A stretch of 64,000 nt of DNA. Source: Nitrospira sp. CG24B. Its GTDB lineage: Bacteria; Nitrospirota; Nitrospiria; Nitrospirales; Nitrospiraceae. Positions 1-64,000 of the stretch are shown piece after piece (the first letter of the stretch is position 1; each line of letters opens with the position of its first letter). The translations under genes were made by a program, and so were the position numbers. The stretch is from NCBI GenBank assembly GCA_002869845.2, contig NEWS02000003.1, positions 75,607-139,606 on the forward strand, read 5' to 3'. The notes under the pieces are model-generated. The model saw only the letters and a program-made list of their open reading frames with translations, made no database searches and was not told the origin of the DNA.

Positions 1-278
1 GCGCCTGAGGATTGTGTCAGGGCAACACCCAGATCGAGCCAGAGTAGAGTGTGCGCGAGACCAGCCCGCTGGTCGAGCTCAGGCAATGCCGCTAGCGCCG
101 CAGCGGCTGCTTTCTCAGACAACTCTTGGAGTTCATCGAGCAAGGTGAGCACTTGTGCCACGGCATCCGGTTTACCAGTGGCCTGCGGCAAACGGGTCAC
201 CAGCGGCTCTGCGACCACCAGACTCAACTCGCGGACCAGCCGCTGCAGCAAGATCTGTTGACTCGACATATCTGTCAT
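1..278 (-). CDS. Unknown protein, 5' part only (runs off left edge)
   Basis: The minus strand is open from an ATG at 278 to the window edge, so it has no stop and is absent from the ORF track. The translation begins MTDMSSQQILLQRLVREL and continues as an alanine- and leucine-rich helical sequence of about 92 residues. A second ATG lies in frame three codons later. I see no strong Shine-Dalgarno, no signal peptide and no motif I recognise. The plus-strand ORF at 49..261 lies over it and reads as a low-complexity Ser/Ala shadow. It is divergent from the downstream FtrB-like gene, so 279-377 may carry promoters for both. Function is not assigned. Confidence 0.55.
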   Translation of the reverse strand, partial: MTDMSSQQILLQRLVRELSLVVAEPLVTRLPQATGKPDAVAQVLTLLDELQELSEKAAAAALAALPELDQRAGLAHTLLWLDLGVALTQSSG

Positions 279-377
279 GACTGGGTATGAAATCGGCTGA
301 AGGGACGGATTGTAAAGCAGTGAATTACCCTTGTAAACTAGCGGTTCTGCCCATCGTCGCTCGTGAGGAGGAGGTCC

Positions 378-818
378 ATGGCTGAGCCAGCACAGGAAAG
401 TCTCGAGAAGATACGAAAGTTCGTGCAAGGGTTTGCCGAGAAAAGCGGAACCATGATGCATCCCAACCCTGCCGTGACGGAGGCGGTGGTGAAGGGATTA
501 GCGGCTCATATCGACGAACTCGGGAAACCGCTCTGCCCCTGTAACTTTTATAAGGACAAAGAAGCCGAAGCCAAGCTCCGGCGGTGGATCTGCGCGTGTG
601 ATGAAATGCAAATCTACAAATACTGTCACTGTCTCCTTTTTGTTCGCGAAGACGGGATGCCCATTACGGAATATTTACCGGAAGGCCATGAAGGGCGAGA
701 CGTGTATGGCCTGGTCATTGATCCAACCCCTGACAAGGGTCGCGCCCTCAAGCACAAGGCCGTCCACACTCCAACCGAGCCGGATGAATCCACGGCAATG
801 TCAGCTTCCTCGACATGA
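378..818 (+). CDS. Ferredoxin-thioredoxin reductase catalytic subunit-like protein
   Basis: The 146-residue protein has the cysteine pattern of the FTR catalytic (beta) chain: CPCNFY near residue 55, then CAC, then CHC about 20 residues later. In that family these residues supply a [4Fe-4S] cluster and a redox-active disulfide that pass electrons from ferredoxin to thioredoxin. The ORF track starts at a GTG at 363, but that codon lies inside the GAGGAGGAGG ribosome-binding site. The ATG at 378, with ideal spacing, is the better start. No variable FTR subunit is visible nearby, as is usual for non-photosynthetic FTR-like proteins. The physiological partner is unknown. The next gene overlaps its stop codon, which suggests one transcript. 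Confidence 0.85.
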   Translation: MAEPAQESLEKIRKFVQGFAEKSGTMMHPNPAVTEAVVKGLAAHIDELGKPLCPCNFYKDKEAEAKLRRWICACDEMQIYKYCHCLLFVREDGMPITEYLPEGHEGRDVYGLVIDPTPDKGRALKHKAVHTPTEPDESTAMSASST

Positions 819-1432
819 CGTGGCATGACGGGCAACTCAGGTGCTGGTTCATGAGTCTAGTGCTGATCAGCAGCGTCCACGCGACACCAGCACAGGCGGT
901 GGTGTCGGGCTCATCAATCCCACCAACCTTCAACGAGAAAGAGCTCTTCGCCTACAGGGCAAAAGGTCGAGGAGGTGCGGCCGGACAGGTGTTCTTGCGG
1001 GCATCCTCTGGAAAAGCCGTGACTCAGGCGGGGGCCTCGATCTACCTGATTCCAATGGCTTCCTCTACTCGCTCTTGGTTCGACAAACATGTGCGAGAGA
1101 ACTCGTGCCCATCCAAGAGCGGAGCATCGTCCCCAGAAAGCCCTGTACCTCATGGGTCCCCTGTGGAATGCCTTCGTGAGGTGATGGCCCACCTGCTGAC
1201 CGATAAGAAACTGATTCCCTATCTTCGCACGACGAGAGCTAATCCAACCGGACATTTTTGGTTCACGAAAGTTCCTGCCGGCCGCTATTATGTCGTCAGC
1301 CTTCTTGAGGGGAGCGGTGGAGCCCACCAGGATGAACGAGCGGTCGGAATTGCATGGCTGACCATCGATCTTGATGTTGACGAAAAAGCAACCAACCTGG
1401 TGGTCACGGACTGTAAAAGCGTTCTCTGTTGA
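815..1432 (+). CDS. Secreted protein of unknown function
   Basis: This 205-residue protein starts with an ATGA overlap on the stop of the FtrB-like gene, which implies translational coupling. The N-terminus carries a hydrophobic stretch (MSLVLISSVHATPAQA) followed by small residues typical of a signal-peptidase site, so export is likely. An in-frame ATG at 851 would give a shorter leader and is an alternative start. The C-terminal part contains GHFWFTKVPAGRYYVVSLLEG, which resembles the beta-sandwich carboxypeptidase-regulatory or transthyretin-like fold. That assignment is inference only. Four cysteines occur in the mature part. I do not recognise a specific family. Confidence 0.6.
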   Translation: MTWHDGQLRCWFMSLVLISSVHATPAQAVVSGSSIPPTFNEKELFAYRAKGRGGAAGQVFLRASSGKAVTQAGASIYLIPMASSTRSWFDKHVRENSCPSKSGASSPESPVPHGSPVECLREVMAHLLTDKKLIPYLRTTRANPTGHFWFTKVPAGRYYVVSLLEGSGGAHQDERAVGIAWLTIDLDVDEKATNLVVTDCKSVLC

Positions 1433-1484
1433 CCCACCGCTTCCTCCGCTGCCGGTCCGTGTGGTCCAGTCATGAGGATAGGCC

Positions 1485-2168
1485 ATGAGAATTCTGCTCG
1501 TTGAAGACGACGCCGATCTGGCTCAATTCATCAGAAAAGGATTGAAAGAGGAGCACTATGTGGTGGACGTGGCCGCCGATGGTGAAGAAGGCTTGGCATT
1601 GGCGTTGGGCAATGCGTACGATCTGCTGATCTTGGACATTATGCTCCCCAAGCTTGACGGCCTCACCCTCTGCCGCCGTGTTCGAGACAAGGGATTCATG
1701 ACTCCGGTGCTGCTTCTGACCGCGCGCAACACGGTGGAGGACAAGGTGTCGGGGTTTGATACCGGCGCAGACCAATTTCTGCCGAAACCGTTCGCGTTCG
1801 TAGAACTGCTGGCTCAAATCCGGGCCCTCTTGCGCCGAGGAAGTCAGCAACCACTGGTTCATCTCCAAGCGGCAGATCTGAAGCTGGATCCGGCTTCTCA
1901 TCGTGTCTGGCGGGCAGGACAAGAAATCGCTCTGACAAATAAAGAGTACGCCTTGCTCGAGTTTCTCTTGCGAAACAAGAACCGTGTGCTTACGCGAACT
2001 GCGATCATTGAACATGTGTGGGATATCAGCTATGACCCAATGACGAACATCGTCGACGCCCATATTCGAGCCTTGCGCGCGAAGATCGACCGGGATTTTT
2101 CTCCGCCTTTGATCGCAACAGTCCGCGGCGCAGGGTACATGCTCGAGGAGCCGAACTCATCGGCATGA
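1485..2168 (+). CDS. OmpR/PhoB-family response regulator
   Basis: A 227-residue two-domain regulator. Residues 1-120 form a receiver domain with acidic residues EDD near position 8, phospho-acceptor Asp51 in LLILDIMLP, and Lys in LPKPF. Residues 130-220 form a winged-helix DNA-binding domain of the OmpR class (NKEYALLEFLLRNKNRVLTR, VRGAGYMLE). An AGGATAGG-type ribosome-binding site precedes the ATG. Its stop overlaps the start of the adjacent kinase gene (ATGA), so the two form an operon and presumably a cognate pair. The two micropeptide genes and their shared palindrome lie just downstream and are candidate targets by proximity only. Confidence 0.93.
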   Translation: MRILLVEDDADLAQFIRKGLKEEHYVVDVAADGEEGLALALGNAYDLLILDIMLPKLDGLTLCRRVRDKGFMTPVLLLTARNTVEDKVSGFDTGADQFLPKPFAFVELLAQIRALLRRGSQQPLVHLQAADLKLDPASHRVWRAGQEIALTNKEYALLEFLLRNKNRVLTRTAIIEHVWDISYDPMTNIVDAHIRALRAKIDRDFSPPLIATVRGAGYMLEEPNSSA

Positions 2169-3586
2169 AATCTCTACGCAGTTTGATCAGTTGGTCCGCC
2201 TTCGTCTTGATGGCAGGCCTCATCTTGTTTTCCGCGCTCGTGTACGCGGTGAGCGAGGTGCTGCTGCATCGTTTTGTGGATGGACAACTCTTCGCGTTGG
2301 CAGAGACGCTTGCCAAGATCGTGGAGCAGCACCCTGAAATACTCACGCGAAGGGGTCAGGGCGGCGCACTTGCCGCCGACGTGCGGCGTTCATATGAGCT
2401 TCCGGAAGTGCCGCATTCTCTTCAAGTGTTTTCTCCAGACGGTCGACTCATCTGGACAAGTTCCAACACAGCAACGCCGCCTTCAATTCCGGCTGATATG
2501 CTTCAACGAGTCAAGCGTGACCACACGGTGTTTGAAACGGTTGACTCGACCAGTGTCCCGGCTCGACACGTATATCTGTCTACCGTACAAGACGGCCAAC
2601 TGCGGTATGTTCTGCAGGCACAAACCTCGCTGCTTCATTACCGGGAAACTCTGAATGGCCTTGTGTTTCTGCTCGCCCTCGGGTCCGGAGCGACGCTGCT
2701 TGTCGCCTGGGTCGGCAGCCTCTGGTTGGCAAAGAAGGTGTTGGCCCCAATCGACGCGTTGTGCACGGGCGCCGAAACGATGTCGGAAACCGATCTGGGG
2801 AAGCGCCTGGCGATGGATTCACCCTATCGAGAATTTCGGCGACTCACTCAGGCGGTCAACTCCGTCTTGGATCAGTTCCAACGCAGTAGCGAGGTCCAAC
2901 GGAACTTCTGCGAGATCGCCGCTCATGAGATGAAGACCCCTCTGACCATCCTGCAGGGAAACCTGGAAGTGGCGCTTATGAAAGCGAGGACCCCGGAAGA
3001 ATATCATGAAGTATTACTGAATAATCTCCAGCAAGTGGATCGGCTCATCGCCTTGACCCGTCCACTCTTGACGCTCGCGAAATTCACCAGTAGTAAACCT
3101 CCAGTCAATCTCGTCCCGCTCGCCGTGGAACCTCTGATTCAAGAGCTCGTGGATGAGTTGATGCTTTTGGCGGATGACCGTCAGATCACATTGCGGTTTG
3201 AATCCCAACCGGTTTCCGTCGTACTCGGCGATGCTCAGTGGCTCAAACAAGCATTGATCAATTTACTCGACAATGCGCTGCGGTACACTCCATCCGGTGG
3301 AGCCGTGACTATCCGCCTGCAGGCCGTCGGTCAAGACGTGACAGTGGCGGTCGAGGACACAGGCCACGGAATCGAACCCGAGAATATTCCCCATCTGTTC
3401 GAGCGATTCTACCGCACCGATTGGGCCAGGGCGAAAGATTCCGCTGGCACAGGGCTTGGACTGCCCATCGTGAAAGAAATCATGGATGCTCACGGCGGGA
3501 GCATTTCCGTTACAAGCGAAGTTAACAAAGGCTCTGTCTTTACCCTGCGTCTCCCGGCCTTCGCCCAGCAAAAAGCGCTCGCCTAA
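2165..3586 (+). CDS. Membrane sensor histidine kinase
   Basis: A 473-residue kinase paired with the preceding regulator by a 4-base overlap. Transmembrane helix 1 spans about residues 8-30. A periplasmic sensor region of about 125 residues follows, then helix 2 (LVFLLALGSGATLLVAWVGS, about 165-185) and a HAMP linker. The dimerisation box is AAHEMKTPLTIL, with the phospho-acceptor His near residue 255. The catalytic ATPase domain has the N box (NLLDNALRYTP), G1 (DTGHGIEP) and G2 (GTGLGLPIV). All motifs of an active HisKA/HATPase kinase are intact. The periplasmic part matches no ligand-binding domain I can name, so the stimulus is unknown. Confidence 0.93.
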   Translation: MKSLRSLISWSAFVLMAGLILFSALVYAVSEVLLHRFVDGQLFALAETLAKIVEQHPEILTRRGQGGALAADVRRSYELPEVPHSLQVFSPDGRLIWTSSNTATPPSIPADMLQRVKRDHTVFETVDSTSVPARHVYLSTVQDGQLRYVLQAQTSLLHYRETLNGLVFLLALGSGATLLVAWVGSLWLAKKVLAPIDALCTGAETMSETDLGKRLAMDSPYREFRRLTQAVNSVLDQFQRSSEVQRNFCEIAAHEMKTPLTILQGNLEVALMKARTPEEYHEVLLNNLQQVDRLIALTRPLLTLAKFTSSKPPVNLVPLAVEPLIQELVDELMLLADDRQITLRFESQPVSVVLGDAQWLKQALINLLDNALRYTPSGGAVTIRLQAVGQDVTVAVEDTGHGIEPENIPHLFERFYRTDWARAKDSAGTGLGLPIVKEIMDAHGGSISVTSEVNKGSVFTLRLPAFAQQKALA

Positions 3587-3719
3587 GCCTGTTAGAATCC
3601 TGGCCCTCTCGCCACAATCTGAATTGATAGATTCCACAAGCTCTAGGTTTGTTCGCCGTGGGTCGCGTTGTGGTGAATTGACCTTTGTCACCAGCATAGA
3701 CGTAGAAGGGGGCACACAG

Positions 3720-3774
3720 CATGAAGAATTCTTCACGGTCTCATCATGGCTGCTTCATCTTGGAGGCGTATATA
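3720..3774 (+). promoter_or_regulatory. Palindromic operator/promoter module, copy 1
   Basis: The palindrome-like CATGAAGAATTCTTCACG (3720-3737) contains a perfect 14-bp core, TGAAGAATTCTTCA. It is followed at fixed spacing by TCATCA (3741), CTTCAT (3753) and a -10-like TATATA (3769-3774), with the micropeptide ATG 33 bases further on. The whole arrangement aligns without gaps to the module at 4292-4346. There is no good -35 hexamer, as expected for an activator-dependent promoter. Confidence 0.6.
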
Positions 3775-3806
3775 GGTAGGAAAGCGAAAGGGGGTGAACA
3801 ACAATC

Positions 3807-3887
3807 ATGATTTCCTTTATTGAAGTGTTCTTGTTAGCCGCCATATTCGGAGTGTCATACGCGATGTTGCAGCTTGCGAGCAGGTGA
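3807..3887 (+). CDS. 26-residue single-span membrane micropeptide
   Basis: This ORF is too short for the ORF track. It begins at ATG 3807 behind a GGGGGTGA ribosome-binding site with good spacing and encodes MISFIEVFLLAAIFGVSYAM followed by LQLASR and a TGA stop. Almost the whole peptide is one hydrophobic helix with a basic C-terminus. It resembles the KdpF/CydX class of small membrane subunits in size and shape, but no kdp or cyd genes are in the window and sequence similarity is not clear. It lies downstream of palindromic module 1. A second micropeptide with the same promoter architecture lies 0.5 kb away. Function unknown. Confidence 0.6.
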   Translation: MISFIEVFLLAAIFGVSYAMLQLASR

Positions 3888-4290
3888 CCCGACTCGGACA
3901 ATGCTGTGGAGCGACCTGCTGGAGACGGGGGGCGGGGCAGAAAGAGTCATGCTTGCAGTCACGTACGCACTTGTGACTCGTGCTCGCCCCCGACAGAGGA
4001 AGTGGTTTTCACATGGTCTGTATGTCGTGCTGTGATCTCGGTTAGTCATACCTGCAACATCACAGGCGTCTGGTTCGGTGTCGCCGTGGCCCTGTGTTAG
4101 TTCGCAGACCCCAATCAGACTCATCATGCAGTCTGGTGCCCATCATCCTACGAGTCACTCCCTACGTAAGCACTACGGCTTTCTAGACACGGCCTCATTA
4201 TTCGGGCAGTTCGTCTTCGAAGAGTTTCGCGATATCCATCACTTGCTGTTGTTATTCGCCGATCAGTTGGCATGAGGTTCGGTCGCCGAA
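3888..4290. other. Gap between the two micropeptide genes
   Basis: About 400 bases without a convincing gene. A small stem AGTCAC...GTGACT is present near 3958-3980. The plus-strand ORF 4078..4275 (65 residues, alternative ATG at 4126) has no ribosome-binding site and no recognisable family. I leave this stretch unannotated beyond that. Confidence 0.5.
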
Positions 4291-4346
4291 TCATGAAGAC
4301 GTCTTCATGATTTCATCACAGACTCTTCATAGTCGAGAGCTATGCT
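4291..4346 (+). promoter_or_regulatory. Palindromic operator/promoter module, copy 2
   Basis: TCATGAAGACGTCTTCATGA (4291-4310) is a perfect 20-bp palindrome. As in copy 1, TCATCA follows at 4313, CTTCAT at 4325 and a -10-like TATGCT at 4341-4346, all at identical offsets from the palindrome. The micropeptide start codon is 30 bases beyond the -10. The preserved spacing in two otherwise diverged copies argues for a functional regulator site. Confidence 0.65.
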
Positions 4347-4375
4347 TTTCATCAGATGAAAGGAGGTGAAGATCT

Positions 4376-4459
4376 ATGATGACGATATTCTTTGCGTTGC
4401 TCGCCCTGACTGCTGTTCTTGGAGTGATGTACAAAGCCGTATACCTTGACCGCGAATAG
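4376..4459 (+). CDS. 27-residue single-span membrane micropeptide
   Basis: The start at ATG 4376 has a near-perfect AGGAGGTGA Shine-Dalgarno. It encodes MMTIFFALLALTAVLGVMYK followed by AVYLDRE and a TAG stop. The peptide is one hydrophobic helix with a short charged tail, similar in length and design to the peptide at 3807 but different in sequence. The strong ribosome-binding site and the conserved promoter module upstream suggest real and possibly abundant expression. It has a loose KdpF-like character. A small GGAGA-ACCG-TCTCC hairpin lies directly after the stop. Role unknown; a partner membrane complex is not visible nearby. Confidence 0.65.
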   Translation: MMTIFFALLALTAVLGVMYKAVYLDRE

Positions 4460-4539
4460 TAAGGAGAACCGTCTCCTCTCTCGACTAGAAAAGAGGAGGC
4501 CGTTGTTCCTTCGAGATAGAACACCAAGCACCCACGCGT

Positions 4540-4617
4540 ACCGACACAACGCCCACGCCCTGTATGGCATCCGCCACCCATGGGCTGGGCACGGTACGAT
4601 TTCCACGTTGTGTCGGT
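4540..4617. repeat. Long inverted repeat, possible structured RNA
   Basis: ACCGACACAACG (4540-4551) and CGTTGTGTCGGT (4606-4617) are perfect 12-base complements enclosing a 54-base loop. The loop has further GC-rich complementarity (CCCA/TGGG). It lies in the gap between micropeptide 2 and smpB, on neither coding sequence. It could be a small RNA, a folded 3' region of either neighbouring transcript, or a decayed mobile-element end. Confidence 0.4.
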
Positions 4618-4690
4618 CGAGTTCGTTGAGGTGAAAGCGGAGGGGATTCTTGATCGTCAACGCGCGTCGATCGAAGAGGGAACTTCCACC

Positions 4691-5164
4691 CTAATTTCGT
4701 TCTTTGATCGCTCGTTCCACTTCTCTGCCAGCTTCCCGAGCTTTGATCGATTCTCGACGATCATGCTGCTTCTTCCCTTTGGCTAACCCCAGTTCGACCT
4801 TGACCTGGCCCCGCTCGGAAAAATAGATGCGGAGCGGGATCAGCGTAAGGCCCTTCTGCTGGGTTTTCCCCAGGAGCTTGTTGATCTCCTTTCGATGCAA
4901 GAGCAATTTGCGGGTCCTGATCGGGTCGTGGTTCATCATGTTGCCGTGACTATAGGGACTGATATGGCAATGATGGAGAAAAACCTCGCCCTCTTTGACG
5001 TCCGCATAACTGTCTTGTAAGTTCACTCGCCTATCCCGAAGCGATTTCACCTCGGTGCCCTTGAGCACAATCCCGGCCTCGAACTTTTCTTCGATAAAAT
5101 AATCGTGATAGGCCTTCCGATTGGTAGCCACGATCTTCCCCTGATCTTCTGTCTCTTTAGCCAT
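4691..5164 (-). CDS. smpB: SsrA-binding protein SmpB
   Basis: The 157-residue protein matches SmpB over its full length. It has an N-terminal beta-barrel with [22 protein letters not shown]-type sequence, [18 protein letters not shown], and HISPYSHGN. The basic C-terminal tail ([20 protein letters not shown]) inserts near the decoding centre. SmpB binds tmRNA and is required for trans-translation rescue of stalled ribosomes. The tmRNA gene (ssrA) is not recognisable in this window. The gene is divergent from the DciA-like gene with a 52-base gap. Start at the ATG at 5164. Confidence 0.97.
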
Positions 5165-5216
5165 AACCCGACACCGACGCCTTGATCTATTTCTCCGCTA
5201 CCACCTATGATGCCAC

Positions 5217-5720
5217 ATGGCTGGCCCGCGCACACTCGATTCCTTTGGGAGCATCCTGTCGGGTCTTTCCAAGCGGCTTGGTCTTGAATCAAGACTGCTG
5301 GAACTTCGCTTGCAGCGTCGTTGGCATGAACTCGTGGGTGAGCCCATGGCGTCTCATACCTGGCCGACCCAGATCCGCTTCAAGAAGCTCTACCTCGTCG
5401 TCAGAAACTCCGTCTGGCTCCAACAACTGACGTTCCTCAAACCCGCGCTCTTAACGAAGCTGCAGGCAGAGTTCGGGACCGAGTGTGTGACCGACATTGC
5501 GGGTCGGGTCGGAGAGATTCCCGCCGATTCGGAGGCTTCTTCCGCGCCTCCCACCACGGACCTCGGATCACCTCAGCCAGGGGAATCTTCAGCTGAGGTG
5601 TGCTCGCATACCACCGTCATTCAAGATCCCGCGCTCCGTGAGCACTTTAGAAAGGTGATATCGGCTTACCTTGTGCAGGCTCCGCCTCCACCGGTAAAGA
5701 GTCCGTCACGCGTCCCTTAA
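5217..5720 (+). CDS. DUF721 (DciA-like) protein
   Basis: A 167-residue protein whose first 95 residues fit the DUF721/DciA family: LGLESRLLELRLQRRWHELVG, then HTWPTQIRFKKLYLVVRNSVWLQQLTFLKPALL. DciA proteins help load the replicative helicase DnaB in bacteria that lack DnaC. That role fits the neighbouring replication genes gyrA, gyrB, dnaN and dnaA. The C-terminal 65 residues are proline- and serine-rich and likely disordered. The last 74 bases overlap tail-to-tail with the minus-strand gene ending at 5647. The start ATG has little Shine-Dalgarno. Confidence 0.75.
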   Translation: MAGPRTLDSFGSILSGLSKRLGLESRLLELRLQRRWHELVGEPMASHTWPTQIRFKKLYLVVRNSVWLQQLTFLKPALLTKLQAEFGTECVTDIAGRVGEIPADSEASSAPPTTDLGSPQPGESSAEVCSHTTVIQDPALREHFRKVISAYLVQAPPPPVKSPSRVP

Positions 5721-6264
5721 AGAGGATCCGTGTGCCGCTGGAGATGTGGCCATTCTTAGGGATGGGTCCCACGCCTCCTTCTTCTTCCTGATCCTGCAAT
5801 CGATAGTACCCGCGCATGTGCCGTTCATAGTCGTTGATGACTGTGGCATCCCCAGCCAGATACTTCACCAGTACCTCTGGGTCGGTCCATCCGTGGTCGT
5901 CGAACACGTAAATCGTGATCTGTCTATACCAGCCACCGGTATCGCCTGGAGTGGTTGGGTGGATCTTCATGCGAGCAAAATCGTGCGTTTGGTGGCCGAC
6001 CTTTCGAAAACGCTTCACCAGCGATTCGATCTCCTCATCGGTGGTTCCGCGGGGAACGTCCGTGGTGACGATCTGGCTTGATTGTGCACCGACCGTATAG
6101 GGAGGAATCGATCGATCGGGGCGGCTGAGGTACATACCCCCCCAGATCAAGGCAAAAGATCCCACAAAGACGCTCAGTGCGAACTTGACGACGATATCCA
6201 GCGGCTTCTTGGTTTTGGGACCGGAGGAAGACGGAGACATAGGAGAAGACGCTTGCTCGTGCAT
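5647..6264 (-). CDS. Membrane-anchored protein of unknown function
   Basis: The ORF track gives 263 residues, but upstream codons overlap gyrA. The ATG at 6264, 25 bases after the gyrA stop, gives a 205-residue protein beginning MHEQASS. It has one transmembrane segment (VVKFALSVFVGSFALIWGGM, about residues 25-45) and then a soluble domain with GWYRQITIYVFDDHGWTDPE. I do not recognise the family. It appears to be the last gene of the dnaA-dnaN-gyrB-gyrA run. Its 3' end overlaps the convergent DciA-like gene by 74 bases, a long overlap for two real genes. Confidence 0.65.
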   Translation of the reverse strand: MHEQASSPMSPSSSGPKTKKPLDIVVKFALSVFVGSFALIWGGMYLSRPDRSIPPYTVGAQSSQIVTTDVPRGTTDEEIESLVKRFRKVGHQTHDFARMKIHPTTPGDTGGWYRQITIYVFDDHGWTDPEVLVKYLAGDATVINDYERHMRGYYRLQDQEEEGGVGPIPKNGHISSGTRILFKGRVTDSLPVEAEPAQGKPISPF

Positions 6265-6289
6265 GGAACAACTACGCGGCTCGGTCGGA

Positions 6290-8767
6290 CTATGTTTCGG
6301 GCGTGTCTTCCGAACCCGCGTCCTCTCGTTCGACCACTTCCGCCAATCTGGCGACGCCCACCACTCGGTCTCCTTCACCGTCGAGGTCGAGAATGCGGAC
6401 ACCTTGGGTATTCCGGCCAATCTCCCGGATATCGTCAACTTTGCACCGAAGCACTTTCCCTTGCGCCGCCATCAACATGATTTGGTCGTCATCTCGTACT
6501 TGAAGGAATCCCACCGCCAGACCGTTTCGCTCCGTCGTCTTGACGCTGATGATGCCTTTGCCGCCACGACCCTGAATACGATATTCGCCCACAGGCGTTC
6601 GTTTGCCGTAGCCGCCTTCCGTGACGGTCAAGATGGAGGTCGTCGAATCAGGGGTGATGGTTTCCATCCCGATAACTTCGTTTCCCTCTTCGAGCGTGAT
6701 CCCTTTCACCCCATACGCCGTCCGGCCCATGGATCTCACCTCTTCTTCTTTGAATCGAATGGTGAGGCCTTGCCGTGTCCCGAGAAGGATTTCCCGCTGT
6801 CCATCAGTCAGTTGAACACTGATCAGTCTATCACCGCTCTCAAGTCCCAAGGCGATGATCCCACCTTGCCGTGGATTGCTGAACGCGGATAGTTCCGTCT
6901 TTTTGATGATGCCCTTCTTGGTGCCCATCACGATATACCGGTCGTCCCTGAACTCTTTCACCGGCAATGTGGCCGTGACTTTTTCATTACTCGACAGCGC
7001 GAGCAGATTGACGAGCGCTTTGCCCTTTGCGCCACGGCTGGCCTCAGGAATTTCATGAACCTTTAACCAATACACCTTGCCGGCATCCGTGAAAAAGAGC
7101 AATGAATCATGCGTGGAGGCCGTGAAGAGATTCACGACGAAATCCTCCTCCTTGATCCCCATGCCGATCTTGCCTTTTCCTCCTCGTCGCTGGGCACGAT
7201 AGAGCGACACGGCATTTCGTTTGATGTATCCGGCATGAGAGATCGTGACGATCACTTCTTCTGCTGCAATCAGATCTTCCAGAGTGATTTCCGCCTCTTC
7301 CTTGACGATCAGCGTCCGCCGCTCGTCCTTATACGCTTCCCGAATTTCGGTCAGCTCATCCTTAATGATCGTCCGGACCAGTTCCTGGTTGGCGAGGATG
7401 GACTTCAAATACTCGATCTGCTTCAGCACGTCTTGGTACTCTTCGACGAGTTTGGTCCGTTCAAGCTGCGTTAAGCGCTGGAGCCGCATGTCGAGGATCG
7501 CGCCAGCTTGGATGTCGGTAAGGCCAAACTGGCGCATCAACCCGGCTCGGGCTTCGTCCGGTGATTGCGACCGACGTATGAGAGCAATCACGGCATCGAG
7601 ATTGTCGAGGGCGATCTTGAGCCCTTCGAGGATATGCGCCCGCTCTTCCGCCTTGCGCAGCTCGTAAGCGGTTCGGCGGACGACGACTTCCCGTCGGTGA
7701 TCAAGGAAATGATGCAGAATTTGTTTGAGATTCAGGACTTCTGGACGATTGTTGACCAGCGCCAGCATGATAACGCCGAAGGTGGTTTCAAGAGGGGTAT
7801 GTTTGTAAAGATTATTCAACACGACCAGCGGGATTTCACCTCGCTTGAGCTCGATGACCACCCGGACCCCCTCACGATCCGATGACTCATCTCGCAAATC
7901 AGAGATGCCTTTGATCCGGTCTTCCTGGACCAGCTCGGCAATTTTCTTGATCAATGACACTTTGTTGACTTGATAGGGAATCTCCGTCACGATGAGCCGT
8001 TCGCGGTCGGTACGTTCGTCGATCTCTACCACGACCTTGGCCCGCAGCTTCAAGAGACCCCGACCGGTCTCATAAGCGTCCTTGATACCGCTCATGCCGT
8101 AGATGAACCCAGCCGTTGGAAAATCTGGCCCCGGGATCTTCTTCATCAACTGAGCGATCGTGACGTCTTGATTCTCCAACAGCAGAAGCAATCCATCGAT
8201 GATCTCAGCAATGTTATGCGTCGGGATATTCGTGGCATAGCCGACCGCGATGCCGCCCGCTCCGTTAATGAGGAGATTCGGCACCCTGCTCGGCAACACC
8301 AGTGGTTCCTGTCTCGATTCGTCGTAGTTCGGACCAAAGTCGACCGTTTCCTTGTCGATATCGGCCAGCATCTCTTCGGCGAGCTTGGTCATGCGCGCTT
8401 CGGTGTAACGCATCGCGGCCGCTGAATCGCCGTCCATCGATCCATAGTTGCCCTGGCCGTCGACGAGGGGATAACGCATGTTGAAATTCTGCGCCATCCG
8501 CACGAGAGTATCGTAAATGGCCGTATCACCGTGGGGGTGATAGTTGCCCATGATCTCGCCCACGATCTTGGCTGACTTGCGGTAGGCCCGATTGGAGGCA
8601 AGGCCCATTTCGTTCATGCCGAATAGGATGCGGCGATGGACCGGTTTAAGCCCATCGCGGACGTCGGGCAGCGCTCGTCCCACGATGACGCTCATCGCAT
8701 AATCGAGGTATGACGACTTCATCTCGTCTTCTATCGCGATGTGGCCTAAGCGTTCATCAGGGGGCAT
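6290..8767 (-). CDS. gyrA: DNA gyrase subunit A
   Basis: The 825-residue protein carries all GyrA landmarks: YLDYAMSVIVGRALPDVRDG near residue 20, the catalytic tyrosine in AAMRYTEARM near residue 120, and a GyrA box (QRRGGKG) opening the C-terminal beta-pinwheel, which has repeated DDQIMLMAAQGKVLR-like blades. GyrA cuts and rejoins DNA in the A2B2 gyrase that introduces negative supercoils. Length is within the usual range. It lies 74 bases after gyrB, on the same strand, in the dnaA-dnaN-gyrB-gyrA order common in many phyla. Nothing in the quinolone-resistance region looks abnormal by eye. Confidence 0.98.
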   Translation of the reverse strand: MPPDERLGHIAIEDEMKSSYLDYAMSVIVGRALPDVRDGLKPVHRRILFGMNEMGLASNRAYRKSAKIVGEIMGNYHPHGDTAIYDTLVRMAQNFNMRYPLVDGQGNYGSMDGDSAAAMRYTEARMTKLAEEMLADIDKETVDFGPNYDESRQEPLVLPSRVPNLLINGAGGIAVGYATNIPTHNIAEIIDGLLLLLENQDVTIAQLMKKIPGPDFPTAGFIYGMSGIKDAYETGRGLLKLRAKVVVEIDERTDRERLIVTEIPYQVNKVSLIKKIAELVQEDRIKGISDLRDESSDREGVRVVIELKRGEIPLVVLNNLYKHTPLETTFGVIMLALVNNRPEVLNLKQILHHFLDHRREVVVRRTAYELRKAEERAHILEGLKIALDNLDAVIALIRRSQSPDEARAGLMRQFGLTDIQAGAILDMRLQRLTQLERTKLVEEYQDVLKQIEYLKSILANQELVRTIIKDELTEIREAYKDERRTLIVKEEAEITLEDLIAAEEVIVTISHAGYIKRNAVSLYRAQRRGGKGKIGMGIKEEDFVVNLFTASTHDSLLFFTDAGKVYWLKVHEIPEASRGAKGKALVNLLALSSNEKVTATLPVKEFRDDRYIVMGTKKGIIKKTELSAFSNPRQGGIIALGLESGDRLISVQLTDGQREILLGTRQGLTIRFKEEEVRSMGRTAYGVKGITLEEGNEVIGMETITPDSTTSILTVTEGGYGKRTPVGEYRIQGRGGKGIISVKTTERNGLAVGFLQVRDDDQIMLMAAQGKVLRCKVDDIREIGRNTQGVRILDLDGEGDRVVGVARLAEVVEREDAGSEDTPET

Positions 8768-8841
8768 ATTTCCTCGTTAATCATGACTCGTGAAACGTAA
8801 AGGATCCGAAATCCTGTTCAGCCTTTGCTTCACGAACGACG

Positions 8842-11385
<2,544 letters not shown>

Positions 11386-11403
11386 TTATTCACCATTATC
11401 CCG

Positions 11404-12540
11404 CTAAATCTTAATGGGCATAACCACACATTTGAACCCCGGGCTTTCCGGTTCTTGAATTAGACAGGGACTGAGCGGAGTTTCCATCTGAAGTGATAGT
11501 GTTTCCCCATCCATCACACTGAAGACATCCAACAGGTAACGGGCATTGAATCCCGTCTGGATGGCCTCTCCTTCATAGTGGGCTGGCAATTCTTCCGTGG
11601 CTTCCCCGTAATCTGGACTGCTGGAAAACAAGGTCATCTTATCGGATGCGAACGAAACCTTTACCGCGCTGGCTTTATCCTTGGCCAGTACCGACACTCG
11701 CCGCAGCGCACTCTCCAATTCACTTCGACTCACACTGATCTTCTTGCCGCTTTCTTTTGGGATGACCTGTTGGTAGTTAGGGTAGTTGCCTTCCATCAAC
11801 CGAGACGTCAGCAGCAACCCGCTCTTTCGGAAGATCATGAGGTTTTTTGAGAAACCGATGAGCGGTTCGGCATCTACGCCCTCCTCCAAGAGACGGCGGA
11901 TTTCATGCGCCGCCTTCTTCGGTATGATGGCTTTCATTTCCTGGGGCACACCTTTAGTACCGGTAGTACCGGCCTTGCCGACTTCTTGCTCTGCCACTGC
12001 TAAACGATGGCCATCTGTGCCGACTAATCGCAGCGAGGTTTTCTTGTCGGTCGCAACGAGCGTGACTAGGAGACCGTTCAGGATATATCGAGCATCGTTA
12101 TCACCGGCGGCAAAGAGTGTCTTCCGGATCAATTCCAGAAGGCCCTCTCCTGAAAGCGGTGTCAATCCCTCGCGCTCGATCGTCGGCAGCGCAGGATATT
12201 CGCTGCTGGGAAGGCCGACGACTTTGAATTGGCTCTTCCCGGCTTGGATGGTCGTCCAGTTGTTATCCGTCGATGTCAGTTCGATGTCGCCAGGGGGTAA
12301 CTCTTTGACGATCTCGAATAATTTTCGGGCTGAGATGGTGACACCGCCAGTCGACAGAACGGTTCCCTTGTACAGACCTCGCAATCCAATTTCGAGGTCG
12401 GTCGCGACGATCTCTACCCCATCCTGCTTGGCTTCCAACAAGATATTGGACAGAATCGGCATCGTATTTCGTTTCTCCACGACACCTTGGACGCGCTGAA
12501 GTCCCGTCAACAATTCATCTCGCCCAATACGTATTTTCAT
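11404..12540 (-). CDS. dnaN: DNA polymerase III beta subunit (sliding clamp)
   Basis: A 378-residue beta clamp with three repeated domains. It starts MKIRIGRDELLTGLQRVQGV and contains RNTMPILSNILLEA, LVGTDGHRLAV and the C-terminal CVVMPIKI ending typical of the family (VMPMRL-like). As a ring dimer it tethers Pol III and other enzymes to DNA. It begins 23 bases after the dnaA stop, in the standard dnaA-dnaN arrangement. Length is normal for bacteria (366-380). Confidence 0.98.
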   Translation of the reverse strand: MKIRIGRDELLTGLQRVQGVVEKRNTMPILSNILLEAKQDGVEIVATDLEIGLRGLYKGTVLSTGGVTISARKLFEIVKELPPGDIELTSTDNNWTTIQAGKSQFKVVGLPSSEYPALPTIEREGLTPLSGEGLLELIRKTLFAAGDNDARYILNGLLVTLVATDKKTSLRLVGTDGHRLAVAEQEVGKAGTTGTKGVPQEMKAIIPKKAAHEIRRLLEEGVDAEPLIGFSKNLMIFRKSGLLLTSRLMEGNYPNYQQVIPKESGKKISVSRSELESALRRVSVLAKDKASAVKVSFASDKMTLFSSSPDYGEATEELPAHYEGEAIQTGFNARYLLDVFSVMDGETLSLQMETPLSPCLIQEPESPGFKCVVMPIKI

Positions 12541-12563
12541 AGAGAATTCTCCCTGTGAAGCTC

Positions 12564-13907
12564 TTAACTACGAAGAATTTGCTCTTTCAATGTTTCAAGC
12601 GTCGCCTGCAACACCGTGTTGGTCTCCTTGGCCTTTGTGACCTGGCGACAGGCATGAATGATGGTCGTATGATCTTTACCGCCAAATTGGCGCCCGATTT
12701 CAGGGTACGAGGCATCAGTCAGCTCTCGACACAGATACATTGCGATCTGTCGAGGATGTACGAGCGTCTTACTCCTGCGGCGAGATTTCAGCTCCGTCAT
12801 CTTCACATGGAATTGTGTACAGACCGCCTCTTGAATATCATCCATCGCAACGATCTTTTTCTTATCCCCAATGACATCGCGCAAGACGGTCTTGGCAAGA
12901 TCAAGGCTTATCACCTGCCCGGTCAGCGAGGCATAAGCACCTAGTCGAACCAGGCTGCCTTCCAATTCACGGATATTGCTTTTCATCGTGATGGATAGGA
13001 ACTGGATGACGTCTTCCGGAAGTTTGAGGCCCTCATCTTCTGACTTTTTTCTCAGGATGGCAATGCGGGTCTCTACATCAGGCGGCTGCAAGTCTGCAAT
13101 CAATCCCCATTCGAACCGAGATCGTAGACGCTCTTCGATATCCGGCATATCTTTAGGGAACCGGTCGCTTGAGAGAACGATCTGCTTATGCCCTTCATAT
13201 AAGGCATTGAAGGTATGAAAGAACTCTTCCTGTGTCCGTTCCTTCCCGACCAGGAATTGGATATCATCGATCATCAGCATATCGATATGTCGATACCGTT
13301 TCCGTAAATCCATCATTTTGTCATATCGAATGGAGTTGATCACCTCATTGGTAAATTGCTCTGTGGTCAGATATGCAATTCGCAGATCGCTCTTTTCAGC
13401 GACATGATTTCCGATCGCGTTTAAGAGATGAGTCTTCCCGAGTCCCACCCCTCCATAAATAAAGAGCGGGTTATAGGTCTGGCCTGGTTGTTCGGCTACG
13501 GCCATACAGGCCGCATGAGCAAATTGGTTCCCGGCACCGACGACGAAGTTCTTAAATATATATTTTGGGTTGAGCTGGATTCCCCGTCGCGGCTTAGACT
13601 GAGTGATACCTCGCGGCGCAGTGACAACGCTCTGTGGTTCAATCTCCTGGGCAGTGCTCTTTGGGCGGACTGTGAATGCCACACCCATCAGTCCTCCACC
13701 ACGAGCCGTGGCCATAGCTTCCGCTAGTAGCGGTCCATAATGAGCATCCAGCCATTCCCCGAAGAACTTATTCGGAACCCCAATATGCGCCGTCGAGTTC
13801 TCAATCCGGTCGAGGTGAACCGGTATAAACCACGTGTCATACACCTGCTTAGGAACTTTCGCCTGGATATACTGCAATGCTTCTTGCCAAACAGTGTCAA
13901 TACTCAT
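12564..13907 (-). CDS. dnaA: Chromosomal replication initiator DnaA
   Basis: The 447-residue protein shows the four DnaA domains: N-terminal oligomerisation (VWQEALQYIQAKVPKQVYDTW), a short linker, an AAA+ core with Walker A GGVGLGKTHLLNA and Walker B MLMIDDIQFL, and DNA-binding domain IV ending in GGKDHTTIIHACRQV, the helix-turn-helix signature for DnaA boxes. It melts the origin and recruits the helicase. Three DnaA-box-like sites lie within 50 bases upstream of its start, so autoregulation is plausible. The ATG at 13907 is the first in the frame. Confidence 0.98.
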   Translation of the reverse strand: MSIDTVWQEALQYIQAKVPKQVYDTWFIPVHLDRIENSTAHIGVPNKFFGEWLDAHYGPLLAEAMATARGGGLMGVAFTVRPKSTAQEIEPQSVVTAPRGITQSKPRRGIQLNPKYIFKNFVVGAGNQFAHAACMAVAEQPGQTYNPLFIYGGVGLGKTHLLNAIGNHVAEKSDLRIAYLTTEQFTNEVINSIRYDKMMDLRKRYRHIDMLMIDDIQFLVGKERTQEEFFHTFNALYEGHKQIVLSSDRFPKDMPDIEERLRSRFEWGLIADLQPPDVETRIAILRKKSEDEGLKLPEDVIQFLSITMKSNIRELEGSLVRLGAYASLTGQVISLDLAKTVLRDVIGDKKKIVAMDDIQEAVCTQFHVKMTELKSRRRSKTLVHPRQIAMYLCRELTDASYPEIGRQFGGKDHTTIIHACRQVTKAKETNTVLQATLETLKEQILRS

Positions 13908-14238
13908 AACGCATCAAAACCGCTATACACAGGATTATTCACACTTGTGGATAACTACTATTTCACTTCTCTTTATAACGGATAAAAAGCGACGCTGAAT
14001 ACCACGTCACACCAGGACATGTCGAGTTATATAAAGAAGGTACAATCACCATCTATTCCTTCTTCACAAGCTTTTCACAGATTCCAACGGCTCTATAAAG
14101 AAACAATCCCCAGTGTTATCCTTCTCTATCTAGTAATACTTACTTTATAAAATCAACCAGTTGACAGTTATACTCTCTATTCACTCCACTACTCCTACTA
14201 CCATTACTCCTAACTTTCTTAACTAACAAACTTCGGAG
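13908..14238. other. Putative chromosomal origin region (oriC)
   Basis: About 330 bases of AT-rich, non-coding DNA upstream of dnaA. It contains TTATTCACA (13935-13943) and, two bases later, TGTGGATAA (13946-13954, the complement of TTATCCACA), forming an inverted pair. Near-matches are CTATACACA (13923) and TTCTTCACA (14060). The stretch 14090-14230 is very AT-rich. It includes ACTACTCCTACTACC, whose complement reads as TAG-type triplets reminiscent of DnaA-trio elements. Location beside dnaA and box content support an origin; GC skew could not be computed. Confidence 0.7.
13923..13954. promoter_or_regulatory. DnaA-box cluster
   Basis: CTATACACA (13923-13931, one mismatch), TTATTCACA (13935-13943, fits TTATNCACA) and TGTGGATAA (13946-13954, a perfect box on the minus strand). 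The last two face each other with a 2-base spacer. They lie 16-47 bases from the dnaA start codon. Confidence 0.75.
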
Positions 14239-14460
14239 TCATAGTGCTATGACCTTCGTGCTCCTAAGGAGTAGTTCGAGTATTTGTTCATAGGATATCC
14301 TCTCTCCCTCTGTGAATTGAGTGGTATTCGTTACATGCAATACTTTTCCTGGAAGAAGAGGATCTTCCAGAGAAAGTACTATAGCTGAGCTGTTTTCAGG
14401 CAAGAGTGCCTGGGATAGAGTAGGGAGTGGAGAACGAACAATATAGACGGCCGATAACAT
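14239..14460 (-). CDS. Small DsrH/TusB-like protein
   Basis: The ORF track offers a 99-residue form from 14538, but that start is inside the preceding gene. The ATG at 14460 has an upstream AGGAA ribosome-binding site and gives a 73-residue protein, MLSAVYIVRSPLPTLSQALL to LLRSTKVIAL. The opening LxxVYIVRSP and the KVxAL element resemble the DsrH/TusB family of small sulfur-relay proteins. It follows two DsrE-fold-like genes, the usual E-F-H order. Assignment rests mainly on that context. The sequence is AT-rich relative to the neighbouring core genes. Confidence 0.5.
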   Translation of the reverse strand: MLSAVYIVRSPLPTLSQALLPENSSAIVLSLEDPLLPGKVLHVTNTTQFTEGERISYEQILELLLRSTKVIAL

Positions 14461-14476
14461 AGAAAAAGTTCCTGAC

Positions 14477-14818
14477 TCAAAACACGAGTGTGCAGTCCAT
14501 GGATTGTACAAAAGAGCGAATAGTTTCGTTGTCTTCACGTTTCACAAAGAAGTCACCTTGGATGACTACCTGACTAATTGTATTAGGGACAATAAATGGA
14601 ATTTCGAGTTGTTTAATAGCCGGAAGATACTTTTCAAGAATCTCAATATCGAGAATATCGTCGGTCTCATCTCCTAGGAGACGGGTGGCCTCACCAAGGA
14701 GAACGACAGTTGTCACGTGAGATCCAGCCGAAAGGCCAAGAGCAATACGGAGAGCCTCGACAGGCCTATGTGTTTTTCGAGGATCTTCTTGAATAACAAC
14801 AGCAACGTTTTTTGCCAT
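14477..14818 (-). CDS. DsrE/DsrF (TusC)-like protein
   Basis: The start at ATG 14818 gives 113 residues beginning MAKNVAVVIQEDPRKTHRPV. The longer track start adds a tail read from inside the upstream gene. The predicted fold alternates strands and helices with VEALRIALGLSAG and VTTVVLLGEAT, as in DsrE-family proteins. It overlaps neither neighbour in this form and is followed after 16 bases by the DsrH-like gene. In sulfur oxidisers or tRNA thiolation these proteins carry sulfur on a cysteine. The only cysteine here is near the C-terminus, so a relay role is uncertain. Confidence 0.55.
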   Translation of the reverse strand: MAKNVAVVIQEDPRKTHRPVEALRIALGLSAGSHVTTVVLLGEATRLLGDETDDILDIEILEKYLPAIKQLEIPFIVPNTISQVVIQGDFFVKREDNETIRSFVQSMDCTLVF

Positions 14819-14831
14819 AGAGAAGAAATAA

Positions 14832-15152
14832 TCAGGTAAACGATAGAAATGGATCACAGGCCTCGATAATTCCAGACAATACAACGAGGCCACAGAGTGA
14901 CATTTTAGCGTCTATAGTTTCGGTTGGAACATGGTGTTGTTGACACCCATAGGCGCAGGCAAAGATTCTGGCCCCTTCTTGGGCGAGACCTCGGTAGCGG
15001 TCGCTATGAATATTCTTCACGCCTTCATCAATAAGGTATAGGTAGACCTCATGGCCAGCATCAAGGGCCGCGTGCGCGAGACCATGCACAGTCTCAGCGC
15101 TGGTGTGTGATGGGGGAAGAGCTAGGAGAAAACCAATCTTCTTTGAATCCAC
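14832..15152 (-). CDS. DsrE-family protein
   Basis: A 106-residue protein with the DsrE pattern: KKIGFLLALPPSHTSAETVHGLAHAALDAGHEVYLYLIDEGV, then ARIFACAYGCQQHHV, whose cysteines lie where the active cysteine of DsrE/TusD is usually found. The start is GTG at 15152 because an in-frame TAA lies two codons upstream. No clear Shine-Dalgarno is seen. It leads a three-gene, AT-rich cluster with TusC- and TusB-like genes located between oriC and hisS. Likely role is a small sulfur-carrier or regulatory complex, by family only. Confidence 0.65.
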   Translation of the reverse strand: MDSKKIGFLLALPPSHTSAETVHGLAHAALDAGHEVYLYLIDEGVKNIHSDRYRGLAQEGARIFACAYGCQQHHVPTETIDAKMSLCGLVVLSGIIEACDPFLSFT

Positions 15153-15248
15153 AGGAATTTATGATTGATTATATATAGTTATATACTCTATCCACTATGA
15201 GAGATTAAGTGGTTTTTAGGGGAAAGTCAATTCAGAAAAGTGTGCACT

Positions 15249-16511
15249 TTAGGAGCTGGGAAGGAGAGACTGAATCTGAGGACTTAAGGTAGAAAGATTC
15301 ACATCATACTGTACTTTTGTCATCATATCGCGAAGAACAGCCGATCCTTTCACGACTTCATCATCCCCGATGATAAGAGTGAAGCGAGAAGCAAGCCGGT
15401 CAGCTTGTCGTAAGTGAGCCTTCAAGGTTGTGGATCGAAAATCAGAGACTGCGCGGAGTCCAGCAAGACGAAGTTCTTCTAGTGCGGTAAGACCTGCCAC
15501 AGTACCGTGGTTACCGAAGCCAGCGACATAGATAGCGAGATCCTCCCGTGCTCCTCCTGTTGCCGACTCAGGCAACAACATCGACATTCTTTCGAGGCCG
15601 ATCGCAAAACCAACAGCAGGGGTGGGCGGCCCTCCGAGGGTTTCAACTAATCCATCGTAGCGTCCACCTGCGCCTACGGCATTCTGCGCACCTAAGTTAG
15701 TCGCAGTAACCTCGAAGGTAGTGAGGTTGTAGTAATCAAGACCTCGCACCAGCCGATGATTCAATGAGTACGGTATCTTAATAATGTCAAGACCAGTGAG
15801 GACTTGTGTGAAGTATGAACGAGCTGCTTCAGAAAGGGAGTCGCCTAGGCGTGGCGCGGTTTCTGTAATTGCCCGACACTCGGGGACTTTGCAGTCCAGA
15901 ACTCGGAGTGGGTTGGCGTCGATGCGGTGCCGGCAATTTGCACACAGGCCGGACTCCTGTTGTCTAAGGTAACTCACGAGGTGAGGTCGATAGGTGTCCC
16001 GATCAGCGGTATACCCTAGGTTGTTAATTTCCAAGGTCAGACTGGGGAGATTGAGGTCGGACAGGATCCGCCAGAGGAGGGCAATGACCTCGACATCGGC
16101 TCGGGGATCCGCCATACCAAGAGACTCGACGCCAAACTGATGAAATTGCCTGAGCCGGCCGGCTTGGGGACGCTCGTGACGAAACATGGGCCCGAAATAG
16201 AAGTACTTCTGAGGAACGGGAATCGCGGCCCGATTGTGCTCAATATAGGCTCGGACAGTCCCGGCAGTCCCTTCAGGCCGAAGGGTGAGAGATGTGCCGT
16301 CGCGATCTGGGAAGGTGTACATCTCTTTCTCAACGATATCGGTCGAGGCACCGATGCTTCGTGCAAACAAGGTCGTCACTTCAAAGATCGGGATTCGGAT
16401 TTCATGAAATCCATACCGGCCTGCCCACCGTCTGGAAGTTTCTTCAATGAGGCGCCAACGGGGGGTCTCTTCCGGTAACAGATCTTTCACACCTTTAATG
16501 CCTTTAATCAT
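15249..16511 (-). CDS. hisS: Histidyl-tRNA synthetase
   Basis: A 420-residue class II synthetase. Motif 2 is FYFGPMFRHERPQAGRLRQF. The histidine-binding motifs are GLDYYNLTTFEV and GAGGRYDGL. Motif 3 is VGFAIGLERM. The C-terminal anticodon-binding domain (about 325-420) has the usual DFRSTTLKAHLRQADRLASRF. It charges tRNA-His. The start ATG at 16511 gives the typical N-terminus IKGIKGVKDLLPEE. It is divergent from the ThyX-like gene across 163 bases. Confidence 0.97.
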   Translation of the reverse strand: MIKGIKGVKDLLPEETPRWRLIEETSRRWAGRYGFHEIRIPIFEVTTLFARSIGASTDIVEKEMYTFPDRDGTSLTLRPEGTAGTVRAYIEHNRAAIPVPQKYFYFGPMFRHERPQAGRLRQFHQFGVESLGMADPRADVEVIALLWRILSDLNLPSLTLEINNLGYTADRDTYRPHLVSYLRQQESGLCANCRHRIDANPLRVLDCKVPECRAITETAPRLGDSLSEAARSYFTQVLTGLDIIKIPYSLNHRLVRGLDYYNLTTFEVTATNLGAQNAVGAGGRYDGLVETLGGPPTPAVGFAIGLERMSMLLPESATGGAREDLAIYVAGFGNHGTVAGLTALEELRLAGLRAVSDFRSTTLKAHLRQADRLASRFTLIIGDDEVVKGSAVLRDMMTKVQYDVNLSTLSPQIQSLLPSS

Positions 16512-16674
16512 GAAAAACGGCCGCCTCCTGCTCCCATGGACACCTCACACAGCATGATTTGCGCGGACTATAGCGGCGCCTTCTGAGACAAGTCAACGGA
16601 CCTGAGCTTGCGCCATCCTGAATCGAGAGGTATAGTGCGCGGCCTACGGTTTAATTCGACATGAAAGACCTTCT

Positions 16675-18162
16675 ATGAGTCAGGATCAATCAGGTCGCCG
16701 GGTTATGGCCATCGCCCCCATGCCGCCGGAGAAATCTGCGTATGCACTGGCGCGCTACAGCCGATCGCCGGATTCCATTGAACAGAGTATCCGGTGGGTG
16801 CATGGCCATTCCTCGGAAAAGTTCTGGGATCAGTTTTATTTCGATTACGGTCATGCGTCGATCGCCGACCTCGGCCACGTCATCATCTGTTTTGAAGAGA
16901 TTTCGGAGCTCGCCGCCATTCGTCTGGAAGACGAGCCGCTCTGGGACGGCCAGGCCAAATCGAGCCGCTATCAGAACTTTGCCACGAGCCGGTGGTTTGT
17001 ACCGGGCCAGATTCGAGGGAGCGAAACCGAGGCAGTCTATGAAGGCATTCTCCGCAGTCTGTCCGAAATTTATCGATTGCTGCACGATCCCTTGATCGCG
17101 TACCTCTCCGAACGGGACCCGCGTCCGGAGTCCATGAAACTAGCCGATTATCAGCGGACGATCGCGGCACGTGCCTTCGATGTCACCCGGTACCTGCTTC
17201 CTCTTGCGGCCAAGACGAATGTCGGGCAAGTCGTCAGCATCCGGACGCTGGAAAAACAGATGACGCGCCTGTTGTCGTCGCAATTACCGGAACTGCGGGC
17301 GATCGGCGAGGATTTGAAAGAAGCCTGCCAACGTCCGCCGGTGAATCTATGGGGCGAGCTCTGCGGTCAGACCGCCGGCCTGAGCGATCCATTGGCTCCG
17401 ACACTCGCGCGGCATGCCACGGCGAATACCTATCAGGAATCGGTCTACTCCGATTTAGCACGCCATGCGAAAGAAGTCTTGCGCGGGACAGGGCTCGATC
17501 AGCCTGAAAACTGGGGGCCCGTTGAGTCGGTTGAGTTAATTGAGCCGCACCATCCGCTGGACGAAATCGTTGCGACGCTCCTCTATCGTGTGTCGCAGGC
17601 CCCGTACCGGAAAGTACTCGAGGTCGTGAAAGAGTGGTCTGAGAAGGAGAAACAGGCGACCATCGAAGTAGCCACGAGACAGCGCGGGCCATACGATGAA
17701 CTCATCAAAGAATTCCGCAGCGGCTACGCATTCAACTTTGATATTCTCATGGACATCGGTGCCTGGCGGGATATGCATCGCCATCGGCGGTGCCAGCAGG
17801 TGCAGCAGAACTTCACGACCATTCACGGCTATGAGATCCCGCCACCGTTGATCGACGCCGGCTTGGATCATGAATATCGGCAGGCGATGGATGCCGTGCG
17901 AAACGACATCGAACTGCTCAAGAAAAAAGACCAAGAAGCCTCGCTCTATGCCATTCCGTTTGGCTTCAAGGTGCGTTGTTTGTTTAAGATGGACTATGCC
18001 GAGGCGGAGTATATCGCCAAACTCCGGTCCGGCGTGAAAGGCCATTGGTCGTACCGAACGGTCGCCTGGCAGATGAAGCAGCAGCTGGCCAAGAAATTTC
18101 CCTTCCTCGGCGAAGGCATTCAGGCAACACCGCCTGATGTTGAAGACGCGCTGACCCGATAA
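16675..18162 (+). CDS. Tandem-domain ThyX-like (flavin-dependent thymidylate synthase) protein
   Basis: The 495-residue protein is about twice the length of ThyX (220-250). The N-terminal half (about 1-235) has ThyX-like HGHSSEKFWDQFYFDYGHAS and KSSRYQNF, but the RHR core motif is absent there. The C-terminal half (about 260-480) carries DMHRHRRCQQV, close to the ThyX RHRxxxxxxxS signature. ThyX methylates dUMP using FAD, NADPH and methylene-tetrahydrofolate. The split of motifs across two repeats suggests an internal duplication in which a single chain forms part of the active-site assembly. No thyA is in view. Whether it is the main thymidylate synthase is not proven. Confidence 0.75.
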   Translation: MSQDQSGRRVMAIAPMPPEKSAYALARYSRSPDSIEQSIRWVHGHSSEKFWDQFYFDYGHASIADLGHVIICFEEISELAAIRLEDEPLWDGQAKSSRYQNFATSRWFVPGQIRGSETEAVYEGILRSLSEIYRLLHDPLIAYLSERDPRPESMKLADYQRTIAARAFDVTRYLLPLAAKTNVGQVVSIRTLEKQMTRLLSSQLPELRAIGEDLKEACQRPPVNLWGELCGQTAGLSDPLAPTLARHATANTYQESVYSDLARHAKEVLRGTGLDQPENWGPVESVELIEPHHPLDEIVATLLYRVSQAPYRKVLEVVKEWSEKEKQATIEVATRQRGPYDELIKEFRSGYAFNFDILMDIGAWRDMHRHRRCQQVQQNFTTIHGYEIPPPLIDAGLDHEYRQAMDAVRNDIELLKKKDQEASLYAIPFGFKVRCLFKMDYAEAEYIAKLRSGVKGHWSYRTVAWQMKQQLAKKFPFLGEGIQATPPDVEDALTR

Positions 18163-18178
18163 GACTTTCACATCGCGC

Positions 18179-19210
18179 ATGAACACCCATCAGCAACAAT
18201 GCGAAACGGCCATCGTGGCCGGAGCATGGGACACCGTGTTTGCCGACGCGATGGTCTGGAGTCGAGACCCAGATGGAGCGAAGGATCCGCGTCCGCTGTT
18301 CGCCCGCAACGTCGTCTATCTCATGCAGGGACGGTTTGCCGATGCCTGGAAAACCCATGCACTGTGTCTCGAAGCCGCGCAGGACATCACGGTGGTGGGG
18401 GAGTGGGTGAACGATCTGCTCAGCAGGCAGATGGAGTGCGGCTACGTGCATTTGGTCAAAGGTTTGTTCCTTGCGCAGTCAGGTCAATCGGAACAATCCA
18501 TGCGATCGTATACGGAGGCCGCTCGATTGCTTCCGCAATCTGCCCATCCGCACTACTTTCTGGCCCAGATTCACGAACGGGCCAGCTATCCAGAAATGGC
18601 GATCAAAGAATATCGCGAGGCGGTTCGACTGGCTCCCGACTTTGCCCCAGCACGGATGAATCTCGGCGTCGCCTATCAAGACCAAGGGCGGCTGGAGATG
18701 GCGATCAAAGAATACCGGGAGGTGGTCAGGCTCACCCCCAACGATTCGGCCGCACACTCCAATCTCGCCTGTGCTCTGGCGGAACAGGGGAAGATGGAAC
18801 CGGCGGTGCAATCCTACAAGACGGCGCTGAAACTGAACCCACAGGACGCCGAAGTCCACTTCGCGCTGGGTGGACTCTACGAAACGCGCGGACGCCTGGA
18901 CCTGGCCCAAAAGAGTTATCAAGACGCGCTCAACGCCAATCCAGACTTTGGCGCGGCCCATTCTGCGCTCGGTTGGCTCGCATTAGGCAAGCATCGGCTT
19001 CAAGAAGCATCGGATATCTTCAGCCGGGCGCTCAAGTGCAATGAGGAAGACGCGCGGGCCTATCACGGCATCGCTGAAATCTATGCGATCCGAGGGAAGC
19101 GCCAGAGTGCGATGGAGAACTACACCAAGGCGATGAAGTACTATCAAGATCCTGAAAAGAGAAATCAGATCATGAATCAGCTGTTCCAGGAAGGGCAGGT
19201 GGGGGATTGA
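18179..19210 (+). CDS. TPR-repeat protein
   Basis: A 343-residue protein made of at least six tetratricopeptide repeats between residues 100 and 330, for example AIKEYREAVRLAPDFAPARM and AVQSYKTALKLNPQDAEVHF. No signal peptide or membrane segment is seen, so it is probably cytoplasmic and mediates protein-protein contacts. It starts 16 bases after the ThyX-like stop and may be co-transcribed with it. No ribosome-binding site stands out. A frame-shifted 281-residue ORF in the track (18199..19044) is its shadow. Confidence 0.85.
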   Translation: MNTHQQQCETAIVAGAWDTVFADAMVWSRDPDGAKDPRPLFARNVVYLMQGRFADAWKTHALCLEAAQDITVVGEWVNDLLSRQMECGYVHLVKGLFLAQSGQSEQSMRSYTEAARLLPQSAHPHYFLAQIHERASYPEMAIKEYREAVRLAPDFAPARMNLGVAYQDQGRLEMAIKEYREVVRLTPNDSAAHSNLACALAEQGKMEPAVQSYKTALKLNPQDAEVHFALGGLYETRGRLDLAQKSYQDALNANPDFGAAHSALGWLALGKHRLQEASDIFSRALKCNEEDARAYHGIAEIYAIRGKRQSAMENYTKAMKYYQDPEKRNQIMNQLFQEGQVGD

Positions 19211-19414
19211 GCGCATCGGGCTTAGTCCTTCAGTGCTCGCCGAGTGCGCACGAAAGGGCTGGTTAGATTTTTAGGTTGCGGGAGGTGCTCCCTCGATGCG
19301 CGCATTGGAAGGACCAAAGCCCGCCGCGCTTTTGAGTGCAGAGAACGAGCGAGCTTGGCGGGAGCATTTGAATAGAGGCGGTATTCGGTCGGCGCGGGCC
19401 GATTGACGATCTTC

Positions 19415-20215
19415 ATGGGCATTCACGAAGCCAAACGACACGTTATCGCAGTGGAGACTCCTTCGGGAGCCAACAAGATCTTCGCGTTAGGTTACAGTAA
19501 GAGTGACAGTAGTATTTTCATAGACTTGCCATATCTCGAGTGCGGTGGCTTGATCGGTGTTGCGACCGGAATTCGGAATGAAACCGGAATACTTTCGGAC
19601 CGTGGCTTCAAACCTTTTGCAACTACAAAGCACGGGATCAAGTTCTCCTACCATCCAGATGGCACTACTCATTTCTCGCAAGACGGAAAAATAAACAAGA
19701 CGCTCCCCCATCGGGGCATTCCATTGGCAGAGAAGACAGGCCCAATTTGTACCATTACGGCCTACGGGTTGGACAGGTTTCGACGCACGAGTCAAAAAGA
19801 TTTGCAGGAAGATCCTGCAAAGAAAGGTATATGGGCCTTGACCTCTTCCAAAGAGTTGCCCGGGGTAGCCTTCACAGTTTTCCTAAAACGGGAAGTTGAT
19901 GTGCTCGTGCCACCCTCGGAAGGAGTTGGTTCTCCAATTGGAACAGTCACAACGCCAGCAGGCTCAATCACTCTTCCAGCTATTGCAATAGGACAGCCTT
20001 CCGCAGATAGATATCATGACAAAGTTCTGGTTGTTGCCTTTAGATGGCTCGAAATGGTCTCAACACCTTCTGGGTCCTGCTTGCTCTTTCAAGGCCCTTA
20101 CGTTGAAATTCCAGAAGCATCGTCGCCTCAAGGGAAACTTGTCGCTCAATCTATTGTGTACTCTGCCAGCCTAGCAGAAGATTTGCCATCTTCGATTCCA
20201 TCAGTTGATCGCTAG
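19415..20215 (+). CDS. Unknown protein
   Basis: The track starts at a TTG (19403). The ATG at 19415 gives 266 residues beginning MGIHEAKRHVIAVETPSG. It has no signal peptide, no membrane helix and no motif I recognise. The sequence is rich in glycine and beta-prone stretches (GKLVAQSIVYSASLAED). Codon use looks less GC-biased than the upstream core genes, in keeping with an accessory region that runs to about 27.5 kb. A small membrane protein follows after 111 bases. Function unknown. Confidence 0.55.
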   Translation: MGIHEAKRHVIAVETPSGANKIFALGYSKSDSSIFIDLPYLECGGLIGVATGIRNETGILSDRGFKPFATTKHGIKFSYHPDGTTHFSQDGKINKTLPHRGIPLAEKTGPICTITAYGLDRFRRTSQKDLQEDPAKKGIWALTSSKELPGVAFTVFLKREVDVLVPPSEGVGSPIGTVTTPAGSITLPAIAIGQPSADRYHDKVLVVAFRWLEMVSTPSGSCLLFQGPYVEIPEASSPQGKLVAQSIVYSASLAEDLPSSIPSVDR

Positions 20216-20326
20216 GTGCTCCTAGAGAGGAAACCTGGTCAAGATGGTTTCTCACAAGTTCGCAGGGAGTTGAGACGCTGAATTTCGCAGTCGAGCGAAA
20301 GTCAAAGTCATCCTTAGGAAAAACAA

Positions 20327-20695
20327 ATGAACAGCAAGGATAAGTGGCTTTGGATTCCAATGATCGCTCTCATGGTAGGCGCGGGGCTGCCCCCAATCCT
20401 TATTGGCTTTGCTGAGGACAGTTGGCAGGAACGAATATGGGTCGGAATGTTCACGACCATGGGAGCATTTACTTACGCGGTGTTCAAGAAAGCGGGAAGC
20501 AGAATGCTTGTCATCAGTAAGTGGGTTGAGGAATCTCCGATTGGGTCCACCGCTCTCGTTTTTGTCTTTACGTTCGTCGCATCCGGAGCCTCAGCTCTAT
20601 TCGCAACTCTTCCTGTCCCACTTTGGATTCATTTATTAGCTGGCGGCTGCTTTGCTATTGCCGCTTTGACGATGCTCACCAAGAAAGCCCCTTAA
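20327..20695 (+). CDS. Small integral membrane protein, unknown
   Basis: A 122-residue protein with three to four hydrophobic helices: WIPMIALMVGAGLPPILIGF, WVGMFTTMGAFTYAVF, STALVFVFTFVASGASALFA and LLAGGCFAIAALTML. No catalytic motif is visible. ATG 20327 follows AGGAAAAACAA, a weak ribosome-binding site. It may form an operon with the unknown protein before it. Function not assigned. Confidence 0.55.
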   Translation: MNSKDKWLWIPMIALMVGAGLPPILIGFAEDSWQERIWVGMFTTMGAFTYAVFKKAGSRMLVISKWVEESPIGSTALVFVFTFVASGASALFATLPVPLWIHLLAGGCFAIAALTMLTKKAP

Positions 20696-20730
20696 AGGTA
20701 GACGGTTCTTCATCCACAAATCGCGGGTAC

Positions 20731-20838
20731 TCAGAAAAGGTCGTCCGGCGAGGCCGCAGGAAGCGAAGAGGTCAGGCGTACGATGTCTGCTACGCTGAGC
20801 CTCTGAGTGATACGAGAACAAATCTGGCGGCGTCTCAA
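20731..20838 (-). repeat. Decayed copy of MITE-like repeat
   Basis: The sequence from TCAGAAAAGGTCGTCC to AATCTGGCGGCG aligns with the reverse complement of the intact element at 21129-21255. Shared blocks include GCGAGGCC, GAGAAC and CTGGC. It has lost the terminal inverted repeats. The two copies flank the small gene at 20846..21115 in opposite orientation. Confidence 0.6.
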
Positions 20839-20845
20839 CGCTTAA

Positions 20846-21115
20846 CTACAGTTCTCTGATCGCGCCTTGGAGGACGGTGATCTGCGTGGTGGGATCGCCC
20901 GTCGCTTTCAGTTCGTTGCTGATCTGATCTTTCAGGTACGATGAGTAGCCGACGCGATCGATGAGGAGGTCGAGAAACCGCTCAGCCGGTAATAGGCTTT
21001 GTTCCTTGAGTTCATCGATGGTCTCGTCACTCACCGGCACGTACGAGCTGCCAATGTGGAAAACCACGTTATAGTGCCGACCTGTAGCAATTCGTTCAAA
21101 TTTCAAGCCCTTCAC
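20846..21115 (-). CDS. Small unknown protein
   Basis: An 89-residue protein with a GTG start at 21115 behind a strong GAGGAGGAAT ribosome-binding site, which supports real translation. The sequence (MKGLKFERIATGRHYNVVFH to ITVLQGAIREL) has no motif I know. It is a beta-strand start with a helical C-terminus containing DETIDELKEQSLLPAERFLD. It sits between two copies of a MITE-like repeat. The intact copy begins 13 bases upstream of the start codon, so its promoter may lie in or beyond the repeat. Confidence 0.6.
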   Translation of the reverse strand: MKGLKFERIATGRHYNVVFHIGSSYVPVSDETIDELKEQSLLPAERFLDLLIDRVGYSSYLKDQISNELKATGDPTTQITVLQGAIREL

Positions 21116-21128
21116 AGATTCCTCCTCG

Positions 21129-21255
21129 GCAGGATGTTGAAAAAAATCCCTGCCAGCTTCGTTCTCGCATCGATCAACGCTTCAACATACGAAGAAGTAT
21201 GTCTCAGCATCTCGCTCGCTGGGGCCTCGCTGGACGGTCGTTTTGAACATCCTGC
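21129..21255 (+). repeat. MITE-like element with terminal inverted repeats
   Basis: The 127-bp element is bounded by GCAGGATGTTGAAAA and TTTTGAACATCCTGC, complementary at 14 of 15 positions. It has no coding capacity. Internal sequence is partly palindromic (CAACATACGAAGAAGTATG). A decayed inverse copy lies at 20731-20838. Confidence 0.7.
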
Positions 21256-21399
21256 AAGTGCTAATACAAGCCACTTATTCTAGACAAGTTCTGGTCGTGA
21301 AGACAAGGGCAACCATCGAGCGCCAGCGGTGGACAGTCATTGCAATCGGCCTTTATCATGACGTTCCGTTGCCATGACGTGCGGAGGATGTCAGCCGGT

Positions 21400-22854
21400 A
21401 TGACAGGGACAGAACTCATCGAATGGTGGATCACCCGCCTTGAAGCGGAGCGAGTCCGACTGACTGAAACAGGGCAAGATGCTCCTGTCGTGGCGTCGCA
21501 AGGCCGCCTGGTACACACAACCGGCGGGCTCCATCTGTACGAATTTATCGTGCCTGCTGACGTCCAACTGTTGGTCGACCTTCCGGTATCCGTTGTCCCT
21601 GCCGATGAGGCGGACACTACGGAAGGAGTTGTCCTACGGCAGGCTGGGAACAGCCTATCCGTCCAACTGATCGATGCCCTCGGACGCGACGTTCCTTCTG
21701 TGACCCTTGTTCCAGATCAGGCCGGCCTTCTCAGTACGTCAGCCTCCCGCCTGAAAGATATGTTGGCGAAGCCGGACCTGTATCACCTTGGGCCAACCGA
21801 GCGGTTGGCGTCGCTGCTGCAGATGCAGGACGTGGAGGCTGAGGCATTCCCCTCCACCTCATCTGTCTTCACGACGGTGTGGTCTGACGACCGGTCATCC
21901 CGCCGTCAAAAGCTGGGGAATCTAGCGATGGAGCTGATTCGCGCCAACAAGCGCATCCTCCTGATCAGTCCAGACCACCTAGAGTGCGATGAGATGGTGG
22001 GGATAGTGGGGCGTACCATGAAGACCGGTGGACTGAATCACACAACGTGGATCACTCGATATGAACTTCCGATTGTCTCGCAAGCCGGCGGCGTCGATCT
22101 TCAGGCATTGGGGTTCGAAGCCCAAATGCATCAATTTTATGCCAAGTCACAAGGCAACAAAGCTTCCTTGAGGTTTAAGTATGAAAGCTTCCGAGAGTTG
22201 GCCCCTTTTCTGTCTCAGAAAGAAGCGAAGCAAAAAGATCTGGACGAAGTCCGCTTACTGGAATGGCGCCTCGTCACACAATTGCGAGACCTTCAAGTAA
22301 AAATGGCCGATGTCCAGAAGATGCTCAAGGACTTCGAGCACCTACCTCTGTTTCAACGTTTGACAATGCAAGCGGTCGGGAAGAATGCAGAATCCCTCAA
22401 ACAATACTGCGCGCTGTATCAGGGTCAGATGGACCAACTGAACAACGAACTCGATGTCACCAAAGGCCGCATTCAGCAGCTTGCTCCGGAGGCGGCCGTT
22501 CCCAGAGGAAAGCGAGCCGAGTTCGAGGAACTCCAAGAACAGATTGCCAAACTGGGGGGAACCAAAAAGGTCCGCGAGTTACTGGCGGCCGAAGAACATC
22601 CAAACCGCCAGGCCTTCATTCAGAATCGACGACTTGTTGCCGCCACACCCATGCGGGTTGCGAGCGATCCCCTGTTCAGCCGGGTGCGCTTCGATGTCCT
22701 GATGGTTGATGAGGCTCCTCGGATCGCTGCCCCTTCGCTCTTGGCCGCGGCCGGGCTTGTACGTGAACGCATTATCGTCAGCGGCGATCCACGGGAGATC
22801 TCGACCGCCGGACAATGGGCCATGCCTGGGTCGGCCATCCGTGCCGCACCGTGA
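21400..22854 (+). CDS. SF1-helicase-like protein lacking a P-loop
   Basis: The track begins at a TTG (21340). ATGs occur at 21358, 21388 and 21400, and the GGAGG at 21383 best serves 21400 (about 484 residues, MTGTELIEWW). The layout follows Upf1/DNA2-type SF1 helicases: a region ending ANKRILLISPDHLECDEMVG like the motif Ia area, a coiled coil (about residues 260-370), then VLMVDEAPRIAAPSLLAA (motif II-like) and RIIVSGDPREIS (motif III-like). The expected GxGKT Walker A is replaced by WSDDRSSRRQ, and the second RecA domain is missing. It is either a C-terminally truncated relic or a repurposed, ATP-independent protein. Confidence 0.6.
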   Translation: MTGTELIEWWITRLEAERVRLTETGQDAPVVASQGRLVHTTGGLHLYEFIVPADVQLLVDLPVSVVPADEADTTEGVVLRQAGNSLSVQLIDALGRDVPSVTLVPDQAGLLSTSASRLKDMLAKPDLYHLGPTERLASLLQMQDVEAEAFPSTSSVFTTVWSDDRSSRRQKLGNLAMELIRANKRILLISPDHLECDEMVGIVGRTMKTGGLNHTTWITRYELPIVSQAGGVDLQALGFEAQMHQFYAKSQGNKASLRFKYESFRELAPFLSQKEAKQKDLDEVRLLEWRLVTQLRDLQVKMADVQKMLKDFEHLPLFQRLTMQAVGKNAESLKQYCALYQGQMDQLNNELDVTKGRIQQLAPEAAVPRGKRAEFEELQEQIAKLGGTKKVRELLAAEEHPNRQAFIQNRRLVAATPMRVASDPLFSRVRFDVLMVDEAPRIAAPSLLAAAGLVRERIIVSGDPREISTAGQWAMPGSAIRAAP

Positions 22855-23069
22855 AATGGTGGCGCCAACGTTTGCTTGACGCCGATGAGGAGAATTCAGG
22901 ATAATCCGTCTCCCCGGTAGTTCATCAGTCTGGCTCTTGACGTGGGTTGCTCGAAATGGATCGGAGCAAGGCCGAAAGGAGCTTCGACCTCAAAGACGTA
23001 CGTGGTTGGTGCGTTGAGGGGGATGGGCGACTGAGAACGCCGAGGGGAGACATGTTCATCAGCCTGTAT

Positions 23070-23156
23070 GCCGAAGTGGCGAAACTGGCAGACGCACTAG
23101 ATTCAGGGTCTAGCGCCCGCAAGGGTGTGCGGGTTCAAATCCCGCCTTCGGCACCA
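23070..23156 (+). tRNA. tRNA-Leu (CAG)
   Basis: An 87-base cloverleaf with acceptor stem GCCGAAG / CTTCGGC, anticodon stem CTAGA / TCTAG around TTCAGGG (anticodon CAG), a long variable arm, T arm GCGGGTTCAAATCCCGC and an encoded 3' CCA. The downstream DNA carries an HNH gene and a tyrosine-integrase remnant, so this tRNA probably served as an integration site. Confidence 0.97.
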
Positions 23157-23331
23157 CACCTCGATCACCGCTCTTATTAAGCGGTTTCAGCGTTTCAGGT
23201 CCCTCATTCGTGACATCGGCGGCCCTCGGTTCGGGGGCCGGTTTCGGTGAAATTGTCATGTTGTAAGTCCCTTTTCCGACTGCCTTCTGCTTATTAAGGC
23301 CCATGGTGATACCCGGACGCTGACTCGTGCT

Positions 23332-24408
23332 ATGCCATCCGATTGCATCTTCTGCGGCCAACGCCCCATCGACAGGAACAAGGAACACGTAATCCCGCTT
23401 TGGTTAATCGAACTGACTGGCGACCCCAATCGTCAGTTGAATCTCCCATATTTCGCCAGTATCCGTGGTGATAGCTTATCGGATTCCTTCGCTTTCAAAT
23501 CGCTGGTGTTCCCAGCCTGCAAAAAGTGCAATTCTGGTTTTTCCCACCTTGAAGATGAAGTTAAAGTCATCGTTCTAAAAATGCTTCGGTTCGAGGAAGT
23601 GGATGGTGTTTCGATAAATACATTTCTGGACTGGTTGGATAAAGTCAGGGTCGGCTTGTGGCTCGGAACTCTAAATCTCATTGGAAATCCAACCGGTATT
23701 GTTCCGAAGTTTCACATCGCTAAACGAATAGCTGCAAAGGACAGAATGGTTGTAATTCATAGGTGTGAGGAAGGACCAACAGGGCTCCAAGTTTTTGGTG
23801 CGGCTCTCCCTATGTTCTGGCATCGCCCTGTTTGCTTCGGTCTGATGATAAACCACCTCGCATTCATGAATGCGTCCATCGATTTTTTGATTTCTAGGCG
23901 ACTCGGTTTTCCCTTTCCTACAAAAATGATCCTAAATCCGGATGGATCGGGTGAGGCTCAAATGAGAGGTGGAATGGAGCGGTATATTTTGCCTCTCATC
24001 CGCGCACCCTACGAGCCGAGCGGTACAGAGATCTTTCAACCCATGTTTAATCATTCACTGAGTCCAGGAGGTAGAGACAGTTTCGGTAGGCTCTACGAAA
24101 CAGAATACGTCAAGCGGCACAGCATATCCTATTCGGATGGAATAGGAAAAATCATGCTTCAGAAAGAACGCTCAATTTCCTTTTATGAAGGCGGCTCAAT
24201 TAAATGGGTACCTCAAAAAAAGCATAAATTCGAAGAGGTTCTACGATTTGTCCCAATCCAAACTCTCCTCCTACAAAACTATCTTGCTGACGCGGAGTGC
24301 ATGACTAATTCAAAGGATAGACGATTCTTTTCCTGTCTCAAGAATCAGAACAGAAAGTTGATTGAGTACACGAGAAGGGCAGAGATTTCTCCGTGGCAGT
24401 CTCACTAA
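23332..24408 (+). CDS. HNH-like zinc-finger endonuclease family protein
   Basis: A 358-residue protein. The N-terminus has CIFCGQ, KEHVIPLWLI and CKKCNSGFSHLEDEVK, the arrangement of the HNH/His-Me-finger family in which two CxxC pairs bind zinc and the EHVIP segment holds the catalytic His. The remaining 270 residues match nothing I recognise and may be a target-recognition or sensor domain. It lies just downstream of tRNA-Leu in AT-richer DNA and next to an integrase remnant. This suggests island cargo, possibly for defence. No ribosome-binding site is clear for the ATG at 23332. Confidence 0.65.
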   Translation: MPSDCIFCGQRPIDRNKEHVIPLWLIELTGDPNRQLNLPYFASIRGDSLSDSFAFKSLVFPACKKCNSGFSHLEDEVKVIVLKMLRFEEVDGVSINTFLDWLDKVRVGLWLGTLNLIGNPTGIVPKFHIAKRIAAKDRMVVIHRCEEGPTGLQVFGAALPMFWHRPVCFGLMINHLAFMNASIDFLISRRLGFPFPTKMILNPDGSGEAQMRGGMERYILPLIRAPYEPSGTEIFQPMFNHSLSPGGRDSFGRLYETEYVKRHSISYSDGIGKIMLQKERSISFYEGGSIKWVPQKKHKFEEVLRFVPIQTLLLQNYLADAECMTNSKDRRFFSCLKNQNRKLIEYTRRAEISPWQSH

Positions 24409-24436
24409 TTGGGTCTTAGTGCGACGGTACGATGGT

Positions 24437-24715
24437 TTAGGAGTTCGATGGAACCTGTTTTCGTGTTTCTGTGCTTTCAGGATGAGGCTGGATGGAAATA
24501 GGATCGAGGACCCGTACCGCCGAGGTCAAGTGTTTTGGCGACAGGTGAGCATATCTCAGGGTCATCATCGGCGAGGAATGCCCTAACAAGGTGCCGATGG
24601 TCGCGAGCGGGACGCCTCGCATAATGAGCCAGGACGCGAAAGTATGCCTGAGGTCATGAAAATGGAAATCCGTCATTCCTGAAGCCTCACAGGCCCGATC
24701 AAAGCCATGTCTCAC
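24437..24715 (-). pseudogene. Tyrosine integrase, C-terminal remnant
   Basis: The reading frame retains HDLRHTFASWLIMRGVPLAT, LGHSSPMMTLRYAHLS and a tail to VPSNS. These are the catalytic HxxR and H...Y segments of a phage or island-type tyrosine recombinase. The N-terminal arm-binding and core domains and the first catalytic Arg are missing upstream of 24715. It is therefore a dead fragment. It marks an old integrative element associated with tRNA-Leu at 23070. Confidence 0.85.
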
Positions 24716-24899
24716 GTCGTCCTACCGAATGCCCGGCAGAATTGTGGTACGTTCCTCTTTCCTAATATTAAGGGGGGGCATCGTTTTCTCGTTACATTTT
24801 AACACCAGTTAACACCCCTTCAGACGTCTGGCTTGGCTGAATTGTCACGTATCTGTCGAGCGAACACGCAGTTATCCACCGTATGAGGAACGGTTGATC

Positions 24900-25130
24900 A
24901 TGGTCTCACCGGGGGTTTACCGTCACCATAAAGGGCAGCAGTATGAAGTCTTGGGGGTTGCCAGACATTCAGAAACGGAAGAGGCGTTTGTCGTGTACCG
25001 GGCATTGTATGGCGATCGAGGCCTCTGGGTAAGACCCCTTGCCATGTTTACCGAGAGCGTCGATAAGGGAGGCGTATCTGTTCCGCGCTTTTCACGAATA
25101 GATGAGAAAACGGGAGAAGACAAGACTTGA
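24900..25130 (+). CDS. DUF1653 domain protein
   Basis: A 76-residue protein. The track start (TTG 24894) is less likely than ATG 24900, which has GAGGAA upstream. The sequence fits DUF1653 across its whole length: GVYRHHKGQQYEVLGVARHSETEEAFVVYRALYGDRGLWVRPLAMF, ending VPRFSRI. The family is small, widespread and without established function. It is compact and probably cytoplasmic. Confidence 0.8.
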   Translation: MVSPGVYRHHKGQQYEVLGVARHSETEEAFVVYRALYGDRGLWVRPLAMFTESVDKGGVSVPRFSRIDEKTGEDKT

Positions 25131-25439
25131 AGACGGTTTGGGTGGTCGAAGGCGCCTATTCACTGACCCAGCGACACCATTTCAAGTCTTTCCTTCCCTC
25201 GTCATGATGGAGCCTGTCCTGCTTGATGCCTTTGTGGACTCATCAACCGCCACGTACCGTTCATACAACGTTCCACGTATCATCCTCAGCCCCAAAATGA
25301 TATTTTGATGACAGTTCGGTCAGGTTCGACAACAATGAACTCTGTCCTGAGGGATCCACTTGCAGAGAATGTGAAGGCTCAAGAAGCCGTTATCAGGTTA
25401 CCTCTGGTGAATCGGTCGGCTTCAGGAGAAATGACTAGG

Positions 25440-26012
25440 ATGACAGGTAGGAACATGATGAGAGGATTCGTGCTCGTGGGAGTCTTGATCCTGAGCAGTG
25501 CCGCGATTGCGGTGGCGGCGGAACCCCTGACCGGAAATCCCAAGCCAGTGGCCCCTCACAAATCGATACCGCTGGCCGGGGAGGAGCCATATGAGGCGTT
25601 GAAGCGTGGAGATTTCAGGGTCGCTGCGGGACTCTTTTACCCCTTGGCCCAACGTGGGGATGCACGGGCTCAATATAACCTAGGGCTGCTGTATGCCAGC
25701 GGTCTGGGTGTGGAACAAGACTACCAGGCGGCACTGAAATGGCATCGCATGGCGGCCGGCCAAGGCCATGCGGGAGGCCAAAACGAACTCGCACAGATGT
25801 ATGCGAAGGGACAGGGCGTTCAACCAAATCTGGTTCTGGCCTATGTGTGGTTCAGCGCGGCGATCGCGTCGTCGAGTAGCGGGTCGAAAACTGAAATCAC
25901 GAAGGACCGAGATCGTACGGCATCACGCATGATGCCGGAGCAGATCACAAAGGCGCAGCAGATGGCGCAGCAGTGCGAGGAGTCGAAGTTTAAGAAGTGC
26001 GGTGAGAAGTAA
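25440..26012 (+). CDS. Secreted Sel1-repeat protein
   Basis: The track start at 25305 adds a leader without signal character. ATG 25440 follows AGGAG at 11 bases. The ATG at 25455 is an alternative. From there the protein has a signal peptide (MMRGFVLVGVLILSSAAIAV, cleavage near VAA-EP). Two Sel1-like repeats follow: GDARAQYNLGLLYASGLGVEQDYQAALKWHRMAAGQGHAGGQNELAQMYAKGQGV. It ends in a basic, Cys-containing tail. Sel1 proteins act as scaffolds in envelope or stress pathways. Periplasmic location is inferred. No operon partner is evident. Confidence 0.8.
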   Translation: MTGRNMMRGFVLVGVLILSSAAIAVAAEPLTGNPKPVAPHKSIPLAGEEPYEALKRGDFRVAAGLFYPLAQRGDARAQYNLGLLYASGLGVEQDYQAALKWHRMAAGQGHAGGQNELAQMYAKGQGVQPNLVLAYVWFSAAIASSSSGSKTEITKDRDRTASRMMPEQITKAQQMAQQCEESKFKKCGEK

Positions 26013-26264
26013 GCAATTAGAAAGTTTCGCTCACGCCTCCCAAACTCAACACCTTCCGCACTTCATTCACCTAGACATCCAATCAGCTTCTTGCCGCTTT
26101 CCCAAGGTGAGATCTGCTGGCCTGGTCGTCGCTAATCTATGACTCTGGGCAGGGCCACAATCGTCAGTTTCCAGCCTTGCGTTCTTCGGGCAAATGCGTA
26201 GAATCTGCCACCACGACCCAGTGGAATAGCTGGAAGGCCAAGGCGTTGTGTTACTTGTGAGACG

Positions 26265-27470
26265 ATGAGCAAGATTCTGATTTCGTATCGTCGCGAAGAT
26301 AGTGCCGATGTGACTGGGCGGATCTATGACCGGCTCATACAGGTGTTTCCGCAATCGGTCTTTCGGGATGTCGATTCCATTCCCTTGGGTGTCGACTTTC
26401 ATACCTATCTGGATGAACAGGTGGCCAAGTGCGACGTGTTCCTTGCTGTCATCGGGCGGAATTGGATGAAGGCCAAAGGCCGAAAGGGGAAGTCCAGACT
26501 GGAAGACCCCGGCGATTTCGTGCGGATTGAAATCGAATCAGCACTGAAGCGTCAGGTTCTAGTGATTCCTGTGCTTGTCCAAGGCGCCAAGATTCCTGAG
26601 GTGCAGCGGCTACCGGTCAGCATTCAAGCGTTGTCGTACCGGAACGGCATTGTGGTCCGCCCTGATCCGGATTTTCACAAGGATATGGATCGGCTAATTG
26701 CTAAGCTGAAGCAACCAGCTCAAGGCCTCAGTAAGTCTCAGTTGGAATCGGGTGCCACACCCAAGCCCATTTGTAACGCAATAAAGCTGGTCAGCCCTGT
26801 CGCGCCAGTTGATATGGTGAAGGTGCTCAAAGGGCCATTCTTGTATGGCGATCAGGAGACTTGCGTGGTGATCAAGTACGACTATTGGATCGATCAGTAC
26901 CCCGTGACGAACCGGAAGTATGGTGAGTTTGTTTTAGCCGGTGGCTATGAAGATCAGCAGTACTGGTCGTCCGAGGGGTGGCAGTGGAAAACTAAGAGGT
27001 ACATCAAAGGTCCTGGATATTGGAATAACTCTCAGCAGAATAAGAAGGATCATCCTATTGTCGGAGTCAGCTACTATGAGGCGGATGCCTATGCCACATG
27101 GATCGGTAAACGTCTTCCAACTCAGCCGGAGTGGGAAAAGGCAGCACGAGGTGAGGATGGACGCGAGTATCCCTGGGGTAAGGAGTTCGATAAACGTAGA
27201 TGCAACTGTTACGAATCTAGCATTGGACATACGAGTCCGGTCACCCAGTATCCTAACGGGACGAGCCCCTACGGTTGCTACGACATGGCGGGAAATGTGT
27301 GGGAGTGGTGTGCAAGTTGGAATGACCCAAAGACCGGCCAATACGTGCTCCGTGGTGGCTCCTGGAGTAATAGATCAAAGTTCCTCCGTATATCGACTCG
27401 GTATCAGGATCGATATCGATATAGGGGCAGCGACATAGGGTTTCGTCTCGTCCAGGACGTTGACGAGTAA
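26265..27470 (+). CDS. TIR domain fused to FGE-sulfatase (C-type-lectin-fold) domain
   Basis: A 401-residue fusion. Residues 1-150 form a TIR domain: KILISYRREDSADVTGRIYD, SVFRDVDSIPLG, and a conserved Glu within FVRIEIESALKR, the position of the NADase glutamate in enzymatic TIRs. Residues 185-400 form a formylglycine-generating-enzyme-like domain (YPVTNRKYGEF, GKRLPTQPEWEKAARG, GNVWEWCASW, RGGSWSNRSKF, IGFRL). The paired active-site cysteines of true FGE are not obvious, so sulfatase activation is unlikely. Bacterial TIRs act in immune signalling, and FGE folds often serve as ligand-binding lectin-like modules. The gene lies at the 3' break of gcvP, suggesting insertion. A defence role is inference. 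Confidence 0.8.
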   Translation: MSKILISYRREDSADVTGRIYDRLIQVFPQSVFRDVDSIPLGVDFHTYLDEQVAKCDVFLAVIGRNWMKAKGRKGKSRLEDPGDFVRIEIESALKRQVLVIPVLVQGAKIPEVQRLPVSIQALSYRNGIVVRPDPDFHKDMDRLIAKLKQPAQGLSKSQLESGATPKPICNAIKLVSPVAPVDMVKVLKGPFLYGDQETCVVIKYDYWIDQYPVTNRKYGEFVLAGGYEDQQYWSSEGWQWKTKRYIKGPGYWNNSQQNKKDHPIVGVSYYEADAYATWIGKRLPTQPEWEKAARGEDGREYPWGKEFDKRRCNCYESSIGHTSPVTQYPNGTSPYGCYDMAGNVWEWCASWNDPKTGQYVLRGGSWSNRSKFLRISTRYQDRYRYRGSDIGFRLVQDVDE

Positions 27471-27514
27471 CATTCTGCGCTTTGTTCTTTGACACTTTGC
27501 CTCCGATGGCTCCA

Positions 27515-29371
27515 TCACACAAGAAGCACCTTGCTGGCGGGATTCGTGCCATGGGCTGATACGGGGATCAGGCAGACATCTCGGTGTGTTTCCCCCTTCG
27601 ACCGATGATAGGCCCGAATCATCATCAGACCAGAATATTCGCCCTGGGACCCCGCGTTCGGCTGGAGCGAGAAGGCCGCGAATCCGGCAATCTCAGCCAA
27701 CCACGATTCGAGCTGTTCGAACAACGTCCGATAGCCACGTGTTTGTTCAGTCGGCGCGAAGGGGTGCAAACGAGCGAACTCCGGCCACGTGACTGGTAGC
27801 ATCTCCGTGGTGGCGTTCAGCTTCATGGTGCAGGAACCCAGCGGGATCATGGAGTGGACGAGGGAGAGGTCCTTGGCCTGTAGTCTGTGAAGATAGCGGA
27901 GCATCTCGTGCTCGGAGTGATTGCGCTGGAAGACCTCATGCGTGAGGTATTTACTCGTCCTGGCCAAGGGAGCCGAGTAGTTGAGATCGATGGCGTCAGC
28001 GAGATCGGAAAGTCGGAATGGTAACTGGTCATGTCCGACGAAGATGTGCAGAAGCCGGTGGACTTCTTCCTCGGAGCTGACTTCATCGAGGGAGATACCG
28101 ATAGAGCCGTCTTCATAGTGCCGGAAATTGATTCCTTGTTCATTCGCCCTGGTCGCAATGTGATCAGCTTGAGCTTTGGGGACTGGTATCCGAACCGTAT
28201 CGAAGAAGACTTTCGGCAAGACATCGAATCCAAGCCGACGCAGTCCTTCTGCCAATAGCAACGTGAGGCCATGTACGCGCTCGGCGATCCGACGCAACCC
28301 GTCCGGTCCGTGGTACACCGCATACATGGCGGCCATGACGGCCAACAGGACTTGAGCCGTGCAGATATTACTGGTGGCCTTTTCCCGTCGAATGTGTTGC
28401 TCCCTCGTCTGAAGCGAAAGCCTGATGGCTGGTTTGCCGGTCACATCTTTTGAGACACCAACAAGGCGACCCGGCATCTGCCGTTTGTATTCCTCTCTGG
28501 TCGCGAGAAACGCAGCATGGGGTCCACCGAAGCTGATCGGAACACCGAAGCGTTGTGTCGAACCGACGGCAATGTCAGCGCCGAATTCCCCGGGCGAGCG
28601 GAGCAAGGTCAGGGCGAGAAGATCGGTGGCAACTGCTACGAGAACACCGGCCTCATGCGCCTGCGTGACCAATGTGCTGAAGTCACTCACATAGCCGTCT
28701 GTGGCTGGGTATTGCAACAATAGGCCGCACAGCTGAGGACGCGAACAATCAACGGATGAGGCGACACCGGTCTTGATGACGATACCCAGAGGCTCGGCTC
28801 TGGTCTGCAACACCGCCAAGGTCTGTGGATGGCAGTCGCGCGAGACAAAGAATTCCTTTCGTTCATCGCCGGTGTTGCGGGCGATCGTGTAACACATCGC
28901 CATCGCTTCGGCTGCAGCGGTCGCTTCATCCAACAGCGAGGCATTCGCCAGCGGTAGACCGGTCAAGTCCGCCACCATGGTTTGGAAGTTCACAAGCGCC
29001 TCTAGGCGGCCTTGTGAGATCTCGGCTTGGTAGGGGGTGTATTGCGTATACCAAGCCGGGTTTTCTAGAATATTTCGCTGGATGACGCCCGGGGTGACGC
29101 AATCGTAGTACCCCATGCCGATCAACGATCGATAGACCTGATTTTTGGACGCGATGTCTTTCAGGCGGGTCAGGACGGCCTGCTCACCGTCGGCGATCGG
29201 AATGTCAAGAGCTCGACGAAATCGAATATCAGAAGGAATAGCGGTATCGGTCAACGTGTCGAGCGACAGGAGGCCCAATGTGGCCAGCATCTCTTGAATA
29301 TCGGCCCTTGTGGGACCCAGGTGCCGGTGAATAAAGTCGTCAGTCGGTTGGCGCCAATTCTGAGTGGTCAT
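27515..29371 (-). pseudogene. gcvP: Glycine dehydrogenase (gcvP), C-terminally truncated
   Basis: The 618-residue frame matches the N-terminal two-thirds of the P-protein of the glycine cleavage system, normally about 950 residues: [10 protein letters not shown] at the start, [29 protein letters not shown], and later SAHGTNPAS. There it switches to KVLLV and stops. The segment with the pyridoxal-phosphate lysine (normally in HLNLHKT) lies beyond the break and is absent. The product cannot be a normal decarboxylase. The TIR-FGE gene ends 45 bases from the broken end, so an insertion or deletion probably removed the 3' third. No other gcv gene is visible. Confidence 0.85.
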
Positions 29372-29663
29372 GGAGTCAGCTACCCTCTGTTCAGACCGGA
29401 GAGAATAGGTTGCGTAGTGCCCTCTGTCAATCGAGGCAGCCTACCACGGCATCAGCCCTTTTCCAAGAGACCAAGCCTGTTTTTCGGAGATGTTTTCGTG
29501 CTCATGGCCATTGCTGTGTTGCGAGGAGGTTTTGTCTGAAGCAGCCGTCGGGCTCGGCACGTGCTCCGCGGAGTATATCGGCCTGCAGCGCCGTCGGCTT
29601 TGATTGCTTTTCACATAATTCACGCTATTGTTACCTCATATCTTCAGCCCGGAGAGCTGACCT

Positions 29664-30317
29664 ATGGTCGCCATGAAGCAGGGGACCGATGAGAGGACCG
29701 AGAAACGAGCGCCGCCACGCTTCTCGATGGTAAAAGCCATCGTCATTTTCATTGTGCTGGGTGCCACAGTGGCCATCGGATACGCAGGGTACGAGATTTT
29801 CAAGAATCAGAGTCTGGTCACCAAGTTTCTGGCTCCCCATGTACCGACAAGTCAGCCCAGCGTGGTTCTCACAGATTCGCAGGTGAAGCCCTCCCAGCCC
29901 GATGTCCGTCTGACTCGTGAAGGGATCGACCATCTTCTCAACGCACTCGACGAAGCGGTTCGACGAAAAGATGTCGACGGCGTCCTGCGCCACATTGCTC
30001 ACGACGTGACCATCACCATTCATCTGAAGCAAGGCCCGCAACAACAGATGGCCATGCTGACGCGGGAAGATTACCGGAAGACGCTCGCCATGAGCTTCGC
30101 CTTTCCCAGCGCCCACGACTTCACTCGGACGAATACGTCCGTGTCGTTGGCCGTCGATGAACGGAGCGCGAAAGTCTCCTTCAAGTCGACCGAGACGCTT
30201 CGCCAGGCCAATCGAGAATTCAAGACGGAAGGCGAGGAAACGCTGGTCTTCACGATCCGCGACGGCAAGCCCATGATTACCTCTCTGGAACAGACCTTCC
30301 CCGGGGATTCGACCTAA
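29664..30317 (+). CDS. Membrane-anchored SnoaL/NTF2-like protein
   Basis: A 217-residue protein with one N-terminal transmembrane helix (AIVIFIVLGATVAIGYAGYE, about residues 25-45). A soluble domain (about 90-215) follows: GIDHLLNALDEAVRRKDVDGVLRHIAHDVTI, then a run of beta-strands. The pattern fits the cone-shaped NTF2/SnoaL fold used for small-ligand binding or scaffolding. GGAG precedes the ATG at suitable spacing. The upstream neighbour gcvP is divergent. The downstream two-component genes begin 100 bases later with their own promoter. Function unknown. Confidence 0.65.
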   Translation: MVAMKQGTDERTEKRAPPRFSMVKAIVIFIVLGATVAIGYAGYEIFKNQSLVTKFLAPHVPTSQPSVVLTDSQVKPSQPDVRLTREGIDHLLNALDEAVRRKDVDGVLRHIAHDVTITIHLKQGPQQQMAMLTREDYRKTLAMSFAFPSAHDFTRTNTSVSLAVDERSAKVSFKSTETLRQANREFKTEGEETLVFTIRDGKPMITSLEQTFPGDST

Positions 30318-30377
30318 GTCCCCGCTTCGTGACGAGTGAGAGCCACTGTACCCTTCAAGATTCACAGTCATCGGTCT

Positions 30378-30385
30378 GGTATAAT
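30378..30385 (+). promoter_or_regulatory. Extended -10 promoter for the second two-component operon
   Basis: TGGTATAAT upstream of the response-regulator gene is a consensus TATAAT hexamer with the TGn extension. No good -35 hexamer is visible, as expected for an extended -10 promoter. The start codon is 33 bases downstream. Confidence 0.5.
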
Positions 30386-30417
30386 CACCCCGCTGCTCAA
30401 TATTTGTTGGGGTGTGT

Positions 30418-31089
30418 ATGCGCGTGCTTGTCATAGAAGATGAAACCAAAGTCGGTTGTTTTATTAAGCGGGCGCTCGAAGAAGAAAGCTATGCTGTCGA
30501 CCTCTGTGAGGACGGAGCCAAGGGATTAGAAATGGCTCTAGCGACCAACTACGATCTCCTGGTCGTCGACGTGATGCTGCCCTCCATGTCTGGTCTGGAT
30601 GTGCTGAAGAATATTCGTCGCGAACGGGTCCACACACCGGTGCTGATTCTCTCGGCGCAATCCCAGATCGACCAGCGGGTCAAAGGATTGGATGCCGGTG
30701 CCGATGATTACCTGACCAAACCGTTCGCGATCGATGAACTCTTGGCGCGTGTTCGAGCCCTGTTGCGTCGTGGGGCATCCGAAAGCCCAGGGATTCTTCA
30801 GGTGGATGATCTGATGCTCAACCCGGCAACCCGTGATGTCACCCGGGGTGGGCAACGCATCGATTTGACGCTGAAAGAGTATGCGTTACTTGAATATCTG
30901 ATGCGTCACACCGGCCGCGTCCTCACTCGGCCCATGATCTCCGAACATGTGTGGAACCAAGATTTCGACACCTTTACGAATGTCATCGATGTCTATGTGA
31001 ACTACCTTCGCAATAAAATTGATCGAGGCCGAATCAAGAAACTGATCCATACCATTCGCGGGAGCGGGTATATGCTGAAGGCCGACTAG
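30418..31089 (+). CDS. OmpR/PhoB-family response regulator
   Basis: The ATG at 30418 (the track includes an upstream GTG) gives 223 residues: a receiver domain with phospho-acceptor Asp51 (DLLVVDVMLPS) and DYLTKPFA, then a winged-helix domain (LTLKEYALLEYLMRHTGRVLTR, IRGSGYMLKAD). It is close in design to the regulator at 1485 but clearly distinct. The kinase gene follows after 93 bases and an HtrA protease gene comes next. That order and the direct repeat before htrA suggest an envelope-stress circuit like CpxRA or MprAB, by analogy. Confidence 0.92.
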   Translation: MRVLVIEDETKVGCFIKRALEEESYAVDLCEDGAKGLEMALATNYDLLVVDVMLPSMSGLDVLKNIRRERVHTPVLILSAQSQIDQRVKGLDAGADDYLTKPFAIDELLARVRALLRRGASESPGILQVDDLMLNPATRDVTRGGQRIDLTLKEYALLEYLMRHTGRVLTRPMISEHVWNQDFDTFTNVIDVYVNYLRNKIDRGRIKKLIHTIRGSGYMLKAD

Positions 31090-31182
31090 CATGAACCTGA
31101 CACAAGCCCCGCGCGTACCCAGTGACTTGCGGCGCAGCGAACCGACAGCACGACGTCGTCACCACCGAGCAGGAGCTGATCC

Positions 31183-32586
31183 ATGCCGCTACGCGTCCGG
31201 CTGACTCTGTGGTATGGGACCGCCCTAGCCCTGGTCTTGATCATTTTCTCCGTTGTGCTGTACGCCATTACGGCGAGAAGTCTCCGCGACACAGTCGATG
31301 AATCGTTGGAAGATACGGCCATGACGGCGGTGCGGTCGCTCGAAGAGCGAGGATTTCTTCCACTGATCAACGAAGAGGAACTGCTCTCGCAATTTCCCGA
31401 ACTGACGCGAATCGATAAGTTCTTCCAGATCTTCAGCCCCTCGGGCACGATCACGATCCGTTCTCCGAATATCAAACAACACGAAGTTCCGCTGAGCCGA
31501 ACCGCCCTTGATGCCGCGTTTGCCGGACAGAAAATTTTTGAGTCGGCCAAGTATCCCAAGGAGCCTCCGTTGAGGCTGATTTCCGTGCCGATCATGTACG
31601 GAGGCAATCTCCTGTACATCGTGCAGGTCGGTACGTCGATGGAATCGGTTGGAGAGACACTCCAGCGCTTTCTTGTGTTGCTAGTTGTGGCGATCCCCAT
31701 CGCCCTGGCTGTGTCTCTGGCAGGGGGATGGTTCTTGGCGGGACGAGCGTTACGTCCTGTCGATAAGATTACCCTTGCGGCGCAGCGCATTGCCGCTGGG
31801 GATTTGAGCCAACGCCTGAGCATACCGGCGGCTCACGATGAAATCGGCCGTCTGGCCGCCACCTTCAACAATATGATCGGCCGGCTGGATACGTCGTTTC
31901 GCCAGATTCGTCAATTCACCAGCGATGCCTCGCATGAGTTGCGGACTCCTCTGACGGTGATGAAAGGCGAAACAGACCTGGTGTTGCGGCGACCTCGTTT
32001 GCTCGACGACTATAAGTCGGTGCTGGAGAGCAATCTGGAAGAGATCGATCGAATGACGCGAATCGTCGACGAACTGTTGTTCCTCTCACGCGCCGATATG
32101 GGTGAAGTCAGAGTGGAGTCATTGCCTGTCGCCATGGAGTCGCTGGTGGAGGATATTCATCGTCAGGCCAAGTTGCTTGCGCAGGACCGCAATATCGAAG
32201 TCCTGCTGGGAACCGTCATGCCGGTGGTGGTTCAGGGCGACGACTTGCGGCTTCGTGAACTGCTGCTCAATCTTGTGGAAAATGCGATGAAGTATTCGCA
32301 TCCTGGTGGGAAGGTGGAGATCTCGCTGTTGAATGACGGTCGGGAGGCCAGGCTGTCGGTGACAGACCAGGGGATCGGCATCGCCCCTGCCGATCACAAG
32401 AAGATTTTCCAACGCTTCTTCCGCACCGACGTTGCCCGAGGCCACACCAAGAAGGGGACAGGTCTCGGTCTCGCCATCTGTTCCTGGATCGCGGAATTGC
32501 ACAAGGGCCGGGTAGAAGTCAAAAGCGCTCTCGGCCAGGGATCAACCTTCACCGTTGTCTTACCGCTCGCTACTCCCACTGCTTAG
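31183..32586 (+). CDS. Membrane sensor histidine kinase
   Basis: A 467-residue kinase. Helix 1 is LWYGTALALVLIIFSVVLYA, followed by a periplasmic region of about 130 residues. Helix 2 is LVLLVVAIPIALAVSLAGGW, followed by a HAMP domain (RALRPVDKITLAAQRIAAGD). The H box is SDASHELRTPLTVM. The ATPase domain has N box NLVENAMKYSHPGG, DQGIGIAP and GTGLGLAIC. All catalytic motifs are intact. AGGAG precedes the ATG at 7 bases. It pairs with the regulator at 30418. The downstream htrA suggests that misfolded envelope protein may be the signal, which is inference. Confidence 0.93.
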   Translation: MPLRVRLTLWYGTALALVLIIFSVVLYAITARSLRDTVDESLEDTAMTAVRSLEERGFLPLINEEELLSQFPELTRIDKFFQIFSPSGTITIRSPNIKQHEVPLSRTALDAAFAGQKIFESAKYPKEPPLRLISVPIMYGGNLLYIVQVGTSMESVGETLQRFLVLLVVAIPIALAVSLAGGWFLAGRALRPVDKITLAAQRIAAGDLSQRLSIPAAHDEIGRLAATFNNMIGRLDTSFRQIRQFTSDASHELRTPLTVMKGETDLVLRRPRLLDDYKSVLESNLEEIDRMTRIVDELLFLSRADMGEVRVESLPVAMESLVEDIHRQAKLLAQDRNIEVLLGTVMPVVVQGDDLRLRELLLNLVENAMKYSHPGGKVEISLLNDGREARLSVTDQGIGIAPADHKKIFQRFFRTDVARGHTKKGTGLGLAICSWIAELHKGRVEVKSALGQGSTFTVVLPLATPTA

Positions 32587-32592
32587 TGAACT

Positions 32593-32620
32593 TTAATCGT
32601 TGGTTAATCTCGTTCTCATC
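32593..32620 (+). promoter_or_regulatory. Direct-repeat operator upstream of htrA
   Basis: TTAATC at 32593-32598 and TTAATC at 32604-32609 are exactly 11 bases apart (one helical turn). A weaker CTCATC follows at 32615, one more turn on. This is the spacing used by OmpR/PhoB-family regulators. A TATATT -10-like hexamer is at 32630-32635. It lies immediately after the kinase gene and before htrA. Confidence 0.6.
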
Positions 32621-32635
32621 CCAGGTTGTTATATT

Positions 32636-32651
32636 CCTTGCAACTGCAAGG
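32636..32651. promoter_or_regulatory. Short palindrome in htrA leader
   Basis: CCTTGCA-AC-TGCAAGG is a perfect 7-bp inverted repeat with a 2-base centre, directly downstream of the -10-like TATATT. It could be an operator or a 5'-UTR hairpin. Confidence 0.35.
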
Positions 32652-32719
32652 CAGGGGTTACCCGATCGTAAAAACTAGGAATCACGGGTTTCCAATCAAC
32701 CAGCCTATGGGGAGGGCGT

Positions 32720-34210
32720 ATGTCATCACATCTGCGTAGGAAGGTCGGGTCCGCGATCGGAATCGGTCTCATGAGTGGGGTTCTGGTTTGGGGTGGGTAC
32801 TGGCTTAGTGCGTCCCAGGCATCCAGTGCCCCAACTTCAACTTCAGCAGCTGCGGTCATCACAACTCCTGCGAACGGGTTCACGGACGTCGCAAGGCAAG
32901 TTACTCCCGCAGTCGTCAATATCACGACTGTCATGACGGAGAAGGTGTCGGACGGATTCTCTGTTCCTGACGAGCTACGAGACCGAATGGAAGAATATTT
33001 TGGAAAACCCTTCGACCCACGGCGTCGGGGGCCGCAACCTCCCGGGGAACATCGAGGACCTCGAAGGGGTCAGGGATCAGGCGTGATCATTTCTGCTGAT
33101 GGATATGTTTTGACCAACAATCATGTGATCGCCAACGCTCAAGAAGTAAGCGTCACTCTTCCCGATAAGCGGGAATTCAAGGGCAAGATTATCGGAGCTG
33201 ATCCGAAGAGCGACCTCGCTGTGGTCAAGATCAGCGCTGGCCATCTTCCCGCCATACCATGGGGCGATGCTTCACAACTGCAGGTCGGTGAGTATGTCTT
33301 GGCGGTCGGCAATCCCTTCGGGTTGAATTCCACCGTGACGCTCGGGATCGTCAGCGCTGTTGGCCGCGGCCATATGGGGATCACCCAGTACGAAGACTTT
33401 ATTCAGACGGATGCCGCCATTAACCCCGGTAACTCAGGCGGCGCGCTGGTCAACACCAGAGGCGAGCTCGTCGGTATTAATACAGCCATCTTTTCGCAGA
33501 CGGGTGGGTATCAAGGAGTGGGCTTCGCGGTCTCTACAGCGATGGCCAAGCCGATCTATGAGAGCCTGATCAAAACCGGCAAGGTTGTTCGAGGGTATCT
33601 GGGGATCGGTCTTCAAGACTTGAACCAGGATCTGGCAAAGTCTTTCAGTATGAAGGATTCGAAAGGCGCCTTGGTGAGCGACGTCAAGGAAGACAGCCCA
33701 GCGGATCTCGCCGGACTCAAGCAGGGCGACGTGATCATTGAGTATCAGGGGATCCTGATTGAGGATGGTGTCGCACTGCAACGGATAGTCACCAGGACTC
33801 CAGTCGGCAGCAAGGTCCAGGTGAAGGTCATGCGCGATGGGCGCGCGCGAGAGCTGACCGTGCGGATCGGGGAGCAGCCGGAGCTGGAAAAAGTTGCAAA
33901 GAAGGTAGAAAGTGGTGAACATGACTACGCCTTGGCCGGTCTGTCTGTCGAGGATTTGAATCAGAACACCGCGCGCGAGTTGGGCATCAAAGGAAAGGCT
34001 CAGGGAGTCGTCGTGACGAGCGTTGACCCGGACAGCGGTGCGGAAAAGGCAGGACTCGTACCTGGTGATGTCATTCAAGAGGTCAATCGGAGGCCGGTCA
34101 AGTCCGTAAAGGAATTTGAGAAGGTGTCTTCAGATTTGAAGAAGGGGGACAGCATCCTGATACTGGTCAACCGCCGTGGGGGATCACTGTTTCTGTCAGC
34201 GAAGATCTAA
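32720..34210 (+). CDS. HtrA/DegP-family periplasmic serine protease
   Basis: The 496-residue protein has an N-terminal membrane anchor or signal (SAIGIGLMSGVLVWGGYWLS), then a trypsin-like domain with His in TNNHVIA, Asp in KSDLAVVKI and Ser in NPGNSGGAL. Two PDZ domains follow (about 285-375 and 395-490), each with GYLGIGL- or GVVVTSV-type peptide-binding sequence. This is the Do/DegP layout, which degrades or refolds damaged envelope proteins. It lies downstream of a two-component pair and an OmpR-type direct repeat. A strong terminator hairpin follows its stop. Confidence 0.95.
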   Translation: MSSHLRRKVGSAIGIGLMSGVLVWGGYWLSASQASSAPTSTSAAAVITTPANGFTDVARQVTPAVVNITTVMTEKVSDGFSVPDELRDRMEEYFGKPFDPRRRGPQPPGEHRGPRRGQGSGVIISADGYVLTNNHVIANAQEVSVTLPDKREFKGKIIGADPKSDLAVVKISAGHLPAIPWGDASQLQVGEYVLAVGNPFGLNSTVTLGIVSAVGRGHMGITQYEDFIQTDAAINPGNSGGALVNTRGELVGINTAIFSQTGGYQGVGFAVSTAMAKPIYESLIKTGKVVRGYLGIGLQDLNQDLAKSFSMKDSKGALVSDVKEDSPADLAGLKQGDVIIEYQGILIEDGVALQRIVTRTPVGSKVQVKVMRDGRARELTVRIGEQPELEKVAKKVESGEHDYALAGLSVEDLNQNTARELGIKGKAQGVVVTSVDPDSGAEKAGLVPGDVIQEVNRRPVKSVKEFEKVSSDLKKGDSILILVNRRGGSLFLSAKI

Positions 34211-34234
34211 CATCGTGTCCTCGGTTTCAAACAG

Positions 34235-34270
34235 AAGGGGAACGGGTATCAATCCGTTCCCCTTTCTCTT
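34235..34270. terminator. Intrinsic terminator between htrA and purU
   Basis: AAGGGGAACGG (34235-34245) pairs perfectly with CCGTTCCCCTT (34254-34264) around an 8-base loop, followed by TCTCTTCT. It sits between convergent genes and may serve htrA mainly. Confidence 0.8.
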
Positions 34271-34295
34271 CTACGATCGTTGGATTGTCACCGAT

Positions 34296-35162
34296 TCAAT
34301 CAAACACGACCGTCTTTCTTCCGTAGACCAACACTCGCCGCTCGATGTGGCGCCGCACGGCTCGGGCCAGCACGATCTCCTCCAAGTCGCGTCCTTTCCG
34401 TACGAGATCGTCCACGGTATCTCGATGTCCGATTCTAATCACGTCTTGCTCGATGATCGGCCCTTCATCCAAATCGTGGGTCGCGTAGTGCGCCGTTGTT
34501 CCGATGATCTTGACGCCACGGTCGTAGGCCTGCCGGTAGGGATTAGCTCCGATAAAGGCCGGCAGAAAGGAATGGTGAATGTTGATGACGGGGCAGCCGA
34601 CCTGAGCCAAAAACTCCGCAGTGAGGATTTGCATATAGCGAGCCATCACCACGAGCTCCACCCGGTGCTCTTTCAGGAGCGCTAAGACCTGTTGTTCTTG
34701 CTGAGGCTTGGTCTCCTTCGTCACGGGATAGACGGCAAAGGGAATGTTGAAGAGTTCAGCCCAGCTCGCGCAGGTGTTGTGATTCGAAATGATGACGGGA
34801 ATATCGATGTGCAGTTCGTCTCGGCGGTGCCGCTGGAGGAGATCGGCGAGACAGTGATCTTGTTTCGAAACCAGCAGACCGACACGGGTTCGTCGGCTGG
34901 ACGGATACACTTCGCAGTGCATCTCGTACACGTTCGCAATCGGAGCAAAGGCAGCCGGAATGTCGTCCGAAGGGATCTGGAATCCCTCCGTGGCGAACTC
35001 CATCCGCATAAGAAAATCGTTTGTGTCCTTGTCAGTGTGATGGTCGGAATCCAGGATGTTGCCGCCGAAATCGTGAATGAACCCTGACACACGCGCCACG
35101 ATGCCCCTACGGTCTTTGCAATGGATCAACAGAATGATCGAATCTTTTCCCTGTGCCGACAT
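34296..35162 (-). CDS. purU: Formyltetrahydrofolate deformylase
   Basis: A 288-residue PurU. Residues 5-85 are an ACT domain (ILLIHCKDRRGIVARVSGFIHDFGGNILDSDHHTD). The rest is a formyltransferase-fold domain with ISNHNTCASW, YMQILTAEFL, NIHHSFLPAFIGANPYRQAYDRGVKIIG and HYATHDLDEGPII. It hydrolyses 10-formyl-THF to THF plus formate, which balances the one-carbon pool and provides formate for PurT. The Asn-His-Asp catalytic set is present. It follows rimO on the same strand after 64 bases. Confidence 0.95.
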   Translation of the reverse strand: MSAQGKDSIILLIHCKDRRGIVARVSGFIHDFGGNILDSDHHTDKDTNDFLMRMEFATEGFQIPSDDIPAAFAPIANVYEMHCEVYPSSRRTRVGLLVSKQDHCLADLLQRHRRDELHIDIPVIISNHNTCASWAELFNIPFAVYPVTKETKPQQEQQVLALLKEHRVELVVMARYMQILTAEFLAQVGCPVINIHHSFLPAFIGANPYRQAYDRGVKIIGTTAHYATHDLDEGPIIEQDVIRIGHRDTVDDLVRKGRDLEEIVLARAVRRHIERRVLVYGRKTVVFD

Positions 35163-35226
35163 CGGTGGTCACTCCTCTGTTGGTGGTTGCTATGAGTGTA
35201 GCAGGAGCGGCAAGGAACTACATTTC

Positions 35227-36684
35227 CTAGACAGGAGCCGCGACGATTCGCCCGACGAGGTCGAAGGCTGCGGCATCGGTAATCTCGACTCTACAGAACT
35301 CACCAGGGGTGGGAGAGGAGACGCTGTGACGAGCTGGGCGCTGTGGCGTGGTATCAGACGGGCCCTCGTCGATGTAGACGACACCATCGATTTCAGGAGC
35401 GAGCCCTTCGTGGCGGCCCTCTAGAACATGTTCCGTTTCCTCGGATCGTCCATCAATCAGCACGTCGATGGTGGTGCCGACTTTAGCCCTTCCTTTGGCG
35501 GCTGAAATCGACTCCTGAATGGAGAGGATCTCGTTACGGCGCTCATCCATGACGTCTCGCTCGACTTTTTCGTCTAGGCCGACTGCTCCAGTGCCTTCTT
35601 CATCCGAATAGAGAAACACCGCAACGCGGTCGAATTCCGCCCGTTCCACGTAATCGCGAAGCTCGGTATAGGCGGCATCGGTTTCTCCAGGAAAGCCAAC
35701 AATAAAGGCTGTCCGAAAGGTCACCATGGGGATGCGGGTCCGGATACGATCGACGAGAGACTCAATGGCAGCGCGATCGCCCAGCCGATGCATGCGTTTA
35801 AGCATCCGGTCATTGATGTGCTGGAGGGGCATATCGATATACTTCGTGATCTTTTCTTCCCCGGCGTAGAGGTCGAGGAGGTCATCCGTGACTTGTTGGG
35901 GGTACAGGTAAAACGGTCTGATCCACCGGAGTGTTTCAACCTTCACCAACTCACGAAGCAGCTGAACGAGGCCGTGGCGAAGACCAAGATCGACTCCGTA
36001 GTTGATCGTATCTTGCGAGATCAGGTTGATCTCTTTGACACCCTCAGCGGCGAGCTGGCGCGCTTCAGCGACAATGGATTCCACCGGCCTACTGCGCTGC
36101 TTGCCGCGCATCAACGGAATCGCGCAAAACGTACAGTTGCGGTTGCAACCTTCGGCGATTTTCACATAGGCGCTATGCTGCTTGCCGAGCCTCAAGCGAG
36201 GTGCGAGCTCATCGTAGAGATAGGGAGGTTGACTGATCCAGAGACGTCGATGCCGTTTCTTAGGAGCCAACAAGTCTCGGCAGATCTCCGCAATCTTGCC
36301 GAATTCGCCGGTACCGACCACCGCGTCCAACTCTGGTAACTCTTTGAGCAAGTCACCTTGATAGCGTTGTGCCAGGCAGCCGGCTGCGATGAGGACACGG
36401 CAGGTTCCTGTTGTCTTCAGCTGCCCATGTTCGAGGATGGTGTTGATCGATTCCTCTTTGGCTTCTTCGATGAAGCCGCAGGTATTGACGATGACCACGT
36501 CAGCTTGTTTCGGGTCGCTGGTCAGCTGAAACCCCTCGGTTACGAGACTCCCGAGCATGATTTCCGAATCGACCTGATTTTTGGAACAGCCAAGATTGAC
36601 GAAACCAATAGTGGTCGTGGTTCCGTTTGTCTTGGCGGACTTGGTTGATCTGGCGCGTTGAGGGATGATGAGGGGCTGAGACAT
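35227..36684 (-). CDS. rimO: Ribosomal protein S12 methylthiotransferase RimO
   Basis: A 485-residue radical-SAM methylthiotransferase. The N-terminal UPF0004 domain has NLGCSKNQVDSE, which distinguishes RimO from MiaB. The radical-SAM cluster motif is CNRNCTFCAIP. The C-terminal TRAM-like domain is interrupted by a proline-rich insert (DEGPSDTTPQRPARHSVSSP). It methylthiolates an aspartate of ribosomal protein S12 using two [4Fe-4S] clusters. It is longer than usual (about 440), owing to a 25-residue leader and the TRAM insert. Confidence 0.95.
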   Translation of the reverse strand: MSQPLIIPQRARSTKSAKTNGTTTTIGFVNLGCSKNQVDSEIMLGSLVTEGFQLTSDPKQADVVIVNTCGFIEEAKEESINTILEHGQLKTTGTCRVLIAAGCLAQRYQGDLLKELPELDAVVGTGEFGKIAEICRDLLAPKKRHRRLWISQPPYLYDELAPRLRLGKQHSAYVKIAEGCNRNCTFCAIPLMRGKQRSRPVESIVAEARQLAAEGVKEINLISQDTINYGVDLGLRHGLVQLLRELVKVETLRWIRPFYLYPQQVTDDLLDLYAGEEKITKYIDMPLQHINDRMLKRMHRLGDRAAIESLVDRIRTRIPMVTFRTAFIVGFPGETDAAYTELRDYVERAEFDRVAVFLYSDEEGTGAVGLDEKVERDVMDERRNEILSIQESISAAKGRAKVGTTIDVLIDGRSEETEHVLEGRHEGLAPEIDGVVYIDEGPSDTTPQRPARHSVSSPTPGEFCRVEITDAAAFDLVGRIVAAPV

Positions 36685-36765
36685 GGGGGCAGTCTACGGG
36701 AGGGTTAAAAAGCCTGTCAATTAGACTCTTGCGGGAGGCGGCCCACTTCCCCTAGAGTGCCCCTC

Positions 36766-37305
36766 ATGATTCGAACCTTTCAGGGCATCAGACCGACGAT
36801 CCCCACCTCATGCTTTATTGAAGAGACTGCTGTCGTGATCGGCGATGTGGTCATGGGGGAGGATTGCAGTGTGTGGTTCAATGCTGTCATCCGGGGCGAT
36901 GTCCACTACATCCGAATCGGAGAACGGACGAATGTCCAGGATCTCTGCATGCTCCATGTGACACATGACACCCATCCGCTCATCATCGGCAATGATGTCA
37001 CGATCGGCCACAATGTTGTGCTGCATGGGTGTACGATTCAGGATCGTGTGCTGGTCGGAATGGGCGCGATCATTATGGACGGGGCGGTGATCGGGGAAGA
37101 CTCCGTTGTGGGTGCCGGCTCATTGGTGGTGGAAGGAACGGTGGTTCCTCCGAAGAGCGTCATCCTTGGCTCACCCGGCCGGGTGCGGCGTGGCGCGTCG
37201 GAGGCCGAACTCGCCTGGATCAAAGAGTCAGCCGCCAACTACATGAAATATGCCCGGCAGTATATGGACGATTCGGCGAAGCCGCCGACCGGATTTAGAC
37301 TTTAG
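36766..37305 (+). CDS. Gamma-class carbonic anhydrase-like hexapeptide protein
   Basis: The ATG at 36766 is preferred over the GTG at 36757; neither has a clear ribosome-binding site. The 179-residue protein is a left-handed beta-helix of hexapeptide repeats (VVIGDVVMGEDCSVWFNAVIRGD) with three zinc-ligand histidines in HVTHDTHPLIIGNDVTIGHNVVLHGC. This matches the gamma carbonic anhydrase/YrdA family. Activity in this family varies, and some members bind CoA or act structurally. It overlaps tail-to-tail by 11 bases with the next gene on the other strand. Confidence 0.9.
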   Translation: MIRTFQGIRPTIPTSCFIEETAVVIGDVVMGEDCSVWFNAVIRGDVHYIRIGERTNVQDLCMLHVTHDTHPLIIGNDVTIGHNVVLHGCTIQDRVLVGMGAIIMDGAVIGEDSVVGAGSLVVEGTVVPPKSVILGSPGRVRRGASEAELAWIKESAANYMKYARQYMDDSAKPPTGFRL

Positions 37306-38029
37306 TTCCTTTCGGCTTGCGATTATTCGTTTCCAAGCCCCCAATCTTTATAAAGCAGACCGGATCGCCTACCAGAGCCGTCGGAAATTGCTCTCGTTCA
37401 ACGCGATACGGAATATTTTTGCGATGGCACCAGTCCGCGATCCAGATCACTTCTTCTGTTGAGGTGGTCACCAATCCCGGCAGGCTCAGTTTCGGCATCA
37501 CGCGATCGACGATTGATCGTACAACGCGACGCTGCTGTTCAAATTGGTGTGGGTCAAACGTCACCGGATCGGCATTGCCGTAGGACAGAGGGGCCAGGTG
37601 AGGAAATCGCTCCGGATCGTTCAAGACGCTCACAATCCAGAGATGGTCGAAAAGGCCGGAAGCTAGAGAGGCATCCTGTGCTCTAAACTTCACGGGTAGG
37701 GATCGGCAGGCACGATTGAGGACCGTCACTTCTGACCGTCGGAGATTGTAGGGCGCAACCTGGCGTTGAAGCTCAATCACTTCTGCTAATAAGGCCGGCA
37801 GTTCCGTCACGCCGGCTCCGACGTATAGACTCCGCCCGCTATGCGATAACTTCCTTACGAGAACTTCGGCCACCTTGGTTCCCAGTCGCCGGCAGGGTTC
37901 CCGCTTCTTACGCCAAAACTCATCACCGCCTTCGTAACAGTAGACCGACTCCAGGCGTTTATAATCGAGGTGATCAAATACAGAGGTGATGGCGCGACGA
38001 GTCGAGTTGAGGATGGATTTCCGTGGCAT
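37295..38029 (-). CDS. Unknown protein, possible Rossmann/SAM-binding fold
   Basis: The track uses a TTG at 38056. The ATG at 38029 gives 244 residues beginning MPRKSILNSTRRAI. A segment RSLYVGAGVTELPALLAEVIEL followed by SEVTVLNRACRSL and FDHLWIVSVLND has the spacing of a SAM-dependent methyltransferase core (glycine loop, second strand, motif IV-like DHLWIVSV). No acidic residue ends strand 2 clearly, so binding is uncertain. Its 3' end overlaps the gamma carbonic anhydrase by 11 bases. It borders the toxin/defence-like island. Confidence 0.55.
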   Translation of the reverse strand: MPRKSILNSTRRAITSVFDHLDYKRLESVYCYEGGDEFWRKKREPCRRLGTKVAEVLVRKLSHSGRSLYVGAGVTELPALLAEVIELQRQVAPYNLRRSEVTVLNRACRSLPVKFRAQDASLASGLFDHLWIVSVLNDPERFPHLAPLSYGNADPVTFDPHQFEQQRRVVRSIVDRVMPKLSLPGLVTTSTEEVIWIADWCHRKNIPYRVEREQFPTALVGDPVCFIKIGGLETNNRKPKGTKV

Positions 38030-38052
38030 GACCGATACCTTGCGTGTCTGCC

Positions 38053-38187
38053 TCAATTGTCAACTGAGGTATAAAAGCATATCGCATCGCAAGGAATGTC
38101 CTTTGCGGCGAGATTGTTCTCGATGTTGAGGAGGTCGTGGTCTGCCTTGCGCAACCATGCCGAGTAGTTAGACTCAGCGCTGCTCAT
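38053..38187 (-). pseudogene. HEPN-domain toxin, truncated
   Basis: From ATG 38187, which overlaps the end of the MNT gene, the frame reads MSSAESNYSAWLRKADHDLL NIENNLAAKDIPCDAICF. This is the start of a HEPN protein, but it is cut to YTSVDN-stop after 44 residues. The family normally has about 130 residues, and the RX4-6H RNase motif is missing. It is therefore the broken partner of the nucleotidyltransferase upstream, whose gene is intact. Confidence 0.7.
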
Positions 38188-38491
38188 ACAGCACCTTGCC
38201 CTCCTTCTCGATGACAGACAAGAGCGTGCCGCTGACATGTCGCAGGCGGCGGACTTCTTCGGGCGTGTACACAACGATATCCATCGGCCATGGACGGAGC
38301 CCAAATGCTTCGCTTACTTCGATCGCACGCTCTGGCAGGCGGCGAGCTGTGTCCATTTCGATGAACAAATCCAGATCGCTGTCCGGACCAGCCTCGCCAC
38401 GGGCATGGCTCCCGAAGACCATGATCCGCTTTGGTCGAAACCGTTCGACGATCGTCTTTGTCACATGCTCCAAGAGCGCTGCCTGCGTCAT
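38174..38491 (-). CDS. MNT-type nucleotidyltransferase (antitoxin-like)
   Basis: A 105-residue minimal nucleotidyltransferase with GSHARGEAGPDSDLDLFIEM, the GSx10DxD catalytic signature, and a third acidic residue in MDIVVYT. Such proteins pair with HEPN toxins, in some systems inactivating them by adding AMP to the toxin. Here the HEPN partner overlaps the 3' end but is truncated, so the antitoxin may be an orphan. Start ATG at 38491. It is a different family member from the MntA-like gene at 48119. Confidence 0.85.
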   Translation of the reverse strand: MTQAALLEHVTKTIVERFRPKRIMVFGSHARGEAGPDSDLDLFIEMDTARRLPERAIEVSEAFGLRPWPMDIVVYTPEEVRRLRHVSGTLLSVIEKEGKVLYEQR

Positions 38492-38618
38492 GGAATGTCC
38501 CTTTCGGCTCTCAGCTTACACGAGCATCTCTATCACAACAATCCGTTGCAGCATGACTGGCGCAGATAAGGTGAGAGGTGCTGAAAGACGAATGGTGGAA
38601 AGTCATACAGGAGAATCA

Positions 38619-39164
38619 TCAGGGTAACAGACGTTTGTTCTCTGTTAAAATCGTGAGATCCATGCCCTTAAAATCACCGTCATCGGTGACGAGTATCAAC
38701 CCGTTGCTCTTACACAGTTCGGCAAGCATCTGGTCGTTGAAGTCCGCCTTGCCCACCTCATAGTCGCTCAGCACTGTTTCAATGTGCAGCGACGGGAAGT
38801 CGCTGTTCGTGCGGATAGCCTGGCTCAGAATTCGTCGGCACACATCGGTAATACTTTTCGCAATGGGCTTGAAGGCAGTGCTCTTTCGATAGGCCTTGAA
38901 GTCTCTTGGCTGTGGTTGGTTAGGTAGCCTGTTAAACGCGAAACGAGCCATCGCGTTCATGAGCTCGGAGAGGATGAGTACATCAATAAGGATACGACTC
39001 TGTGCAGCGAGGACGCTTTTCAGCGCTGCGGAGTAAACCCGAACACGAGGATCGCTGGGACCGTGTTGTGAGCCGTACAGGAACAGCCAGATATTGGTGT
39101 CAAAAAGCAAATGATCAGTGTTGCGAAAGTGGTAAGTGCTGATGCGATGAATCTTGCCAGGCAT
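38619..39164 (-). CDS. PIN-domain putative ribonuclease
   Basis: A 181-residue PIN protein. The acidic residues fit the family: Asp22 in LLFDTNIWLFL, Glu67 in LILSELMNA, Asp141/Asp144 in KADFNDQML and Asp161/Asp162 in LVTDDGDFK. It is longer than VapC toxins (about 130). The ATG overlaps the stop of the STAS-like gene in a TGATG arrangement, so it is translationally coupled as the last gene of a GHKL-STAS-PIN cassette. No VapB-like antitoxin is present. A nuclease effector controlled by the two upstream proteins is the simplest reading, as inference. Confidence 0.8.
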   Translation of the reverse strand: MPGKIHRISTYHFRNTDHLLFDTNIWLFLYGSQHGPSDPRVRVYSAALKSVLAAQSRILIDVLILSELMNAMARFAFNRLPNQPQPRDFKAYRKSTAFKPIAKSITDVCRRILSQAIRTNSDFPSLHIETVLSDYEVGKADFNDQMLAELCKSNGLILVTDDGDFKGMDLTILTENKRLLP

Positions 39165-39517
39165 CAGCTTCCCCTCGATACTGCCTGCTCCGCTTTCTTG
39201 AACCGCTCGGGGTCCTTGAAATATTCCTTAGCTGTATCCACTACCCGCTTCAGCAACGCACGGTCATCGGGCTGGAGATCTGTTACTCTGAGCTTCGACC
39301 GAATCTGTTCCTCGGTGAAGGAGCTATACAGTTGACCGACCGCAGCGTTTAAGAAAGCAGAGGTCAGACTGGTGACGTTTAAGAACGACAAGGCCACGCT
39401 TTGCCCTTCCTTGAGGGCGTCGGCAATTCGATCGTGGATTTTCTGCCCGTCGTCCGAGGCGACGCAGAGCGGGCTGCCGACGATTTCAAAAATGGAGAGA
39501 GTAAGGCTCTTACTCAT
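39164..39517 (-). CDS. STAS-like DUF4325 protein
   Basis: A 117-residue protein with the DUF4325 pattern: DGQKIHDRIADALKEGQSVALSFLNVTSLTSAFLNAAVGQLYSSF, then LRVTDLQPDDRALLKRVVDTAKEYF. The family is distantly related to STAS anti-sigma-antagonist domains, and the serine or threonine cluster after the VALSFLNV strand is where such proteins are phosphorylated. AGGTGATC precedes the ATG. It lies 24 bases after the GHKL ATPase and overlaps the PIN gene by one base. Together with the ATPase it resembles an anti-sigma kinase/antagonist switch. Confidence 0.8.
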   Translation of the reverse strand: MSKSLTLSIFEIVGSPLCVASDDGQKIHDRIADALKEGQSVALSFLNVTSLTSAFLNAAVGQLYSSFTEEQIRSKLRVTDLQPDDRALLKRVVDTAKEYFKDPERFKKAEQAVSRGS

Positions 39518-39541
39518 AGCGGGATCACCTTTCGTCGATTC

Positions 39542-40414
39542 CTAAAAGATATCGGATTCGCTCAACTCCGAAGACAGAGTGTATGATTGCGCGTCGGATG
39601 TGTTGATTTCAAGTGTCACAGCAGTTCCAGGAAAGGGCAAACGTAACCGGGTGGTCTGGGCTTGATCTTTGCGCAGACACCAATATCCGGCATCTGACAC
39701 AATCTGCAAGCGGCCCCCGTTCAAGCCAATGAATTCCTTCAGCAACTTCAGGCCTAACCCACCAGGAATCGATCCGCGCTTGGTCGTGTTTCGCCCGTTC
39801 GTTGCCCAAACAATCGCATCCTCGGCAGGGAGATCGAGTCCGGCGCGCGCGCTCACATTTTGTCTAATACCGATCCCTAAATCGACCACGGAGAAGTTGA
39901 GCAAGTGTTTCTTGGGGAAATATTGCCCACAACTGAAAATGCCGAGCGTGGTCCGGGAATGAAGCACCGCGTTGCTGAAAATCTCGAACACGCTTTCCCT
40001 AAATTTCTTTACCAAGCCGGGAGACATGTGCGGCATCTCCGGTCGATGCACGAATTCACCTTCGATATACCCAGCGAAGTAACGATCGTCCTTCACGTCA
40101 AACCGCTGATAGGGAATCGTCGTACCATAGGTGTCCGGGAGCTTGACGCGGCCATAGTTGCTTAAGAAGCCGTTCTTCGAAAGAATGGTTTCAACAGCAG
40201 GGGGTATGTCCGTCAACTGGATGGTATTCAGCTTGCTTCCAAGCCTATACAAAATTGCTCCGAACGCGGCGCACATATCGGCATCAAACCACCCAGTAGT
40301 GGTCATGTCGATGTTGATAGTCGTTGACTGGCAATCCTTCGTCTGGTCATGGAGATGCACCAATGCCTCAAATCCTGTCTGTTCATGACGGACCTGAGGC
40401 AAGGCAACCCTCAA
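39542..40414 (-). CDS. GHKL-type ATPase with STAS-like N-terminus
   Basis: A 290-residue protein. Residues 30-90 ([25 protein letters not shown]) look like a STAS-type strand-helix unit. The C-terminal part is a GHKL ATPase with N box [14 protein letters not shown]1 VVDLGIGIR and G2 [13 protein letters not shown]. It lacks a phospho-acceptor H box, as in anti-sigma-factor kinases such as SpoIIAB. The start is a TTG at 40414 whose TTGA overlaps the stop of the broken ORF6N gene. No better start is seen, so the N-terminus is uncertain. It heads the GHKL-DUF4325-PIN cassette. Confidence 0.75.
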
Positions 40415-40701
40415 GCCCTCACCCCAAGGACCTTTGCGCAGTCGTTGCTGAGAATGCCGATCGGCAAAGTGCGAGAAAACTTGAGCCGCGCCAGGTGGTC
40501 ACAATTTGTAACCACCGCCAACTGTTCCTTTGCCGTGAGTCGAAAGGCGAAATCACGAGGGAAACGATCTGCATTCCGTTTGACCGCTTGGTTCAAGGCC
40601 TTCGTCGGAACTGCATAGAGCGTGGCAAGATCGGCATCGATGATGACCTTACGGTCACGGATCGTGAAAATCATGGATCCGAGCGGTTTGAGTTGCTTCA
40701 T
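40411..40701 (-). pseudogene. ORF6N (KilA-N-like) DNA-binding protein, truncated
   Basis: The first 75 residues fit the ORF6N domain: [33 protein letters not shown] and [25 protein letters not shown]. Complete members continue with a YAFTEQG-type segment and a further 60-150 residues. Here the frame goes to [18 protein letters not shown] and stops within 4 bases of the start of the GHKL gene. The C-terminus has been lost, probably at a recombination junction. The DNA-binding part may still be made. Confidence 0.7.
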
Positions 40702-40778
40702 AACAGGATCTTAATAGGACCGGCTGACCATCGCCGCATTTTCACAGCGGGCAGTCTAGCCAATTTGCTGAATGAAAG

Positions 40779-41660
40779 CTACGCAGATGGTCGGATGGCT
40801 AATTCAATAACAGCTGCCATAAGACCCTCGGCCACTGAAGCGATGAAGTCCAGATTCAGTGTGTCGAGGGTGTCGGTTGGCCGATGGTAATGAGGATTAC
40901 GGAAGTTGGCCGTATCCGTGAGCATGACGGCGGGAAACCCCTGCTCCCAGAATGAGGTGTGGTCGCTGCGTCTCGTGTCTGGGAGCTTCTCACCGTTGCC
41001 CGGCACGATCAGTGGAACAATCGGGAGATGTGATTGCATGGCTTTTGCGACGGAGCCGGTCAAGATGTGTGAGCGCTCGTTCCCGATCACGGCAAGAAAA
41101 TTTCCGGTCGTGGGCACCGCGATGGGCACACCGGGAGGAGTCTTCTGTGAGCCTGCTAGATGGCTCGCATAGCCGACACATTCCAACACGATCGCTCCGT
41201 GGATCGTTTCACGATTCTTTCTCAACATCGCTGTATAGGCGGAGCTGCCGAGCAAGTTCTCTTCTTCCAAATTAAAGGCGATGAAATGGATCGGTCTGGC
41301 CAATTTCATGGCACGCACTCGGCGAGCGATGTGAAGCATCACCGCGAGGGCGCTAGCATTATCATCGGCGCCGGGAGACCCTTGGACCGTATCGAAGTGC
41401 GCAGCGAGGATCAGCGGCGGTGCGGATTGGAATGGCTCAGTGTCGGGAAGCGCCGTTCCGATCACATTGTGGTAGGTGCCGCCCAAGGCGTGGAATGGTT
41501 GAGTTGTGACGGTAAGACCGGCTTCAGAGAAATGGCGGTGCAGATAGGCCTCTGCGTCCTGGAGGCGAATCGGAGAAGAGAGGGGATGGCGCTCGCCCAC
41601 CAGATGGCGAAGGTCTTCTTTGAGGAGGTTGTGATCAATGGGCACGTGGGTTTCCGTCAA
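40779..41660 (-). CDS. M28-family metallopeptidase
   Basis: A 293-residue zinc peptidase. Metal ligands are seen as AAHFDTVQGSPGADDNASA (His, Asp), the catalytic Glu pair in NLEEENLLGS, a later Asp/Glu region (VLECVGYA) and His in NPHYHRPTDT. No signal peptide is evident, so it is likely cytoplasmic, unlike many M28 aminopeptidases. The start is a TTG at 41660, only 8 bases after argB. A GTG a few codons on is an alternative. It is the last gene of the trmFO-xerC-hslVU-argB operon. Substrate unknown. Confidence 0.88.
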   Translation of the reverse strand: MTETHVPIDHNLLKEDLRHLVGERHPLSSPIRLQDAEAYLHRHFSEAGLTVTTQPFHALGGTYHNVIGTALPDTEPFQSAPPLILAAHFDTVQGSPGADDNASALAVMLHIARRVRAMKLARPIHFIAFNLEEENLLGSSAYTAMLRKNRETIHGAIVLECVGYASHLAGSQKTPPGVPIAVPTTGNFLAVIGNERSHILTGSVAKAMQSHLPIVPLIVPGNGEKLPDTRRSDHTSFWEQGFPAVMLTDTANFRNPHYHRPTDTLDTLNLDFIASVAEGLMAAVIELAIRPSA

Positions 41661-41668
41661 CGGAACGA

Positions 41669-42565
41669 TTAGGCCACGATCTCGGTGCCGATCCCCTTGC
41701 GTGTGAAGATTTCGAGCAGAACAGCGTGTGGAATGCGTCCGTCGATGATATGGGCCTTCCCGACCCCCTCGGCTAGCGCATCCAGGCAGGCGTGAACTTT
41801 CGGGATCATCCCCTCCGTGATGGTCCCCTTCTTCATCATCCGTTGCACATCTTTTCGAGACACGGTGGAGAGGTGGCGCCCGTTGGCGTCGCGAATGCCT
41901 TTGATGTCGGTCATCATGACGAGTTTTTCCGCGCGCAGAGCCCCTGCTACTGCTCCGGCAACAAGATCGGCGTTGATGTTGTAGGTATTCCCTTCGCGAT
42001 CCGTTCCGATGGGCGCGATCACCGGGATGTAGTGGTCGTCCTGCAGATTACGCAGCAGACCAGGATCGACCTTTTCGATATCGCCCACCAACCCGAAGTC
42101 CCCTTCGCCGTCCTCTCCTTCCAAATCACGATCGAGGCTTTCCGCCCAGGCCTTGGCCGTCAACGGCTTGCTGAGAATCAACCCGCCGTCCTTTCCGCTC
42201 AAACCGACCGCACTACCACCATGTCGGTTGATCAGATCGGTGATCTCCATATTGATCTTTCCTGCCAGGACCATCTCCACGATTTCCATCGTGGCCTCGT
42301 CGGTGATTCGAACACCATGGCGGAATTTCGCTTGGATGCCAAGCCGGTCGAGCATCTTGTCGATTTGGGGTCCGCCGCCGTGGATAATGACCGGGTTGAT
42401 CCCGACGTATTTCAGCAACACGACATTTTGCGCGAACCGTTCTTTGAGGGATGAATCCGTCATCGCATGGCCGCCGTATTTCACGACCACCGTTTTCCCG
42501 CGAAACGTCCGGATGTACGGCAGGGCTTCGATGAGGACGTTGGCTTTCTTGATCAGTTTGTCCAT
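41669..42565 (-). CDS. argB: Acetylglutamate kinase
   Basis: A 298-residue ArgB with the amino-acid-kinase fold: KTVVVKYGGHAM (Lys and glycine loop), NPVIIHGGGPQIDKML, NINADLVAGAVAGAL and KLVMMTDIKGI. It phosphorylates N-acetylglutamate in arginine synthesis. Length is typical. An ArgB of this size often is feedback-inhibited by arginine through an N-terminal helix; residues 1-20 here (MDKLIKKANVLIEALPYIRT) could form it. It starts 29 bases after hslU, an operon position also known in other phyla. Confidence 0.97.
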   Translation of the reverse strand: MDKLIKKANVLIEALPYIRTFRGKTVVVKYGGHAMTDSSLKERFAQNVVLLKYVGINPVIIHGGGPQIDKMLDRLGIQAKFRHGVRITDEATMEIVEMVLAGKINMEITDLINRHGGSAVGLSGKDGGLILSKPLTAKAWAESLDRDLEGEDGEGDFGLVGDIEKVDPGLLRNLQDDHYIPVIAPIGTDREGNTYNINADLVAGAVAGALRAEKLVMMTDIKGIRDANGRHLSTVSRKDVQRMMKKGTITEGMIPKVHACLDALAEGVGKAHIIDGRIPHAVLLEIFTRKGIGTEIVA

Positions 42566-42594
42566 GCAGAACTCCCGGCGATCAACACCGATCC

Positions 42595-43992
42595 CTATAA
42601 AATATACCGGCTCAGATCCTGGTCCTTCACGATATCTTTCAATCGGTCCCGTACATTGGTCGCGGTGATGCTGATTCGTTTGTCGGGCCAGCCTGGTCCC
42701 TCGAAAGAAATGTCCTCAAGCAACCGCTCCATGATGGTGAACAGGCGGCGCGCGCCGATGTTCTCAGTCCGTTCATTCACTTGGACTGCCACTTCGGCGA
42801 TCTCCTCCAGACCGTCTTTGGTGAACTCGATGGCGAGGCCTTCGGTGGCCAGCAAGGCCTGATACTGCCGGACCAACGCCCCTTTTGGCTCTGTGAGAAT
42901 ACGGACAAAATCGTCTTTGGATAAGGGACTGAGTTCGACGCGGATCGGAAATCGCCCTTGGAGCTCCGGAATCAGATCGGACGGTTTCGCCACATGAAAG
43001 GCACCGGCGGCGATGAAGAGGATGTGATCCGTCACGACCGGGCCGTGTTTGGTGCTGACGGTGCAGCCTTCCACGATAGGGAGGAGGTCGCGTTGGACAC
43101 CTTCTCGGGACACATCCGGTCCCGTGTTGCGCTCGCGGCCTGCAATTTTGTCGATCTCGTCGAGGAACACAATCCCGGTCTGTTCCACCTTGGTGATGGC
43201 TTCCCGCGTGGCGTCATCCATATCGATCAGTTTCTGAGCTTCTTCCTGTGTCAGGTGTTTGAGTGCTTCGGGGACTTTCATCAGCCGCTTCTTTTTCTTA
43301 CCTTGGAACATGCCGCCCAGCATGTCTCGGAGATTGCTCTCGATGTCGTCGAGTCCACCCGCGTTGGAAATAACGCCAATGGGAAGGCCGCGTTCCTTGA
43401 CTTCCATCTCCACCGTTCGTTCATCTAGCTTCCCTTCTCGCAGCTGCAGGCGCAGTTTCGATCTCGTCGCTTCGTGGGAATCGTGAGGGGCTTGAACGGC
43501 CGGCTCGCTCGTGCTGTCTACAAAGCCTGGTCGAGGAGGCGGTGGAGGCAGGAGAAGATCGAGCAATCGTTCCTCGCCTTGTTGTTCCGCTTTGTGCTGA
43601 ACGGACGCTAACCGTTGCGTCTTGACCATATTGATGGCCAGTTCGGTCAAGTCACGAATGATCGATTCCACATCACGCCCGACGTAGCCGACCTCGGTGA
43701 ACTTCGATGCTTCCACTTTGATGAAGGGGGCTTCGGCCAACTTGGCAAGCCGTCGGGCGATCTCGGTTTTTCCTACGCCGGTCGGCCCAATCATAATGAT
43801 GTTTTTCGGCATGACCTCGTCGCGGAGGTCGGGAGAAACCTGCTGGCGTCGCCAGCGGTTGCGAAGTGCGATGGCGACCATCCGCTTCGCGTCCTTTTGT
43901 CCGATGACGTAACGATTCAGTTCCTCGACGATCTGGCGCGGGGTAAGACTGTTGAGATTCAACGGTTCGGCATCGCTTGTGAGAGGTTTCAT
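42595..43992 (-). CDS. hslU: HslU, ATPase subunit of the HslUV protease
   Basis: A 465-residue AAA+ unfoldase. It has [25 protein letters not shown], Walker [16 protein letters not shown], Walker [12 protein letters not shown], an I-domain insertion (about 140-245), sensor 2 [13 protein letters not shown] and the C-terminal SRYIL tail that docks into HslV. It unfolds substrates and activates HslV. It follows hslV by 9 bases. Confidence 0.97.
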
Positions 43993-44001
43993 GATGGTGA
44001 G

Positions 44002-44538
44002 TTATCCTCGAAGTTCTTCAACAATAATCTGTTGGTTGGTGTAGATGTCAATAGAACCTGCGATGGTCATAGCTTCGGTGATGATCACCGGGGCCTCGAG
44101 TTGAGAATGGCGGAGCAGTCCTCTGGCAGCCGCCAGGGCATAGGGTCCACCCGAACCGATGGCTAAAATGCCGTCTTCCGGTTCTATGACATCGCCGGTT
44201 CCTGAAATGATGAACGATTGTTCCCTGCCGGCGACGGCAAGCAGCGCCTCCAACCGTCGAAGCGCCCGGTCGGTTCGCCAATCTTTCGCGAGCTCGACCG
44301 CCGCTCTCGTGAGATTGCCCCGATACTCCTCTAATTTACTCTCGAATTTCTCGAACAGCGTAAACGCATCAGCCGTGGCACCGGCAAATCCTGCCAAGAT
44401 CTGGTCATGATGCAGGCGCCGGAGCTTCTTAGCATTGTGCTTCATCACCGTGGTGCCAACGGTCACTTGGCCGTCACAGCCCATGGCGACCCGTCCATCG
44501 CGCCGGACACAGAGGATGGTGGTCGATCGAATGATCAT
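44002..44538 (-). CDS. hslV: HslV, proteolytic subunit of the HslUV protease
   Basis: A 178-residue threonine peptidase of the proteasome fold. The mature N-terminus is expected at the threonines in [22 protein letters not shown]; the leader MIIRS must be removed. [15 protein letters not shown] is the conserved helix and strand. The start overlaps the xerC stop by 4 bases (ATGA). With HslU it forms a two-ring protease for regulatory and misfolded proteins. Confidence 0.96.
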
Positions 44539-45476
44539 GACGATTTCCGGTCCTTTCGTGACAAGGGGCTTGCCGCCGCCCGTGCTCGTGGGTGGGCGCT
44601 ATCGTATACCGCGAGAAGCTGATCCATCGCCAAATGGGTATATTTTTGTGTCGTGCTCAGTGACGCGTGGCCGAGCATTTCCTGAATCGACCGGAGATCC
44701 GCGCCTTCGTCGAGCAGATGCGTCGCGTAGGAGTGCCGCAAGGCGTGGGGACTGACCGCTCCACTCACGAGACGGCTGGAATATCGAGCAACCATCCGAG
44801 CGACACTTCTCGTGGTGATTCGGCCTCCACGATGATTCAAGAACATCGGAGCCGGCAGCTGACTGCTTCGGGATAGCGGTTTCAAGGACGTGCGATACTC
44901 TCGGATGGCGTGAAGCGCCAGATCCCCGATCGGAACCATCCGTTCTTTGCGGCCCTTCCCGCTCAAGCACACGCTTCCGTCCGTCTCGTTCAGATCATCT
45001 AGATTGATGCCCACGACCTCACTCACCCGAGCACCGGTCGAGTACATGGTTTCCAGCAGGGCACGGTCGCGTAGGGTGAGGGGCGACTGCCCCGACGGAA
45101 ACTCCATGAGCGCCGCCGCGTCGTCCTTTGTCAATACTCGGGGGAGCGGCTTGGGTAGCTTGGGGCTCCTCAGGTTTTCCGTGGGGTTCTTAGAAAGCTG
45201 CCCCTCACGAACGAGAAACCGAAAAAAACTTCGCAGGCACGCCAGTTTTCTCGCCAAGGATGACGCTTTCTCGCCTTGAGAATCCAACCTGTGTAGGTGG
45301 GCACGAATATCGTCACTAGTGATCGTATCAATGCGAATGGGCGTGGTGTCTTCCTTGGTTGGTTGAAGGAACCTCACTAGCTGATGAAGGTCGGATCGAT
45401 AACTGCGAACCGTCTCCTGTGACGCATTGCGTTCAACCTGGAGGTGCATTACGAAAGCCTTGATCGCATCTTCCAC
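44535..45476 (-). CDS. xerC: Tyrosine recombinase XerC
   Basis: A 313-residue recombinase. The N-terminal core-binding domain has [24 protein letters not shown]. The catalytic domain has [46 protein letters not shown], giving the R-K-H-R-H-Y set. It resolves chromosome dimers at dif. The operon context trmFO-xerC-hslV-hslU is the classic XerC neighbourhood (as in Bacillus), which separates it from phage integrases. It overlaps trmFO by 28 bases and hslV by 4. No dif site was found by eye. Confidence 0.92.
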
Positions 45477-46765
45477 GAGTCAAAATCCTCAAGGGCTCGT
45501 TGGCTGAGCAAGCGACGCTTCTTCTCTTTGTCTTTGGGATGGTTCGACAAGGGAGGGAACAGGCCGAAGTTGGTGTTCATCGGTTGGAAATGCCGAGGAT
45601 CCGATGAGGCGACATGTGCGATCAAGCAGCCGGGCGGGGTTGTGGGGGGAGGCGTGATCAGCGATTCGCCCGCCAAGGCCCGCGCGGCATTGATGCCGGC
45701 CAGGCCCCCCATGGCTGCCGATTCGGTGTAGCCTTCCACGCCCACGAGCTGCCCGGCAAAGAAGAGAGAGGCGCGGGCTTTGAATTGCAGCGTGTTCAAT
45801 AGCAGCTGAGGCGAATTGATAAACGTATTGCGATGAAGACTGCCATACCGGAGGAACTCAGCCTGTTCAAGCCCGGGGATCATGCGAAACACCCGTTTCT
45901 GTTCGCCATAGGTCAGTTTGGTCTGAAAGCCCACCAGGTTGTAACAGGTGCGATGAATATTTTCGGTCCGCAATTGGACGACGGCCGCTGGCTCAATCCC
46001 GGTCCGCGGATCCTTGAGGCCGACCGGTTTCATAGGCCCGAACTGCATCGTTTGGCGGCCACGTTCAGCTAGCACTTCAATCGGCACACAAGCTTCAAAA
46101 TAGGGCGTCTTTTCAAATTCCTTCGGCTGGACTTTTTCCGCAGCCATCATGGCGTCGTAAAACGCATTGTACTGTTCTGCCGTCATGGGGCAATTTAAAT
46201 AATCATCCCCGCCCTTGTCATAACGAGAGGCGCGAAAGACGATGTCCATGTTGATCGAGTCCGCATCGACGATCGGTGAGATCGCGTCGTAAAAATACAA
46301 GTGCTGGGATTGCGTTGCCGCACGGATGGCTTGTGAGAGTGTGTCGGAGGTCAACGGCCCCGTCGCGATGATGCAGAGGCAATCTGTCGGGATCTCGCTG
46401 ATTGCTTCGTGGAGAATTCTGATGTTCGGATGGCCTTCCAGCGCGCGGGTAATGTGCTGTGAGAATTGGTCACGATCAACGGCCAGTGCCGATCCGGCCG
46501 GCACTTTGTATTGCTCCGCGGCGGAGATGATCAGCGAGTTCAGCCGCCGCATCTCTTCCTTCAGAATGCCGGGCGCATTCAGCGGGTCGAGAGATCCCAG
46601 CGAGTTCGAGCAGACGAGTTCGGCCAAGCCGCCTGTTTTGTGCGCCTTCGTCATCTCTTTCGGGCGCATCTCGTAGAGCGTGACCTTCGCGCCACGATTC
46701 GCCGCTTGCCAGGCCGCTTCAGAACCAGCCAGACCACCACCGACGATGACGACGTCATCTCTCAT
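45449..46765 (-). CDS. trmFO: Folate/FAD-dependent tRNA (uracil-54) methyltransferase
   Basis: A 438-residue TrmFO. It starts with the FAD-binding VVIVGGGLAGSEAAWQAANRG. The family sequences CSNSLGSLDPLNAPGILKEEMRRLNSLI and VGVEGYTESAAMGGLAGINAARAL follow. It makes ribothymidine at position 54 of tRNAs using methylene-tetrahydrofolate. It heads the minus-strand operon with xerC, hslV, hslU and argB. The usual upstream partner topA is not in this window; the sequence beyond 46.77 kb is remnant DNA. Confidence 0.96.
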   Translation of the reverse strand: MRDDVVIVGGGLAGSEAAWQAANRGAKVTLYEMRPKEMTKAHKTGGLAELVCSNSLGSLDPLNAPGILKEEMRRLNSLIISAAEQYKVPAGSALAVDRDQFSQHITRALEGHPNIRILHEAISEIPTDCLCIIATGPLTSDTLSQAIRAATQSQHLYFYDAISPIVDADSINMDIVFRASRYDKGGDDYLNCPMTAEQYNAFYDAMMAAEKVQPKEFEKTPYFEACVPIEVLAERGRQTMQFGPMKPVGLKDPRTGIEPAAVVQLRTENIHRTCYNLVGFQTKLTYGEQKRVFRMIPGLEQAEFLRYGSLHRNTFINSPQLLLNTLQFKARASLFFAGQLVGVEGYTESAAMGGLAGINAARALAGESLITPPPTTPPGCLIAHVASSDPRHFQPMNTNFGLFPPLSNHPKDKEKKRRLLSQRALEDFDSWKMRSRLS

Positions 46766-46874
46766 ACTTGACGTTCCTTAGAGTGAAAGGCGTTCATTCT
46801 AGAAACCGTCTTTTAGTGAAGTCAAGGCAAGATGACAGCACGTCTTCACTGGCATGAGTGGAACACCGAACTAC

Positions 46875-47035
46875 TCACTCCCCAAATATGTCCAGCTCCA
46901 ACGGAGTGATGGCAGCAATGCGTTTGAAATCACTATCGACCGTCCAGAGTGTCAGGTCATGGAGAAGTGCGGTGGGGGCAATGAGTAAATCAGGAAGCGG
47001 GACGCTTTGCCCTTTTCTCGCAAGCTCGTGCCCTG
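46875..47035 (-). pseudogene. VapC-type PIN toxin, C-terminal remnant
   Basis: The minus strand reads ELARKGQSVPLPDLLIAPTA, then LHDLTLWTVDSDFKRIAAITPLEL and a TGA at 46875. This is the C-terminal third of a VapC PIN toxin, with the late acidic residues (PLPDLLIA, TVDSDF). The coding sequence ends abruptly near 47030, where a membrane/FGE fragment begins on the other strand. The N-terminal half and the antitoxin are absent. Confidence 0.7.
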
Positions 47036-47340
47036 GGCCTGATCATCATTATCGGAGTCTTGGCGGCGTTCCTGACCCTTCAACCAAAATCCTCGACTGT
47101 CTATTGGCCTCCAGTGGTGGAGAAAAAAGAAGAACGACAGGCACAAGTGATTCCGCCGCCGTCTCCACCACGATCTGCCGAGCCGGTTGTTGTGCCGATG
47201 AAGCAGGAGAAGCCCGTGGAGAAACGGGCAGCAAAAAGTCGGTCATCAATCTCTATACAGGGGATGATACAGATCTCGCCAGGGTCATTCATGATGGGAG
47301 GATCGGAGAAGAGTGAAACTCCGATTCACCACGTTCAATC
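47033..47340 (+). pseudogene. Membrane-anchored FGE-domain protein, internal fragment
   Basis: The frame lacks a start codon. It begins with a hydrophobic helix (ALGLIIIIGVLAAFLTLQPK), a proline-rich linker and the opening of an FGE-sulfatase domain (MIQISPGSFMMGGSEKSETP IHHV). It then hits IS-derived DNA and stops. Both ends are broken, at the VapC remnant on the left and at the transposase remnant on the right. It is a third FGE-type relative in this window. Confidence 0.65.
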
Positions 47341-47556
47341 ACCAAAACATTTGCGATAGCACGAGTGAATCACTCGGAAATCTCCGAACCGCTCCGGCAG
47401 ATCCCGCCACGGGATTCCCGCGCGATACCGGTACAACACCGCTTCGACAAACAGCCGGTTGTCCTTCGCCGTTACGCCCACCGTCTCTTCGCGGCCTGGC
47501 AGCAGATGCTCGATCTTCTCCCATTGGTCATCGCGCAACCCATACCGTCTCACCAT
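47335..47556 (-). pseudogene. IS5-family transposase, N-terminal remnant
   Basis: ATG 47556 is preceded by AAGGAGGG. The frame has MVRRYGLRDDQWEKIEHLLP, RLFVEAVLYRYRAGIPWRDLPERFGDFRVIHSC, typical of the N-terminal DUF4096-type part of IS5-group transposases, then ends in YRKCFGD. The DDE catalytic core is gone. GTGAATCAC repeats flank the fragment (47366 and 47584). Confidence 0.8.
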
Positions 47557-47599
47557 CCAAAGGCCCTCCTTCGACCTATGCATAGTGAATCACACCGTG

Positions 47600-47799
47600 C
47601 TTGCCTTGTGAATCCTGAAAATTAATTGATGACACGCCCTAGTAAGCCAACTGTCAAAATTTCATTTTTCTGGATAAAGTCCGAGGGCAACTCGAACGTC
47701 TTTAGGAGGGTACCGCGGGCTTCCTTTCTTCTGTACGTAGGTGTTGTAAGCAGAGGATCTTGTGAGGTAACCGAGAGATGAAGCACATCCAGATGCAGC
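47600..47799. other. Non-coding gap before hepT
   Basis: Between the transposase remnant and the HepT stop I see no gene, terminator or repeat that can be supported. Confidence 0.5.
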
Positions 47800-48135
47800 C
47801 TATTGATTCAACATCGCTCGAACCGCTTGGTTGAGCGTCGGCACTTTATTCTTCACGATGTCCCAGACGATTTCCGAATCGAGACCGAAATACTCATGAA
47901 TCAGAATGTCGCGAAGCCCGGCCATTTTCTTCCATTCGAGTGATGGATGCTGGGTTCGGAAGTCCTCTGGGAGTTTCTTGACGGCCTCACCAATCACTTC
48001 AAGATTCCGGACCACGGCATCGAAGGTCTTCTCATCTTCAAGAAACGCGGCTTTGGATAGGTTCGCCGTATAGGATGCGATCTTGCGAGTGGCCTCGAGA
48101 ATATCTTCCAGGTAGACCCTAGAATCCCGGGGCAT
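47800..48135 (-). CDS. hepT: HepT-like HEPN ribonuclease toxin (DUF86)
   Basis: A 111-residue HEPN protein with the RX4-6H motif as RDILIHEYF near residue 80, and FDAVVRNLEVIGEAVKKLP, the usual DUF86 core. HepT toxins cleave RNA and are silenced by AMPylation of the tyrosine in the RxxxxHxY region by the MntA partner; the motif here ends HEYF. The gene starts with an overlap of 17 bases on mntA. All parts appear intact, so this should be a functional toxin-antitoxin pair. Confidence 0.88.
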   Translation of the reverse strand: MPRDSRVYLEDILEATRKIASYTANLSKAAFLEDEKTFDAVVRNLEVIGEAVKKLPEDFRTQHPSLEWKKMAGLRDILIHEYFGLDSEIVWDIVKNKVPTLNQAVRAMLNQ

Positions 48136-48418
48136 AGATGGCTTCTCGTTGAATAATCGGCAGGAGGCGCGGCTTGATGGAACTCATCGTGACCAGATCC
48201 ACGGGTGACTGGAACAGGTCCTCAAGGAAGAGCTTCGTATCCATATAGGCATCGAAGGACTTCTCCGACAGCTCGACTACAAAATCGAGATCACTCCCTG
48301 GCATGGCCTCGCCTCTGGCATAGGACCCAAACAGGCCAAGCCGGTGAACTCCCAATTTTCTTAGAGTCACCTGATTTTGCTCAACGAGCTTCAACACTTC
48401 ATCTCGACTTGTGAGCAT
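48119..48418 (-). CDS. mntA: MntA-like nucleotidyltransferase antitoxin
   Basis: A 99-residue minimal nucleotidyltransferase with GLFGSYARGEAMPGSDLDFVVEL (GSx10DxD) and a third acidic residue in SPVDLVTM. It is encoded immediately before hepT with a 17-base overlap, the standard MntA-HepT arrangement. It lies in a mobile-element-rich stretch between a transposase remnant and a complete IS. Confidence 0.88.
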   Translation of the reverse strand: MLTSRDEVLKLVEQNQVTLRKLGVHRLGLFGSYARGEAMPGSDLDFVVELSEKSFDAYMDTKLFLEDLFQSPVDLVTMSSIKPRLLPIIQREAIYAPGF

Positions 48419-48750
48419 CGCTGGAGGATTCCTTCTGGCTCGACTTCGCCCTTGCGCTAAGGTCCTGGCATCGGATACGACACGTCGCGCTCCACTGAGA
48501 TTGAAGGTATTCTAGCACGAGCAGGAACCGGTGGCACCATCGGAACTTCTTTTCCGAGCCATCTTATGTTCAAGGAGTGCTACCCGGAACAAATGCTGTG
48601 CGAGACACTGTTCGCGGTCGCCAGCGGGCAGTGCCTCAATCCGAACCTGTAAGCACCACTCCAAGTAGCCTCTCAGGGAGAGCCCCACCGAGCCATATTG
48701 CAGCAAATAGTTGCCCCGCGTAATAGCGAGCCTTCTTAAAAACCAACTAG
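48419..48750. other. Gene-poor flank of the IS element
   Basis: About 330 bases with no convincing gene. The minus-strand frame in 48512-48740 (NYLLQYGSVGLSLRGYLEWC to LLEHKMARKRSSDG) could be the C-terminal relic of a lost protein. It has no start outside the IS and no family I recognise. Confidence 0.4.
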
Positions 48751-50034
48751 CAGTCTGCTGAAAAACCCCTCGCAAAGTGGCGCGGAATATGATTTTCTGT
48801 TTTCAGGAAGCCCGGAGGGTCATTCATGCGCGGAACATTTGACGATCAGGGACGATTATTTTCGTATATCTCGCCGGAACAACGGGTCCCGACACGGCAC
48901 CCGCTCCGGACCATACGCGAGCTGGTGCGCGAGGTGCTCAGGGAGCTGGACCGCGATTTCCGCAAGCTGTATTCAACGACGGGGCGTCCGTCGATCCCGC
49001 CCGAACAGTTGCTGAGCGCGCTGCTCCTGCAAGTGTTTTACGGCGTACGGAGTGAGCGGCAACTGATGGAACAGCTAGACTACAATCTGCTCTACCGCTG
49101 GTTTGTCGGGCTTTCGTCGGACGACGCGGTGTGGGACGCGACGACGTTTACGAAGAATCGTGAGCGATTGCAGCAAGGCGATCTGTTCAATCGCTTCATG
49201 GACACGCTGTTGCATCACAAAAAAGTCACGCCACTGTTGTCGGACGAGCATTTCTCCGTCGACGGCACACTGATCGAAGCGTGGGCCGGCCACAAAAGCT
49301 TCACGCCAAAGGATGAGACAGACAGCGACGGGGAGCACTTCCACGGCACGACGCGCAAGAATGCCACGCATGCCAGCACGACTGATCCCGACAGCCGTCT
49401 CTACCGCAAGAGCGAGGGCAAGGAGAGTAAACTCTGCTACATGGGGCATGCCACGATGGAAAACCGGAACGGCCTAGCCGTTGCGGGGCTGGTCACGCAG
49501 GCGAGCGGTACGGCGGAACGCACGGCCTCGGAGGAAATGCTGGCGAAGAAAGCCTCGCCACATACCCGAATCACGGTCGGCGCGGACAAGGCCTATGATG
49601 TGGGAGAACATGTGGCGTGCCTGCGGGCGAAGAACATCACCCCGCACATCGCCGTCAACGCGTATGTCACCAAGACTGGAACGGCGCGCAAGACGTCCAT
49701 CGATGGACGAACCACCCGGCACACGGGCTACGTCCTCTCGCAAGGCAAACGCAAAATGATCGAGTGTCTGTTCGGATGGGGCAAGCAGCACGGCACCATG
49801 CGCAAGACGAAACACCGGGGTTTGACCAGAGTGGCTGCCGACTTTCTGCTCAATCTGATTGGCTACAACCTCATCCGTATCCCGAAACTGCTGGCACAGA
49901 GGGGATAGTGGCGGCCGACAACACAAATCCACCCCGATCCGGCACAGCGAATTCACTCACCCTCGAAACAATAACGCCTAGCGATCGCAGGAAACGGAAG
50001 CATCCTCCAGAAAAGAGGGTTTTTCAGCAGACTG
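48751..50034 (+). mobile_element. Complete IS5-type insertion sequence
   Basis: A 1284-bp element bounded by inverted repeats CAGTCTGCTGAAAAACCC (left, 48751) and its complement at the right end (to 50034). The flanking CTAG on both sides (48747-48750 and 50035-50038) is a 4-bp target duplication that fits the YTAR target of the IS5 group. It contains one intact transposase gene, so insertion may be recent. Confidence 0.92.
48826..49908 (+). CDS. IS5-family DDE transposase
   Basis: A 360-residue transposase. The N-terminal part has TGRPSIPPEQLLSALLLQVF and RSERQLMEQLDYNLLYRWFVGL. The DDE core has the first Asp in FSVDGTLIEAW, the second in TVGADKAYD, and the Glu in KRKMIECLFGWGKQ. The C-terminus is the basic FLLNLIGYNLIRIPKLL. 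The frame is complete and lies wholly within the inverted repeats. Several long antisense and shifted ORFs in the track are its shadows. Confidence 0.95.
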   Translation: MRGTFDDQGRLFSYISPEQRVPTRHPLRTIRELVREVLRELDRDFRKLYSTTGRPSIPPEQLLSALLLQVFYGVRSERQLMEQLDYNLLYRWFVGLSSDDAVWDATTFTKNRERLQQGDLFNRFMDTLLHHKKVTPLLSDEHFSVDGTLIEAWAGHKSFTPKDETDSDGEHFHGTTRKNATHASTTDPDSRLYRKSEGKESKLCYMGHATMENRNGLAVAGLVTQASGTAERTASEEMLAKKASPHTRITVGADKAYDVGEHVACLRAKNITPHIAVNAYVTKTGTARKTSIDGRTTRHTGYVLSQGKRKMIECLFGWGKQHGTMRKTKHRGLTRVAADFLLNLIGYNLIRIPKLLAQRG

Positions 50035-50043
50035 CTAGTTGAA

Positions 50044-50087
50044 CTTTTAAGGCGAGGGCCTGGGTTCGAGTCCCAGCCGGCTCACCA
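50044..50087 (+). other. tRNA 3'-half remnant, att-like (Lys-type loop)
   Basis: CTTTTAA matches a tRNA-Lys(UUU) anticodon loop. A T arm CTGGG-TTCGAGT-CCCAG, acceptor 3' strand CCGGCTC, discriminator A and CCA follow. The 5' half is missing: before the IS insertion the preceding bases read AACCAACTAGTTGAA. Integrative elements copy exactly such 3' halves when they insert into tRNA genes. Confidence 0.7.
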
Positions 50088-50119
50088 GATCGACCGTTGA
50101 ATGGTTGAAAGCGTTGGCC

Positions 50120-50384
50120 GTCGAGCATTCCGAAGACCCCATCGTCAAGGTATAGGTGAAGGGCGTAGACAACCTCCCGGCAGGCTTTCAGTATTACGCT
50201 GGAAGAGAAGGTTCAGCTGTACAACCACGAGCAGTCCATCGACGGTTGAATGGTGGCGATCCCCAACGCCTGCGCGAAGCGCATGGCCGGCATCACCATG
50301 GATTATCAGAATCCGGGTGGATTCAAATTCCACCACACCATTCATCAGGACGAACTCTGGCTCCATCTCCTCAACTTGAACTAA
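50120..50384 (+). pseudogene. HesB/IscA-like protein, degenerate
   Basis: Pieces in two frames line up with A-type Fe-S carrier proteins: VKGVDNLPAGFQYYA in one frame, then after a shift near 50200 LEEKVQLYNHEQSIDG, a TGA at 50247, MVAIPNACAKRMAGITMDYQ and NPGGFKFHHTIHQDE. The order matches the V-GGCSGFQY ... DYVE ... GFKFNNP pattern, but the conserved cysteines are lost. The frameshift and at least two stops make it a pseudogene. Assignment is by pattern only. Confidence 0.4.
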
Positions 50385-50600
50385 TCCAGAATTTATTCGG
50401 GGTTGGAGTCTCGGTCGATTCATTCAGTTGCTCTCATCGCTCCGTCGCTCGGCCTCCTCTTTTGTGGTCCTGCCTTTGCAAACCTACTAGGTCGACGCAC
50501 CAAACAGAGACAAACTGATGCATAATGCGCCAGGCAGTCTGGTTCGCTGTCGCATTTTGGGGCAGTCGAAGCCTTGTGCCTTACTTAAGGGGAGAATGTC
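50385..50600. other. Upstream region of the NtrC-type gene
   Basis: Non-coding DNA of about 215 bases. The only feature I can support is the sigma-54-type promoter at 50465. A GGGGAGA ribosome-binding site lies at 50590. Confidence 0.5.
50465..50480 (+). promoter_or_regulatory. Sigma-54-type -24/-12 promoter
   Basis: TGGTCCTGCCTTTGCA has GG and GC with the obligatory 10-base spacing and a perfect TTGCA -12 element. The -24 element deviates at two positions from TGGCAC. It lies 121 bases before the NtrC-type regulator gene. Confidence 0.55.
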
Positions 50601-51980
50601 ATGACCGAAGAATGGGGCGCGATTCTCGTCGTCGATGATGATGCAGATATGCGGGAATTGGCCTATGACATGCTGAAAGATCGGGGTCATCAGGTCACGA
50701 TGGCTGGAAGTGGAGAGGAAGCTCTGAAACGATTGGCCGAAGAAGACCATGCGGTCGTCCTCACGGATCTTCGTATGAAAGGGATGCAGGGGCTTGAATT
50801 GCTGACCCAGATCAAACGAGACCATCCGGAGATCAACGTGATTCTCATGACCGCCTTTGGATCGGTCGAGACGGCGGTCGAAGCGATGAAACACGGGGCG
50901 AGCGACTACCTCACCAAGCCGGTCAAGAAAGACGAGCTGATCCGCGTCATCGAACGGGTGATCAGAGAAGCGGCGCTTCGGCGGGAGGTCAGACGGCTCA
51001 GAAAAGAGGTCCACAAAGAATACAGTTTTCATCACATCTTAGGTAAGAGCAAGGCGATCCAGGCGGTGTTCGATTTGATTCGCCGGGTGGCTGATAGTCC
51101 GACCAACGTCCTGATTACAGGAGAAAGTGGGACAGGCAAAGAATTGGTTGCCAAAGCCATTCACTACAACAGTGACAGAAAGGACGCTCCCTTTATTCCG
51201 GTGAACTGTGCGGCGATTCCGGAGCAACTCTTGGAGAGTGAACTGTTCGGGCATATGCGAGGCGCCTTTACCGATGCGAAGATGGATAAGCGGGGGCTGT
51301 TTGAAGAAGCGCAGAAAGGCACGCTGTTTCTCGATGAGATCAGTGAGCTGCCGCTCATGCTTCAGGCCAAAATTCTTCGCGCGATTCAGGAAAAGGAAAT
51401 CCGGCGGGTGGGAGCGAACAAGTCGATTTCGGTGGATGTGCGCATCATCGCGGCCACCAACTTGAATCTCAATGAGGAGATCAAGAATAAGCGCTTTCGA
51501 GAAGACTTGTACTACCGACTCAACGTCATTGAGCTGAAGTTGCCGCCGTTACGAGAACGACGCGAAGATATTCCGCTCCTGGTAGAGGCCTTTCTTAAGA
51601 AGTGCGGCGAGGCCCGAGGGAAGGAGGTCAAGGGTGTCAGCGAGGCCACTTTGGCGATGTTGATGGACTATGCCTGGCCCGGGAACGTGCGTGAACTGGA
51701 GAATGTCATCGAACGGGCTGTGACGCTCAGCCGGGGGGAGAAGATTTCGCCGGATGATCTGCCCGCGCCGGTGCAAGGGGCACGCGGCGACCGGCGTGTC
51801 TTGGACGAAGCGGCTGAGCAGGCGTTGCCCCTGCATGAGCTTGAAAAAGAGTACATTAAGAAGATCCTCGAAAAAACCGGCGGCAACAAGTATCAGGCCG
51901 CTCATGCCCTTGGCATCGATCGCAAGACCCTGTATCGTAAGCTCGCCGAAATCGAGGGCAAGCCTCATCCAGAGGAATAA
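50601..51980 (+). CDS. NtrC-family sigma-54-dependent response regulator
   Basis: A 459-residue regulator. The receiver domain has DDDADM and phospho-acceptor Asp56 in VVLTDLRMKG. The AAA+ domain has Walker [17 protein letters not shown], Walker B GTLFLDEISELP and an arginine finger region. The Fis-type HTH is KYQAAHALGIDRKTLYRKL. The sigma-54-contacting loop reads GAFTDA instead of the canonical GAFTGA. GGGGAGA precedes the ATG. A hybrid-less PAS kinase follows after 68 bases and is the probable partner. Confidence 0.95.
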   Translation: MTEEWGAILVVDDDADMRELAYDMLKDRGHQVTMAGSGEEALKRLAEEDHAVVLTDLRMKGMQGLELLTQIKRDHPEINVILMTAFGSVETAVEAMKHGASDYLTKPVKKDELIRVIERVIREAALRREVRRLRKEVHKEYSFHHILGKSKAIQAVFDLIRRVADSPTNVLITGESGTGKELVAKAIHYNSDRKDAPFIPVNCAAIPEQLLESELFGHMRGAFTDAKMDKRGLFEEAQKGTLFLDEISELPLMLQAKILRAIQEKEIRRVGANKSISVDVRIIAATNLNLNEEIKNKRFREDLYYRLNVIELKLPPLRERREDIPLLVEAFLKKCGEARGKEVKGVSEATLAMLMDYAWPGNVRELENVIERAVTLSRGEKISPDDLPAPVQGARGDRRVLDEAAEQALPLHELEKEYIKKILEKTGGNKYQAAHALGIDRKTLYRKLAEIEGKPHPEE

Positions 51981-52048
51981 TTGCCACGTTCTGATCATCA
52001 CGGCAAGATTGTGAACTGACACTCCTGCTCCAGGCCGAGATCGATCAC

Positions 52049-54340
52049 ATGAAGGATGTCGACCGTCTTGCCATGCGCACTGTGTTTTGGATAATCCCCC
52101 TCCTTACGGTAGGAATTTTTGTCCTAGACCTGTTGACGCCGGTCGGCGTGGCGGTGTCGATTTTGTATCTCATTCCACTGCTGTTGACGTATCCATCTCC
52201 CCGCACTAGGGATCCGCTCTACTTCTCTGCTGTAGCCACGGTGCTCATCTGGGCGGACGTTCTGCTGAAACCGGCTGGTCTTCCGATTCCCTACGCATTG
52301 TTCAACCGTACGTTAGGTATGATGGTCATCTGGGTCATCGCCATCGGGCTGATTCGGTATAAGCGAACCCAGCACGAGTTGAAATCTGCACGGATTGAGC
52401 AGGCCCATGCCGAAGATCTGATGATGGAGGCGCAAGAGGCCCGCTACTATGCGGATAGGGAGGCGGTGCGTGCCGTGGTCGGTCGTGAAGCAGCTGAAGA
52501 GCAGCTTCTGGTCAGCCAACTCAGGCTGGAGAGCATCATTGAATCCGCGATGGACGCAATCATCACAGTGGATGAGGATCAGAAAGTTGTGTTGTTCAAC
52601 CAGGCGGCCGAACATCTGTTCGGCTGTTCCACTCGAGAAGCCATCGGGCAGACGCTCGATCGATTCTTGCCGACACGCTTCCGAGACGCCCATCGTCATC
52701 ATGTCCACGATTTCGGGCAAGCCGGTGTCACGAGCCGGAAGATGGGCAAACTCGGTACCGTGATGGGGTTCCGCTCGAACGGAGAGGAGTTTCCGATTGA
52801 AGCCGCGATCTCGCATATTGTTGTGGAGAGGAAGACCTACTATACCGTCATTCTCCGGGACATCACCGAACGAAAACGGGCTGAACACTCTCACCAAGAG
52901 AGCCAGCGGCAACTCGCCACCTTGATCAGCAATCTCCCAGGCTTCGTCTATCGGAGTCGGAACGATCGTAACTGGACATTCGAGTATCTCAGTGAGGGCG
53001 TGTCAGATTTGACTGGATATCCCGTCGAGGACTATCTCGTACAGCGAACGATCTCGTACGGTGCCAATACCCATCCAGGGGACCGTGAGCGCATCTGGCA
53101 GGAGGTTCAGACGGCCGTGGGGCAGCATCGCCCGTTCGAGATGACCTACCGAGTCCTGACCAAATCAGGCGAGGTCAAATGGGTTTGGGAACGGGGTGAA
53201 GGCATTTACGCTCAGGACGGCACACTCAATTATTTGGAAGGGTTCGTCACCGACATCACTGAACGCAAGCGAGCCGAACACTTGTTACGGCAAAGTGAAG
53301 AACGCTACCGACGCCTGATCACCATTTCGCCCTATGCGATCTTAGTGCATCGAGGCGACCACATCATCTTTGCCAATGATCAAGCCATCAAGCTGTTCGG
53401 AGCGGTGAAGGCCGAGGAGATCCTCGAAAAGTCACCGATGGACCTGTTCCATCCTGATTATCACGTCGTCATTCGAGAGCGAATCCATGAACTGCTTGAA
53501 GGCAGAGTACAACTGCCCATGCTCGAGGAACAAATCATGACGCTCGATGGGAGGGCGATTGACGTCGAGGTCAGTACGGCGCGGTTTGTGGATGAAGAAG
53601 GTCCGGCTATCTTGGCTATGCTCCGAGATATCAGTGAGCGGAAACGACTGCAGGAACAATTGCGTAAGACCGAGCGGATCGCAGAACTGGGTACGCTAGC
53701 TTCCGGCATGGCCCACGAAATCGGGACACCGATGAACGTCATTCTCGGCCGTGCTGAATATCTGATGGACCGTGTGACGGAAGAACCAGTGAAAAAAGGG
53801 CTTCAAACCATTGTCACGCAGGTTGAGCGAATTACGAAGGTGATGAATCAGTTGCTGACGTTCGCGCGACGCAACGCCCCGGAGCGGTGCCCCCTGGACC
53901 TTCGAGGAACGATAGAAGCCGGCATGGAGTTGTTTCAGGAACGTCTCGCGCGAAGTCAGATCCAGGTGGAGCTGGCGTTGGCCGATAACTGTCCGAGGGC
54001 GCTGGCCGATCCGGATCAGATGAGCCAGGTCTTCATCAATCTCGTGATGAACGCCGTGCATGCTATGCCGGACGGCGGAACTCTACGAATCGGCCTGGCG
54101 CCGGAGAAACACATGGTGAAACTCACGATAGCCGATACGGGCCATGGCATTCCCCGGGATGTGGTCGAGAAAGTCTTCGAGCCGTTCTTTACGACGAAAG
54201 AATTCGGTCAGGGAACAGGATTGGGACTGACCGTGGTCAAGGGCATCATCGAAGAACATCAGGGCTCCATCGTTGTTGAGAGTGGAGAAGGGAAGGGCAC
54301 GACGTTTACAATTTTGCTTCCGCAAGCTGACAGCCAGTGA
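52049..54340 (+). CDS. Multi-PAS membrane histidine kinase
   Basis: A 763-residue kinase. The N-terminus has three transmembrane helices (WIIPLLTVGIFVLDLLTPVG, VAVSILYLIPLLLTY, TLGMMVIWVIAIGLI), a coiled coil (about 100-150), then three PAS domains (about 155-275, 285-415, 420-540), the first with MDAIITVDEDQKVVLFNQAAEHLFG. The H box is ASGMAHEIGTPMNVI with Thr-Pro after HEIG. The ATPase domain has NLVMNAVHAMPDGG, DTGHGIPRD and GTGLGLTVV. This is the NtrB-like HisKA group that partners sigma-54 regulators, in keeping with the gene just upstream. Confidence 0.94.
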   Translation: MKDVDRLAMRTVFWIIPLLTVGIFVLDLLTPVGVAVSILYLIPLLLTYPSPRTRDPLYFSAVATVLIWADVLLKPAGLPIPYALFNRTLGMMVIWVIAIGLIRYKRTQHELKSARIEQAHAEDLMMEAQEARYYADREAVRAVVGREAAEEQLLVSQLRLESIIESAMDAIITVDEDQKVVLFNQAAEHLFGCSTREAIGQTLDRFLPTRFRDAHRHHVHDFGQAGVTSRKMGKLGTVMGFRSNGEEFPIEAAISHIVVERKTYYTVILRDITERKRAEHSHQESQRQLATLISNLPGFVYRSRNDRNWTFEYLSEGVSDLTGYPVEDYLVQRTISYGANTHPGDRERIWQEVQTAVGQHRPFEMTYRVLTKSGEVKWVWERGEGIYAQDGTLNYLEGFVTDITERKRAEHLLRQSEERYRRLITISPYAILVHRGDHIIFANDQAIKLFGAVKAEEILEKSPMDLFHPDYHVVIRERIHELLEGRVQLPMLEEQIMTLDGRAIDVEVSTARFVDEEGPAILAMLRDISERKRLQEQLRKTERIAELGTLASGMAHEIGTPMNVILGRAEYLMDRVTEEPVKKGLQTIVTQVERITKVMNQLLTFARRNAPERCPLDLRGTIEAGMELFQERLARSQIQVELALADNCPRALADPDQMSQVFINLVMNAVHAMPDGGTLRIGLAPEKHMVKLTIADTGHGIPRDVVEKVFEPFFTTKEFGQGTGLGLTVVKGIIEEHQGSIVVESGEGKGTTFTILLPQADSQ

Positions 54341-54473
54341 CTTCTATCTCCTGTGGCATCCCGCGACAGCTGATCCATCCTTGACTGTGGTTTTTCTCAT
54401 CAGGCGAGGCATCTGTATTCCTCATCATGGCTTGATTTTCAAGGAATTAGCCCTACTGCTGTTCCCCTTCTCA

Positions 54474-54489
54474 TGGCATACCTCTTGCC
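54474..54489 (+). promoter_or_regulatory. Sigma-54-type -24/-12 promoter
   Basis: TGGCAT-ACCTC-TTGCC matches the consensus TGGCAY-N5-TTGC exactly. It lies 59 bases before the receiver gene's ATG at 54548 and inside the N-terminal extension of the track ORF 54473..54937. This shows that the longer start is wrong. Confidence 0.75.
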
Positions 54490-54547
54490 AATTAGCCAAC
54501 CTAAGAGTGTGCGAAAGACCGGATGGGGGCCGGAGAGGATGTTGCGT

Positions 54548-54937
54548 ATGACGAAGGGAAAAGCCGCAGTGTTGCTGATCGTCGAGGATGACCGTGAAAT
54601 GCGCAGTCTGCTATGCGATGAATTTTGCGGAACAGGATATCAGTTGCGTGAAGCAAGGGATGGGGACGAAGCCTTTCTGGCGGTCCTACAGTCCGTGCCT
54701 GATCTGATTTTGACGGATCTACGGATGCCGGCAGGAGGAGATGATTACATCAGCCGGTTGAGGACCGTGGCACCCAGGTGTCCCATCGTTGTCATCACGG
54801 GATTCGGCGATGCGGTATTGAAAGCTCAGGTATTGAAAGCAGGAGCGAACGCGTACTTTGACAAGCCCGTCCGTGTTGCCGAGCTGAAGGCTTGTGTGCA
54901 ACAATTGCTCGACCATAGACCCGGAGCTGAGAGCTGA
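54548..54937 (+). CDS. Single-domain response regulator
   Basis: The start at ATG 54548, behind GGAGAGG, gives 129 residues: one receiver domain with EDDREM, phospho-acceptor Asp57 ([12 protein letters not shown]) and [10 protein letters not shown]. There is no output domain. The ORF-track extension to 54473 would translate the sigma-54 promoter. It is followed after 13 bases by a sigma-54 activator without its own receiver, so the pair may act as a split NtrC-type regulator. The [20 protein letters not shown] helix matches receivers of this class. Confidence 0.9.
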
Positions 54938-54950
54938 CGGCATAGGCCGT

Positions 54951-56360
54951 ATGCTCTTCATCTCGAGAAATGAGCCCGCTTTGTGTGACTCAGAACGCCT
55001 TGACGGACCACGACAGACGGATCCCATCGTTGCCGCTCGAATCGAAGCGATCAAGCAGTTAGCAGAGGGACTCTCGGACCGCGTGGCGGTGATGGACTCC
55101 TCATTCAACGTCGTCTACGCGAACGAGGCAGCCTGGGCTGTCGACCAGACTCACACACCTCGCCGACTTCACGCCAAATGCTATGAAGCGTTTGCGCATC
55201 GGACCGACCCTTGCGGGACCTGTCCGGCCATAAGGGTATTTGAGGCCCCCGAGGTCCAGTGCGTATCTTGTTCCAGCGGAGGAGATGGCACGGCCTGCGG
55301 GATGCAACAAGCCTTTCCCTTAGCGGATGGGCAGGGAACGGTGGCCTCCATGCTGGTGCTCTTTCATCCCACACTGAAGTCTCATAGTCGAGCAACGCCA
55401 GAGGATTCCACCGGTCAGGCGGGAAGCGACGGGCTAGGGGATTTGATCGGTCGAAGTTCCGCCATGCGGCAGCTGTTCGACATGACTCGTCTTGTGGCGG
55501 ACAGTTCGGCGACCGTCCTCATACAAGGGGAGAGCGGAACGGGTAAAGAAATCCTGGCGAGAACGATTCATGTGCTCAGCAGCCGGAAAGATCAGCCGTT
55601 CGTCGTCGTCGATTGCGGATCCCTGCCAGAGACACTACTCGAAAGTGAACTGTTCGGGCATGTGAAGGGCGCCTTCACCGGGGCGGTCGCCAATAAGCGT
55701 GGGCTCTTCGAAGAGGCAGACGGCGGGACCATCTTTCTCGATGAGATCGCCGATACCACGCCGACCTTTCAAGCGAAGCTGCTTCGAGTCCTGCAAGAGG
55801 GCGAGATCAAGCCCGTGGGTGGAACCAGGTCGCTGAAGATCCATGCGCGGGTCCTCTCTGCCTCGAACAAAGATCTGGCCGAACTGGTGAAGGCCAAAAC
55901 GTTTCGGCAGGATCTGTACTATCGACTCGCCGTGTTGCCTCTCTATTTGCCGGCTCTCCGGGAACGGCGAGACGACATCCCGCTGTTAGTCCGGCACTTC
56001 GTTGCTGCTTCGTGCGCTCGACATCATCAACCGGTTCGGCAGGTCGCCGAGCGAACGATGAGGACGTTGCGCGACGCTCCGTGGCCCGGCAATGTCCGAC
56101 AATTGCAGCATTACGTCGAACGGGCCGTGGTGACGACCGCCGGGCCGTGGCTCGTGTGTGATGATCTCCTCGATGTTGGCACCGCTGACGAGCACGAGAG
56201 CTTACGGTCAACGTCGCGGGGGGTGGTTGCCCAGGCTGAGCGCACGCGAATCGTTGACGCGCTAGAAAAGACTGCCGGAAACCGATTGAAAGCCGCCAAG
56301 TTGCTCAAGATCAGCCGAGCGAGTCTCTATAACAAACTTCGTGCCTATAGCATCGAATAG
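54951..56360 (+). CDS. PAS-containing sigma-54-dependent transcriptional activator
   Basis: The ATG at 54951 lies after the upstream stop and gives 469 residues; the track start overlaps the receiver gene. The N-terminal PAS-type domain (about 40-150) has a cysteine cluster ([18 protein letters not shown], then [14 protein letters not shown]) that could hold Fe-S or heme, or sense redox. The AAA+ domain has [15 protein letters not shown], an intact GAFTGA loop and [12 protein letters not shown]. The Fis-like HTH is [20 protein letters not shown]. It is likely co-transcribed with the receiver from the sigma-54 promoter, giving autoregulation. Confidence 0.93.
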
Positions 56361-57064
56361 CTTGTTGGTTGTCCTCGTCCAGCTCTTTCTTCAGGTCATA
56401 GCTCTCCACGTATCTCAATAGTCTACTCCATTGAAACTCTGGATAACGGTCCGGATGCCTGCCGGAGTTGTGTAGAACCTGCGTTTCAGCTCCTGGTATT
56501 TGGCCGGACAGAGCTGAATATGAAGATTGTCCCGCGTGTGTTCCTTTTCGCCTTTCTTTCGCGGACGGACGTCTATGGCCGTGGACAGTATAAGTGGATG
56601 ATATCTAAACGATCGAGCGAGATCTCCCTTGCGATTGTCCAAACTGATGGATTGCGTTGGGCACTCCAAAAAGACGCTGATACTCGATATGAACCTCCCA
56701 TCGTCGCTCTTCACACGCGAATAATTCGTTGGAGAGACCGCGAACAAGCATGGCACGAACGTTGCGGTTGTCAGAAGCATAGACAGAGGTCTGGCTCTGT
56801 CTGAGTTAGCTAGTGATTCGCCCTGTCAGTAGTTAGCTCCATTCGCTCGGGAGCGAGCGGTTGTCCTGACCGCTACGTGCCAGCGATGAGGGGGTCACAG
56901 GTGAGAGTGGCCCCCCCGTTTTCTATACGGTCTGGGCCAGCGCATGGCACACATGGATTGGGTGCGAAGCAACATGCAAGGCGATAGGAAACTATCTCTT
57001 GTACATGACTGCCGGTGGGTGTCGGACACGCCGTGAAAGCCGTCCGTTGGGAAAGAAGAGACGC
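56361..57064. other. Non-coding stretch before the 2OG oxygenase
   Basis: About 700 bases. The two overlapping ORFs here (56415..56780 minus, 56520..56804 plus) show no family pattern and no ribosome-binding site. Only the hairpin at 56890 can be supported. Confidence 0.5.
56890..56924 (+). terminator. Hairpin with T-tract, possible terminator
   Basis: GGGGGTCAC pairs with GTGGCCCCC (one G-T pair) around a short loop and is followed by CCGTTTTCT. It would stop rightward transcription from the sigma-54 regulator operon. Confidence 0.5.
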
Positions 57065-57922
57065 ATGCCGAGGGTCAGCCCTGTGGCCGACATGGAAAGC
57101 AATCTTGTAGAAGCTGTCGAGGGGGTGGATCGCTTTCTCCTTCATCAAGCCTATTGGGATCAGAACGAGTTTCTGTTGTTGGAACAGTTTATCCCGCCGT
57201 CGGTCGTCAAGCCCTGCCTATGCGAGATCGAACAGCTCAGTAGTGAAGTTCATCGGAATTATGTGCCGGGCCATAAGCAGGGAGGCAGCGTCAGCTCCTA
57301 CGTCATTCGTGAAAAAGCGCCGGCGATTGTGGCGTTGTATCGGTCGCCTGCACTCCGGACGTTCCTCAGCCGGCTGGTCGACGCTCCCCTCATGCTCTGC
57401 CCCGAAGACGATCCGCATGCCTGCGCGTTGTATTACTACACAAAACCCGGCGACCACATCGGCTTTCACTATGACACGTCCTACTACAAAGGCGCTCGCT
57501 ATACGGTTCTCATCGGCCTAGTCGAGCAATCCGAGCATTGCCGGTTGGTGGCACGGGTGCATAAGGGTAAGGCTCCCACCGAGATCAGTGAAACCCGCAT
57601 CCCAATGGAGCCGGGAACGATGGTGGTCTTCAACGGCGACAAACTCTGGCATGCCGTCACACCGCTTGGTGCTCACGAACGGCGGGTGATCTTGACGCTG
57701 CAATACGTGACGGATCAGCGGATGGGGCCGCTCAAGAAACTGTTTTCCAACATGAAGGATGCGTTTGCCTACTTCGGGCCGGCCGCGCTGATGCACCGGC
57801 CCAAGGCGAAGCAGGCCTCGATCAACGATCGCGTGATGATCCGAGCCGACATGATGACCGATCATCCGACGCTGCAATTTCTCGCGGGAGTATGGAGTGC
57901 ATCTCTCAATCGCGATTCCTGA
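57065..57922 (+). CDS. 2-oxoglutarate/Fe(II)-dependent oxygenase-like protein
   Basis: The ATG at 57065 gives 285 residues. The iron-binding facial triad is visible as HIGFHYDTSYY (HxD) and LWHAVTPLG (distal His), with the 2OG-binding Arg in HERRVILTLQYV. This is the double-stranded beta-helix pattern of the 2OG-Fe(II) oxygenase superfamily. The N-terminal 100 residues (FLLLEQFIPPSVVKPCLCEIEQL) resemble phytanoyl-CoA- or prolyl-hydroxylase-like starts. The C-terminal 60 residues are basic. Substrate unknown. It has no operon partner. The track start at 56999 lacks a ribosome-binding site. Confidence 0.82.
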   Translation: MPRVSPVADMESNLVEAVEGVDRFLLHQAYWDQNEFLLLEQFIPPSVVKPCLCEIEQLSSEVHRNYVPGHKQGGSVSSYVIREKAPAIVALYRSPALRTFLSRLVDAPLMLCPEDDPHACALYYYTKPGDHIGFHYDTSYYKGARYTVLIGLVEQSEHCRLVARVHKGKAPTEISETRIPMEPGTMVVFNGDKLWHAVTPLGAHERRVILTLQYVTDQRMGPLKKLFSNMKDAFAYFGPAALMHRPKAKQASINDRVMIRADMMTDHPTLQFLAGVWSASLNRDS

Positions 57923-58161
57923 GGCGCAGGTGGTTGAAGCCCGGACTTTGCTACGCATAGTCCGGATGGCGCCGGCCTGCGATGTAGAGGCCGATGAATA
58001 GGGGGCGGCGTACGTCCATGGCTCTTGTGCTCAGGAGTCGATTGGGTAGGCGCGGAATCGATTATTCACCAAGCTGACGCCTCGGGCCGGAGGGTGTCCG
58101 TCAGCTGAGCGCTCGAAGGAGGGCCGTGCTTCTCGATGCATAACCAGGGAGGGGGAGTATC

Positions 58162-58848
58162 ATGCAGGTTCAGAAGAGCAGGAGAAATATCGGATCGTGG
58201 TCTGTTGCAGTGTCACTCGCCGCAGCGTTCGCCCTGAGTAGTGTGGGAACGGCCTTGGCTGAAGATACGACCACAACAGGAAACCGCGTATTCTTTCGTG
58301 GAGGCTATGGACAGATGCTGAGTGATCGGGCTGGTGAGTTTATCACCGACGTCCATGGAGCCGGCGGTAAGAATGATGGAACCGGGGGCTATTACATCGG
58401 CGGTGGCGCGGAGCTCATGGTCACCAAGGATCTGTGGGGTATGCTGCCAGGTGTCGCGCTTGTGGGCGAGATCGGATTGGAATTCAAGCGATGGAGTTCC
58501 AGCAGTGTCGTGAGCGGAGAAGCCCTGACGCCTGTCAGCAATTTTACTCCGGCCAAGGTGCAGATGACCATGTTGACGGCAAGCGTCGCGCCGAAAGTGA
58601 AGTTCCGGCAGGGGACCGATTTCCAACCTTGGATCATTCCGGCCGGGTTGGATTTCCACGTCATCAGCCCAACGTCGAGTCAGATCAATTACTTGGACAT
58701 CGGGGTTCAGTTTGGTGGGGGTGCTGAGTTTCGCCTGTGGAAGGAGCTGTGGCTGGGTCTCGACAGCCGATTCCATCTGGCCTCCAATCAAACCAACACG
58801 GTGAATAATTTCTGGACTGCCGGCATCTATGGGGCAATCGGCTTCTAA
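58162..58848 (+). CDS. Outer-membrane beta-barrel-like protein
   Basis: A 228-residue protein with a signal peptide (SVAVSLAAAFALSSVGTALA, cleaved before EDTTT). The mature part has alternating amphipathic strands (RVFFRGGYGQML, GGYYIGGGAELMV, VALVGEIGLEFKRW, DIGVQFGGGAEFRLW) ending in an aromatic terminal IYGAIGF, typical of BamA-recognised barrels. GGGAGGGGGAG precedes the ATG. An intrinsic terminator follows, so it is probably monocistronic. No specific porin or enzyme family is recognised. Confidence 0.8.
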   Translation: MQVQKSRRNIGSWSVAVSLAAAFALSSVGTALAEDTTTTGNRVFFRGGYGQMLSDRAGEFITDVHGAGGKNDGTGGYYIGGGAELMVTKDLWGMLPGVALVGEIGLEFKRWSSSSVVSGEALTPVSNFTPAKVQMTMLTASVAPKVKFRQGTDFQPWIIPAGLDFHVISPTSSQINYLDIGVQFGGGAEFRLWKELWLGLDSRFHLASNQTNTVNNFWTAGIYGAIGF

Positions 58849-58900
58849 AGAGCGTGATGGCGACTACCTGACATTTATCGTCTCCATTGGTTCCTACTTC

Positions 58901-58934
58901 GCAGGGAGCCGCGAAACGGCTCCCTGCTCTTACC
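58901..58934 (+). terminator. Intrinsic terminator after the beta-barrel gene
   Basis: GCAGGGAGCCG (58901-58911) and CGGCTCCCTGC (58917-58927) pair perfectly over 11 bp with loop CGAAA, followed by TCTTACC. The T-tract is short. Confidence 0.75.
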
Positions 58935-58980
58935 CCCGCCCTACCAGGCGGGAACCTCTCGCGTATGTAAAGGAGTTTCA

Positions 58981-59703
58981 ATGTCCATCCCTGAACAAGC
59001 CCCAGCGCCCCAGGCACCCACACGCCAATATGTGAACTTCGTCTTTTATAAAGTCGACCCAGCCTGGCGGCGTTTGCCGGAGGATATGCGCACCCAGGGT
59101 AAACAGGAGTTCCTCCGGGCCGTGGAAGACTACAACGGCAAAGTCCTGGTGGTACCCTATTCCACCATCGGTATCCGGGGAGATTGCGACTTTATGCTCT
59201 GGCGCATCAGCTATGACCTGGACCTCTTCCAAGACATGAGCGCCAAGATCCTCGCCTCCGGCCTCGGACAGTATCTCTCCACCCCCTATTCTTATCTCGC
59301 GATCACGAAGCGCTCGGTCTACGTGGACCATCACACCCACGCGGGACAGGAAGGGAAACGGCTGACGGTGGTGCCAGGGAAGAGCAAATATAACTTCGTG
59401 TATCCATTTCTAAAGACGCGCGAGTGGTTCCTGCTCACGAAGGCGGCGCGACAGGGCATGATGGATGAGCATATCGAAGTGGGCCATCGGTTTCCGTCCG
59501 TGAAGCTGAATACGGCCTATTCGTTTGGGTTGGATGATCAGGAATGGGTGGTGGCGTTTGAAAGCGATAAGCCGGAAGACTTTCTGGAACTCGTGATGGC
59601 GCTACGCGAAACGGAGGGCTCACGCTACACGCTGCGTGACACGCCGATTTTCACCTGCGTTCGCAAGAGTCTCAAAGAAACGCTCGACACGCTCGGCGGC
59701 TGA
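58981..59703 (+). CDS. Chlorite dismutase/HemQ-family heme protein
   Basis: A 240-residue cytoplasmic protein of the Cld/HemQ/Dyp-related fold. It has KSKYNFVYPFLKTREWFLL, close to the YPxxK element of HemQ with its catalytic tyrosine, and MMDEHIEVGHRFPSVKLN with the proximal heme His. SFGLDDQEWVVAFESDKPEDFLELV follows. There is no signal peptide, unlike the periplasmic Nitrospira chlorite dismutase. The Arg or Gln expected at the distal site is not evident (LNTAYSFG). Coproheme decarboxylation is the likeliest family role, but a variant activity is possible. It is followed by a Rieske oxygenase after 14 bases. Confidence 0.85.
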   Translation: MSIPEQAPAPQAPTRQYVNFVFYKVDPAWRRLPEDMRTQGKQEFLRAVEDYNGKVLVVPYSTIGIRGDCDFMLWRISYDLDLFQDMSAKILASGLGQYLSTPYSYLAITKRSVYVDHHTHAGQEGKRLTVVPGKSKYNFVYPFLKTREWFLLTKAARQGMMDEHIEVGHRFPSVKLNTAYSFGLDDQEWVVAFESDKPEDFLELVMALRETEGSRYTLRDTPIFTCVRKSLKETLDTLGG

Positions 59704-59717
59704 CGCCACAGAACTGC

Positions 59718-60758
59718 ATGCTCGAAGGCTTCTGGTACATTGCCGGGGAAAGTGCTGCGGTCAGGGACGGGCGGCCGTTGGCGTCGGTGCTCTGCAATCA
59801 ACCATTAGTGCTGTTTCGGGATGGCCAGGGTCGTGCCCATGCGTTAGAAAATCGCTGTCCCCACAAAGGCGTGCCGCTCTCGTCGGCCCGGCAGGAAGGG
59901 GATTCCTTGCGTTGCCCTTTTCACGGGTGGCGCTTTATCTCTTCCGGTGAGTGTGTAGAAGTACCGGCCATAGGCAACGTGGCGCATCCATCACTGGCCT
60001 CGGCCTGCGTGAGGACTTTTCCAGCGGAGGAACAGGACGGGTGGGTGTGGGTCTATATCGGGAACGACCAATGCCCAAAGCCTTCGACTCCACCACCGTC
60101 GTTGCCGGTGCCCGCTGATGGGAGTCCAATGGTCTCCGTGCGCGAGTCCGCCGAGGCCAACGTCCGGTGGGATTTCGCCGTGGATAGTCTCATGGATCCC
60201 GCCCATGTCCCCTTCGTGCACAACAATTATTTCCGGCGGCGCGAGGCGGCCAAGAGAAAGGAAAAAGTGTTCACGCGACTGCCACTGGGGTTTCGCACCA
60301 TCTCGCAGAACGTCCTGCTGCCGGACACGTTTATCTTTCGCGCCTTGTCTCCGAGGCTGGGCTCGGCCACGACCACGGTCGATTTCGTCCTGCCCGGCAT
60401 CCATCTGGAACGATGGGAGATCGGCACACGGTTCGCGTCCGTCATGTTGGTGGCCACACCGCTTACGAATGAACGAAGTCGGTTCGACATTTGCGTCGGG
60501 TGGAACTTCTTGCGCGGGCTTCCTGTTGGATGGCAGGTCCGCCGGACCTTGAGGACTATCCTGAGCCAGGACCGGGAAGTGCTGGAATTGCAGGAACAAG
60601 GGTTCGGCCAGAAGGGAAGTATGCTCTTGAACTTAGAATCGGACACATTGGCCGTGTGGTACCGGCGGCTGAAGAGATATCGTTTGGATCAATTGGCCGG
60701 TGTGCCGGATCCACAACATCCGGTTCCTGAGAAGACCACGCTCAGCTGGACCACCTGA
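59718..60758 (+). CDS. Rieske non-heme iron oxygenase
   Basis: A 346-residue protein with a Rieske [2Fe-2S] domain: CPHKG (Cys47, His49) and CPFHGW (Cys66, His69). The catalytic domain has the mononuclear-iron pattern DSLMDPAHVPFVH with Asp and two His. This is the layout of ring-hydroxylating and of PaO/CAO-type oxygenases (LLDPAHVPFVH is typical of the latter). It directly follows the HemQ-like gene, so a tetrapyrrole or heme-like substrate is a reasonable inference. An electron donor is not encoded nearby. Confidence 0.88.
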   Translation: MLEGFWYIAGESAAVRDGRPLASVLCNQPLVLFRDGQGRAHALENRCPHKGVPLSSARQEGDSLRCPFHGWRFISSGECVEVPAIGNVAHPSLASACVRTFPAEEQDGWVWVYIGNDQCPKPSTPPPSLPVPADGSPMVSVRESAEANVRWDFAVDSLMDPAHVPFVHNNYFRRREAAKRKEKVFTRLPLGFRTISQNVLLPDTFIFRALSPRLGSATTTVDFVLPGIHLERWEIGTRFASVMLVATPLTNERSRFDICVGWNFLRGLPVGWQVRRTLRTILSQDREVLELQEQGFGQKGSMLLNLESDTLAVWYRRLKRYRLDQLAGVPDPQHPVPEKTTLSWTT

Positions 60759-61030
60759 TGAGCATGGTCAGCCCGATTGCTAAAAGGTGAAGTCCGTCTG
60801 CCTGTGGGCGCACAACTCACTATCTTGGATGAACCTTAGGGCGGCGATCGGCGCTCCGTCGGTCGCTCCAATCAGGTGGTGGAGACCATTGTTCCAACTC
60901 GACACTTCAGCGTTTCCCTGTCATGCCCCAGTTGCTCGATAGAAACCATCTAAGGATACAGCGCCGTGATTCGACTTGCTGGGTAAGGCAGGACGATTTT
61001 TCCACCCCAGATCGATTAAGATAGCGCTCT

Positions 61031-61507
61031 ATGTATTCCACGCTGATTGTCCTGCATATCCTTGCCGCCATGAGCTGGGTTGGAGGGATGATTTTTCTTT
61101 CTCTGGTTTTGGCTCCCTTGGTCAGAGGGCGGAAAGCCGCGCCGGAATTCATGGCGATGTTTCGATCTGCCGCGCTACGGTTTCGCCCCATCGTCTGGAT
61201 CGCGATGGCGATCCTCTTGATCACTGGGCCGATGTTACTCTCACACCGTGGCCTCAGTGTCATGGCACCGGCTTCATGGCCGGGAATCGTGACCATGAAA
61301 CTGACGTTGGTCGCCCTGTTGTTGTTCCTGACCCTACTCCATGATCTTGTCTTCGGCCCTCAGGTCAGTCGGGTCAGCGCTATCGCAGAATCTCAGCGGA
61401 CGACCGGAGAGCGGGTCATCTTCAAATCTGCTCGCTGGTTGCCACGTCTTTCATTGCTCATCGCACTGGCCGTAGTCGTTGCGGCGGCGCTGCTGGCACG
61501 GTCATAA
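61031..61507 (+). CDS. CopD-like four-helix membrane protein
   Basis: A 158-residue protein with four transmembrane helices: STLIVLHILAAMSWVGGMIF, PIVWIAMAILLITGPMLL, KLTLVALLLFLTLLHDLVFG and LSLLIALAVVVAAALLA. The His in LHILAAMSWVGG and in LLHDLVFGP fits the CopD/heme-binding small membrane family. The function of stand-alone members is not settled (copper handling or electron transfer). No copC or copper pump is nearby. Start at ATG 61031 without a strong ribosome-binding site. Confidence 0.7.
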   Translation: MYSTLIVLHILAAMSWVGGMIFLSLVLAPLVRGRKAAPEFMAMFRSAALRFRPIVWIAMAILLITGPMLLSHRGLSVMAPASWPGIVTMKLTLVALLLFLTLLHDLVFGPQVSRVSAIAESQRTTGERVIFKSARWLPRLSLLIALAVVVAAALLARS

Positions 61508-61638
61508 CGGGATTTGCAGCGAGCTATCTATCGAGCGAGAGCAAGGTCCTACGAAGCAGGACAGGCCCCGCTCCTTGTCCCGTGAAGACGTGTACCTCTC
61601 CACCGCTCATCATGTGACATGGATCAAGCTGGCAAGGG

Positions 61639-62913
61639 TTAGGGAGTCTTCGCGCAGCGAAACCCATAGCCGAACTGCCGACCGGATGGATCCGCATTGA
61701 AACGGAACGAAGAACGCAGGAACTCCTGAACATACAGCCAGTTACCACCCCGTACGACTTTCGACTTACCCGTTGTCGGTCCTTGAGGATTCTTCATCGG
61801 GCTCTTTCTGTAATAATCATGGTCATACCAGTCGTTGACCCATTCCCAGGCATTGCCGGCCATGTCGTAGATCCCGTAGGGGCTCTTGCCCATTTCGAAC
61901 ATACCCACTGGAACCAAAGCCATATGATAAGACCATTCCTTCTTGCCGAAATTCGCGTGGAGCCTGGTGGGGGTCTCGTTGCCCCAGGGATAGAGGCGGC
62001 CATCGGTCCCCCGCGCCGCCTTTTCCCACTCCGCTTCGGTCGGTAGACGCTTGCCGGCCCATTTACAGTACGTGGCTGCATCCGACCAGCTGACGTTCAC
62101 GACCGGACGTTTCTGATGGCGGGGTTTATTCATGATCTCCCACTCCGGCGGCGCTTCTGCGCCCGTCGCCTCCAGATACTTGGCATACTGCCCCACCGTC
62201 ACGTGGTACTTGTCCATAGAGAAAGCGTCAACGTAGACGCGATGTACGGGCTTTTCGTCAGCTTTCAGCGTACTCCCCATCGTGAATTCCCCTGCCGGCA
62301 CCAACGCCATTGGGATGTCGCGGGGATCGGTCGGGAACGCCTCTCCTGCTGACCCATCTGGCTTCAGACTATCCGGCGAGGCGGTCGAACGTCGTCCAGG
62401 GAATTTCGCTTGTAACTGTTGATAGACAGCCTGTTGCTCATTATTGAGGCCCAACTCATGAGCGCCGTCCAGGGCCTCTTCCGCTTGCTTCATCTTGTCG
62501 GACGGAGTTTGTCCACCGGCAAGCAGACCCTTTGCTTCCTCCAACAACCGCCACGCGGTCACTTCCTCCAGCGACTGCCACACCTTCATTTTGCTTAACC
62601 GTGGCTCCCTCGTTCCCGTGATCCTGGATTTCGCATCCAGATGTAGTGCGGTCTCGTAATGTTCTTCCGCGCAGCCCCAGGCTGCTAATCCTCGACAGGC
62701 CTCAGCCAGGTTGAAATGAGCCTGCACATGAGACGAATTCTTGATGAGCCCTGCCTCCAACGTCGCGCGCGCTTCGGCATACTGCTTGTTCTTTAGGAGA
62801 TTTTCACCTTTGGCGAAGTCCTGCTCACCAGTCTCGACCACCGGCGCCGCCATGGAGTTGGCGGTCATGTTCAAACATATGACAAAACCCAGCACCCCAA
62901 GCGTCTGTCTCAT
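61639..62913 (-). CDS. Secreted TPR plus FGE-sulfatase-domain protein
   Basis: ATG 62913 (the track begins one codon earlier at TTG) follows GGGAGG and gives 424 residues. A signal peptide (QTLGVLGFVICLNMTANSMA) is followed by TPR-like helices (about 30-110), a linker, and an FGE-type domain (about 200-424): MALVPAGEFTMGSTL, VTVGQYAKYLEA, GKRLPTEAEWEKAARG, GIYDMAGNAWEWVNDW, VVRGGNWLYVQEFLRSSFRF, YGFRCAKTP. Such proteins are common in Nitrospira-like genomes, but true formylglycine-generating activity is unproven; the catalytic Cys pair is not clear. Probably periplasmic. Confidence 0.85.
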   Translation of the reverse strand: MRQTLGVLGFVICLNMTANSMAAPVVETGEQDFAKGENLLKNKQYAEARATLEAGLIKNSSHVQAHFNLAEACRGLAAWGCAEEHYETALHLDAKSRITGTREPRLSKMKVWQSLEEVTAWRLLEEAKGLLAGGQTPSDKMKQAEEALDGAHELGLNNEQQAVYQQLQAKFPGRRSTASPDSLKPDGSAGEAFPTDPRDIPMALVPAGEFTMGSTLKADEKPVHRVYVDAFSMDKYHVTVGQYAKYLEATGAEAPPEWEIMNKPRHQKRPVVNVSWSDAATYCKWAGKRLPTEAEWEKAARGTDGRLYPWGNETPTRLHANFGKKEWSYHMALVPVGMFEMGKSPYGIYDMAGNAWEWVNDWYDHDYYRKSPMKNPQGPTTGKSKVVRGGNWLYVQEFLRSSFRFNADPSGRQFGYGFRCAKTP

Positions 62914-62916
62914 CAA

Positions 62917-63464
62917 CGCGTTCCTCCCACGTGTGACCGCCCTACGGCAGTGGGTTTCGCCTCCCGACCGCCGTTGTGAACGCAGCCTTCATAGTTGGAA
63001 AGATAACATAACGTGACCTAAGCATAAAGAATCCTCTGCTAACGACCACACTTTGTGTGGTTGATGTATATGAGGTCACTACAGGGCTTCGGCGAGTATA
63101 GGAGTCTCTCCCGGTTGGTCTGCAGCATGAAGTGGACCAACCACCCTGAGACGGAACACCATGCCGGCTATGACCGTCATACTTCTGTTCCTCGTATCTG
63201 GTCTTCCCCCTCCAAACTCAGACTGTCGCTTTCTGGGACACAGGTTCAGCGGCTCCTGTCGCAAAGAGCAACAATTCTCGATCGTTGCTCGTATCCTTCT
63301 GCAGAACCAGTGAATTTCCAAGGCTGAATAGTAGGTACTCTTGACCCACTCTGCGGTTCCTTCCTTGCAGTCTACACGGACTGACGGACCGACGAGCTGG
63401 CCCATGTGTGTACGGAGATAATGGGTATAGCTCTGACAAAGAAGAAGGAGGCGTAGGAACAGAT
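62917..63464. other. Non-coding stretch before the cytochrome gene
   Basis: About 550 bases. ORFs on both strands here (63055..63327, 63079..63405) lack family patterns and ribosome-binding sites. I see no repeat or terminator I can support. Confidence 0.5.
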
Positions 63465-63929
63465 ATGAAATCGCGCTGGTGCATGACGGTCTTTGCCCTG
63501 TGGGTCCTCACAATTACTGGTCTGGGATGGTTCTTCGTGAAGGGTTGGACGGCAGAGGGAAGCGACGGGCGCACGGAAATACTGCTGGCAGCTGCTGAAC
63601 GCGATCAGATCTTGGCGGAAATGCGGCAGCTGCTGAAAGCCGTGGACGGCGTCGTCAGGGAACTGGGAGAGCCGAAGCCTGATCTGAAGCAGATGGAAGC
63701 AGCGGCCAGAGGGGTCGGGATGCACATGGCTGCGGATACAGAGCCGGCCATCATGGCTAAGTTGCCGCTGCCGTTTAAGCAGATGGGCATGTCGATCCAC
63801 AAAGACATGGATGCGTTGGCCGATGCAATTGTACAGAACGAGACACCCCAACAGGTTTTACGACGGCTGTCGAGCATGATGGCCCGTTGTACGACCTGTC
63901 ATGACATGTACAGATTCCGAGCGAGCTAA
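63465..63929 (+). CDS. Cytochrome c'-like protein (C-terminal CXXCH)
   Basis: The ATG at 63465 has AGGA at 6 bases and GGAGG further upstream; the track start at 63408 has none. The 154-residue protein has an N-terminal signal or anchor (SRWCMTVFALWVLTITGLGW), then a mostly helical domain and a single heme-binding motif CTTCH within MMARCTTCHDMYRFRAS at the very C-terminus. A four-helix bundle with C-terminal CXXCH is the layout of cytochrome c'. The periplasmic side is inferred. The stop overlaps the start of the next gene (TAATG), so the two are probably coupled. Confidence 0.8.
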   Translation: MKSRWCMTVFALWVLTITGLGWFFVKGWTAEGSDGRTEILLAAAERDQILAEMRQLLKAVDGVVRELGEPKPDLKQMEAAARGVGMHMAADTEPAIMAKLPLPFKQMGMSIHKDMDALADAIVQNETPQQVLRRLSSMMARCTTCHDMYRFRAS

Positions 63930-64000
63930 TGGCCGTCAGCGGTCAGCAACCGGCAGGAGAAGAGAAGAAATCGGAGCAAGAGCGAATCTATTTCCGACGT
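63929..64000 (+). CDS. Unknown protein, 5' part only (runs off right edge)
   Basis: An ATG overlapping the stop of the cytochrome gene (TAATG) opens a frame that stays open to the window end: MAVSGQQPAGEEKKSEQERI and YFRR. The visible part is hydrophilic. The product cannot be named. Confidence 0.5.
   Translation, partial: MAVSGQQPAGEEKKSEQERIYFRR

Follow-up and report, generated by a model that had tools for sequence, protein, structure and literature searches.

Downstream of a two-component system in Nitrospira sp. CG24B lie two copies of one promoter module, each followed by the gene of a tiny membrane peptide, and we conclude that they belong to a Nitrospira regulon, so far undescribed, with a link to ammonia monooxygenase (AMO); a literature search did not find a paper describing it. 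The two modules are probably paralogous activator-dependent promoters of this one regulon, with the adjacent CusR-type two-component system in control. Four features read from the DNA carry this view: the conservation of the module, its co-occurrence with the kinase, the conservation of the peptides as coding sequence, and the presence of the module upstream of an amoD-amoC pair. Coordinates refer to the window, that is, the whole stretch of 64,000 nucleotides of contig NEWS02000003.1 that was analysed, and the two-component genes, both modules and the peptide genes lie on its forward strand.

The candidate activator, a response regulator of the OmpR/CusR type (1485-2168; Pfam Response_reg and Trans_reg_C), is followed by a sensor histidine kinase (2165-3586; HisKA and HATPase_c); the operon ends 134 bp upstream of module 1, which confirms what the earlier note had said of its position. 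Two genes are kept immediately 5' of the regulator in close relatives: one for FeThRed_B, the ferredoxin-thioredoxin reductase beta subunit (378-815), and one for a 205-aa protein with a weak carboxypeptidase-regulatory-like match (815-1432). The predicted regulator box of module 1 (3720-3758) comprises the palindrome (CATGAAGANNTCTTCACG; CATGAAGAATTCTTCACG at 3720-3737) and three TTCAT-type repeats at 11-bp spacing (3732-3736, 3743-3747 and 3754-3758); a -10-like hexamer, TATATA (3769-3774), starts about 10 bp past the last repeat, and the ribosome-binding site AAAGGGGGTGA (3788-3798) precedes the 26-aa peptide 1 (3807-3887; MISFIEVFLLAAIFGVSYAMLQLASR). The predicted box of module 2 (4292-4330) is built alike, with the palindrome CATGAAGACGTCTTCATG (4292-4309), repeats at 4304-4308, 4315-4319 and 4326-4330, the hexamer TATGCT (4341-4346), the ribosome-binding site AAAGGAGGTGAA, also given as AAAGGAGGTGA (4359-4370), and the 27-aa peptide 2 (4376-4459; MMTIFFALLALTAVLGVMYKAVYLDRE). 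Both peptides are single-pass (single-TM) by hydropathy and length. The two tiny open reading frames with their strong ribosome sites and upstream modules are thus where the earlier note had placed them, and the gapless alignment of the modules is borne out; palindrome 2 is indeed perfect, over 24 bp (4289-4312) rather than the 20 bp claimed, and TCATCA and CTTCAT, which had been taken as separate elements, are both present as the second and third copies of a single TTCAT repeat, whose spacing is exactly 11 bp and which keeps phase with the palindrome's right half.

The extended module consists of a palindrome of 7-2-7 geometry, TTCAT repeats every 11 bp and a -10 box; in a matrix built from 69 distinct modules the palindrome appears together with repeats whose offsets are 11, 22 and 33 and, at offset 48, a TA...T hexamer. 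The last repeat ends about 10 bp before the -10 element, a -35 element is absent, and no sigma-70 promoter-like match was found at the -10 of module 1 or module 2. In the organism's own genome the strict palindrome pattern occurs at these two sites only, as does the extended module with at most 3 mismatches. Of 147 family genomes, 61 have the short palindrome (reversed-pattern control, 0) and 90 the extended module (control, 0 of 147), and the extended module is missing from all 116 genomes sampled in the rest of the phylum; the module is real and far above chance. The palindromes were also considered as terminators, a reading ruled out by the absence of a T-rich tail after them; the single terminator-like match at the locus (3736-3752) overlaps the end of palindrome 1, and shuffled sequences give the same (mean 0.8).

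The earlier note had proposed an undescribed regulon of small membrane proteins, to be checked by looking upstream of small open reading frames in relatives. In dozens of Nitrospira genomes the module is found there, ahead of small TM peptides, so the proposal is supported and not refuted; its restriction to small proteins does not hold, given that AmoD-AmoC, lipoproteins and other reading frames are preceded by the module too. In a set of 129 distinct modules (at most 1 mismatch, from loci chosen by motif or kinase), 104 have a reading frame led by a ribosome site at +75 to +125, and 79 (61%) are followed by a TM peptide no longer than 50 aa, compared with 0.36% of random positions in the same loci. 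When three near-complete genomes are taken whole, with up to 3 mismatches allowed, 10 of 25 modules by our own count are followed by a peptide of 30 aa or less and three by amoD-amoC; downstream of the remainder lie lipoproteins, members of a 106-aa family, other products or no clear reading frame. At the named loci, the next reading frame led by a ribosome site encodes the 26-mer, the 27-mer or another TM peptide of 24-36 aa, or else a 73-79-aa protein, a lipoprotein of about 212 aa, or AmoC.

Some of these other products deserve separate mention. The 106-aa protein, conserved in many genomes of the genus, soluble-looking and unassigned to a family, has the variant module ATGAAGAAGTTTTCATCTTCTCCTAATGNTCTCTTCAT upstream (L109-L116, L138, L246, L259). 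The 73-79-aa family (MANIIxASMVCFPYVMxGLGQAIIVGT...), predicted to be module-driven at L123, L126, L141, L157, L160 and L238, ends in most copies with a CKVCFIPGC motif and is often the third unit directly after the kinase. At L067:3684 and L195, in a clade whose kinase is about 67-68% identical, the module lies 5' of a twin-arginine-type protein, 948 aa long or cut short by the contig, that resembles NxrA, the alpha subunit of nitrite oxidoreductase; this putative target suggests that the module of that clade is connected with nitrite oxidation.

Members of the 26-aa peptide family were found in 32 of 51 sampled genomes of the genus, and members of the 27-aa family, together with homologous N-termini of AmoD, in 37 of the 51. 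The pN/pS ratio is 0.30 for the 26-mers (35 sequences) and 0.27 for the 27-mers (11 sequences), values which the choice of both families by short sequence patterns could have slightly lowered; both peptides are under purifying selection, and the check on their conservation that had been asked for thus came out in their favour. That the two peptides differ in sequence is correct, but they are not unrelated products: their family profiles align with an hhalign probability of 89.8 (E 1.8e-6) and have G-V-x-Y in common, as befits what are evidently distant homologues. Neither peptide has a family in Pfam or NCBIfam, and searches of PDB sequences, run with the peptides as well as with both profiles, returned no meaningful relative. 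AMO is known to have supernumerary helices; neither peptide nor profile matches a chain of a solved AMO/pMMO in the PDB sequences.

The connection with ammonia oxidation emerges from the host, from the distribution of the peptides and from a third module. The closest kinase orthologues by name belong to Nitrospira metagenome-assembled genomes (MAGs) including RSF1, RSF5, RSF12, UW-LDO-01 and CG24A, many of which we take to be of comammox type; the AmoC family PF04896 was found in 59 of 147 genomes, with five matches in the window's own genome. Since its kinase orthologues sit in such genomes and PF04896 in its own, the host can be identified as a comammox-type Nitrospira. Within the genus, a match to the 26-mer or 27-mer accompanies AmoC in 38 of 40 genomes, against 2 of 11 where AmoC was not found, and the two exceptions possess the kinase; both peptide families are confined to this genus and nearly confined to amoC-positive genomes. 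The third module, on another contig of the same genome, is weaker (matrix score 9, left half-site imperfect) and lies upstream of a 219-aa protein; the product (219-220 aa) matches PmoD (PDB 6CPD, E 8e-8), and on account of this match it is assigned to the AmoD/PmoD copper-protein family. In agreement with PmoD, this predicted regulon member has two conserved cysteines, a periplasmic domain and a C-terminal TM segment, the cysteine pair and hydrophobic C-terminus being present in the copies read fully; unlike PmoD, it carries an extra N-terminal micropeptide-like helix, adjoins a stand-alone amoC, and has Leu for the Met of Cx7MxH. The CuA motif Cx7MxHxnC, as defined in PMC6189053, is indeed not found in the host's own AmoD, which reads CVQRVGGNLVH (Cx7LxH); the protein lacks this feature of a subclass, and its family membership stands.

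The first 25 or so residues of AmoD fall in the 27-mer profile, which itself included four AmoD N-termini, and the similarity can also be seen by eye; the second hydrophobic segment, after the 27-mer-like part, resembles a usual signal peptide. A stand-alone amoC follows the module-led amoD. The intact arrangement is seen elsewhere (module at G025:C12:288498, AmoC at 289293), and the module is absent from most other amoC copies inspected. In the host's own genome (G000:C18, about 288390-289880; L219) the region holds a truncated amoC, part of a second copy of amoD and another fragment of amoC; these internal duplications may be a real rearrangement or a repeat mis-assembly. According to a review (PMC6311188), every comammox Nitrospira genome carries one or more non-operonal amoC genes, whose function and regulation are unsettled and whose counterpart in ammonia-oxidizing bacteria (AOB) is stress-linked. 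The arrangement described here resembles the stress-linked AmoC3 of Nitrosomonas in that a non-operonal amoC would be regulated apart from amoCAB, and differs from it in that a module of the two-component type, not a stress sigma factor, would be responsible.

As to what the peptides do, a role with the AMO/AmoD machinery, most likely as helices associating with or assisting AmoC/AmoD, is tentatively favoured because of the AmoD fusion and the distribution across genomes, although our confidence in it stays well short of even. A more specific form of this role is held more tentatively still: the micropeptides might be condition-specific AMO helices that bind the AMO trimer or its assembly intermediates, the two-component system remodelling AMO by means of AmoD, an alternative AmoC and free helices of 26/27 residues that share homology with the N-terminal helix of AmoD.

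Two other roles are somewhat less likely. The first, which we regard as doubtful, is that the peptides, made under the activated regulator, are feedback regulators of their own kinase, inserting beside it and damping or retuning it as MgrB does with PhoQ. The genes directly 3' of the kinase in most loci encode such peptides, and single-TM small inhibitors of a kinase, dependent on the response regulator, are known (MgrB, 47 aa; PMC8404706); as in PhoPQ-MgrB, a small single-TM protein is encoded in the regulon of a two-component system. Unlike MgrB, the Nitrospira peptides are of 24-36 aa and multi-copy, have no sequence relationship with it and share homology with the N-terminus of AmoD; several copies are encoded well away from the kinase, with up to four of the 26-mer family in one genome, the type of peptide varies between clades while the kinase is kept, and the fusion of a 27-mer-like helix to AmoD suggests a target that is not the kinase. 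The second role, to which a similarly low weight is given, is that of general envelope-stress or respiratory-complex accessory subunits with no specificity for AMO. The inclusion of predicted lipoproteins and of the 106-aa protein in the regulon agrees with it, and so do relatives of the nitrite-oxidizing (NOB) type without detected amoC, which have a kinase orthologue, the module and a different TM peptide, of 36 aa; since these relatives have all three, AMO is not the ancestral role of the regulon, which predates or exceeds AMO. The near-restriction of the 26-mers and 27-mers themselves to amoC-positive genomes of one genus argues against a general function for these two families.

The assignment of the module to the adjacent regulator is drawn from protein profiles, the box and co-occurrence. 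The best NCBIfam model of the regulator is TIGR01387 (cztR_silR_copR), at 258 bits under a curated cutoff of 279.2, and the kinase likewise matches TIGR01386 (cztS_silS_copS) below cutoff; the regulator is thus closest to the CusR/CopR/CzcR heavy-metal OmpR subfamily, in the sense of a nearest model and not of membership. Its identity is about 88% in an amoC-carrying sister genus and 79% in N. defluvii, with the recognition-helix region almost invariant across clades. Signs of copper sensing through Cys/His/Met ligands of the kinase were sought, and no conserved residues of this kind were found in its periplasmic sensor domain. E. coli CusR binds AAAATGACAAnnTTGTCATTTT (PMC11195947), and the box CATTACAAAATTGTAATG is common to CusR and HprR (PMC9302797); the module core ATGAAGANNTCTTCAT, compared with ATGACAANNTTGTCAT of CusR, has the same 7-2-7 geometry, that is, CusR-like half-sites around a 2-bp centre, with 5 of 7 bases shared per half-site. 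As with CusR, HprR and CopR, a target adjoins the two-component genes; unlike in those systems, two extra direct TTCAT repeats are present, the kinase is without conserved metal ligands, and, in place of the Cus efflux genes of CusR, the predicted targets are micropeptides and amoD-amoC.

Almost every named Nitrospira locus has its module 3' of the kinase, and the module is present in 75 of 76 genomes with a kinase orthologue versus 8 of 63 without (genome sets compiled by hand; Fisher p 9e-29, in a test that ignores shared ancestry). The eight genomes with the module and no kinase orthologue above cutoff would fit a box bound by some other regulator that merely adjoins this system, but most of them are fragmented MAGs, and we consider this improbable in view of the near-complete co-occurrence and of a paralogous pair (L132, L133) in Nitrospira genomes without detected amoC: its kinase is about 46% and its regulator about 68% identical, with the same recognition-helix core, and it has a nearby module of its own, preceding the gene of a PepSY-like secreted protein (104 aa), which is what one would expect of a box proper to this regulator family. 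In a sister genus (L055, L056, L060, L061, L064) a palindrome lies about 100 bp upstream of the regulator gene and points away from it, which suggests autoregulation; the window's regulator has no such site upstream.

Control by the adjacent two-component system would then proceed as follows, the binding of the regulator and the function of the peptides being what we infer from these comparisons. An envelope or copper/AMO-related signal would lead the kinase to phosphorylate the regulator, which would bind the palindrome and the in-phase TTCAT repeats and stand in for the missing -35 element. This would resemble the class II activation of PhoB at pho-box promoters, where 11-bp direct repeats lie about 10 bp before the -10 and a -35 is absent. 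The module has the same 11-bp repeats, a fixed distance to the -10 and no -35; unlike the pho box, to which it is unrelated in sequence, it gains a palindrome from an inverted half-site. Each promoter would yield a short mRNA whose strong ribosome site directs synthesis of a single-pass inner-membrane peptide, and at a separate locus AmoD-AmoC would be made under the same regulator. That the peptides are instead hydrophobic toxins of the type I or TisB kind is very improbable: their size, hydrophobicity and multi-copy occurrence would suit, but their ribosome sites are strong and open, their promoters are of the regulator type, an Rfam search of the locus found no RNA family, antitoxin RNAs included, and the same helix is fused to AmoD.

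CusR-type boxes, PhoB-like geometry, small proteins of the MgrB type, AmoD and stand-alone amoC are all known singly; what is new is their combination, together with the homology of free micropeptides to the N-terminus of AmoD. For the comammox Nitrospira, the module offers a concrete candidate regulator and promoter for the non-operonal amoC, names co-regulated genes of 24-36 codons, a size that annotation easily misses, and ties their peptides to AmoD by homology. The small-protein families so defined are searchable in existing metatranscriptomes and AMO preparations, and the regulation of comammox ammonia oxidation becomes directly testable, starting from a DNA-binding assay.

Follow-up and report, generated by a model that had tools for sequence, protein, structure and literature searches.

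Coproheme decarboxylases (ChdC, or HemQ) and chlorite dismutases (Clds) belong to one protein family and are told apart at the catalytic position, where tyrosine marks the former and isoleucine the latter; in actinobacterial ChdC enzymes the distal base is a histidine on the linker loop (PMC7611857). Cld-like enzymes in comammox have been interpreted as possibly detoxifying (PMC7078480). Non-operonal amoC genes are present in all comammox and are stress-linked in other ammonia oxidisers (PMC6311188). The comammox literature that we searched on ChdC, Rieske proteins and haem synthesis holds nothing on the cluster described here, nor did we find amoC tied to a chdC copy, a Rieske gene, a leader RNA and sigma-54 control; both the accessory cluster and its link with genes of ammonia oxidation seem not to have been described before.

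The window (the whole 64-kb stretch of DNA that was analysed) comes from a 3.1-Mb genome that also carries AmoC. Named close relatives of its Rieske locus include Nitrospira sp. RSF1, RSF5 and RSF12 and a 'Rifle cladeA' genome; these and AmoC together identify the host as a comammox Nitrospira, probably of clade A. We infer that the second amoC-bearing genus of the family, g17, is clade B.

Two forward-strand genes form the centre of this study. One encodes a second ChdC copy, ChdC2 (58981–59703, 240 aa), and the other a Rieske oxygenase of the short monooxygenase type (59718–60758, 346 aa), with 14 bases from the stop of the first to the start of the second. Both reading frames and their spacing agree with an earlier note on this DNA, which had proposed that the pair carries out an unusual tetrapyrrole-modifying step and not chlorite detoxification.

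ChdC2 has the residues of a coproheme decarboxylase

ChdC2 matches the Chlor_dismutase model (PF06778) with 190.6 bits over 188 of 189 positions, as expected of the dimeric α+β barrel of the Cld family, and a strong ribosome-binding site (AAAGGAG) lies directly upstream of its gene. The active-site set comprises the catalytic Tyr141 (within YPFLK), the proximal His164 (within DEHIE), His118 of the putative linker loop and Leu176. These residues and His120 are invariant in 83/83 sequences (64 core ChdC and 19 accessory copies), whereas the genome's own Cld (L003) has isoleucine at the tyrosine position. Leu176 aligns with the catalytic arginine of Nitrospira defluvii Cld, a position that holds alanine in actinobacterial ChdC and arginine in L003; the distal arginine of a chlorite dismutase is thus replaced by leucine in every sequence of the set. 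The earlier note had correctly recognized the proximal histidine, the YPFLK element and the lack of a distal Arg or Gln. Its view of that lack as unusual does not stand: all 64 core ChdC sequences checked share it, so that a 'missing' distal residue is normal for Nitrospiraceae.

His118 aligns with the distal-base histidine of the actinobacterial enzymes, although our ChdC2 model (six-row alignment, pLDDT 58) is too poor to place the loop. No NCBIfam HemQ equivalog cut-off is reached; the best match, NF042928 (125.3 bits against a cut-off of 235), models the actinobacterial subfamily, so that its failure limits only the subfamily naming of ChdC2. The N termini of ChdC2 (MSIPEQAPAPQ...) and of the Rieske protein (MLEGFWYIA...) have no obvious signal peptide as judged by eye, in line with the earlier note. 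By class, the sequence places ChdC2 among coproheme decarboxylases, and the enzyme itself looks ordinary; it would convert coproheme to haem b. Chlorite detoxification by ChdC2 was rejected, as the earlier note had anticipated: the residues are wrong, within the Cld family the protein sides with the coproheme decarboxylases, and a separate true Cld lies elsewhere in the genome. The residue pattern guards against a likely misannotation, since these intracellular proteins look like coproheme decarboxylases and not chlorite dismutases.

Duplication of ChdC and the haem pathway

Three Cld-family genes were found in the genome, where other family members were sought by searches and in selected stretches: ChdC2 in the window, a core copy at C19 that is 92% identical to it with the same active-site residues, and L003, a periplasmic-looking Cld with the distal arginine of a true chlorite dismutase. 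The second HemQ and the hemG/hemY gene that the earlier note had proposed to look for thus both came to light, the latter as CgoX/HemY in sister genomes, where it adjoins hemE-hemH in the order hemE-hemH-cgoX. The ordinary coproporphyrin pathway formed by these genes therefore accounts for the core ChdC. The present genome has hemE-hemH followed by an assembly gap that cuts hemH (100 N at L106:7958-8057, G000 C15); no cgoX scores over the cut-off in this assembly, and a search for HemF found none.

A ChdC-family match, close or distant, is present in 173/175 genomes of the family, and the core gene occupies a single conserved locus (with cinA-like, ligT-like, c4 and c5 genes) in 25 loci. The accessory-cluster copy was counted in 23 of the 175. 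AmoC is carried by 21 of these 23 genomes against 55/152 of the others (Fisher p 4e-7, ignoring relatedness). Two genomes (G060 and G153) have the accessory-cluster copy as the sole ChdC found; a second copy in G092, near-identical to its core copy and without cluster neighbours, was left out of the counts.

In a DNA tree, all 14 ChdC2 rows of the window's genus (14/14) fall in a single clade (SH-aLRT 86) next to the core copies of that genus. The pattern in g17 is different: the ChdC2 genes of G133, G139 and G148 each group with the core gene of the same genome (SH-aLRT 96–97) and that of G150 falls separately, which calls for either repeated duplications or gene conversion. The similarity of the g17 copies to their own core genes could reflect conversion instead of repeated duplication. 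Selection maintains ChdC2, as its dN/dS of 0.056 argues (0.027 for core ChdC); the gene is nonetheless dispensable, since many comammox genomes are without it. Truncated chdC2 copies occur in G142 and G151. In G069 the gene is split between L065:7823-7900 and L128:6313-6972, through either rearrangement or assembly error: one contig carries codons 1–221, and another the final 26 codons, next to the Rieske gene.

The Rieske oxygenase and its pairing with ChdC2

The Rieske protein combines a Rieske domain (PF00355, 79 bits) with a VanA_C domain (PF19112, 49.3 bits). All ligands expected of a Rieske α-subunit (C47, H49, C66, H69, D160, H163, H168 and D285) are invariant in 14 sequences, and the DPAHVPFVH motif that the earlier note had singled out is present and nearly invariant over ten orthologues. 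The gene evolves with a dN/dS of 0.11. A structural model (pLDDT 85) matches small Rieske monooxygenases in fold, and the nearest PDB folds are small-molecule monooxygenases. An assignment to the PaO/chlorophyll type was rejected: the pheophorbide a oxygenase model (PaO, PF08417) scores 13.6 bits, below its cut-off of 27, and no such protein was found in this genome. The earlier note's proposal was to fall if the protein grouped with aromatic-degradation enzymes; no clear clustering of that kind is seen, the protein forming a clade of its own in a tree with only two partial aromatic references, both on long branches. Another Rieske oxygenase, with about 34% identity and the motif DPAHGPFVH, is near-universal in Nitrospiraceae (L097, L100, L101 and most genomes).

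We found close Rieske orthologues (about 83% identity or more) in 27 genomes, 24 of them with AmoC, and remoter ones (53–71%) in seven genomes, all without AmoC. ChdC2 adjoins the Rieske gene in 12/23 close loci and in a locus at a contig edge (L148), and the identical 14-base gap is found in 13 loci. The steadiest near neighbour of the Rieske gene is an outer-membrane protein gene (19/23 loci). Within the comammox genomes of the genus, 14 have both genes, 1 has ChdC2 only, 10 have the Rieske gene only and 32 have neither. The pairing seen by the earlier note is thus a recurrent one that co-occurs in comammox, but each gene is also found alone: about 10 comammox genomes and 7 more distant ones of Nitrospiraceae have the Rieske gene but no ChdC2, and 8 genomes have ChdC2 but no Rieske gene.

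An accessory cluster linked to amoC

The pair lies in a larger forward-strand cluster. Upstream is a sigma-54 activator (54894–56360) with an AAA+ interaction domain (PF00158, 227 bits), a Fis-type helix-turn-helix (HTH_8, 43.8 bits) and a Cys-rich N-terminal region; its gene keeps the same position in related clusters, and it is the likely regulator of the operon, judged from its domains and placement. A HalD-like 2-oxoglutarate/Fe(II) oxygenase (2OG; 56999–57922; PF23169, 49 bits) is also kept in the cluster. It is followed by a remnant (57897–58016) of c6, a conserved, Cys-rich protein of ~168 aa, recognized by tblastn over residues 3–42 (77.5% identity, E 1e-16). c6 is intact in most relatives and broken in the window; it has no Pfam match, and accessory clusters of both comammox genera often include it (L080:6498-7010 and 23 other loci). 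Next comes an outer-membrane β-barrel-like protein (OMP; 58162–58848; PF13505, 24.8 bits, below the cut-off of 28.7) whose N terminus resembles a signal peptide by eye.

Downstream of the pair, a CopD-like membrane protein is encoded at 61031–61507 on the same strand (PF05425, 30 bits, just below the cut-off of 32.1). In 17/23 close loci no more than 4.5 kb separates it from the Rieske gene; a 272-bp gap precedes the CopD-like gene, and its membership of the operon is uncertain. HemJ was considered for this gene and rejected (21.2 bits against 34.2).

In the window's genus the order runs sigma-54 activator, sometimes amoC, 2OG oxygenase, c6, OMP, sometimes c27, ChdC2 and Rieske, and then a HEAT protein, a CopD-like protein or a giant multicopper protein. 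The g17 cluster contains 2OG, c6, a CRP-type regulator, amoC, OMP, ChdC2, a desaturase, a cyclopropane synthase and CopD-like. The giant protein (about 1580 aa, multicopper-oxidase-like) lies downstream in many clusters (L123:8018-12772; also L072, L081, L263 and L268). In 8 loci AmoC is encoded no more than 6 kb from ChdC2, against 0/26 for core ChdC copies. The window's own cluster has no amoC, and a search of the interval from the activator to the 2OG gene for a remnant of it found none.

Promoter and leader RNA

Upstream of the first operon gene is a predicted −24/−12 sigma-54 promoter, TGGCACGAACGTTGC (56751–56765, forward strand), the single exact match in 64 kb (0.03 expected) and conserved at this position in most clusters of the genus. 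A putative upstream activator site, the dyad TGTCCA-N5-ATGGA (56636–56651, forward strand; one match in 64 kb, 0.04 expected), is conserved in the aligned upstream regions of relatives, and a second, weaker dyad (TCGC/GCGA) lies at 56703–56720. The −24/−12 element, activator gene and upstream site together make up a sigma-54 operon at the level of sequence, in which the activator would bind the dyad at 56636–56651. No sigma-54 site was found in the g17 clusters.

The promoter is followed by a structured leader RNA of five helices (56775–56933, forward strand). In an alignment of 17 sequences with 40 pairs, 97.2% of cells are paired, against 40–52% when the alignment is slid; 12 pairs have changed on both sides, and the single-strand fold z-score is −4.67. 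The last helix is a 14-bp hairpin (loop AGGUGAGA) with a T-run behind it, akin to an attenuator or terminator. Beyond its training clusters, a covariance model recovers the RNA in G115 and G085, where it lies between amoC and 2OG, and in G129, where amoC is just upstream. No Rfam family matches at its gathering score; the sole loose match, on the opposite strand, is to a microRNA family and scores far under the cut-off. Covariation is strong, and the element may represent an attenuator or riboswitch-like RNA that has not been described. A separate inverted repeat, GGGAGCCG-CGAAA-CGGCTCCC, lies between the OMP and ChdC2 genes (58895–58935), has no T-run and is possibly a processing or attenuation site.

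Discussion

We favour, with moderate confidence, a reading in which ChdC2 is a conditionally expressed extra haem-synthesis enzyme within a sigma-54-controlled accessory operon of comammox Nitrospira, and the Rieske protein has a substrate of its own. Enzyme class, duplication, cluster, the conservation of promoter and RNA, and the link to amoC are its footing, all at the level of genome comparison. A core gene would have been duplicated into the accessory operon; the neighbouring activator probably controls this operon, and the leader RNA may attenuate its transcription. Like the core copy, ChdC2 would use peroxide to turn coproheme into haem b, and switching on the operon would add capacity at the last step of the coproporphyrin-dependent pathway. 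Comammox bacteria bear a heavy haem load. The higher demand would plausibly come from the haem-rich ammonia-oxidation apparatus (hydroxylamine oxidoreductase and cytochromes) or its repair, a haem-dosage role that we infer because the metabolism of the organism is cytochrome-rich. The Rieske protein would act beside it as an O2-dependent monooxygenase. Its substrate is unlikely to be a tetrapyrrole; in a few relatives, the presence of desaturase, cyclopropane-synthase and outer-membrane genes in the cluster hints weakly at an envelope lipid.

The step that the earlier note had suggested, in which the product of ChdC2 (haem b or a partly decarboxylated intermediate) is oxygenated by the Rieske protein to give an unusual haem for an ammonia-oxidation enzyme, now seems unlikely. 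The tight 14-base spacing in 13 loci, the co-occurrence of the two genes within comammox and the DPAHVPFVH motif, which we take to resemble that of PaO-type enzymes, speak for it, and the tree does not reject a grouping of the Rieske protein with PaO (p 0.18). The active site of ChdC2 is however identical to that of the core enzyme, the PaO score is about half its cut-off, the nearest folds act on small molecules, and the genes are separable, with Rieske orthologues in genomes that have neither ChdC2 nor comammox genes. A joint tetrapyrrole product is possible, with adjacency as its one positive argument. Still less probable is that the Cld-family protein scavenges peroxide or oxychlorine species, as a chlorite dismutase or peroxidase shielding an oxygenase-rich operon. 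Its family membership, the frequency of true Clds in Nitrospira and the detoxifying reading of comammox Cld-like enzymes (PMC7078480) are consistent with such a role; leucine for the distal arginine and tyrosine for isoleucine in every sequence, the separate periplasmic-looking Cld with its arginine and the lack of an obvious signal peptide on ChdC2 argue against it.

The two genes may instead be mere neighbours in an often-reshuffled island, each selected alone, the duplication having no special link to ammonia oxidation. We find this doubtful, if a better prospect than a modified tetrapyrrole: the variable composition of the cluster, the broken c6 and absent amoC of the window, and the split or truncated chdC2 genes of G069, G142 and G151 fit it, but two genera have much of the gene set in common, promoter and leader RNA are conserved within the genus, and the eight ChdC2 copies beside amoC have no counterpart among the 26 core copies. 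Conditional haem supply from a sigma-54-controlled operon remains the reading we prefer. Its bolder extension, which we hold only tentatively, is that the sigma-54 operon, its undescribed RNA and a ChdC2 repeatedly recruited beside a lone amoC would form a stress module for haem supply and oxygenation; in the boldest form, ChdC2 and the Rieske protein would make a modified haem. A condition-specific extra copy of the last haem enzyme would offer a handle on haem tuning and on the role of singleton amoC in comammox, and the trigger can be tested in enrichments by way of the leader RNA and the sigma-54 promoter.

ChdC2 resembles actinobacterial-type ChdC/HemQ (for example, Corynebacterium diphtheriae ChdC) in fold family, catalytic tyrosine, proximal histidine and, by alignment, the linker-loop histidine (PMC7611857), but has leucine where those have alanine and exists here as one of two copies, in an accessory operon. 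The N. defluvii chlorite dismutase, NdCld, shares its Pfam family with ChdC2 (phmmer, about 78 bits); ChdC2 differs in lacking the distal arginine, in having tyrosine for isoleucine and in the want of an evident signal peptide, and an NdCld-like gene (L003) is present separately in the genome. The Rieske protein shares its Rieske and VanA-type catalytic domains, similar length and fold (E about 1e-22) with the small Rieske monooxygenases (dicamba O-demethylase DdmC, guaiacol O-demethylase and the SxtT/GxtA type), yet is only about 22% identical to them, forms a Nitrospiraceae-specific clade and has no adjoining reductase gene. A similar DPAHVPF-like motif surrounds the iron ligands in the PaO/Tic55/chlorophyllide a oxygenase group (PF08417), from which the protein is set apart by falling short of the PaO domain; cyanobacterial PF08417 proteins are about 465 aa long, with long branches in between. 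The closest parallel for the cluster as a whole is the non-operonal (singleton) amoC locus of nitrifiers: amoC lies within the same cluster in several relatives of the window, and the cluster here adds a chdC copy, a Rieske gene, a leader RNA and sigma-54 control.
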